DNA of 33,566 nt from assembly GCA_947447265.1 (NCBI GenBank), contig CANFKC010000050.1:1-33566 (forward strand), written 5' to 3'. This DNA comes from Chitinophagaceae bacterium. GTDB lineage: Bacteria; Bacteroidota; Bacteroidia; Chitinophagales; Chitinophagaceae. Position 1 is the first letter of the stretch, and every line of letters begins with the position of its first letter. The notes beneath the pieces were generated by a model that made no database searches, had not been told where the DNA came from, and saw nothing but the letters and a program-made list of their open reading frames with translations. This document shows, piece by piece, positions 1 through 33,566 of the stretch. The position numbers and the translations under genes are program-made.

Positions 1-500
1 GTGTGTAAATCTCTGTCAACGGTTAGGTATAGCCTTACCTTCTTTTTAGTTTTTCGCATAGTTTTATTTTTTTAGTATGCTTTTATTTTTCGCCACAAAC
101 TGTTACTATAAGTGGCTTGTACAATTAATATTAATAAGTAGCGAGAAAAACAAGAAAAGACCAAAAAACAGGCAAAAAATCGTTAAAAAAGATAATAAAT
201 GACAAAAAGTGACAATGTCATTTTTAATATGACACTACGCACACGAATACTATCTATGAGAAAGTGACAAGCAGAATATACATATTAATATGTTTAGGCT
301 ACCAACTTGTAAACTGTAGAAGCAGATAATGCTATTATTTACCAGTAGAATATGGTTTCAAGTGTGCTTCAGCCAGGGATAGTTCAGTAAAATCTATAAA
401 CGGGGGAAGATAAACATGAAAAATTTAGTATATGATAGTTGTAAACTACTGGTAATCAGCACCAAAAAAACACCGTAAAATACACAATATCTTGCCCCAC
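1..500. other. AT-rich gene-free stretch with a TGACA-containing inverted repeat
   Basis: No open frame with coding character is visible on either strand. An 8-bp inverted repeat (AAATGACA at 197-204, TGTCATTT at 216-223) sits among further ATGACA/GTGACA motifs near 209, 229 and 264. This could be an operator-like cluster for a gene left of the window, but no downstream gene is visible to support that. Confidence 0.4.
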
Positions 501-520
501 TTTCAAAAATGTCTTGCCCC

Positions 521-567
521 AAAAGGAAAAAGCCTCGATAATCTATTGATTATCAAGGCTTTAGCTT
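521..567 (-). terminator. Rho-independent terminator after tRNA-Ser
   Basis: Read on the minus strand, a long stem (AAAGCCTTGATAAT pairing with ATTATCGAGGCTTT around a short loop) is followed by TTCCTTTT. It starts about 15 nt beyond the 3' end of tRNA-Ser, so it is the expected terminator of that transcript. Confidence 0.8.
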
Positions 568-577
568 TTTCTTTCTG

Positions 578-666
578 CGGAGGGATAGGGATTCGAACCC
601 TAGATACCCTTTGACAGGTATACACACTTTCCAGGCGTGCCTCTTCAACCACTCGAGCATCTCTCC
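578..666 (-). tRNA. tRNA-Ser (anticodon GGA)
   Basis: The minus strand folds into a class II tRNA of 89 nt. The acceptor stem is GGAGAGA with TCCCTCC (one A-C mismatch at the fifth pair), the anticodon loop is CTGGAAA giving anticodon GGA, the long variable arm is closed by ATACC/GGTAT, the T arm contains GGTTCGAATCC, and G is the discriminator base. The long variable arm, the anticodon and the G discriminator all indicate serine (UCC/UCU codons). CCA is not fully encoded. Confidence 0.95.
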
Positions 667-706
667 TTTCATTAACCATAGCTATTAAGCGACGGCTAAG
701 GAACTG

Positions 707-714
707 CAAATGTA
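707..714 (-). promoter_or_regulatory. -7 element of the tRNA-Ser promoter
   Basis: On the minus strand this reads TACATTTG, a perfect match to the Bacteroidota -7 consensus TAnnTTTG, 41 nt upstream of the mature tRNA 5' end. The -33 region would fall in the adjacent heptad array and shows no clear TTTG. Confidence 0.6.
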
Positions 715-720
715 GGATTT

Positions 721-757
721 TAAATGGTAAATTGTTAATGGTAAACGATAAATTGTT
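721..757. repeat. Degenerate 7-bp repeat array upstream of tRNA-Ser
   Basis: The + strand reads as heptads of the type GGTAAAT, TGTTAAT, GGTAAAC, GATAAAT. The array is an inverted counterpart of the one at 853-887: about 20 bases starting TAAATGGTAAATT match with few changes when one is reverse-complemented. The two arms enclose the rpoC terminator. Confidence 0.65.
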
Positions 758-803
758 TCGCATAAGCGCTATTGTTACCTGCCTTATATTCCGGTCGAAA
801 TCT

Positions 804-840
804 CTAAAAAAATAAGCCGCTTCGTTTCCGAAGCGGCTTA
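804..840 (-). terminator. Rho-independent terminator of rpoBC
   Basis: A perfect 12-bp stem (TAAGCCGCTTCG with CGAAGCGGCTTA, 4-nt loop) at 813-840 is followed on the minus strand by seven T residues. It lies about 50 nt past the rpoC stop codon and should end the rpoB-rpoC transcript. Confidence 0.93.
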
Positions 841-852
841 ATAATTAAGCGG

Positions 853-887
853 CAATTTATCATTTATAATTTACCATTTACAATTGA
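853..887. repeat. Degenerate 7-bp repeat array abutting the rpoC stop codon
   Basis: On the minus strand, directly after the rpoC TAA, the sequence runs in heptads: TCAATTG, TAAATGG, TAAATTA, TAAATGA, TAAATTG. The 7-nt periodicity is unbroken for five units. The array fills the space between the stop codon and the terminator. Confidence 0.75.
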
Positions 888-3800
888 TTACTCTTCTTCG
901 TCAAACTGCAACACGTCTTTGTTTGCCATCAGTAAGTCGAATTCTTCTTTAGAACCAACAACCATGTCATCGAAGTCGCGCATACCGGTACCGGCTGGTA
1001 TCAGGTTACCTGTAATAACGTTTTCTTTCAGGCCTATCAGGCTATCAGATTTACCGTTAATAGCAGCCTGAGAAAGTACCTTGGTAGTTTCCTGGAACGA
1101 AGCGGCTGATATCCAGCTCTGCGTACCTAACGATGCCTTGGTAATACCTAACAACATTGGTGAAGATGTTGCAGGGTTAGCGTCGCGGTATTCAACAAGC
1201 TTCTTATCTGCACGGCGTAATGTACTGTTCTCTTCACGCAATTCACGTAAAGTAACTATCTGGCCAGGATGCAGCTTATCTGATGCTCCTGATTCTGTTA
1301 CAACCTTCTTGTCATAGATCCAGTCATTCTCATCCATGAAGTCGAATTTATCAACTGTATCTTCTTCAAGGAATTTAGTATCACCCGGATCAACGATGTT
1401 TACTTTACGCATCATCTGGCGAACGATAACTTCAACGTGTTTGTCATTGATCTTCACACCCTGTAAACGATATACTTCCTGTATTTCATTTACCAGGTAT
1501 TCCTGAACTGCGAAAGGTCCTTTAATTGACAGGATATCGCTTGGCGTGGTAGCACCATCAGAAAGTGATGTACCTGCTTTTACGAAGTCACCATCCTGCA
1601 CCATGATGTGGCGGGTAAGTGGAACCAGGTATTTCTTAACCAGTCCTTCGCGTGATTCAACAATGATTTCACGGTTACCACGCTTAACACTACCAAATGC
1701 AACAACACCGTCAATTTCAGCAACGATAGCAGGGTTACTTGGGTTACGAGCCTCGAACAACTCGGTAACTCGTGGAAGACCACCCGTGATATCTCGTGAA
1801 CGACCCATAACACGTGGTATCTTAACAAGAACCTGACCGTTATGTACTTCTTCGTCAATGTTCACAACAATGTGCGAACCTACCGGTAAGTTATACAACT
1901 TGATCTCCTTGCCTTCAACAATGATGGCAGGTATCTTGGTCTTATCTTTAGTTTCAATAACCACTTTCTCGCGGTGACCAGTTTGTTCGTCAGCTTCTTC
2001 ACGGTAAGTTACACCGTCAATAATGTTTTCAAACTTCACTTTACCACTCACTTCAGATATGATAACCGCATTGAACGGATCCCATGTGCAAATCACATCG
2101 CCCTTAGCAATTTTCTTGCCGTTGCTTATCTTCAGTATAGAACCATAAGGTACGTTGTTGGTAATGAGCAAACGATCGTTTGTTACATCAACAATACGCA
2201 CTTCACCTGTACGGCCAATTACAATGATCTGCTCTTCGCCAGATTCATCTTTGTACTTGGTAGTACGCAGACCGTCAAACTGGATAGTACCATCGAAACG
2301 TGCAACCATCTGCGACTCGGTAGATGATGAGTTCGCCACACCACCAACGTGGAACGTACGAAGTGTCAACTGTGTACCTGGCTCACCAATGGACTGTGCT
2401 GCAATAATACCTACCGCATCACCCTTCTGGGTCATGTAACCGGTTGCAAGGTTTTTACCATAGCATTTAGAACATACTCCGCGGCGGCTTTCGCAAGTCA
2501 GTACAGAACGTATTTCTACTGTTTCAATACCACCATCGTCAATCCTGCGTGCAATGTCTTCAGTTATTTCTTCACCTGCAGCAGCTATTAATACTTCACT
2601 TATAGGGTCGTAAACATTGTGTAATGATGTACGGCCTAGTATACGGTCATACAATGGTTCTACTATATCTTCATTGTCTTTCAACGCTGAAGTTGCAATA
2701 CCACGTAATGTGCCGCAATCTTCGAAAGTAATTACCACATCCTGCGCCACATCCACCAGACGACGGGTCAGATAACCCGCATCCGCTGTTTTAAGGGCGG
2801 TATCCGCAAGACCCTTACGGGCACCGTGCGTAGAAATGAAGTACTCCAATACACTCAAACCAACTTTAAAGTTAGAAAGGATCGGGTTTTCAATAATTTC
2901 AGAACCCGATGAACCACTACGACGTGGTTTAGCCATCAGACCCCTTAAACCAGCCAGCTGCTTAACCTGCTGTTTAGAACCACGCGCACCCGAATCAAGC
3001 ATCATGTAAACAGAGTTGAAACCTTGTTTATCAGCTGCCATCTCGCGGATAAGCGTTTCTGTTACGCGGGTATCCACACGCGACCAGATATCGATGATTT
3101 GGTTATAACGTTCATTATTGGTAATAAGACCCATATTGTAGTTATCCCAAACTTCATTCACTTCTACCTGTGCATTTGCAATCAATTGCTCCTTAACATC
3201 AGGAACAGTAAGATCCTTAATGTTAAACGACAATCCACCACGGAATGCGGTACGGAAACCTAATGTCTTGATATCATCAAGGAAGGCAACCGTTTTAGGT
3301 ATGTTAGTATTTTTAAGGATGTCACCAATGATCTCCCTTAATGATTTCTTAGTTAACAGCGCATTTACGAAACCGTTCTCCTTAGGTACGTATTGGTTGA
3401 AGATAACACGACCAACGGTAGTTTCGATGAACTGCATTTTAAGGTTACCCTCAGCATCACGCATGTTAGCCTTGATCTTGATCCAGGCATGCAAGTCAGC
3501 ACGGCCTTCGTTGTGGGCTATTACCACTTCTTCAGCGCTGTAGTATGCTTTGTTTTCACCCTTTACTTTTTCAGTATCGGTTGATTTTTTACCCTTAGAG
3601 ATGTAATACAGACCAAGTACCATGTCCTGAGAAGGAAGAGTGATTGGTGTACCATTCTGTGGGTTAAGAATGTTGTGAGAAGCCAGCATTAATATCTGTG
3701 CTTCAAGTATAGCAGCATTGCTCAAAGGAACGTGTACCGCCATCTGGTCACCATCGAAATCCGCATTGAACGCCGAACAAACGAGTGGGTGAAGCTGGAT

Positions 3801-5210
3801 TGCCTTTCCTTCGATCAGTTTTGGCTGGAATGCCTGGATAGACAAACGGTGAAGCGTCGGGGCACGGTTAAGCATGATAGGATGGCCTTTCAGGATGTTC
3901 TCAAGGATATCCCAAACCACCGCTTCTTTACGCTCAACCAGTTTCTTCGCGCTCTTAACGGTTTTAACTATACCTCTTTCAATAAGCTTACGGATGATGA
4001 AAGGTTTGAACAATTCAGCAGCCATATCTTTTGGTAAACCGCACTCATGCAATTTCATTTCAGGACCTACCACGATAACCGAACGACCAGAATAGTCAAC
4101 ACGTTTACCAAGCAAGTTCTGGCGGAAACGACCTTGTTTACCTTTCAGTACGTCAGAAAGTGATTTCAGTGCACGGCCACCTTCAGCCTTAACGGCATTT
4201 GATTTACGGCTGTTATCGAACAGGGAATCCACCGCTTCCTGCAACATACGTTTTTCATTACGTAAGATTACTTCAGGAGCTTTAATTTCTATCAGACGCT
4301 TTAAACGGTTGTTACGGATAATAACACGACGATAAAGGTCATTCAAATCAGATGATGCAAAACGGCCACCATCAAGAGGCACCAACGGACGCAATTCTGG
4401 CGGAATAACCGGAATATACTGCATAACCATCCACTCAAGGCGGTTTTCAATACGGGTATTCGCATCACGGAAAGCTTCTACAACGCTAAGGCGCTTAAGG
4501 GCTTCCTGCTTACGCTGCTGCGATGTTTCGTTTGCTGCTGCATTACGAAGGTCGTAAGACAATTTATCAAGGTCAATACGTGCAAGCAACTGCTGAACAG
4601 CTTCTGCACCCATTTTGCTGATGAATTTGTTAGGGTCTTCATCAGGCAACATGTAATTTTCCTTTGGTAAAGCATCCAGAATTTCCAGATACTCATCTTC
4701 AGTCAATAACTGCTGGTGAGTCGATTCTGAATCTTTAAGGTTAAGCTTGGTACGGATCATATCTTCCGCCTCGCCAGCCTGTATTACTACATAACGCTCG
4801 TAGTAAACAATGCTCTCCATTTTCTTTGAAGAAACACCTAACAGGTAACCAATTTTATTAGGTAAGCTTTTGAAGTACCAGATGTGAACGATAGGCACAA
4901 CCAGTTTGATATGGCCCAGACGCTCACGGCGCACTTTCTTTTCCGTTACTTCAACACCGCAACGGTCGCAAACGATACCCTTATAACGGATACGCTTGTA
5001 CTTACCGCAAAAACATTCGTAATCCTTAACCGGTCCGAATATTTTTTCGCAGAACAAACCATCACGCTCGGGTTTGTACGTACGGTAGTTGATTGTTTCA
5101 GGCTTCAACACCTCGCCATAAGAGCGGTCAAGAATCGCATCAGGTGATGCAAGACTAATGGTGATCTTATTAAATCCAGGCCTCGGCCTGTTATCTTTTT
5201 TTATAGCCAT
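888..5210 (-). CDS. rpoC: DNA-directed RNA polymerase subunit beta'
   Basis: This is the catalytic beta' subunit of RNA polymerase, 1440 residues, a normal Bacteroidota length. The N-terminal zinc site is Cys66, Cys68, Cys81 and Cys84. The active-site motif NADFDGD lies at 482-488 and supplies the three Mg-chelating aspartates D484, D486 and D488. The second zinc site uses Cys832, Cys906, Cys913 and Cys916. The trigger-loop region is recognisable after residue 916 by [16 protein letters not shown]. The start ATG at 5210 gives the conserved N-terminus [13 protein letters not shown]; there is no Shine-Dalgarno, as is usual in the phylum. It lies downstream of rpoB on the same strand but is separated from it by about 490 nt holding a four-helix-bundle gene, so co-transcription crosses that insert. 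The overlapping frames on the other strand look like shadows. Confidence 0.99.
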
Positions 5211-5215
5211 TTAAA

Positions 5216-5250
5216 GAGTATTTAGTATTTAGTACATAGTAGATAGTATC
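5216..5250. repeat. Degenerate 7-bp repeat array just upstream of the rpoC start
   Basis: The + strand reads GAGTATT, TAGTATT, TAGTACA, TAGTAGA, TAGTATC, five consecutive heptads of consensus TAGTANN. It ends 5 nt before the rpoC ATG on the minus strand, so it lies in the rpoC leader. The array at 5669-5706 uses the same units in the opposite orientation, on the other side of the four-helix-bundle gene. Confidence 0.8.
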
Positions 5251-5307
5251 GCTTAAATAGTTCTCTGCTACAGTGTTTGATTAATAGTTATTAATTGTTT
5301 CAGTATC

Positions 5308-5664
5308 TTAATCTGCTTTTAACGAGTTGTGCAACGAATACAACATTTTATGTATTCCTGTTAAATCCGTTAAAAGCAGATTGTGATATTCATCATTTAT
5401 ATAACCTAATTTCTTACTAATAATAATTTGCGTTTCAAGTTCATGAGCAGAGCCTAAAGAAATAGTCAAAAACTGTTTAAACCATGCATTTGTATTTCTT
5501 CCGGCACCCTCTGAAATGTTACTTGGTATAGAAGTTGCAGCCCTTTGCATTTGTGATATAAGTCCGAATTTCTCTTCTTTCGGAAAACCTTTAGTGACAT
5601 CGTAAATCTTAACAACTAAGTCAATCGATTTTTGCCAAACTATCAATTCTCTAAAATTATTCAT
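5308..5664 (-). CDS. Four-helix-bundle protein (S23/IVS family, TIGR02436-like)
   Basis: This 118-residue protein has the family signature: W10 early in helix 1, an IYDVTKGFP turn, GLISQMQRAATSIPSNISEG across helices 2 and 3, and the late motif SLGSAHELETQ. The family is known from intervening sequences in 23S rRNA genes and is structurally related to the Avd accessory protein of diversity-generating retroelements; its biochemical role outside DGRs is unclear. The gene interrupts the rpoB-rpoC spacer in the same orientation as both neighbours. Heptad arrays of one family in inverted orientation flank it at 5216-5250 and 5669-5706. It has no promoter of its own that I can see and is probably carried on the rpoBC transcript. 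Family assignment is firm; any function is not. Confidence 0.9.
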   Translation of the reverse strand: MNNFRELIVWQKSIDLVVKIYDVTKGFPKEEKFGLISQMQRAATSIPSNISEGAGRNTNAWFKQFLTISLGSAHELETQIIISKKLGYINDEYHNLLLTDLTGIHKMLYSLHNSLKAD

Positions 5665-5668
5665 TCAA

Positions 5669-5706
5669 CCGTCTATCTACTAAATACTATGGACTATGTA
5701 CTACTA
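5669..5706. repeat. Degenerate 7-bp repeat array containing the rpoB stop codon
   Basis: On the minus strand the rpoB TAG is followed by TAGTACA, TAGTCCA, TAGTATT, TAGTAGA and TAGACGG. The stop codon is in register with the TAG of the heptads. Three units (TAGTACA, TAGTATT, TAGTAGA) also occur in the array at 5216-5250, but on the opposite strand. Confidence 0.8.
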
Positions 5707-8700
5707 CTCAAATTTCAATTCCAGACCTAAACCACGTAACTCATTAACCAATACGTTGAAGGACTCTGGAATACCTGCTTTAGGTACATTATCGCCCTTA
5801 ACAATGGCTTCATAAGTCTTGGCACGGCCAACAATATCATCCGATTTCAGCGTCAACAACTCCTGAAGGATATTAGAAGCACCATATGCCTCCAATGCCC
5901 AAACCTCCATCTCACCAAAACGCTGACCACCGAACTGTGCCTTACCACCCAATGGCTGCTGTGTAATAAGACTGTACGGCCCGATTGAACGTGCGTGCAT
6001 CTTATCATCAACCATGTGATGCAGTTTAATGATATAGATAATACCTACGGTTGCTTTCTGGTGGAAACGTTCGCCGGTTTCACCATCGAACAGGTAAGTA
6101 TGACCGAAGTCAGGTAAGCCTGCTTTAATAATAAGGTCTTCAATTTCCTTAACAGAAGCACCGTCGAAGATAGGAGTAGCAAACTTGATACCCAACTTCT
6201 CACCGGCCCATCCTAAGATGGTTTCATAGATCTGTCCAAGGTTCATACGGGAAGGTACACCTAGTGGGTTAAGTACTACGTCAACCGGAGTACCATCTTC
6301 CAGGAATGGCATATCTTCTTCGCGAACAATCCTTGCAACAATACCCTTGTTACCGTGACGACCCGCCATTTTATCACCCACCTTCAGCTTACGCTTGCTG
6401 GCCAGGTAAACTTTAGCCAGTTTCAATACACCCGCTGGTAATTCATCACCGATGCTCAGGTTGAATTTCTCACGTTTGTAACGGCCTATTTCTTCGTTAA
6501 ATTTAATGTTGTAGTTGTGCAATAACTGGTTGATCAGACCATCAGTTTCCGCATCGCCAGTCCAACCTAATGGATTAACATTTGCGTAGTCGATAGAACC
6601 CAAAGTTTTTGAGTTGAATTTACCACCCTTGCTCAGCACAGTTTCACCAAAGTTGTTGGTAACACCCAATGAATTCCTGTCTTTCAACAAGATCATCAGT
6701 TTTTCCAACAGGAAGTTCTTAACGTCTTCCCTGTTCTTTTCGTGAACTTTTTCTATTTTCTCAATAGCCGCTTTTTCACGAACCTTTGAGTTTTTATCCT
6801 TCTTGGCGCGTTGGAACAATTGCTTGCTCACAACAATCCCTTCTGTTCCGCTTGGTGCTTTCAATGAAGCATCTTTCGCATCACCGGCTTTATCACCGAA
6901 GATAGCACGTAACAGTTTTTCTTCAGGAGTCGGGTCAGTTTCGCCCTTAGGAGTGATTTTACCAATCAGGATATCGCCTTCTTTAACGTGCGCACCTATA
7001 CGGATAATACCATGCTCATCCAGGTCTTTAGTAGCTTCTTCACTTACGTTCGGGATATCTGGAGTTAATTCCTCTTCACCTAACTTAGTGTCACGTACTT
7101 CCAGCTCATACTCATCAATGTGTACAGATGTGAACCAGTCATCGCGAACTACTTTTTCATTAATTACAATCGCATCCTCGAAGTTGTAACCTTTCCAAGG
7201 CATGAACGCAACTTTAAGGTTACGGCCCAGCGCCAACTCACCATCTTGTGTTGCATAACCTTCTGTTAAGAAATCACCTTTCTTAACCTTCTGGCCTTTG
7301 CGCACAGCAGGACGTAAGGTAATGCTGGTACTTTGGTTGGTTTTCTTGTACTTGGTAAGCGTGTATATTTTCATGTCGTCTTCAAAAGAAACCAAACGCT
7401 CTTTTTCATCACGATCATAACGTACATAAATATGGTCTGCATCAACGTATTCTACAACACCATCACCTTCAGCGTGTATCTGGATACGTGCATCACGGGC
7501 AGCTTTTGCTTCAAGACCAGTACCTACGATAGGCACCTGTGGCTTGATCAGTGGAACTGCCTGACGTTGCATGTTCGATCCCATCAATGCACGGTTGGCA
7601 TCATCATGCTCTAAGAACGGAATCAGCGACGCACTCAAACCAACGATCTGGTTTGGCGCAACGTCCATGTATTCCACTTCATTAGGTTCAAGAATCGGGA
7701 AGTCTCCTGTCTGACGAGATTTGATCTTGTCTTCGGTAAAGTTGCCCTTATCATCCATAGGGATATTTGCCTGCGCGATCTTAGCCAGATCTTCTTCTTC
7801 AGCACTCAGGTAACGATAGCTCTTCAGGTCAACCCTACCCTCTTTTACTTTGTGGTAAGGGGTTTCAATGAAGCCCATGTCGTTGATCTGCGCGTGAACG
7901 CAAAGCGTAGAGATAAGACCAATGTTCGGGCCTTCCGGAGTTTCAATAGTACACAAACGGCCGTAGTGGCTATAGTGAACGTCACGAACCTCAAAGCCTG
8001 CACGCTCACGACTCAAACCACCAGGTCCGAGCGCCGAAATACGCCTTTTGTGCGTAATTTCAGAAAGCGGGTTGGTCTGATCGAGGAACTGCGATAACTG
8101 CGAAGTACCAAAGAACGAATTGATAACAGAAGAAAGGGTACGTGCATTAATAAGGTCAATTGGCGTAAACACCTCATTATCCCTAACGTTCATACGCTCG
8201 CGGATAGTACGTGCCATACGTGCAAGACCTACACCGAACTGAGCGAATAACTGCTCACCCACGGTACGTACACGACGATTGCTCAAGTGGTCAATATCAT
8301 CAATTTCAGCCTTACCGTTGGTTAAACGAACCAGGTACTTAATGATGGAAATGATATCTTCCTTGCTTAATACTTTCGTTTTAAGGTTAATATCTAAACC
8401 TAACTTACGGTTGATCTTGTAACGACCAACTTCACCCAGGTCATAACGCTTATCACTGAAGAATAATTTTTCAATGATACCACGTGCTGTTTCGTCATCC
8501 GGTGCATCAGAGCCACGTAACTGACGATAGATATGCTGAACCGCTTCCAGTTCAGAGTTAGAAGTATCTTTATTTAAGGTATTGTAGATGATAGAATAGT
8601 CACCGCTCACTTCTTCCTTCTGCAGGAATACAGTTTTGATGCCCATTTCCATGATCATCGCTGCGTTTTCTTCATCAAGAACGCTGTCACGGTCTAAAAC

Positions 8701-9516
8701 TACTTCATTACGCTCAATGGTAACCACCTCACCGGTGTCCTCATCAACGAAATCTTCAGTCCAGCTGCGGAGTACGCGTGCTGCCAAACGGCGGTTAAGG
8801 TTAGCTTCCAGCGATTTTCTGTCACCTTTCACTTCATCAGCCATACCGAATAATTCCAGGATGTCCTTATCTGTTTCGTAACCAATGGCACGTAACAAAG
8901 TAGTTACCGGGAATTTCTTTTTACGGTCGATGTAAGCATACATCACGTTATTAATATCGGTAGCGAACTCCATCCAGGCACCCTTGAATGGAATTACACG
9001 CGCACTGTAAATTTTAGTACCATTCGGGTGAACGCTCTGTCCGAAGAATACACCCGGAGAACGATGCAACTGAGATACAACAACACGCTCAGCGCCATTA
9101 ATTACGAAAGTACCACGTGGGGTCATGTATGGGATATTACCCAAAAACACGTCCTGTACAATGGTTTCGAAATCAACGTGCTCTTCATCGTTACAACTTA
9201 ATTTCAGTTTTGCTTTCAGCGGAACTGAATAAGTTAAACCACGCTCCATACACTCTTCAATAGTGTAACGGGGAGGGTCAATGAAGTAGTCCAAAAATTC
9301 CAGAACGAAGATGTTACGCGTGTCGGTGATAGGAAAATTTTCCTTAAACACCCGGAACAATCCCTCGTTATCACGCTTATCGGGCGTAGTTTCGAGCTGG
9401 AAAAAGTCCTGAAACGACTGGAGCTGGATGGCCAACAAATCGGGTGAAGTAGCTACGTCATGTAGCTTTCCGAAATTGTGCCTACCTGAAGCGGTCTTTT
9501 TTTGCGGTATAGCCAT
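5704..9516 (-). CDS. rpoB: DNA-directed RNA polymerase subunit beta
   Basis: This is the beta subunit of RNA polymerase, 1270 residues. The rifampicin-binding cluster is easily read: D479, H489 and S494 correspond to E. coli D516, H526 and S531, and all three are the sensitive-type residues. The C-terminal signature [18 protein letters not shown] is present. The ATG at 9516 opens MAIPQKK. Its stop codon is the first element of a heptad array. It is transcribed from a promoter about 135 nt upstream rather than from a rplJ-rplL operon, because the next upstream gene is an unrelated secreted protein. rpoC follows after a four-helix-bundle insert. Confidence 0.99.
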
Positions 9517-9552
9517 AGTATTATATAAATCCTGTTTTACGCAATTAAAATC

Positions 9553-9581
9553 CTGTAAAGTAAGCCCAGCCTACCTTACAG
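9553..9581 (-). promoter_or_regulatory. Hairpin in the rpoB leader
   Basis: On the minus strand a 12-bp stem (CTGTAAGGTAGG with CTTACTTTACAG, two G-T pairs) closes a 5-nt CTGGG loop. It starts about 36 nt upstream of the rpoB ATG and lies between the predicted transcription start and the gene. No strong U-run follows, so it looks more like a structured leader than a plain terminator. Confidence 0.55.
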
Positions 9582-9650
9582 TTAAAATAATAGTACTAAA
9601 AAACAATCAAAGTTATTTCGTGCACGTATGTTCCCAAGAAAAAAGGAATG

Positions 9651-9682
9651 CAAAGATATGAAAGAGGCCTTAATTAGTCAAA
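9651..9682 (-). promoter_or_regulatory. Promoter of rpoBC
   Basis: On the minus strand TTTG (9679-9682) is followed after 20 nt by TATCTTTG (9651-9658), matching the Bacteroidota pattern TTTG/TAnnTTTG. Transcription would start near 9645, giving a leader of about 130 nt that includes the hairpin at 9553-9581. The remaining stretch to 9890 is AT-rich with no gene visible. Confidence 0.65.
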
Positions 9683-9890
9683 AAAATATGAATAATTTTC
9701 AAAAAAGGCACGGTTTTTGTGAAAAGCATGCAAAATGGATGTTTTTTAACATTTCATTTTGTTAAGGCTTCGCCAAATAGGTATAAATAGCGCCCAAACG
9801 CAGGATTTTTAACAAAATTTTATGTTAATAAAATTATAAAATGCGATCGCTCCTCATATTCATACAGTACTAATTTTAGTTACAAAACAC

Positions 9891-10904
9891 TTACTTCCCT
9901 CCATCTTCAACGAATCTATTATTGCGTAAACTGCCAAATTCGATTCGTTTAAAATACCTGAATTTATCCTTCTTTGCCAACGGCATTTCATGCCAGAATT
10001 TAAGTAACCTAAGTTTTGCGGTATTTTGGGTACAAATGTAAATCTTGTCGTCTTCAACATAATACTGAAGTTTACTTCCTATTTCAGTATACCTTATCTC
10101 CGTTATATCATATAAAAAATCCCGCACGCCCAATTTTATAGCCCCCAGAGGGGCAAAATTATTAATTAGTCCATGCATGCATTGCCCCCACAAATTAGCA
10201 TTGAGCAATAATGTGTCTAACTCAATTCTCTTAAATCCCGCACGCCCAATTTTGCTTACTATCAATGATAGTTCATTGATCATATCCGCTTTACTATAAG
10301 GCTGACTTTTCTTAATAATCGTAATATGCTCATTAAATTTTTCTGGAATATACTGCGCGATTGGCGCATTGATTGAAAATTGGGTAAGGAAATTATTTAA
10401 AGCCCAACAATCGGAGTTACTTCCTTCCATGGCTTTGAACAATTCGGGAACATCAATCAAATTGGCATCTCTGTTCAAGAGTCCAATTATCATCGGTTGA
10501 AGATCGTCATATTTCAACAAGTACAGAAGTGCTCTCCTCGCCTTTTCATTACTAAATATCTCATAATCTCTACCTGCAATATTGCTGTTTATTCCTATTA
10601 AATGGAGCGCGCATAATGCACCTACCTTCGCATGGTAGTTGGTGGATTTATCAACAAAATCAACTAAAATTTGTATTGCTGCTTCCTTTTTTGCTGCTAT
10701 GGAAAACATATCTGCTGTATATCCAATCCAGTAAGCCTTGTTCGTCTCGACGAACTTCCAATCACCTTCGAGTCTTTTAATTAATTCATTTAATGAGGAG
10801 GCTGTGTCTATTTTGACATTAATCTCCCCACCTTCTACTGGAAGAATCTGAGCCGAAGATTGTAAAACAATAAAAAGGCTGAAAATGAGTAAGATGCTTT
10901 TCAT
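9891..10904 (-). CDS. Secreted protein of unknown function, alpha-helical repeat-like
   Basis: The 337-residue protein begins with a clear signal peptide (MKSILLIFSLFIVLQSSAQ), so it is exported. Residues about 30-220 are rich in amphipathic helices resembling HEAT-type repeats: stretches such as AAIQILVDFV, KVGALCALHLIG and ARRALLYLLKY recur every 35-45 residues. The last third is mixed and Lys/Arg rich. I do not recognise a named family. It sits upstream of rpoB on the same strand but ends over 200 nt before the rpoB promoter. A 21-nt direct repeat occurs twice in its 3' half in two different reading frames. Confidence 0.75.
   Translation of the reverse strand: MKSILLIFSLFIVLQSSAQILPVEGGEINVKIDTASSLNELIKRLEGDWKFVETNKAYWIGYTADMFSIAAKKEAAIQILVDFVDKSTNYHAKVGALCALHLIGINSNIAGRDYEIFSNEKARRALLYLLKYDDLQPMIIGLLNRDANLIDVPELFKAMEGSNSDCWALNNFLTQFSINAPIAQYIPEKFNEHITIIKKSQPYSKADMINELSLIVSKIGRAGFKRIELDTLLLNANLWGQCMHGLINNFAPLGAIKLGVRDFLYDITEIRYTEIGSKLQYYVEDDKIYICTQNTAKLRLLKFWHEMPLAKKDKFRYFKRIEFGSLRNNRFVEDGGK
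10117..10253. repeat. 21-nt direct repeat inside the secreted-protein gene
   Basis: The same 21 bases (beginning AAATCCCGCACG) occur at 10117-10137 and 10233-10253. The offset is 116 nt, which is not a multiple of three. The copies are therefore translated differently, as KIGRAGF in the upstream copy and KLGVRDF in the downstream one. Confidence 0.85.
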
Positions 10905-10946
10905 TAGGTCGGTATAAATATTTCACAAGAAAACGGAGCATGATTT

Positions 10947-11144
10947 TCAAAGTATCAGCCCAAATACCTTCTGCAATTCAGATTCAGAAATGGTGTCTTT
11001 TTCCAATTTGTCGTAAATGGACGCCAGAAGTACTTTTAAGTTAAATATTCTAAGCTAGGTAATACTGCGCACCACCCGAATAAATATCCATTAGTATTTT
11101 CATAAATAGCCAGTTAAAGTAAGGTTAGGCGGATTTTTCAATTG
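10947..11144 (-). pseudogene. Decayed copy of a toxin-antitoxin start region, plus an unrelated gene tail
   Basis: Positions 11083-11144 match 11670-11731, the promoter and first codons of the intact antitoxin, at roughly 87% over 62 nt. The copied ATG at 11103 opens only 17 codons (MKILMDI then unrelated residues) before TAG at 11050. Further on, 10947-11054 on the minus strand is open and ends in YDKLEKDTISESELQKVFG, which looks like the C-terminus of a lost gene. Both are interpreted as remnants; the identity of the tail is unknown. Confidence 0.5.
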
Positions 11145-11164
11145 CTAAAAAAAACAAAACTAGC

Positions 11165-11494
11165 CTATTCTGGTATCCATTTCAGAAGCTGCAGTAATTC
11201 ACTATCAGGAATACTTTCCTGTTCACTTTTATCAAATATGGTAAGCAAATAAACTGATTTTTCCGTAATTTTCACATAGGTAATTACCCTTGCACCGCCT
11301 GATTTCCCAGCACCTTTCGATGATATTGCGAGCCGGATTTTGTAACAATTATTCCCAATATTTGTGCCTTGTTCCGGATGTTGCTTCAGGCTTAGAACAA
11401 GGTCAATATATTCGTCTTTGAGAGAACGATATTTCTTGACCAGGCGTTTTAACTCCTTCTCAAATTTTGGAATTGAAATTACGTTATAGCTCAT
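11165..11494 (-). CDS. RelE/ParE-family toxin of a type II toxin-antitoxin pair
   Basis: The 109-residue protein has the RelE/ParE fold pattern: an N-terminal strand and long basic helix (IPKFEKELKRLVKKYRSLKDEY), a central CYKIRLAISSKGAGKSGGARVITYV core typical of this toxin group, and a C-terminal LTIFDKSEQESI strand-helix. Members usually cleave ribosome-associated mRNA or poison gyrase; which applies here cannot be told. Its start overlaps the end of the upstream antitoxin gene by 11 nt, the usual coupling in such operons. Confidence 0.85.
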   Translation of the reverse strand: MSYNVISIPKFEKELKRLVKKYRSLKDEYIDLVLSLKQHPEQGTNIGNNCYKIRLAISSKGAGKSGGARVITYVKITEKSVYLLTIFDKSEQESIPDSELLQLLKWIPE

Positions 11495-11690
11495 TGAATA
11501 AGTCTTCTGCGTTGCGGCCTTTCAATTTTCCTGCTTTAATTAATTTCATCTCCTCCACGGCTTCCTGCACATCTTCCAAGACTTTAGCTTTATAAGGAGT
11601 TAGCGTTTTTACTTTCACATAAGAGAAACTTTTGAGTAGCTCCATAAAGAAAGTAGCTTTCGCATCTTTAATATCCAATAGTATTTTCAT
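11484..11690 (-). CDS. Antitoxin of the RelE/ParE-type pair
   Basis: This 68-residue protein begins MKILLDIKDAKATFFMELLKS and ends in the acidic segment GRNAEDLFNEL. The size and pattern are those of the short antitoxins paired with RelE-like toxins in Bacteroidota: a small N-terminal folded part, then a charged C-terminal segment that would wrap the toxin. It precedes and overlaps the toxin gene, so the two are translationally coupled. Antitoxins of this sort normally repress their own promoter; that promoter lies 17-46 nt upstream and has a decayed duplicate at 11105-11144. Confidence 0.85.
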   Translation of the reverse strand: MKILLDIKDAKATFFMELLKSFSYVKVKTLTPYKAKVLEDVQEAVEEMKLIKAGKLKGRNAEDLFNEL

Positions 11691-11706
11691 AGATAGCCAA
11701 TTAGAG

Positions 11707-11736
11707 TAAAGTTACGTGGATTTTTCAATTTCCAAA
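11707..11736 (-). promoter_or_regulatory. Promoter of the toxin-antitoxin operon
   Basis: Minus strand TTTG (11733-11736), an 18-nt spacer, then TAACTTTA (11707-11714), one mismatch to TAnnTTTG. The antitoxin ATG is 17 nt downstream. The rest of the gap to 11883 shows no supported gene. Confidence 0.55.
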
Positions 11737-11883
11737 ACCATCCGAATACTATGCTATTTATTAACTTGTATAACTTTTTGCACTCTTCCCCATTTCTTCC
11801 TAAAAGCATACTTGCAAATTCTTTCCATTGCTGTGAGTATTCTACGCATACTTGGTCTGCCCGACTACAGATCGATATCACCC

Positions 11884-11925
11884 ACAAAAAAAGTGTCCAA
11901 AATCATAGCTGACTCTGGACACTTT
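11884..11925 (-). terminator. Terminator of the T9SS surface protein gene
   Basis: Minus strand stem AAAGTGTCC with GGACACTTT around an 18-nt loop, continued by further T residues. It lies about 20 nt past the stop codon of the gene ending at 11947. Confidence 0.75.
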
Positions 11926-11946
11926 AATATCGTAATTAAACTCTTT

Positions 11947-14652
11947 TTACATTTTCACAAACTGCTTAACCACAGTGCCTGCGGTGCCGGTCAGTTTTAT
12001 GAAGTAGACACCCGGAGTGAGGTCTTTAATATTTAAAACAGTCAAAGATTTATTCACCTGGCTGCTCAGTACAGTTGCACCTACATTGTTGGTGATAGTG
12101 AGGCTGCTGAAAGCATTTTCATCCATGTTAATGGTAAGCTCATTGCTCGCAGGGTTAGGGAATAACACGCAATCATTACCCATGTGCGTAACGCTCTTTA
12201 TTACCGTTGACATATTAGGTGTAATGGTCTTAGACCCGGTACGTTGCTTGAAATTCATGCCTGTTGCGCTGGCAGCAGATGATGTTAAGGTAACCAGTGA
12301 CGATGGCGTAGTGGTATACATGATATCTTCAGGGTAAATAATATAGTTGCCATAACCAATGCCGCTGAAAGCATAGTTACCGCTGCCATCAGTGTAAGTA
12401 TAGGTAAGTACATGGCGGCTCGCATCCATCAGGAACACGATCATATGTACGGCAGGCACATCGCCCGCTGTATTCTTACCAGCACCTGATGATATATAAC
12501 CACCAATAAAGCCAGGACCAGCAGGCACAATACCGCTAACCATATCGATATGCATACTGTCGGTTGCACCTGCTGTGTGGGTAACAGTTACCGCAGTATC
12601 CCAATGTGCATTAGATGCGCCATAAGTAGGCACAAAACCCGATGCTCCAATAATAGTGCTGGTGTAGTCAAGTGCACGCGCCTTTACCAGGTAGTTACCT
12701 GTGCCCATACCATTGAATTCATAGTATGGCAATACGCCATCAACACAAGAAATGATAGAATCTATCGCTGTAAGCGTACCTGCTGAAGTGTTATGGTAAA
12801 TGAGCCACACCTTCATGTCTAATGTATCAGGTGCTGCTGATGTGAATGCGATATGCCCGTTGATACGATCGACCGCAACACTTGCTGAAGTAGAGGTACT
12901 GCTGCTGCCGCTTGATATGCAGGTAACCACCACGTGATAGTACATAGTAACAGCAGCACCGGTAAACGTATAAGTAGCGTTGGTTGCGCCGGTAATGCTG
13001 GTCCAGCCACCGCTGCCGGTGGTTGACTCTTCCCATTGCAGCGAAATATCAGCGCCAGTAGTATGACCTGTATTAGTTAGTGTTACCGAAGTTGATCCGC
13101 AGCTTGATGTAGTTGTGGCAGCAGACGCACCACCAGAAGGTGTGCCACTGCAAAGAGAAATACCGGAAACAGCAACGGTAGCCGGAGTAGCACCGCCACC
13201 AGATATAGTAACATTACCTGAATAGGTGCCGGTTACAGCAGGCGCAACAAATCTTATGAAAACAGATGATGCCGATATGGTAGCTCCAGAATAGGCAATA
13301 GTAAAAGATGAAGCATAGGTGCCGCCTGAAGTATTACAAACTTCAAAGTTAGTTGGCGCAGTAACCGTTACAGAGCCAGTTGAAGGTGACAGATACGTAC
13401 CAGAAACTACAGTATTGAGCCACGAAGAAGTAGTGCCTGCATAAACACCAGAAAAAGGGAGTGTTGATGGCGAAGCGGTTAAAGTAGTGCAAGATGATGT
13501 GTAGGTAATAAGCACACTGCTGGTATAAGCAGTTGCACCTGAATAACTGCAGGTAACGCCGCACCTGTAATAAGTACTGGCTGACATTGTGGTGGTCAAA
13601 GTTGCATTCGTCTCTCCCGAGATGGCTGTCCATGATGATCCTGTTGGAGAAGACTCCCACTGAAAACCGATACCCACAGCTGACGTATAACCGGCAACGG
13701 TTAATACTACCGGAGTAGAACCACATGCAGTTGTTGAAGATGCCGACACAGTACCTGCAGAAGGTGTACCAGAGCATGGCGCCATAGAGGTGCCTGATAC
13801 TGTTGCGCAAACAGGTGAAAGGCCTCCACCGGTTACACAAATAGTTCCGGTTGAGGTTCCGGTACTTCCCGGTGCAACAAACCTTGCATATACACTGGTA
13901 GCCGATACTACGCCACCAGAATAACCAATTGTGTAAGATGATGTATAAGTACCACCAGCAGTAGGGCTCACTTCAAAATTTGAAGGTGCAGTTACCGTAA
14001 GCGTACCCGTAGCTGGAGTAAGATAATAACCATTGAACACACAAGACAGCGGGCTGGAAGTAGCGCCAGAAGCTACAGCGCCAAAACTCAATGCCGTTGG
14101 AGCAATAGTGCCGTACGGGCTTCCGCTGGCTATTGAAACTGTATAATCGCGCGCATCGCCATAAGAAATAGCTGTAGTAGGGCAAGGATTTATTGTAGGA
14201 TAAGTAGATCCTCCGCAGCAATTATAATTCGCTACCAGTCTCATAATGTGCGTGCCAGCCGCTGCGCTGCCTGGCACCGTAATAGCGATAGTTGGTGTAG
14301 CCGAGGAAAAGTAACCACCCCCACCTATGGTCTCCGATGAGGCAAAAGTGCCGTCATTATCAAAATCTATCCAGATCTGCATCTGCATACTGTTATAATA
14401 GCTGGTGGTAACGTTAAGCGTCGTGGAGTAGGTTGCGCCAGGATTCAGCGTACAAGACAGCGATGTCATGCTCTCGTAGCTAGACGAAGTGCATGCGCTT
14501 ACATCTGATATGCTACCAGCAGTGCCAATCAGCGAACGAATACTTACATTGAAAGGATAGGTACTGCAAGGGTTGGCGAATGTGGGCGTGCAGGAGCCAT
14601 AGCTGTAAGCCCCAACAAAGCAAAGGACAATAAGTAAAAATAATTTCTTCAT
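11947..14652 (-). CDS. Large secreted surface protein with GEVED domain, Ig-like repeats and T9SS sorting domain
   Basis: The 901-residue product starts at the internal ATG at 14652, giving the signal peptide MKKLFLLIVLCFVGAYSYG; an upstream in-frame ATG at 14700 lies beyond the promoter element and is rejected. Order of parts: a GEVED domain (about 80-175, IWIDFDNDGTF and YGDARDYTVSI), alternating beta-rich repeats (about 185-600) of two types (one with LSFG and TVTAPSNFEV, the other CSGTPSAG to FQWESSPTG to YYRC), a prealbumin/carboxypeptidase-regulatory-like region near 750 (DGSGNYAFSGIGYGNY), and a type A T9SS sorting domain (about 830-901, LFPNPASNELTI, GVYFIKL, ending VKQFVKM). It should be exported by Sec and T9SS and attached to the surface or released; adhesion is the likely role by architecture only. 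It is a paralogue of the neighbouring split gene. Confidence 0.88.
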   Translation of the reverse strand: MKKLFLLIVLCFVGAYSYGSCTPTFANPCSTYPFNVSIRSLIGTAGSISDVSACTSSSYESMTSLSCTLNPGATYSTTLNVTTSYYNSMQMQIWIDFDNDGTFASSETIGGGGYFSSATPTIAITVPGSAAAGTHIMRLVANYNCCGGSTYPTINPCPTTAISYGDARDYTVSIASGSPYGTIAPTALSFGAVASGATSSPLSCVFNGYYLTPATGTLTVTAPSNFEVSPTAGGTYTSSYTIGYSGGVVSATSVYARFVAPGSTGTSTGTICVTGGGLSPVCATVSGTSMAPCSGTPSAGTVSASSTTACGSTPVVLTVAGYTSAVGIGFQWESSPTGSSWTAISGETNATLTTTMSASTYYRCGVTCSYSGATAYTSSVLITYTSSCTTLTASPSTLPFSGVYAGTTSSWLNTVVSGTYLSPSTGSVTVTAPTNFEVCNTSGGTYASSFTIAYSGATISASSVFIRFVAPAVTGTYSGNVTISGGGATPATVAVSGISLCSGTPSGGASAATTTSSCGSTSVTLTNTGHTTGADISLQWEESTTGSGGWTSITGATNATYTFTGAAVTMYYHVVVTCISSGSSSTSTSASVAVDRINGHIAFTSAAPDTLDMKVWLIYHNTSAGTLTAIDSIISCVDGVLPYYEFNGMGTGNYLVKARALDYTSTIIGASGFVPTYGASNAHWDTAVTVTHTAGATDSMHIDMVSGIVPAGPGFIGGYISSGAGKNTAGDVPAVHMIVFLMDASRHVLTYTYTDGSGNYAFSGIGYGNYIIYPEDIMYTTTPSSLVTLTSSAASATGMNFKQRTGSKTITPNMSTVIKSVTHMGNDCVLFPNPASNELTINMDENAFSSLTITNNVGATVLSSQVNKSLTVLNIKDLTPGVYFIKLTGTAGTVVKQFVKM

Positions 14653-14675
14653 AATTGTGGTGTGTTTGATAGCGT

Positions 14676-14683
14676 CAAATGTA
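14676..14683 (-). promoter_or_regulatory. -7 element of the T9SS surface protein promoter
   Basis: Minus strand TACATTTG matches TAnnTTTG, 24 nt upstream of the chosen ATG. The sequence from here to about 14775 is clearly related to 19182-19285 upstream of the paralogue, with shared blocks such as GTTAGGGRTAATTAATATTT and GCTATGTTAA. Confidence 0.65.
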
Positions 14684-14790
14684 AATAAAAATGATGACAT
14701 AAATAATATTTTAGTTAAATATTAATTACCCCTAACAGAAAGACCGATTAACATAGCGTTAATAAGTGCCAAACGACTTATTAACTGCCG

Positions 14791-17700
14791 CTACAGCTTC
14801 ACAAACTTCTTTACCAGGCTATTCCCGGCACCGGAGAGCTTTATGAAGTATATGCCCGGAGCAAGGTTCTTAATATCCAGCTTAGTTTCAGATGCTACTA
14901 TTTCTTGTTGCATTACCGCTGCACCGAGGCTGTTGGTAATGGTTAAGTTAGCCTCGCCTGCATTGTCCATGCTAACGTTCAATACATCAGTTGCAGGGTT
15001 AGGGTAAATACTAAAGGCAGCCGGTTGGTTTACCTCTTTTACACTAACATCAGCCGGGAAACCAATAATATTATGCTCTTCATTGGTCATTACCACTTCA
15101 TTTTCTTCAAAATAGATACCCACCCTGGCTGGGATTATTGTACCATCTGGCACCCCCGGCCGCACCATAACATCGTATGCAAAAGTGCCTTGACAAAGAT
15201 CGTGGTGCGTGCTATCCAGCAGGTTAATACCAGGGAAATCAAACTTAACAATGGTCATGCCGCTTACATGCTGTATTTCCGTATACATTTCATGCGAACC
15301 CCAGATTGCTTTAAATGTAGATGCATCCAGGTAATCAGAAAGGGTGTCTAATACGTAGATATTTCTGGCAGTATCATTTCCATCATTTTCAAAGCCTGCT
15401 GTATAGTGGAGCAAAGTACCCGCGAGTATGTGACCCGATGGCACAGATTCTATAAAATTAGGGTCGTAAGACGAACGGATTGTATCAATCTCATCAGTAT
15501 GATTATTGGAGGTATCTATATCTCCGCTGTCAGGGATAACAATAAACTTGTTATGAACAGTATCGCCAGGATGCCTGTCTGCAGAGCCAGTGGGCTTATT
15601 CAGCCGATAATTAATACTGTACGGACTGTACCCAGAGGTAGCAGTCATGCTACCCAGATGCCATGTAACTACATTACCACTAACGGAATAGGGCGACGGA
15701 TATGACGATTGAAATACAAATTTAGGCGTAATGCTCATCGTCACTATTGGCGATTGTGCACTGCAACTGTTATTTTCAATGTAGATATGACCACCGGCCG
15801 AATGCGGGCCGGAACCAAAAACCGGGCGTTCGCTCAAATCGTAACCTGCACCAGTAGGGCAGGCAAATCCGAAGTATTTTCTTGTATAGGTGTTTACCGC
15901 AGCAACTATAGTATCGTAAATAACGCCCGACGATGGTACTGACACATAATATACGCCTGATGATGGCGACAGCACCCTGAATGCGTAAACAGTACCCGCA
16001 GGTCCGGCAGCAGGATAATAGAAACCGCTGGTGGCAGTAATGGTATCAACCGGCGTTCCGTTGGAATCTATGCGCACCGTAGCTGTTCTGTAATTCGGCC
16101 TGTCGGGATAGTAGTTATAAACGCCATTACCGTCAACATCAACAAAAAACGCAATAGGCAAAGTTCGGCAGTAAAAATAATTGTGTGTAAATGCGATGGA
16201 ATCTTGCGGAACATTATTGAAGTAAACAACCTGCTTTACAGAATAAGCACCCGAATGACTGTAAACATGATACGTGCTGGCTGTAGATGAAGTACTGCCA
16301 AACATTGCTACGGAATCGGTCTGCCCGTCACCATACCAGGTTTTAAGACGCAGCAGCGACGAACTACCAACAACCCTTACATAGAATAAGGGACCATTAC
16401 ATACAGTACTGGTAGAATCTGTTACACTATGAGCGGTAATGAGGTAAGGAAATACTATACGTAGTGAACTGGAATATCCTGTCAACCCACTATAGGAACA
16501 CTTCACTGCGCAACGGTAATAATAGTCTCCATTTGGCGTGAAGGTATAGGTAGAGGATGTAGCGGCTGAGGACAAATTGGACCAGCCTGTTGAACCATCA
16601 GGCGATTTTTGCCATTGATAAGTAATACCTAGGGCTACTGTGCAGCCTGTAAGGCTTAAGGTTGCACTACACGCACTGCAATAATAAGTTGTTGAAGCAG
16701 CGGTGCCACCGGTAGGCGTGCCGGAGCATGAAGTGCCAAATATGATTAGTATGGCAGCTGTTGAAGCCGTTGCACCACTTGATGAACACGTTACATTACA
16801 ACGATAATAGGTGTTAACCGAGATGCCTGTAAATGACCATGGAGCAGACGTAGCCCCGGAAATATTGTTCCATGAAGAACCCGTGGTGGAATCCTGCCAT
16901 TGCAGCGTTATGCCAGTTGCAACAGTAGACCCTGAGTTGGTTAATGTAATGGCTGTTGAAGCACTCGCAATAGTTACAGAAGAACTCGCAGTACCTGCAG
17001 TTGGCATACCGGAACAAACCGCTATCCCGGTTCCATTCAGCGGAATATTCAATACAGCCGCACCGCCGCCGGCAATGGTCAGATTACCTGAAAATGAACC
17101 GAAGGTCGGGGGATTGAACTGAACCGGTATCGTATCGGCACTAGTTGCACCTCCGGTATATGCAATCGTATAACTGGTAACCCAGGCTGAACCGTTATTA
17201 ACTTTAAAATTTGACGGTGCTGTAACCGTTATATTACCCGTTGCCGGACTTAGATAAGTACCTGCCACGACAGTATTTAGAGCTGCAGATGATGCACCTG
17301 CGGCTGTAGCAGGAAAGGTAATAGAAGACGGAGCTGCTGCCAAAGTAGGACAGGTGGACGAGAGCGTTATGCCTACTGAAGATGAATAGGCACTTAGCCC
17401 GCTATAAGCGCACGTAACCAGACACATGTAGTACATAGATGCACTCAGCGTAAATGTTACCGAACTGTTGGTTGCACCTGAGATATTACTCCAGCCCCCA
17501 CTACCGGTTGATGATGCCATCCACTGAAACGTGATACCCAAATCCGTAGTGTAACCAGATAGCGATAATGTAACCGGCGTGGAGCCGCACACTGTATAAG
17601 CTGACGCAGAAATAGTTCCGGCGCTTGGGGTACCTGAACATGCTGCTGCACCAACAGTTGCCATAGCGGAAGCACAAACGCTGCTAAGGCCGCCACCCGT

Positions 17701-18351
17701 TACACAAATATTGCCTGTATAAGCGCCGGATGTCGCTGGGGCAACGAATTTCGCATAAATACTCGCAGCACTTACGGTGGCCGAAGTGTACGCTAAAGTA
17801 TAAGATGACGTATAAGTGCCACCGGAAGTTGCACATACCTGGTAGTTTGCCGGTGCGGTTACTGTTAATGTGCCGGAAGCAGGTGTTAAATATGTGCCAT
17901 TAAAAATGCTGGTTAGTGGTGAAGAAGTTGTTGATGCAGTTACCGTACCAAAGTTAAGTGTTGATGGTGTGAGGCTACCTGTAGGGCCGGTTGAAGCGGC
18001 TGTAACATAGCTCGTAGTTGCTGACACCCCGGAATAAGAACAGGTTACGACGCACGCATAATCTGTAGCAACCGTCATTCCTGAAAAGCTGTAGGTAGGC
18101 GAAGTAGCCCCAGAAATGCTGGTCCAAGAACCTGAGCCTGACGGGCTGCGCGCCTGCCATTGAAAAGTAATGCCAGCCGATGCAGTATAACCCGTAAGCG
18201 AAAGCGTAAATGTTGTAGCTGACGTGCCTGATGTTGGCGTAACCGATGCCGTGCCTGCTGTTACTGTGCCGGAACAAGCTGATACTCCGTTCCCATTCAG
18301 CGGAACGGACAAAGTAGCAACACCTCCGCCAGAAAAAGTTAGATTACCTGT
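14791..18351 (-). pseudogene. C-terminal part of a nonsense-split T9SS surface protein
   Basis: This frame continues, without any shift, the 269-residue fragment that ends in TAA at 18352-18354. Read through, the gene would encode about 1456 residues. The part after the stop holds Ig-like repeats of the same two types as the 901-residue paralogue, a PKD-like domain (WYGDGQTDS and YHVYSHSGAYSV, around 940 of the joined protein), a DUF11/DUF7619-like region (AGTLLHYTAGFENDGNDTARNIYVLD, about 1250-1380) and a T9SS type A sorting domain (YPNPATDVLNV, GIYFIKL, ending VKKFVKL). No ATG lies near the break; the nearest start is a TTG at 18312, so independent translation and export (no signal peptide) are unlikely. 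The residue expected at the stop is Tyr, as in GTYSGN of the paralogue. Confidence 0.85.
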
Positions 18352-19161
18352 TTACAAGCCTGAACTTGTCGGCGAAAAATCAACTTGCACTGAACTTGCG
18401 GAAATGGCAGCACCAGTATACGATATTGTATACGAAGATACCCAAGCCGACCCATCATAAACTCGAAATGCGCTACTACTGGTACTCACCGTAACATTGC
18501 CAGACGCTGGCGAAAGGTATACCGCATTAAGTACTACTGTACCAGCAGCAGACGTCGTCCCCACTGTTGTAGCAGGAAATGTATAAGATGCAGGTGAAGC
18601 TGTGAAATGTGCCGTATCAATCGTTACAGCATAGTCCCTTACGTCGCCATAGTAATAAGAATGAGCAGAAGTTCCATCTGGACATGGGTTTAAATTTGGA
18701 AATGCGTGATAATTATATTCCCCCTCTATTCTTAGTCTTTTTGTACCTCCGGAACAGCCTGCGGGTATTGTGATATTAAAGTGCCTTAGCCCCGCCCCTG
18801 CCACAGAGTCCCCACCCACTGTTTCAGAAGTCTCAAAAGCGCCATTATTGTTAAAATCAATCCACGCCTGAAATGTCAAAGCATAACTACCAGCTGCCCC
18901 GACAGAAACCGTATAGGTACTCCCCGAATTAAGCGTACACCCCATCACCGACGAATAGTCGATATAGCCTAAAGAATCGCAAGCCGTGCTATCATTGATC
19001 ATTCCCGACGCTCCATTTATCCGCAAATGGTTAGAAGCAGATGATAATGATAAACCTGAACTGCTGCATGAAAAATGATAATACCATGCGGGCGTGCAAT
19101 ATTGTGCACGTCCGGTAATAGCAAAGCAAATAATAACAAGCAGAAGCAGTACTTTTTTCAT
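18352..19161 (-). CDS. N-terminal fragment of the split T9SS surface protein
   Basis: The 269-residue fragment starts at the ATG at 19161, which gives the signal peptide MKKVLLLLVIICFAITGRAQ and sits 21 nt below a TACATTTG element; a longer start at 19203 would lie upstream of that element. It contains a GEVED domain (AWIDFNNNGAFETSETVGG to YGDVRDYAVTI, about 95-180) and the first beta-rich repeat, then stops at TAA in the middle of the second half of that repeat. If expressed it could be exported by Sec, but it lacks the T9SS sorting domain and would remain in the periplasm. Confidence 0.85.
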   Translation of the reverse strand: MKKVLLLLVIICFAITGRAQYCTPAWYYHFSCSSSGLSLSSASNHLRINGASGMINDSTACDSLGYIDYSSVMGCTLNSGSTYTVSVGAAGSYALTFQAWIDFNNNGAFETSETVGGDSVAGAGLRHFNITIPAGCSGGTKRLRIEGEYNYHAFPNLNPCPDGTSAHSYYYGDVRDYAVTIDTAHFTASPASYTFPATTVGTTSAAGTVVLNAVYLSPASGNVTVSTSSSAFRVYDGSAWVSSYTISYTGAAISASSVQVDFSPTSSGL

Positions 19162-19181
19162 ACGCGGCGATTTTGAATTAT

Positions 19182-19189
19182 CAAATGTA
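19182..19189 (-). promoter_or_regulatory. -7 element of the split surface protein gene
   Basis: Minus strand TACATTTG, perfect TAnnTTTG, 21 nt upstream of the ATG at 19161. The region to about 19285 resembles the upstream region of the 901-residue paralogue. Confidence 0.65.
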
Positions 19190-19294
19190 ACAAAATCAAG
19201 CAAACAAATAATATTTAAAACAAATATTAATTATCCCTAACAAAAAGGCAGTTTAACATAGCATTAATAAGCGCTCACCAACTTATAACTGAAT

Positions 19295-19351
19295 TTATAA
19301 CTTAAAAACCTTCTTTACCTTGCTATCACTACTATTGCTCAAAATAAAAAA
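19295..19351 (-). pseudogene. Tail of a lost third T9SS protein (sorting-domain remnant)
   Basis: The minus strand encodes FFILSNSSDSKVKKVFKL followed by TAA at 19295-19297. This aligns with the last residues of both nearby T9SS proteins (YFIKLSGAGNSLVKKFVKL). Upstream of it the frame closes within the terminator hairpin of the next gene, so only about 18 codons of the sorting domain remain. It indicates a deleted upstream paralogue. Confidence 0.6.
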
Positions 19352-19375
19352 CCGGGCTCATAAAGAGCCCGGTTT
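19343..19375 (-). terminator. Terminator of the YceI gene
   Basis: Perfect 11-bp stem AAACCGGGCTC with GAGCCCGGTTT, 5-nt loop, followed on the minus strand by TTTATTTTG. It lies 27 nt past the yceI stop codon and overlaps the start of the T9SS tail remnant. Confidence 0.9.
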
Positions 19376-19401
19376 ACAATTATATTATTAAACGTTGGTA
19401 C

Positions 19402-19932
19402 TTAAGATTTTACAAACTCCATATTGGCACTGATCTTCACATCTTCGCCAACCATTATACCACCAGTTTCTGTTGGTGCGTTCCATACAAGACCAAAATC
19501 TTTACGGTTTAATTTACCTTCTACGCTGAAACCTGCTTTCGTGTTACCCCATGGGTCTTTTGCTATACCGCCGAACTCTACATTCAAACTTACAGGGTGC
19601 GTTACACCGTGCATGGTAAGGTTACCGGTCACTGTATAATTTTCCTCGTCAACCTTCGTCATGCTATTGCTTTCAAAAGTAGCTTCAGGATAAGTTGCTA
19701 CATCAAAGAAGTCACCAGACTTCAGATGCCCATCACGCTGTTCGTTGTTAGTTGATATAGAATCAACATCTATCTTAAAGCTGACCTTTGCTGTTGTAAG
19801 ATCATCGCCCTCTGTTTCTACGGTACCTTCAAATTTTCCGAAGCTGCCGCTGACATTAGATATCATCAGGTGCCTGATCTTAAAATGTAATTCTGAGTGT
19901 GCAGGTTCTAAAACCCATGTTGTTGTTGCCAT
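19402..19932 (-). CDS. YceI family protein
   Basis: The 176-residue protein is a YceI-type beta-barrel lipocalin-like fold that binds long isoprenoid or amide lipids in characterised members. Typical segments are WVLEPAHSELHFKIRHLMISNVSGSF at the start, DSISTNNEQRDGHLKSGDFFDVATYPEATF in the middle and HPVSLNVEFGG later. The start at 19932 (MATTTWVLEP) is preferred over one at 19995 because the promoter lies between them and the extension is not conserved-looking. There is no signal peptide, so this copy is cytoplasmic, a common variant in Bacteroidota. It is a single-gene transcript with its own promoter and terminator. Confidence 0.92.
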   Translation of the reverse strand: MATTTWVLEPAHSELHFKIRHLMISNVSGSFGKFEGTVETEGDDLTTAKVSFKIDVDSISTNNEQRDGHLKSGDFFDVATYPEATFESNSMTKVDEENYTVTGNLTMHGVTHPVSLNVEFGGIAKDPWGNTKAGFSVEGKLNRKDFGLVWNAPTETGGIMVGEDVKISANMEFVKS

Positions 19933-19974
19933 TGTTGTATTTTTTTTGTTTTTTAAACTGTATGTATGTACATG

Positions 19975-20007
19975 CAAATGTACTATTTTGCTCAAACGAA
20001 AACCAAA
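19975..20007 (-). promoter_or_regulatory. Promoter of the YceI gene
   Basis: Minus strand TTTG (20004-20007), 21-nt spacer, TACATTTG (19975-19982). It lies 43 nt upstream of the chosen ATG and rules out the longer reading frame start. Confidence 0.6.
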
Positions 20008-20075
20008 TTATCCTTCCGTTAAACTATTTATAGAGCAATAAACATTATTAATGGATAGATGCATTTGTATGAAAT

Positions 20076-20918
20076 TTAATTTAAATGAGCCTTCAGGAAT
20101 TGTAATGAAAGGTCGTGCGCTTTCGCAGCAGCCTCTTTATCGAATTTCGGGTTACTTGGGTTAGCGAAGGCATGCACAGCATCAAAACTGTATTGTGTAA
20201 ACTTATTACCTGTTTTCTTAACACTGGTTTCCAGCTTATCTACGCTTTCTTTGGTTATATAGGAATCCTTGCTGCCGCGCATGTATAATACATCTGTTTT
20301 CAGAGGCAATATCTTCTTTATATCGGCTTCAGGAAAACCGTAATACATAACGCATCCAGCAGCGTTTTTACCAGCCTGCACTGTCGTTGTAAAAGACCAG
20401 CTACCGCCCATACACCAGCCTATAGTTGCAATTCTTTTATCTGGGCCAATTTTGTTCAATAAGCCATTAACAATGGCAGTGCCGCGCTCGGGAGTAAGTT
20501 CCCCCATATACTTACCTGCTTCATCAGGTGTTGTAGCTACTTTACCATCATACAGATCTATAGCGTATACGTCAATGTTTCCACCCAACTCTTTCTGCCA
20601 TGTTTCTGCTTCCCGCTTTATATAGTCATTAAGGCCCCACCATTCGTGCACTACTATCAGCACCCTGTTGGTCGGTTTATCGGTTGGTATAAAAAACGCA
20701 TTACCATCTTTACCGCCATTTGTGGTAAAATTGATCATACTACCCTTTTCCGGCGCGTAGGCCAGTGGCAGCGGAGCTTCGTGTGCCGCCCTGAAATCAG
20801 CATTCATGGCCAGCATTTTCATATCGCCAGGCTTCTGGCAGCAATTTTGAGCGTAACCGGTTATCGATGTCGCTAATAGTGCGGCTGCAACAAATAATTT
20901 AAATAAAGACTGTTTCAT
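20076..20918 (-). CDS. Secreted dienelactone hydrolase family protein
   Basis: The 280-residue alpha/beta hydrolase has a signal peptide (MKQSLFKLFVAAALLATSITGYAQ) and therefore acts in the envelope. The dienelactone hydrolase triad is complete: nucleophile C169 in GWCMGGSW, D218 in GSKDSYI, and H249 in DAVHAFANP; E92 in HEWWGLNDY matches the conserved glutamate that activates the cysteine. The length is a typical DLH domain plus a short N-terminal linker with a CC pair after the signal. The substrate is not deducible, since family members hydrolyse varied esters and lactones. It is divergent from mdh. Confidence 0.9.
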   Translation of the reverse strand: MKQSLFKLFVAAALLATSITGYAQNCCQKPGDMKMLAMNADFRAAHEAPLPLAYAPEKGSMINFTTNGGKDGNAFFIPTDKPTNRVLIVVHEWWGLNDYIKREAETWQKELGGNIDVYAIDLYDGKVATTPDEAGKYMGELTPERGTAIVNGLLNKIGPDKRIATIGWCMGGSWSFTTTVQAGKNAAGCVMYYGFPEADIKKILPLKTDVLYMRGSKDSYITKESVDKLETSVKKTGNKFTQYSFDAVHAFANPSNPKFDKEAAAKAHDLSLQFLKAHLN

Positions 20919-21046
20919 ATCATTGTTTTTTTATGAGCTATCAAAAATATGCAAAACTGTGGGCCTTGTGTCGATTTAATCCGCAGAAATTAAACAAAAA
21001 AAGTAAACGGCCTTGTAAAATAACTGAATCAGAATAAACAAATAAT

Positions 21047-21054
21047 TATCTTTG
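21047..21054 (+). promoter_or_regulatory. -7 element of the mdh promoter
   Basis: TATCTTTG is a perfect TAnnTTTG match, 41 nt upstream of the mdh ATG. No good TTTG is found at -33. Confidence 0.6.
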
Positions 21055-21094
21055 CGGCGTTAAAAATAATTTTTCACTCAAAAAATATAAGGAA

Positions 21095-22033
21095 ATGAAA
21101 ATTACAGTAGTGGGAGCGGGTGCAGTAGGCGCAACTTGTGCTGACAACATTGCAAGAAGGGCATTGGCTGAAGAACTGGTATTATTAGACATCAGGGAAG
21201 GTTTCGCCGAAGGTAAGGCTCTTGATATTACCCAAACCTCATCTTTACTTGGTTTTGATACCCGTGTTATTGGTGTTACTAACGATTACAGCAAAACTGC
21301 TAATTCTGACGTAGCTGTAATTACTTCTGGTATTCCGCGTAAACCAGGCATGACTCGTGAAGAACTGATTGGTACTAACGCACGTATTGTTGAAGACGTT
21401 TGCAAGAACCTTTTGGCACACTCACCAAATGTTATCATTGTGGTTATCTCTAACCCAATGGATACAATGACTTATCTGGCTATGAAATCTACCGGCTTAC
21501 CAAAGAACCGTATTATCGGTATGGGTGGTATACTGGATAGCGCACGTTTCAAAACTTACATACAGAAAGAATTAGGTTGCTCTCAGAACGACCTGCATGC
21601 AGTAGTTATTGGTGGTCATGGTGATACAACTATGATTCCGCTTACACGCCTGGCTACAGTTAATGGCACACCAATATCTAATATGCTGAGCGCTGAAACC
21701 CTGAAACAAATATCTGCTGATACAATGGTTGGCGGTGCTACCCTTACCAAATTATTGGGCACAAGTGCATGGTATGCACCAGGCGCAGCCGGAGCAGCAC
21801 TTGTTGAATCAATTGTTCGTAACCAGAAGAAAGTATTCCCTTGCTGCGTAATGCTTGAAGGCGAATATGGCCAGAATGATATTTGCCTTGGCGTTCCTGT
21901 TGTTATCGGCAGCAATGGCTGGGAAAAGATCATTGATTACAAACTGAATGCAGATGAGCAGGAAGCTTTCAACAAATCTGCTGACGCTGTTCGTGCAATG
22001 AACAAAGTTCTTGACGAATTGGTACAAGCATAA
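21095..22033 (+). CDS. mdh: Malate dehydrogenase
   Basis: This 312-residue NAD-dependent malate dehydrogenase of the LDH-like type interconverts malate and oxaloacetate in the TCA cycle. It shows the dinucleotide-binding GAGAVG at 7-12, D32 at the end of strand 2 for NAD selection, substrate-binding R82 and R88 in PRKPGMTREE, N120, the D148/R151 pair in LDSARF, and catalytic H175 in GGHGDTTM. R82 in place of Gln is the malate-type rather than lactate-type residue. It is transcribed alone; the stop codon is followed directly by an A-rich heptad array and a terminator. Confidence 0.97.
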   Translation: MKITVVGAGAVGATCADNIARRALAEELVLLDIREGFAEGKALDITQTSSLLGFDTRVIGVTNDYSKTANSDVAVITSGIPRKPGMTREELIGTNARIVEDVCKNLLAHSPNVIIVVISNPMDTMTYLAMKSTGLPKNRIIGMGGILDSARFKTYIQKELGCSQNDLHAVVIGGHGDTTMIPLTRLATVNGTPISNMLSAETLKQISADTMVGGATLTKLLGTSAWYAPGAAGAALVESIVRNQKKVFPCCVMLEGEYGQNDICLGVPVVIGSNGWEKIIDYKLNADEQEAFNKSADAVRAMNKVLDELVQA

Positions 22034-22061
22034 AAAATTAAAAAGTAAAAATAAAAAGTAA
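22034..22061. repeat. A-rich 7-bp repeat array after the mdh stop
   Basis: Immediately after TAA the sequence reads AAAATTA, AAAAGTA, AAAATAA, AAAGTAA, four near-heptads. Low complexity makes this the weakest of the arrays, but the position next to the stop matches the others. Confidence 0.5.
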
Positions 22062-22088
22062 AAACACCCGGTTTTCGGGCGTTTTTTT
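22062..22088 (+). terminator. Terminator of mdh
   Basis: Stem AACACCCG with CGGGCGTT (one mismatch), loop of about 5 nt, followed by a run of eight T residues. Confidence 0.85.
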
Positions 22089-22225
22089 TGTGTCTGAACC
22101 GCTGTTCAGTTGATTTTTATTGATTTACCTGATTGTCTCGTTTCATTTATTTAAATCACTAATTGTCGTAAAAGAACCAATCAGTGAAAGTCAGGAAAAT
22201 CAGCTTAGTCAGCGGTTCAGACACA
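22089..22225. repeat. MITE-like palindromic element between mdh and dprA
   Basis: The ends are a perfect inverted repeat (GTGTCTGAACCGCTG at 22090-22104 and its complement at 22210-22224, extendable by one pair). Inside, both arms are made of 8-10-nt units resembling CTGATTTNC: CTGACTAAG, CTGATTTTC and CTGACTTTC on one side, TTGATTTTT, TTGATTTAC and CTGATTGTC on the other. The whole can fold into one long imperfect hairpin. It contains no convincing gene. The rest of the gap to 22298 is featureless. Confidence 0.75.
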
Positions 22226-22298
22226 TTTTCTTCATCGGTAAGCTCGGACTGCTACTTATTGAGCCAAGAAGCTATTATGCAATTGCGCCATTATCCCC

Positions 22299-23411
22299 CT
22301 AGGCAACCCTATAGTTCTTTCCGGGCAGCGCCTTTATCAGCCCCTGCATTTCCAGGTTGAGCAAGGTGGCCGCAAGCATAGAATTGGCAAGGCCGGAGCC
22401 ATGGTATAATTCATCAGAATGGACCGTATCTTTTGTTTGCAATAAGGCCATAAGTTTCTCCTCATCAGGGGTAAGGTTTATGAATAACTCACGCTGCACA
22501 GGCTTCCGCTTGCCTTTATCCATCCAGTTCATCATTTCGATAAGGTCCGCGGGCTTTGTTATCATGGCAGCCACATTGGTGCGTATAATGTCATTGCACC
22601 CGGCGCTGCGACTATCATTAACACGGCCGGGAAAGGCCGCTACATCACGATTATAACTCGCAGCCATGTGTGCTGTAAGCAATGCCCCACCCCGTATGCT
22701 GCTTTCTACCACCACTGTAACGTCACTAATTCCGGCAACAATGCGATTACGCATCGGGAAATTACCACGCTCCGGTGTTGTGCCGGAAGTGAATTCGGTA
22801 AGCACCCCGCCATTTTCAACCATCTGGCGGGCAAGGCCGGTATTGCTGGTAGGGTATATCCTGTCTAAACCATGCCCCAGCACGCCAACAGTAGGCACTC
22901 CCAGCGCAACACATCGCTTATGCGCTATTGCATCAATACCCAAAGCCAGGCCACTTACAATTAAAATATTTTCAACCTGCGCCAGCCCTTCAACCAGTTC
23001 TTCGCATAACTGCTGCCCGTAGTCGGTGTTTTTACGGGTGCCTACTATAGCAACGATTCGCTTCGCATTCAGGTCAGCATTTCCCTTATAAAATAACAAC
23101 AAAGGTGCATCACTGCAATTCGTAAGGCGGGAAGGAAAGCTTTTATGATACAGCAACACCTGCAAATTGTTCTTTACAACAAAACCAAGCTCTTTTTCTG
23201 CCTTCTGCAATATTGCCGGATCCCTGAATCCACGGGCCCGGCTCTCACTGATCCCTTCCACGTGCTTTAGTTCCTTTAATGGCGCTTTAAAAACACTTGC
23301 GGCATCACTGAAACGCTCCAGTAACACCCTGCCTGTTTTTGCTCCAATACCCGGAACCATGGTCAATGCCAGCTGATAAAATAATTCTTCGTGTTCGTCC
23401 TTTGGCAGCAT
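22299..23411 (-). CDS. dprA: DNA processing protein DprA
   Basis: The 370-residue protein protects incoming single-stranded DNA during natural transformation and loads RecA. It has an N-terminal SAM/HhH region (about 10-65, ALTMVPGIGAKTGRVLLERF), the Rossmann-like DprA core with GTRKNTDYG at 124-132 and SGLALGIDAIAH at 153-164, the later ESSIRGGALLTAHMA and AFPGRVNDSRSAGCNDII motifs, and a C-terminal winged-helix DML1-like domain (about 310-370). Three-domain length is normal. It stands alone, with a divergent gene on its 5' side and the palindromic element on its 3' side. Confidence 0.95.
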   Translation of the reverse strand: MLPKDEHEELFYQLALTMVPGIGAKTGRVLLERFSDAASVFKAPLKELKHVEGISESRARGFRDPAILQKAEKELGFVVKNNLQVLLYHKSFPSRLTNCSDAPLLLFYKGNADLNAKRIVAIVGTRKNTDYGQQLCEELVEGLAQVENILIVSGLALGIDAIAHKRCVALGVPTVGVLGHGLDRIYPTSNTGLARQMVENGGVLTEFTSGTTPERGNFPMRNRIVAGISDVTVVVESSIRGGALLTAHMAASYNRDVAAFPGRVNDSRSAGCNDIIRTNVAAMITKPADLIEMMNWMDKGKRKPVQRELFINLTPDEEKLMALLQTKDTVHSDELYHGSGLANSMLAATLLNLEMQGLIKALPGKNYRVA

Positions 23412-23519
23412 TTTTGCAATAGGTTGTAGAGCAATATTAATGAAGTTGCTAAAAATAATTCCGTTTGTGGATATCTTTTTACCAACTGCATTTTACCTTG
23501 CCTTTCCCGTTAAAAACCG

Positions 23520-23527
23520 CACCTTTG
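23520..23527 (+). promoter_or_regulatory. Possible -7 element of the DUF6438-thioredoxin operon
   Basis: CACCTTTG differs from TAnnTTTG only at the first base and lies 20 nt before the ATG at 23548. Confidence 0.4.
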
Positions 23528-23547
23528 TATAACGAATAATAAAGCAC

Positions 23548-24036
23548 ATGAAAAAAGTAGTAATTATAGCGCTGATGACCATATTGTGCCTGCCGGCTTT
23601 GGCCATGCACAAAAAGAAAAAAAAGAAAGTAACGAAAGCAGTAGCGCAGACCAGCGCAATACAGTCAGTACTGATAGATAAGACAGGATGCTTTGGCCGC
23701 TGCCCTACTTACTCCATTAAAATTGATAATACCGGGCTGGTTACTTATACTGGCAGAGGAAATGTTAGCGATAGCGGTGTCTACACAAAAAATGTCGGAG
23801 CCAAGCAAACGCTTGCCATTTTGAATAATTTGAACAGCAAACGGGTAGACACCTGCCGAAAGGAATATGATAATATGATACCTGATTTACCTGGACTGAT
23901 TTATACGATTAAGTATAAAGACAGCACCAAGAAAATATGGAATGCCAACTGGGGTCCGGAGTTTCTGAAGTTAATTGTCGTGGATATTGAAGATATCGGC
24001 AAGGTGCACGACGCTACCTGGAAAAAGGTGAAATAA
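23548..24036 (+). CDS. Secreted DUF6438-domain protein
   Basis: The 162-residue protein has a signal peptide (MKKVVIIALMTILCLPALA) followed by a Lys-rich patch (HKKKKKKVTK). The mature part contains the signature of DUF6438: TGCFGRCPTYSIKIDNTG then VTYTGRGNV, with two cysteines 4 residues apart. The function of the family is unknown. The next gene, a thioredoxin-like protein, starts 25 nt downstream on the same strand, so they probably form an operon; the paired cysteines make a redox link possible but unproven. Confidence 0.85.
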   Translation: MKKVVIIALMTILCLPALAMHKKKKKKVTKAVAQTSAIQSVLIDKTGCFGRCPTYSIKIDNTGLVTYTGRGNVSDSGVYTKNVGAKQTLAILNNLNSKRVDTCRKEYDNMIPDLPGLIYTIKYKDSTKKIWNANWGPEFLKLIVVDIEDIGKVHDATWKKVK

Positions 24037-24061
24037 GGAGTTTAATTAATGAAATAAACCC

Positions 24062-24631
24062 ATGAAAAATAGTTTCCTTGTCCTAACTGTGTGCTTTGCC
24101 GCATGGTCTAATTCCGTAGCACAAGTAGTTGCAACAACTGGAAAAAGTAAATGGGGCGGCATGCCAAACTTTGATTCGCTTTACCGCGGTAAGCAATACC
24201 TGCCATTTAACCTTACTACAGTTGAGGGCAAACCGGTCAACAGCGATAACACTACCGGGAAAGTAACGTTGCTGAACTTCTGGTTCGAAAGTTGCCCGGG
24301 TTGCAGGGCTGAGTTTACTGAAGTAAACGAAATATACAAGCGACTAAAAGGAGATAGAAATTGTGAATTTGTAGCTATAACATTTGATGATGCCGCGTCA
24401 CTTCCGAACTTCATAAAACAAAACAACCTGCAATTCCCTATTGCTACTACCGGCGATGTGAATTTATTACACCGGCTCAATTATGGCATGGGCTGCCCTA
24501 GCCTAGTCCTTATAGATAAAAACGGCAAAATAGCTCACATAGGCAACTTTGCTGTTAATATGACAGATGAAAAGGGACGTTATTCTGTGGCAGTAGATAC
24601 CTTGATAAAATGGGTCAAAGAATTAGAGTAA
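24062..24631 (+). CDS. TlpA-like periplasmic thioredoxin-family protein
   Basis: This 189-residue protein has a signal peptide ending SNSVAQ and a thioredoxin fold of the AhpC/TSA-redoxin type. The redox motif is C78-P-G-C81 in WFESCPGCRAEF, and the cis-proline is P146 in GCPSLVLIDKNG. It is expected to reduce or isomerise disulfides in exported proteins. The CPGC motif differs from the common CPPC/CxxC of TlpA but keeps both cysteines. It lies second in an operon with the DUF6438 gene and ends before a bidirectional terminator. Confidence 0.9.
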   Translation: MKNSFLVLTVCFAAWSNSVAQVVATTGKSKWGGMPNFDSLYRGKQYLPFNLTTVEGKPVNSDNTTGKVTLLNFWFESCPGCRAEFTEVNEIYKRLKGDRNCEFVAITFDDAASLPNFIKQNNLQFPIATTGDVNLLHRLNYGMGCPSLVLIDKNGKIAHIGNFAVNMTDEKGRYSVAVDTLIKWVKELE

Positions 24632-24724
24632 CAATCTAAATTATCAACTTTGTAAAAAGCTGTGAAGTCTTGTGGTTGGCAAAATAGTTGCAGCACCACA
24701 CACCCAGCCTTCCTAATAAGCATT

Positions 24725-24752
24725 AAAAAAAGCCCCGATCCGGGGCTTTTTT
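24725..24752. terminator. Bidirectional terminator
   Basis: Stem AGCCCCG with CGGGGCT, 3-nt loop, with A-run on the left and T-run on the right, so it works in both directions. It lies between the convergent thioredoxin gene and the low-complexity secreted protein gene. Confidence 0.88.
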
Positions 24753-24773
24753 ATTATCGTTCAAATACATTTT

Positions 24774-25868
24774 TTACCTTCTTCCGCGACCGCCGCCGCC
24801 ACCTGAATGGCCTCCACCTCCGCCAGAACTGCGACCACCGCCGCCACCAGCAGAACCGCCACCGAAGCTACGGCCACCTGTGGAACTACTTCCACTAAAG
24901 CTGCGACCTACATTGCCACCGCCACCTCTGTTGCCACCACCAAAAAAGCCTCCGCGCGATTGTCCGGCATTGCCACCATTGGATCTTACCTCGCTATTGC
25001 CCCTGTTGCCGCCACCAAATATGCGTGAAAAACCACGTGGATTATTGCTCTGCTGAACCGAACCATTGCCACCTCTAGGGCCTGCATTAGCCTGATTTTC
25101 CCGTTGAAAGTTACCACCTCTCACCACGCCGCCGTTCGGCGCTGCCTGTGCGTTGTAACCCATTTGCCTTGGGCCGCCACCATAATTGCCGGGGTTTGAT
25201 TGCCTTAAACCACTACCCGACTGGCGATATGACGGCCTGAACCTTGTGCCCGCTACCTGACGAGGGCCGTAATGATTGGTGTAGTTATTGTTGTTGCGAT
25301 AGTCTACATGGTTGTAATACCTGTTCCAGTAGTTGCCACCGTAGTAATTGTTCCAGCCACAACCATAAGTAGGATAATACCAATAGCTGTTAAATGCACC
25401 ATAACCGTACCATGAACTGTATCCCCAGGCCGATGACCAGCAAGGGCCAATGCCAAAACTCACACCGAAATGCGGCCTCCATGGGTTCCAGCCCATGTAT
25501 GGGTCATACCAATACCTATCATACCAGAATGGGTTATAGAACACATTATAATAACCCATGTTCGAAAAAGAATAGTTGAACCTGTTTATCCTCGAGCTGT
25601 AGCTTAGGTCGTCGCTGTTATCAATATAGTCGTTCGGGTTGTCATAGCTGCCATAAGCATCGTTGCTGCCGTCCCCTCCCCCATTAAAATTGTTACGGTT
25701 GTCGTCGTAACGCTCCCGCTGGTAAACATCATTATTGCCGCGCCTCGTGCTGTCGTTTTGCGCTGCTTCATTGCGGCTGCGGCCTGTAGCATAGATATCA
25801 TCTTCCTGGGCAATGGCAGCAGTGCCGAGCCCCATAAGTAATAAACCTGCAAACAGTAACCGTTTCAT
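24774..25868 (-). CDS. Secreted low-complexity protein: Tyr/Trp/Asn-rich middle, Gly/Arg/Ser-rich tail
   Basis: The 364-residue protein has a signal peptide (MKRLLFAGLLLMGLGTAAIAQ). Residues about 25-90 are charged and Asn/Asp rich. About 90-200 is extremely aromatic (runs such as YYNVFYNPFWYDRYWYDPY and NNYYGGNYWNRYYNH). From about 230 on it is Gly-rich with RGG-like spacing (GGGNRGNSE, FGGGNRGGGG) and ends in poly-Gly broken by Ser, His and Arg. It has almost no hydrophobic core and resembles prion-like, phase-separating proteins in composition. No family name is certain; an envelope matrix or coat role is only an inference. It is divergent from proS. Confidence 0.75.
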   Translation of the reverse strand: MKRLLFAGLLLMGLGTAAIAQEDDIYATGRSRNEAAQNDSTRRGNNDVYQRERYDDNRNNFNGGGDGSNDAYGSYDNPNDYIDNSDDLSYSSRINRFNYSFSNMGYYNVFYNPFWYDRYWYDPYMGWNPWRPHFGVSFGIGPCWSSAWGYSSWYGYGAFNSYWYYPTYGCGWNNYYGGNYWNRYYNHVDYRNNNNYTNHYGPRQVAGTRFRPSYRQSGSGLRQSNPGNYGGGPRQMGYNAQAAPNGGVVRGGNFQRENQANAGPRGGNGSVQQSNNPRGFSRIFGGGNRGNSEVRSNGGNAGQSRGGFFGGGNRGGGGNVGRSFSGSSSTGGRSFGGGSAGGGGGRSSGGGGGHSGGGGGRGRR

Positions 25869-25944
25869 AGTGTTGGTTATTTATAAGAAATAAAAATTGC
25901 TTAATATACTTTCAGCCTTTCTTAAAAAGCTATAGTGAAATTAC

Positions 25945-25952
25945 TACTTTTG
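25945..25952 (+). promoter_or_regulatory. -7 element of the proS promoter
   Basis: TACTTTTG matches TAnnTTTG, 48 nt upstream of the proS ATG. No clear TTTG at -33. Confidence 0.5.
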
Positions 25953-25999
25953 CCATAATTCACCAAAATAAAGACCGCCAAAAGCGTGCCAGGTTTATT

Positions 26000-27478
26000 A
26001 TGTCGAAAATTTTAACAACTAGAGCAGAAGATTACTCCCAATGGTATAACGATCTAATACTAAAGGGTGGCTTAGCCGATTATTCGGCTGTAAAAGGGTG
26101 CATGGTGATAAAACCACACGGATATGCGTTGTGGGAAAACATGCGCGATGAATTAGACCGCAGATTTAAGGAAACAGGCCACCAGAATGCCTATTTCCCG
26201 TTATTCATACCCAAGAGCTTCATGAGCAAGGAGGCTGCACACGTAGAAGGCTTTGCAAAAGAATGTGCTGTTGTAACCCATTACCGCCTGAAAAACGACC
26301 CGAATGGCGGCGGCGTTATTGTGGACCCCGATGCTAAACTGGAAGAAGAACTGATAGTAAGGCCAACTTCGGAAACCATCATCTGGAACACTTATAAAGA
26401 CTGGATAAAATCGTACCGCGACCTGCCACTGCTTATTAACCAATGGGCCAATGTGGTACGCTGGGAAATGCGTACGCGCCTGTTTTTGCGTACAACCGAA
26501 TTCCTGTGGCAGGAGGGGCATACAGCTCATGCCAGCCGCGCAGAAGCGATAGAAGAAACTGAAAAGATGCTGGAAGTATATGCTTCATTCGCAGAAGAAT
26601 TTATGGCATTACCTGTTGTACGTGGAGTAAAAACCGCGAATGAGCGTTTTGCGGGCGCCGAAGATACTTATTGTATTGAGGCACTGATGCAGGATGGCAA
26701 GGCGCTTCAGGCAGGCACGTCGCACTTCCTGGGGCAGAATTTCGCCAAGGCATTTGATGTGAAATTCCAGGATAAGGATAATAACCACGATTACGTTTGG
26801 GCAACATCATGGGGTGTTTCGACCCGCCTCGTAGGTGCATTAGTTATGGCGCATAGCGACGATGATGGTTTCATCTTCCCGCCAAAACTTGCTCCGCTAC
26901 AAGTAGTAATTGTGCCAATCTACAGTAAGGACGAAGCCGTTCGTGCGAAAATTGACAATATTGCCGGAGACCTTGTGGCGACATTGAAGAAGCAAGGCGT
27001 AAGGGTAAAATTTGATAATGACGATAATACCCGTGCCGGCTGGAAGTTTGCGGAATATGAGTTGAAAGGTGTACCAGTGCGTATAACCTTAGGAGCAAGG
27101 GATATTGAAAACAATCTGGTGGAAGTTGCACGCAGGGATACCAAGGAAAAAGCATCACGCTCGCTTGATGGTCTTGCCGGAGATGTAATAACTATGCTTG
27201 ATGATATACAGAGCAATATGTATCAGAAGGCATTAAAGTTCCGTACTGACAATACCCATACCATTGACACCTGGGACGATTTCGTAAAAACACTCGACGA
27301 GAAAGCGGGCTTTATATCAGCACATTGGGACGGCACCCCTGAAACCGAAGAGAAAATAAAAGAATTAACCAAGGCAACCATCCGTTGCATACCACTCAAC
27401 AACCCACAGGAAGCCGGAAAATGCATATTAACGGGTAACCCATCGAAAGAAAGGGTGTTGTTTGCGAGGGCTTATTAG
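26000..27478 (+). CDS. proS: Prolyl-tRNA synthetase, short archaeal/eukaryote-like type
   Basis: This 492-residue class II synthetase charges tRNA-Pro with proline. It shows RPTSET at 121-126, motif 2 across 154-174 ([21 protein letters not shown]), a motif 3 region with [17 protein letters not shown], an anticodon-binding domain starting near [15 protein letters not shown], and the C-terminal extension ending in VLFARAY. The conserved terminal Tyr is present. It lacks the editing insertion of the long bacterial type, as is normal for Bacteroidota. The stop codon TAG lies inside the first unit of a heptad array. It is a monocistronic gene, convergent with a small secreted protein gene. Confidence 0.97.
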
Positions 27479-27501
27479 TCGTAAGTTGTGAGTCGAGAGT
27501 C
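27474..27501. repeat. 7-bp repeat array containing the proS stop codon
   Basis: Heptads ATTAGTC, GTAAGTT, GTGAGTC, GAGAGTC, then part of GTAAGTA run from 27474 without a break. The first unit contains the TAG stop. The 15 nt TTAGTCGTAAGTTGT at 27475-27489 recur exactly over the stop codon of the RNA methyltransferase gene (28129-28143, minus strand). Confidence 0.8.
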
Positions 27502-27542
27502 GTAAGTACGTCTTAGAGATAAAAGTTAAAATCAAGTGTTTG

Positions 27543-27580
27543 ATAGCCCGCTAGTTCTCGTGATTAGCGGGCTATTTTTG
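27543..27580. terminator. Bidirectional terminator shared by proS and the convergent gene
   Basis: Perfect 11-bp stem ATAGCCCGCTA with TAGCGGGCTAT, 11-nt loop, followed by T residues on the + strand. The TAG stop of the convergent gene (27572-27574) lies inside the right arm of the stem. Confidence 0.85.
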
Positions 27581-27970
27581 AATGCGCATGGAGTAAATCT
27601 CACCCAATAGTCGATATTTTTTTGCATCATCATATACTTCTGGTTGAGGCGTCCACGCAAGTACAGTATCATATACTATAATGTATATCCTACCTTTTTT
27701 CCAAAAAGATGGTATTTCCTTACCAGTAGAATCATACATAAAGAAATCAGGACATTCTACAATGAGCGAAAAAATATCAGTATATTTTTTTTCTGAACGT
27801 TTGATAAGCTTAAATTTCAATCTCGACGAATAAATTATATCCCCACAGCCTGTAATAAATTCGGGCATCTCCGTCAATAGCTGGGCTTTACATTCATATC
27901 GTCCTCGCATTTGCGAGAACAATTGCTCATGTGCTACAATAAAACAAAATAGAAATAGCATTTTCTTCAT
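27572..27970 (-). CDS. Small secreted protein of unknown function
   Basis: The 132-residue protein has a signal peptide (MKKMLFLFCFIVAHEQLFSQ). The mature part is about 112 residues, with alternating strand-like segments (RLKFKLIKRS, IYIIVYDTVLAWTP) and two cysteines likely to be close in space. No family is recognised. Its last codons and stop form part of the shared terminator stem with proS. A TAAATTTG element lies 64 nt upstream of the start. Confidence 0.7.
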   Translation of the reverse strand: MKKMLFLFCFIVAHEQLFSQMRGRYECKAQLLTEMPEFITGCGDIIYSSRLKFKLIKRSEKKYTDIFSLIVECPDFFMYDSTGKEIPSFWKKGRIYIIVYDTVLAWTPQPEVYDDAKKYRLLGEIYSMRIQK

Positions 27971-28033
27971 GATAATGTACCTACACCGTGTTTATTGTTT
28001 TTCTCCGTTGTCAACAATCTTTTATAAGTAAAA

Positions 28034-28041
28034 CAAATTTA
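28034..28041 (-). promoter_or_regulatory. -7 element of the small secreted protein gene
   Basis: Minus strand TAAATTTG, perfect TAnnTTTG, 64 nt upstream of the ATG at 27970. No clear -33 box. Confidence 0.45.
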
Positions 28042-28126
28042 CATTTTAATATTGCAGCTGAGCGGTTTTTTTACCTTACTTTTTGAGCATGGCACTCTTG
28101 TTTCATTTATCTATAACCCCAAAAAA

Positions 28127-29239
28127 CTACAACTTACGACTAAGCGTAGCGCAAAACATACTATCTGCCTTCAGCCCTACCCCATTAATGATTTGAGAAG
28201 ATTCCAACTGCAAACCAGCGGCATTAACAACTTCATTCACCACATCCTCATTCTCTTCTTTAAAAACGGAGCAGGTAATATAAATTAATCTGCCGCCAGG
28301 TTTCAAATATTGCGCGGCGTTGATGGCAATGTTTTTTTGCCATACAGGGTACTTTTCCTGATTTTCCGGGGTAAAGAAATACAGCTGCTCTGGTGTCCTG
28401 GCCCAGGTACCGGAACCACTGCATGGCACATCGCAAATAATGTTATCGAACTGGGTTTTACCCATTATTTTAGCCAGTTGGGGCTTGTCTTCAACGTTCG
28501 CCACCAGTGCATTATTCAGCTTCAGGTGGTAGAGCTTAAAGCGTTCCTTCAAATTATGCAGTATACTTTCCCGCACATCGCTTACCGTGAGATTTACGGT
28601 TGGCTCAAGGTCTTTTAACAGCAGGGATTTACCACCAGCACCCGAACAACAATCCCACCACGCCTCATTCTTACCAGGGGTGAAAAACTGGGCGGTTGCC
28701 TGCGAAGAAGCATCCTGCACCACATAACTATCAGCAGCTAAAACCGATTCTATTTTGCTACCATTAGGCAATGCCAGACAACTATCCGTAATTGCAGTAA
28801 ACTCAATATTGTTTTCCTGCAGTAAAGCAACAATTTTGCCCTTATCCTTTCTTATCCTGATAAATAGCGATGGCTGCACCAGCATGGACCTAAGCCATTC
28901 TTCCCTGTTGATACCCGCAGAAAATGGCGCCTGGGAGGTAAATATCTGTTTAATTCCGAACGTTTCAGTGCCCTGCTTGGCTACTTCACCAAACAATATT
29001 TTAAGCGTTTTGTCGGCACCACACAACTGCAGGCACAACTGCATCTTCTGCTCGAAAGGAAAATCTTCAACACCTTTACTGCAACGGTACCAGCTATATG
29101 CAAGGTCGCTCAGTACACGCCTGTCGCGGCTACCGAGTTTCGGATATTGCTTGCAGAAATTTTTAAGGAAATGAGTTAATGGCACACTACCATTGTACGT
29201 ATCAATTATTGACTGTATGTGCTGCCAGATATACCGCAT
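28127..29239 (-). CDS. RsmB/NSUN-type RNA (cytosine-5) methyltransferase
   Basis: The 370-residue protein is an AdoMet-dependent rRNA or tRNA m5C methyltransferase. Residues 1-130 form an NusB-like/RsmB N-terminal helical part. Core motifs: VVQDASSQ at 173-180, the AdoMet loop DCCSGAGGKS at 196-205, DVPCSGSGTW at 270-279 with C273, and YITCSV at 320-325 with catalytic C323. Both cysteines used by m5C enzymes are present. The target cannot be told from sequence. Its translation start, with 34 further nt on the coding side, is duplicated 597 nt upstream around an inserted gene. Its last codons and stop coincide with two heptad units shared with the proS 3' end. Confidence 0.93.
   Translation of the reverse strand: MRYIWQHIQSIIDTYNGSVPLTHFLKNFCKQYPKLGSRDRRVLSDLAYSWYRCSKGVEDFPFEQKMQLCLQLCGADKTLKILFGEVAKQGTETFGIKQIFTSQAPFSAGINREEWLRSMLVQPSLFIRIRKDKGKIVALLQENNIEFTAITDSCLALPNGSKIESVLAADSYVVQDASSQATAQFFTPGKNEAWWDCCSGAGGKSLLLKDLEPTVNLTVSDVRESILHNLKERFKLYHLKLNNALVANVEDKPQLAKIMGKTQFDNIICDVPCSGSGTWARTPEQLYFFTPENQEKYPVWQKNIAINAAQYLKPGGRLIYITCSVFKEENEDVVNEVVNAAGLQLESSQIINGVGLKADSMFCATLSRKL
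28129..28143. repeat. Two heptad units over the methyltransferase stop codon
   Basis: The minus strand reads TTAGTCGTAAGTTGT across the codons for the last residues and into the TAG stop. It is identical to 27475-27489 at the end of proS. Confidence 0.75.
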
Positions 29240-29251
29240 GGCCCGAAATTA
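29203..29251. repeat. 49-bp direct repeat, copy at the methyltransferase start
   Basis: Positions 29203-29251 match 29800-29848 at 48 of 49 bases. The repeat covers the first 12 codons (MRYIWQHIQSII) of the methyltransferase and the 12 nt before its ATG, including a TAATTTCG sequence close to TAnnTTTG. Confidence 0.92.
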
Positions 29252-29323
29252 ATGCAACTCAAGGAATTAATAACAACTAGATGTTTAATGAGGATCCAGA
29301 GAATGATGTAATTTAAATGAAAA

Positions 29324-29836
29324 CTATAACTTCCTGGCCCGTGAAAACAAGGGAGTTTTGTGAGCAAGCTCTATCCCACTTCCACATTTCGCTACTTCGA
29401 CAAAACGCCCCGGCAAATTTGATTGACGTTGAACCGTGTCTAATAAGGACAAATCAACACTGGTCGATAAAAACCCAATATACCAAGTAGAATCATTTTC
29501 GGAAATACAGAATGCTTTGTCGTAGTAACTATTATGCCGCCTTTTTAGAAGGCTCTCGGTACTATTTTCATATCTATCCCAAAGCTCGTAGCTCAACTTT
29601 TTTCTTTTCGCAGGTTTCAAAGTATATCCGTTATCTGCAATAAACTGTTCCGCAAGCTTGATGGCAGTAACTTCCGAAATTGTTATAGTGTTTTGAAATG
29701 ATGTGACACCTATCCAAATTGAGAGTAAAAAAAAGCCCTGGAACAAAACTACCCAATTGTGCTTCAAACGTTGCGACTCCATAGGGCAAGTGCAAGCACC
29801 AATTATTGACTGTATGTGCTGCCAGATGTACCGCAT
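29324..29836 (-). CDS. Inserted single-pass membrane protein of unknown function
   Basis: The open frame is 170 residues from the ATG at 29836, but its first 12 residues (MRYIWQHIQSII) are the duplicated start of the downstream methyltransferase. A second ATG at 29782 would give a 152-residue protein starting MESQRLKHNWVVLFQGFFLL, with a basic N-terminus and one transmembrane segment or uncleaved signal. The remaining part is soluble (TAIKLAEQFIADNGYTLKP, STWYIGFLSTSVDLS), with no family recognised. It sits between the two 49-bp repeats, so it appears to have arrived with the duplication and may use either start. Confidence 0.6.
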   Translation of the reverse strand: MRYIWQHIQSIIGACTCPMESQRLKHNWVVLFQGFFLLSIWIGVTSFQNTITISEVTAIKLAEQFIADNGYTLKPAKRKKLSYELWDRYENSTESLLKRRHNSYYDKAFCISENDSTWYIGFLSTSVDLSLLDTVQRQSNLPGRFVEVAKCGSGIELAHKTPLFSRARKL

Positions 29837-29848
29837 GGCCCGAAATTA
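29800..29848. repeat. 49-bp direct repeat, upstream copy
   Basis: Second copy of the methyltransferase start region, one base different (GTA for ATA), in frame with the inserted gene. The segment between the copies is 548 nt. Confidence 0.92.
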
Positions 29849-29956
29849 GCATAAACCACAGTTTCTTTGTTGTTCGCCACTAAAAAAATGTTAATTGCAT
29901 ATAAATCAATGGGATAGTTTAATCAAAAACCTACATTTACTAAAAAACCGAACGCT

Positions 29957-30370
29957 ATGGACAGAAAAGATTTTTTGAAAAACTGCCTCGGCCTCTGCGC
30001 CCTATCAATGGTTCCTGTTGGTTTGCTTGACAGTTGCACCAAAACCTCTACCGCCCCTACTAATGTAAATTTCACGCTGGACATCAGCAGTTCTGCAAAT
30101 GCAGCGCTAAACACTGTCGGTGGCTATTTAGTATCAAACGGTGTTATTGTTATCCGTTATAATGCCACCACCTTTGAGGCATACTCAGCAGCCTGCACGC
30201 ACGAAGGCCAGCAGGTGGTTTATCAACCAGGTTCATCGCAAATATACTGCTCCCGCCATGGCGCAACGTACAACCCTACTTCCGGTGCAGTTACCGGCGG
30301 CCCTGCACCATCGGCGCTCACCAAGTACACCGTTACTCAAAGCGGCAATATCCTGACTATAAAATCATAG
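29957..30370 (+). CDS. Rieske [2Fe-2S] lipoprotein
   Basis: The 137-residue protein carries a complete Rieske cluster motif: C80-x-H82 in CTHEGQ and C98-x-x-H101 in CSRHGATYN, followed by the usual GPAPSALTKYTV segment. The N-terminus is a signal with a lipobox-like LLDSC at 23-27, so the mature protein is probably a lipoprotein anchored by Cys27. It resembles the small stand-alone Rieske proteins of Bacteroidota rather than a cytochrome bc subunit; electron partners are not evident nearby. TACATTTA at 29932-29939, 17 nt before the ATG, is a likely -7 element. Confidence 0.92.
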   Translation: MDRKDFLKNCLGLCALSMVPVGLLDSCTKTSTAPTNVNFTLDISSSANAALNTVGGYLVSNGVIVIRYNATTFEAYSAACTHEGQQVVYQPGSSQIYCSRHGATYNPTSGAVTGGPAPSALTKYTVTQSGNILTIKS

Positions 30371-30403
30371 AAATCATTTTTCAGGCGAAAAATCACTTTT
30401 AAA

Positions 30404-30548
30404 ATTGAAAATCTATTCTCACACTTGCACCCCCTGACGCAAATACCTCAACTGCCCGGGTGGCGAAACCTGCCTGTCCGGCAGGCAGGTTGGTAGACGC
30501 ACTGTGTTCAGGTCGCAGCGTTCGCAAGGATGTGCTTGTTCGAATCCA
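30404..30548 (+). pseudogene. Broken tRNA-Leu copy with degraded promoter
   Basis: Aligned with the intact tRNA-Leu locus, 30404-30468 matches 30865-30929 at 62 of 65 bases and 30490-30548 matches 30930-30988 at 58 of 59. The copy has a 21-bp palindrome inserted in the D loop, lost the acceptor 3' strand and half of the T arm after 30548, and its -7 box reads CACACTTG instead of TACATTTG. It cannot make a functional tRNA. Confidence 0.92.
30469..30489. repeat. 21-bp palindrome inserted in the tRNA-Leu pseudogene
   Basis: CCTGCCTG and CAGGCAGG pair perfectly around TCCGG; the flanking A and T extend the stem to 9 bp. It interrupts the D loop exactly between GAAA and TTGG of the tRNA, with no other change there. 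Confidence 0.85.
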
Positions 30549-30580
30549 CCAAAATTTAAGACTATTTCATATTTTCTTGT

Positions 30581-30844
30581 ATGTTTTACACCTACGCTAT
30601 CTGCAGTTTGTCTAGAAAATATATTTACGTTGGTATAACAAATAATTTTGATAGACGTTTTTCCGAGCATCAACATGGCTACAATAAAACTACAAAACCT
30701 TATCGGCCATTCGCTGTTCTAGAAGAACATGCCACAAGAGAAAATGCCCGAAATAGAGAAAAATACCTAAAAAGCGGTGCAGGAAAAGAATTTTTGAAGA
30801 CAATCTTCATTAAAACCAATATAGCGCCAGCTCAAAATAGCTAA
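30581..30844 (+). CDS. GIY-YIG nuclease family protein
   Basis: The 87-residue protein is a complete single GIY-YIG domain. The two strands carry the variant Y3-x-Y5-A-I and I15-Y-V-G18-I-T, R25/R26 and H30 lie on the following helix, and E60 in NREKYLK is the metal-binding glutamate. This is the size of the UvrC/SLX1-like stand-alone domain with no added DNA-binding module. An in-frame TAA at 30557 excludes an upstream start, so ATG 30581 is used. The gene lies in the 316-nt space between a truncated tRNA-Leu copy and the promoter of the intact tRNA-Leu, which suggests a tRNA-associated mobile gene. Confidence 0.9.
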   Translation: MFYTYAICSLSRKYIYVGITNNFDRRFSEHQHGYNKTTKPYRPFAVLEEHATRENARNREKYLKSGAGKEFLKTIFIKTNIAPAQNS

Positions 30845-30880
30845 AACCAAAAATCGTTTTATTTATTGAAAATCTATTCT

Positions 30881-30888
30881 TACATTTG
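30881..30888 (+). promoter_or_regulatory. -7 element of the tRNA-Leu promoter
   Basis: TACATTTG, perfect TAnnTTTG, with transcription expected about 20 nt before the tRNA. The same site in the broken copy carries two substitutions. Confidence 0.65.
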
Positions 30889-30914
30889 CACCCCCTGACA
30901 CAAATACCTCAACT

Positions 30915-30998
30915 GCCCGGGTGGCGAAATTGGTAGACGCACTGTGTTCAGGTCGCAGCGTTCGCAAGGATGTGCTGGTTCGAATCCAGTCCCGGGCA
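30915..30998 (+). tRNA. tRNA-Leu (anticodon CAG)
   Basis: An 84-nt class II tRNA. The acceptor GCCCGGG pairs perfectly with CCCGGGC, the anticodon stem is CTGTG/CGCAG with loop TTCAGGT (anticodon CAG), there is a variable arm with GTTCGC, the T arm is CTGGTTCGAATCCAG, and the discriminator is A. It reads CUG codons. CCA is not encoded. Confidence 0.96.
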
Positions 30999-31009
30999 CA
31001 AATAATAGA

Positions 31010-31047
31010 GCGGAGAAACACAGCGAGAGCGGTTTCTCCGCTTTTTT
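31010..31047 (+). terminator. Terminator of tRNA-Leu
   Basis: Stem GCGGAGAAAC with GTTTCTCCGC, loop of 12 nt, followed by TTTTTT. The following 140 nt to the next promoter show no gene. Confidence 0.92.
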
Positions 31048-31187
31048 CATTTTATTATTTCCCCATTCTTAGTTAGGCATATTTATTTCGCATGCGGGAC
31101 GCTTGAACCACTTAGGCTAATTGTCCGATACCAACCTTACTTTTTACTCCAACAAGATTAACGAAGTGCCACTTACAGGCAATATAT

Positions 31188-31217
31188 TTTGCCAATTGAA
31201 ATAATTGTGTAATTTTA
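31188..31217 (+). promoter_or_regulatory. Promoter of the flavin oxidase gene
   Basis: TTTG (31188-31191), 18-nt spacer, TAATTTTA (31210-31217), one base off TAnnTTTG, 26 nt before the ATG. Confidence 0.5.
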
Positions 31218-31242
31218 ATTGATAAACTAATTCAAACAAAAA

Positions 31243-32844
31243 ATGAATAAAATCATTAACCTTCTGGAAGGGATAATTCACGCTGGCAAGGCGCCAAAGG
31301 TGCTTACCGAATGTGGACCAAACACAACAGAATATGAGCGAAGACGCCAGATATTCAACACCAAATTCCAGTTCAAACCAACTGCTATCGTTATGTGCGA
31401 ATGCACAGAGCATGTGCAGGCCGTTGTTAGGATAGCCAATGAGTTGCACTACCCTATCAGGGTGCGCTCTGGCGGACATGACCATGAAGGAGAATGCTCG
31501 GGCACCGACACTATTGTTATCGACCTTTCGAAGATGACAAACGTAAAAGTGGACAAAAAAGCCGGAGTAGCAAGGATACAGCCAGGTAACCGGTTTGTGG
31601 ATCTGATACCCAAACTAGCCAAATCGGACGTGTGTATACCACATGGCACCTGCGGCACTGTAGGTATAGCAGGTTTTACGTTAGGTGGTGGCTGGGGGCC
31701 ATGGACCCGTATCCACGGCATGTGTTGCGACAGCCTTGTTGGTGCAACCATTGTGCTGGGCAATGGCGAGGCTATTGTGCTGACTCCCGAATGTGAGCAG
31801 AAAGAGCTCTTATGGGCTTTGCGAGGCGGTGGCGGCATGAGCTATGGAATCGTTACAGAATTTGTGATTAAGACATTTGTTCTGCCCGAGCACACTATAA
31901 AGTTCAATGTGGTTTGGAATGACTCATCTGCATTTGATGTGCTGAAAATGTGGGAGAGCCTGATAGCGCCCAATGCAAATGAACGGCTGATAGGCACTAA
32001 CCTCATGATAATGGCTACTCCTACACAAAAAGGTGTGCCAATTCGTAAGGCGGTACATTCATGTACTTTCTTTGGGTACTATGTGGGGACTGATAAAGAA
32101 CTAAGGGAACAAATGAAAACGTGGTTCGCTGCCTTGCCACCAACCACTGTTAGCATTCCACAGGAAGAGCCGGACAAGACCAAATACAGTACAGCATTTA
32201 CGAGTTGGGAACGCTTAAGCGCTGCCACACTCCTGGGCCGAAACAAACCAATGCTACATGCTGGCAAAGCCTTTAAGCTAAGCGATTTAGATAAACCGTT
32301 GAAGGGGGACCCTCTGCCACCGGACCAGGATCCACCAGCACCACATAAGATTACTTCGAGAGTAACATCGGAAAAAGGATGGAACGACGCTGGCAGAGAG
32401 TCGCTGATAGAAAGCCTGCAGTCAGATCTGCTTTTTGATGAAGGAGCCAAAGGTGGATTGCTCTGTTATGTAACCCTCGGTGCTATATCCGGGCCATATT
32501 ATGCGAAGTATAAAGATCCTGGCTTTCCTAATGGCAGCGCGTTCCCATATAAAAAACGTAAGTACACGATACAATACCAGGTATGGTGGGACCAGGGTAA
32601 AGATGACATTAAGCTTGGCAAGGAATATAATGTGCACGAGTATACCAACCGCGCGGAAGATTGGATAGAGGAGTGCCGGAAAAGGCCTTTCCCGGAAACA
32701 GATGGGTCATTTATCAGCTTTAAAGATGCTGGTGTGCCCACGCGAAACTACTTTCTGCAAAGCTATGATGAATTGAAAAGGATTAAGGAAGCATTCAGCA
32801 AAGACCCGCATAACAGGCTCAGGACAAGAAAGACAATCATTTAA
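31243..32844 (+). CDS. FAD-dependent oxidoreductase, berberine-bridge-enzyme-like
   Basis: The 533-residue protein has a PCMH-type FAD-binding domain (about 35-215) and a BBE-type C-terminus. H79 in RSGGHDHEG and C137 in HGTCGTVG correspond to the two residues that hold FAD covalently in bicovalent BBE-like oxidases, and the glycine-rich LGGGWG follows. Such enzymes oxidise sugars, alkaloids or other alcohols with O2; the substrate here is unknown. The usual NY near the C-terminus reads RNYFLQSYDELKRIKEAF. There is no signal peptide, so it should be cytoplasmic, unlike many BBE oxidases. It stands alone between the tRNA-Leu terminator and a gene-poor stretch. Confidence 0.9.
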   Translation: MNKIINLLEGIIHAGKAPKVLTECGPNTTEYERRRQIFNTKFQFKPTAIVMCECTEHVQAVVRIANELHYPIRVRSGGHDHEGECSGTDTIVIDLSKMTNVKVDKKAGVARIQPGNRFVDLIPKLAKSDVCIPHGTCGTVGIAGFTLGGGWGPWTRIHGMCCDSLVGATIVLGNGEAIVLTPECEQKELLWALRGGGGMSYGIVTEFVIKTFVLPEHTIKFNVVWNDSSAFDVLKMWESLIAPNANERLIGTNLMIMATPTQKGVPIRKAVHSCTFFGYYVGTDKELREQMKTWFAALPPTTVSIPQEEPDKTKYSTAFTSWERLSAATLLGRNKPMLHAGKAFKLSDLDKPLKGDPLPPDQDPPAPHKITSRVTSEKGWNDAGRESLIESLQSDLLFDEGAKGGLLCYVTLGAISGPYYAKYKDPGFPNGSAFPYKKRKYTIQYQVWWDQGKDDIKLGKEYNVHEYTNRAEDWIEECRKRPFPETDGSFISFKDAGVPTRNYFLQSYDELKRIKEAFSKDPHNRLRTRKTII

Positions 32845-33199
32845 GATTGCTTGCCAATGGATTCCCTTATTGGGGCAACCTGGCAAAATCGCTGGTATGC
32901 TGTTATTTACCCGGTTCGTTTTACGGACAAATTACAACTGGGTCAACTTATCTTTGTTGCAATCATGATGAGTTGACCAAGTCCTTTTTTAAATGTTCCT
33001 GTTTGTCTTTAAACATTCCAAAAAACATTCAGTATTTATTTCAGTCGTTTCGATATTTATCCTGTTTGGGACGCAAAGTTGAGAGCGGAGAATGAAGAGC
33101 GGAGAGCGCTTGACATTCTCCGCATTTCTTTTTACTTGCGCCAAATGAGAGCTCTTTATTTCAATTTCACCAAAGTCCACTTTTTCGTTAGCTTCGTAA
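32845..33199. other. Gene-poor stretch with a promoter-like palindrome
   Basis: No coding region is convincing. GGTCAACT (32941-32948) and AGTTGACC (32971-32978) form a perfect 8-bp inverted repeat whose loop begins with TATCTTTG, a perfect TAnnTTTG. No gene follows closely, so this may be the relic of a regulated promoter. A heptad array and a hairpin occur at 33077-33128. Confidence 0.4.
33077..33128 (+). repeat. 7-bp repeat array overlapping a hairpin
   Basis: Heptads AGTTGAG, AGCGGAG, AATGAAG, AGCGGAG, AGCGCTT run from 33077 to 33111. The right part forms a hairpin: GCGGAGAATG (33085-33094) pairs with CATTCTCCGC (33114-33123), then ATTTCTTTTT, which could act as a weak terminator on the + strand. 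Some units are one or two bases from those after proS (AGTTGTG, AGTCGAG). Confidence 0.7.
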
Positions 33200-33232
33200 C
33201 GTAGTATATTCGTAAACACAAATAGTTTTGAG

Positions 33233-33566
33233 TTGGGACTAGATATTCTAATTATAACCGATAATCGCGAGGAAATTGGTGCAGGAGATTATTACGACGA
33301 GAAAAATGATTACGCTAACAAGCACTCATTAAGTCGCACCTTTTGCAACTTTATGTGCAGGCAAAATGTCGTGAGTCACGAGCCTGAATTGGAGCAAATT
33401 GGCAAAATTACAGGTGTTGATATCCAGTCAATTTACGAGATGGAACATTATCCGAACCAGGAAGGATTGGACTTTCTACTTGAGGCAGCCGAAAGTGAAA
33501 ATGAACGACAAGAAATTCTTGATCAGGCAGAACAAGACAAGGCCAAATTAACAGGCAATCTTGATA
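33233..33566 (+). CDS. 5'-unclear open frame running off the window
   Basis: The frame is open from 33200 (after TAA at 33197) to the window end and has clear coding character: LDILIITDNREEIGAGDYYD, then HSLSRTFCNFMCR, then ELEQIGKITGVDIQSIYEME and a Glu-rich helix (LLEAAESENERQEIL). No ATG occurs in the first 100 nt; TTG at 33233 is the only plausible start, otherwise the 5' end has been lost. TAGTTTTG at 33223-33230 matches TAnnTTTG but lies too close to the TTG for a normal leader. Family not recognised. The product continues beyond the window. Confidence 0.6.
   Translation, partial: MGLDILIITDNREEIGAGDYYDEKNDYANKHSLSRTFCNFMCRQNVVSHEPELEQIGKITGVDIQSIYEMEHYPNQEGLDFLLEAAESENERQEILDQAEQDKAKLTGNLD

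Follow-up and report, generated by a model that had tools for sequence, protein, structure and literature searches.

Small GIY-YIG nuclease genes between copies of tRNA genes: a candidate family of minimal selfish cassettes with palindrome-bearing tRNA remnants

In the window, i.e., the whole stretch of 33,566 nt that was analysed (contig CANFKC010000050.1 of a Chitinophagaceae bacterium), a gene for a small GIY-YIG nuclease lies between a broken and an intact copy of the same tRNA-Leu gene, which raises the question of what kind of element this is and how it may act on its tRNA. An earlier interpretation from the sequence alone (the sequence-only reading) had described two units of promoter and tRNA-Leu(CAG), the first broken and the second intact, and this description held. 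The units are 461 nt apart and identical at 120 of 124 aligned bases, and ARAGORN called only the second copy (30915-30999), which is preserved together with its promoter. The spacing of 461 nt proved correct for the left part of the repeat only; in the right part it is 440 nt, because the first tRNA copy holds a 21-nt near-palindrome, CCTGCCTGTCCGGCAGGCAGG (30469-30489), which had been overlooked. This palindrome is located inside the D-loop, exactly between tRNA nucleotides 15 and 16. Because the match to the intact copy also ends after tRNA nucleotide 74, the first copy is broken twice, by the 21-nt insert and by the loss of everything beyond this position; missing are the acceptor 3' strand and most of the 3' strand of the T stem. 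The locus consists of the following parts:

30388-30453, plus strand: leader/promoter, first copy (direct repeat D1, 30388-30468 vs. 30849-30929, 89%)
30454-30468, plus strand: broken tRNA-Leu copy, tRNA nucleotides 1-15
30469-30489, no strand assigned: 21-nt palindrome CCTGCCTGTCCGGCAGGCAGG, inserted in the D-loop with no base lost (same site in other Leu loci)
30490-30548, plus strand: broken tRNA-Leu copy, tRNA nucleotides 16-74 (direct repeat D2, 30490-30548 vs. 30930-30988, 98%)
30581-30844, plus strand: gene of the 87-aa GIY-YIG nuclease of the tRNA-Leu clade, including the stop codon (PF01541)
30849-30914, plus strand: leader/promoter, second copy (direct repeat; similar leader at the unoccupied site of genome G007, locus L327)
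30915-30999, plus strand: intact tRNA-Leu(CAG) (ARAGORN; RF00005 with 49.1 bits in locus L003)
31004-31052, plus strand: terminator-like hairpin and T run 3' of the intact tRNA (inverted repeat I1, 31004-31019/31032-31047)

Besides the nuclease gene, the only open reading frame of at least 60 aa between the two tRNA copies is an 85-aa antisense frame crossing the broken tRNA. No site-specific integrase was found among these frames, in agreement with the proposal of a small tRNA-associated cassette without an integrase. Elsewhere in the window, a 49-nt direct repeat (98%; 29203-29251 and 29800-29848) opens two adjacent minus-strand ORFs with the common N-terminus MRYIWQHIQSII, and the repeat pair looks like a partial local duplication.

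The 87-aa protein encoded between the tRNA copies matched PF01541 with 52.5 bits (E 6e-14), which confirms its previous assignment, and it contains the GIY-YIG superfamily domain with the conserved Tyr, Arg and Glu. Residues Y5, Y14, G18, R26, H30, E60 and K64 are invariant in 63 aligned sequences. An AF2 model of the protein (pLDDT 78) gave weak fold matches, the best of which were the GIY-YIG domains of UPF0213, I-TevI, Slx1 and UvrC, with the UPF0213-type structure 1zg2 on top (E 0.018). A sequence search of solved structures yielded no match at E 1, and NCBIfam gave no match for the window protein. In PHROGs, it matched phrog_314, a homing endonuclease (E 5e-5), and three relatives gave no match there.

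The genome from which the window derives contains seven PF01541 matches, five of which are short genes. Three of these five lie in the tRNA arrangement, at tRNA-Leu (the window), tRNA-Ala (L001) and tRNA-Val (L002), and each of these loci has a broken tRNA copy bearing a GC-rich hairpin. The fourth short gene (L004) is the sister of a gene of genome G004 in the tree (L022), which sits at tRNA-Lys; by eye, the L004 locus retains only a hairpin and a scrap, and it looks like a decayed tRNA-Lys case. The fifth (L005) falls into the other GIY-YIG branch and is surrounded by numerous copies of a 'gtcattgcgagcg...gaagcaacctcac' repeat, i.e., in a different nuclease-repeat neighbourhood. The same genome also contains a repeat with TCCCGATAGCTATCGGGA and CCTGCCTGCCGGCAGGCAGG palindromes side by side (L171, L177, L179), which is located close to the beginning of contigs C1 and C7 and in the interior of C16. 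On its contig C17, a second tRNA-Ala(GGC) is preceded by a hairpin-bearing remnant, with no nuclease noted in the fetched stretch (L180); this may be the other side of the tRNA-Ala cassette locus, split by the assembly.

Scanning one genome for each of 84,980 species revealed 512 relatives, the best 80 of which were fetched. A tRNA-Leu sequence adjoins the gene in all of these 80, and within 250 nt the opposite strand carries no tRNA in any of them. Because three of the five short genes of the window's genome and all 80 fetched relatives are linked to tRNAs, the arrangement is beyond chance. Usually an intact tRNA copy is accompanied by a remnant copy, which often carries a GC-rich palindrome, and two layouts recur. 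In one of them, the intact tRNA and its terminator are followed, usually after about 30-60 nt, by the gene, whose end often extends into a second tRNA copy, of which the 3' part is preserved. The other layout, which is that of the window, starts with a remnant in which the 5' part is preserved; the gene and then the intact tRNA follow. The intact tRNA lies after the gene in 42 of the 80 Leu loci, before it in 25 and on both sides in 4, and it went undetected in 9. The stop codon of the ORF is often a TAG within the following tRNA copy, at nucleotides 8-10 or in the D-loop. Some loci are tandem arrays, with as many as four nuclease units in L054, and in L046 and L053 the intact tRNA is preceded by nuclease-free remnant units, three at most; many other loci have no upstream repeats. 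By record title, Bacteroidota account for 52 of the 76 relatives that were long enough for a tree, and the other host groups are many lineages of Patescibacteria, Ignavibacteriota, Balneolota, Nitrospirota and Omnitrophota, where some of the Patescibacteria rows could be binning errors. With these possible errors and only three strongly supported branches in the 76-row protein tree, an argument for horizontal transfer across phyla from the trees was dropped.

The linkage extends to other tRNAs. We searched 78 genomes of the family, one per genus, with the PF01541 profile (at least 60 with a match), as well as 11 genomes of the window's genus. The 78-genome search was run at E 1e-10 with counts among the matches listed, and therefore some genomes counted as cassette-free may still contain one. 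We took the listed short-frame matches of the family, most short-frame matches of the genus (leaving out four, in G008, G006, G001 and G004) and 23 of the 28 long-frame matches as controls. The resulting 164 ORFs were reduced to 138 in 118 loci by dropping duplicates and scores below 40, and two short-domain ORFs were left off the tree. A tRNA or remnant was present on the same strand within 250 nt of 97 ORFs, corresponding to 80 loci. In the tree of 136 proteins, a branch of 102 with about 85 aa each was tRNA-linked in 94 cases, compared to 1 of 34 in the other branch (Fisher, 7e-23), in counts that ignore kinship among the loci and on protein trees that are poorly resolved. The eight unlinked members of the larger branch are L004, three inner copies of the L054 array, L077 at a contig end, L057, L134 and L099. 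Since some copies in the first tRNA library contained palindromes, we recounted with a larger palindrome-free library and obtained 95 of 102 versus 3 of 34 (p 1e-20), the three being weak matches of 26-28 bits. None of the 23 UvrC-type control loci had a tRNA within about 2 kb. The tRNAs at the cassettes include those for Ala, Val, Lys, Met, Leu, Arg, Pro, Asp, Phe, Glu, Ser and Asn, so the repeated tRNA-nuclease-tRNA arrangements at many tRNA genes that the sequence-only reading had envisaged do occur, both in this survey and in the 80 Leu relatives. The association of nuclease and tRNA that it had assumed applies to one branch (94/102), but tRNA-free homologues exist, almost all of them in the other branch. 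A GIY-YIG-like stretch with several stops 3' of a tRNA-Ser(GGA) (L325, G078:C212) is apparently a dead cassette.

Relatives with an unoccupied tRNA-Leu(CAG) site had been predicted, and they were found in the same genus. The tRNA had a match in 8 of the 10 other genomes, all eight with one plain copy; no CCTGCC palindrome lies within 600 nt of it in these congeners, and a motif search detected no GIY-YIG-like frame, in flanks that were shortened in G005 (13 nt upstream), G007 (79 nt downstream) and G001 (309 nt downstream). None of the congeners had two tRNA-Leu(CAG) copies without the nuclease, the case that would have spoken against the cassette. By eye, the unoccupied site of G007 has a similar leader, and that of G001 (L330) a sequence like the window's terminator 3' of the tRNA. 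The downstream flavin oxidoreductase-like gene, used as a probe, gave one partial match in the genus and no orthologous locus. At the tRNA-Val locus, the cassette is present in G010, G007 and G002, G006 has a Val-Val-Phe cluster without it up to the contig end, and in the remaining genomes the locus was truncated, had moved or could not be found. A plain tandem tRNA-Val-Val-Phe cluster without cassette lies at 3453-3744 of L186, where the leader of the second Val gene (agttctttaa...) resembles those of the cassette loci.

The palindromes of the remnants fall into classes, namely CCTGCC with the Leu clade and one Arg(TCT) clade, TCCGCC with the Met clade, and TCCCG with the half of the tree containing Val, Ala and Lys. 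The class tracks the nuclease clade more than the tRNA, as loci that share a tRNA show. At tRNA-Arg(TCT), CCTGCC occurs with five ORFs of one clade and TCCCG with three of another; at tRNA-Met, TCCGCC occurs with ten ORFs, and TCCCG in L064 and L111, both of which belong to the Val clade. The tree requires 11 changes for the class and 34 for the isotype, two numbers that are not directly comparable because the isotype has more states. The pairing with clades is opposed by 23 of the 95 linked tree rows, in which no palindrome class was matched, and by the two-class loci L063 (Met clade, with TCCGCC and TCCCG), L060 and L020. Among the best 80 Leu relatives, a CCTGCC palindrome is present within 260 nt of the gene in 55, compared to none of 80 stretches further out, some of which were shortened by contig ends; the 25 Leu loci without a strict match count against the explanation preferred below.

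We mapped the insertion sites of the CCTGCC class in the Leu remnants by demanding 10 of 12 tRNA-matching bases on each side, because of which insertions less than 12 nt from a tRNA end go undetected. From 104 overlapping pattern matches, 53 were clean and gave 33 distinct insertions in 28 loci, and the rest was left out. All 33 lie in a loop or at a loop border (34% expected, p 5e-16), with neither base loss nor target duplication. They divide into 23 in the D-loop, 9 in the T-loop and 1 in the anticodon loop; those upstream of the gene are in the D-loop (21 of 22), those downstream mostly in the T- or anticodon loop (9 of 11). The T arm had been suggested as the cut site, and the window's remnant indeed ends there, yet its palindrome sits in the D-loop and the palindromes of the family occur in D-, T- and anticodon loops, so this suggestion found no support in that form. 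A purine-pyrimidine junction (R^Y) forms the insertion context in 25 of the 33 cases.

The same 20-mer palindrome that occurs in tRNA loops is also found at sites outside tRNAs. We read 19 of 66 counted dispersed copies, from three genomes: 17 are inserted at R^Y (24% expected, p 3e-9), and no tRNA was called within about 0.4 kb of any of the 19. The TCCCGA..TCGGGA palindrome occurs 838 times in the 78 genomes, compared to 107 times for the pattern read backwards, and CCTGCCTG..CAGGCAGG has 128 copies in 21 genomes, compared to 0 for the control. Outside cassette loci, TCCCGA palindromes are more numerous in the 37 genomes with linked cassettes (mean 18.2) than in the 41 without (3.0; p 1e-5), whereas the backwards-read control is flat (1.65 vs. 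1.12, p 0.2). CCTGCC copies outside cassettes show only a loose link to the matching nuclease lineage: one or more are present in 6 of 8 genomes with this lineage versus 14 of 70 others (p 0.003), and two or more in 4 of 8 versus 7 of 70 (p 0.01), but G075 has 35 copies without the lineage and G060 has the lineage without any copy.

Hairpins that work as RNA should keep G.U pairs over A.C mismatches. The single mismatches in nearby terminator-like hairpins show this bias (37 G.U, 1 A.C, 6 others), whereas those in the remnant hairpins do not (12 G.U, 17 A.C, 43 others, besides 70 perfect hairpins), which makes a function as DNA likelier than one as RNA. Because of the 43 other mismatches, part of the remnant hairpins must be regarded as decayed or due to chance. 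From this pattern, the palindromes resemble features of the DNA, or else relics whose pairing is not under constraint. A role of the hairpins like that in type III toxin-antitoxin systems or of omega-RNA, which we had considered, is set back by this test, and repeats acting as folded RNA, as in type III systems, are not indicated by this indirect measure. We also discarded a group I intron, since 11 loci contained no intron family at E 0.1; the only RNA families in them were tRNA and one sub-threshold leader match.

Comparison with known systems places the cassettes between several of them. Integrative elements at tRNA attachment sites keep or rebuild the target tRNA and leave a partial copy on one side. 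The cassettes share the kept target tRNA and the partial copy, but they have no integrase, amount to only about 440-460 bp in total, and leave palindrome-bearing remnants both 5' and 3'. In Rickettsia, palindromic elements are likewise short palindromes inserted in genes, for which we know of no linked nuclease. Small GIY-YIG proteins of the UPF0213 type are similar in size and fold, but their branch, assigned by eye, is the one with tRNA linkage in 1 of 34 cases (3 of 34 on the recount). A closer parallel is SegB, a GIY-YIG homing endonuclease of phages T4 and T6, which is reported to cut tRNA genes internally and to promote amplification of the tRNA region (PMC13096335). Its reported motif, RAWTSGAAC, reads by inspection as the complement of the T-loop box, which is one of the palindrome sites in our family, and SegB was described there as having no isotype preference (PMC13096335). 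In both cases the GIY-YIG gene adjoins tRNA genes (here in 80 of the 80 best relatives and 94 of 102 in the survey), and the arrays in the cassette family suggest the same kind of tandem amplification as by SegB. As far as the SegB account available to us extends (PMC13096335), the differences are that SegB is phage-borne, while the cassettes reside on bacterial chromosomes with a lineage dedicated to a single tRNA family, and that palindrome-killed tRNA copies are not met in it. We found no match to two queries in 50,697 phage records (E 1e-3), and the query that gave 512 genome loci gave 2 viral contigs, so the cassettes are not a phage-carried type; a plasmid collection gave no match either, with L022 as the only query.

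The palindromes, in turn, recall REP sequences, short dispersed palindromes that go in step with the RAYT tyrosine transposase, whose gene lies beside copies of them, and the source states that CGTC-type REPs lack a dedicated transposase (PMC3733652). In the cassette family, palindromes are also dispersed in the genome and present beside the enzyme gene, but the enzyme is a GIY-YIG protein and no HUH tyrosine transposase, and tRNA loops are where its palindromes are located. The string CCTGCC is absent from the text of the same paper (PMC3733652), and we found no description of such cassettes in the open-licence literature of PubMed Central. Their recurrence at many tRNA genes in distant bacteria suggests that very small selfish elements of a so far undescribed family are present. 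It works like SegB and REP/RAYT combined and fits neither, nor does it fit an integrase element, a group I intron or, judged by the indirect mismatch comparison, a type III toxin-antitoxin system. Because it combines features of SegB and REP/RAYT, we regard the family as a new category; a heavier weight on the likeness to SegB would make it a SegB variant.

On balance, we lean towards assigning the locus to a large family of minimal selfish cassettes, in which a homing-like nuclease dedicated to a tRNA is coupled to a mobile palindrome. This reading builds on what the sequences display, namely the tRNA linkage, the attachment to Leu, the link between class and clade, the loss-free insertion into loops, the dispersal at R^Y, the unoccupied sites and the arrays. 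Each cassette lineage would be attached to one tRNA family, with a GIY-YIG gene of some 85 codons flanked by two copies of the tRNA gene; one of these would be kept intact, and therefore the host would survive. The displaced copy would be truncated and often carry the GC-rich palindrome typical of the nuclease lineage. The nuclease may cut the DNA of the tRNA gene in the boxes of the D- or T-loop, and repair from the cassette-bearing copy, with the conserved tRNA sequence as homology, would install or amplify the cassette. The palindrome would enter at breaks made by the nuclease, leaving the displaced copy dead and uncuttable, while the intact copy would be maintained by selection, as in a putative chromosomal counterpart of SegB. 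A point against this scheme is that the intact tRNA copy keeps all presumed cut sites. In a bolder version, which we put forward as a doubtful but attractive possibility, the cassette would be a natural cleave-and-rescue element of less than 500 bp that breaks an essential tRNA gene at the D-/T-loop boxes, kills the copy with its lineage-specific palindrome and supplies an intact tRNA, and its nuclease would also be the missing mobiliser of the palindromes dispersed in Bacteroidota and Patescibacteria, a RAYT counterpart built on an unrelated enzyme.

Three other explanations share part of this evidence. The nuclease may be a plain SegB-like homing enzyme beside tRNAs, and the palindromes ordinary dispersed repeats that landed in the dead copies independently of it. 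SegB provides a precedent, remnants are free to accept insertions, and dispersed palindromes occur in many genomes, including some that lack the matching lineage of the nuclease; but this is rather unlikely in view of a palindrome class that follows the nuclease clade at the same tRNA, the insertion at loops in 33 of 33 cases, the presence of CCTGCC near the gene in 55 of 80 loci versus 0 of 80 control stretches, and the richness of carrier genomes in dispersed TCCCGA palindromes. The pairing of hairpin class and nuclease clade would also suit a pair similar to type III toxin-antitoxin systems, with a protein that cleaves tRNA and a hairpin-bearing dead tRNA as transcribed decoy or antitoxin; several loci show the order of promoter, tandem dead-tRNA repeats, intact tRNA, terminator and nuclease, and dead copies often stand behind a tRNA leader. 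We consider such an RNA pair improbable, because the hairpins have no excess of G.U over A.C next to strongly biased terminators, the same palindrome occurs at tRNA-free sites, and many loci do without upstream repeats. Finally, the nuclease may chiefly mobilise the palindrome as RAYT does for REPs, with its gene kept in tRNA genes because their conserved loops serve as docking sites and essential genes resist deletion. The same 20-mer in tRNA loops and elsewhere, with similar R^Y contexts and no target duplication in the mapped cases, agrees with such a role, as do the pairing of clade and palindrome and the more numerous TCCCGA palindromes of carrier genomes; yet the co-occurrence of CCTGCC with its lineage is imperfect and, to our knowledge, no GIY-YIG protein has strand-transfer activity, and we give this explanation little credence.

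The interpretation offered by the sequence-only reading is partly supported as a whole; what goes beyond it are the clade dedicated to one isotype, the classes of palindromes and the tandem arrays. If the preferred reading of a tRNA-dedicated nuclease coupled to a mobile palindrome is true, the cassettes, which consist of a single short gene plus conserved tRNA sequence, would rank among the smallest elements that spread themselves in genomes of cellular organisms. They occur across phyla, perhaps because tRNA genes are similar everywhere. In that case they would also provide a candidate enzyme for palindromic repeats that lack one, as well as a collection of small nucleases that each seem to go with a single tRNA gene and a single palindrome, and would account for some odd extra or 'suppressor' tRNAs in gene calls. 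ARAGORN called palindrome-bearing dead copies functional at L015:1394-1488, in L130 and at L017:1851-1928, as a 95-nt tRNA-Arg, a 'tRNA-Stop(tta)' and a tRNA-Ser, and some suppressor or extra tRNAs in public gene calls may be false and originate from such dead copies.
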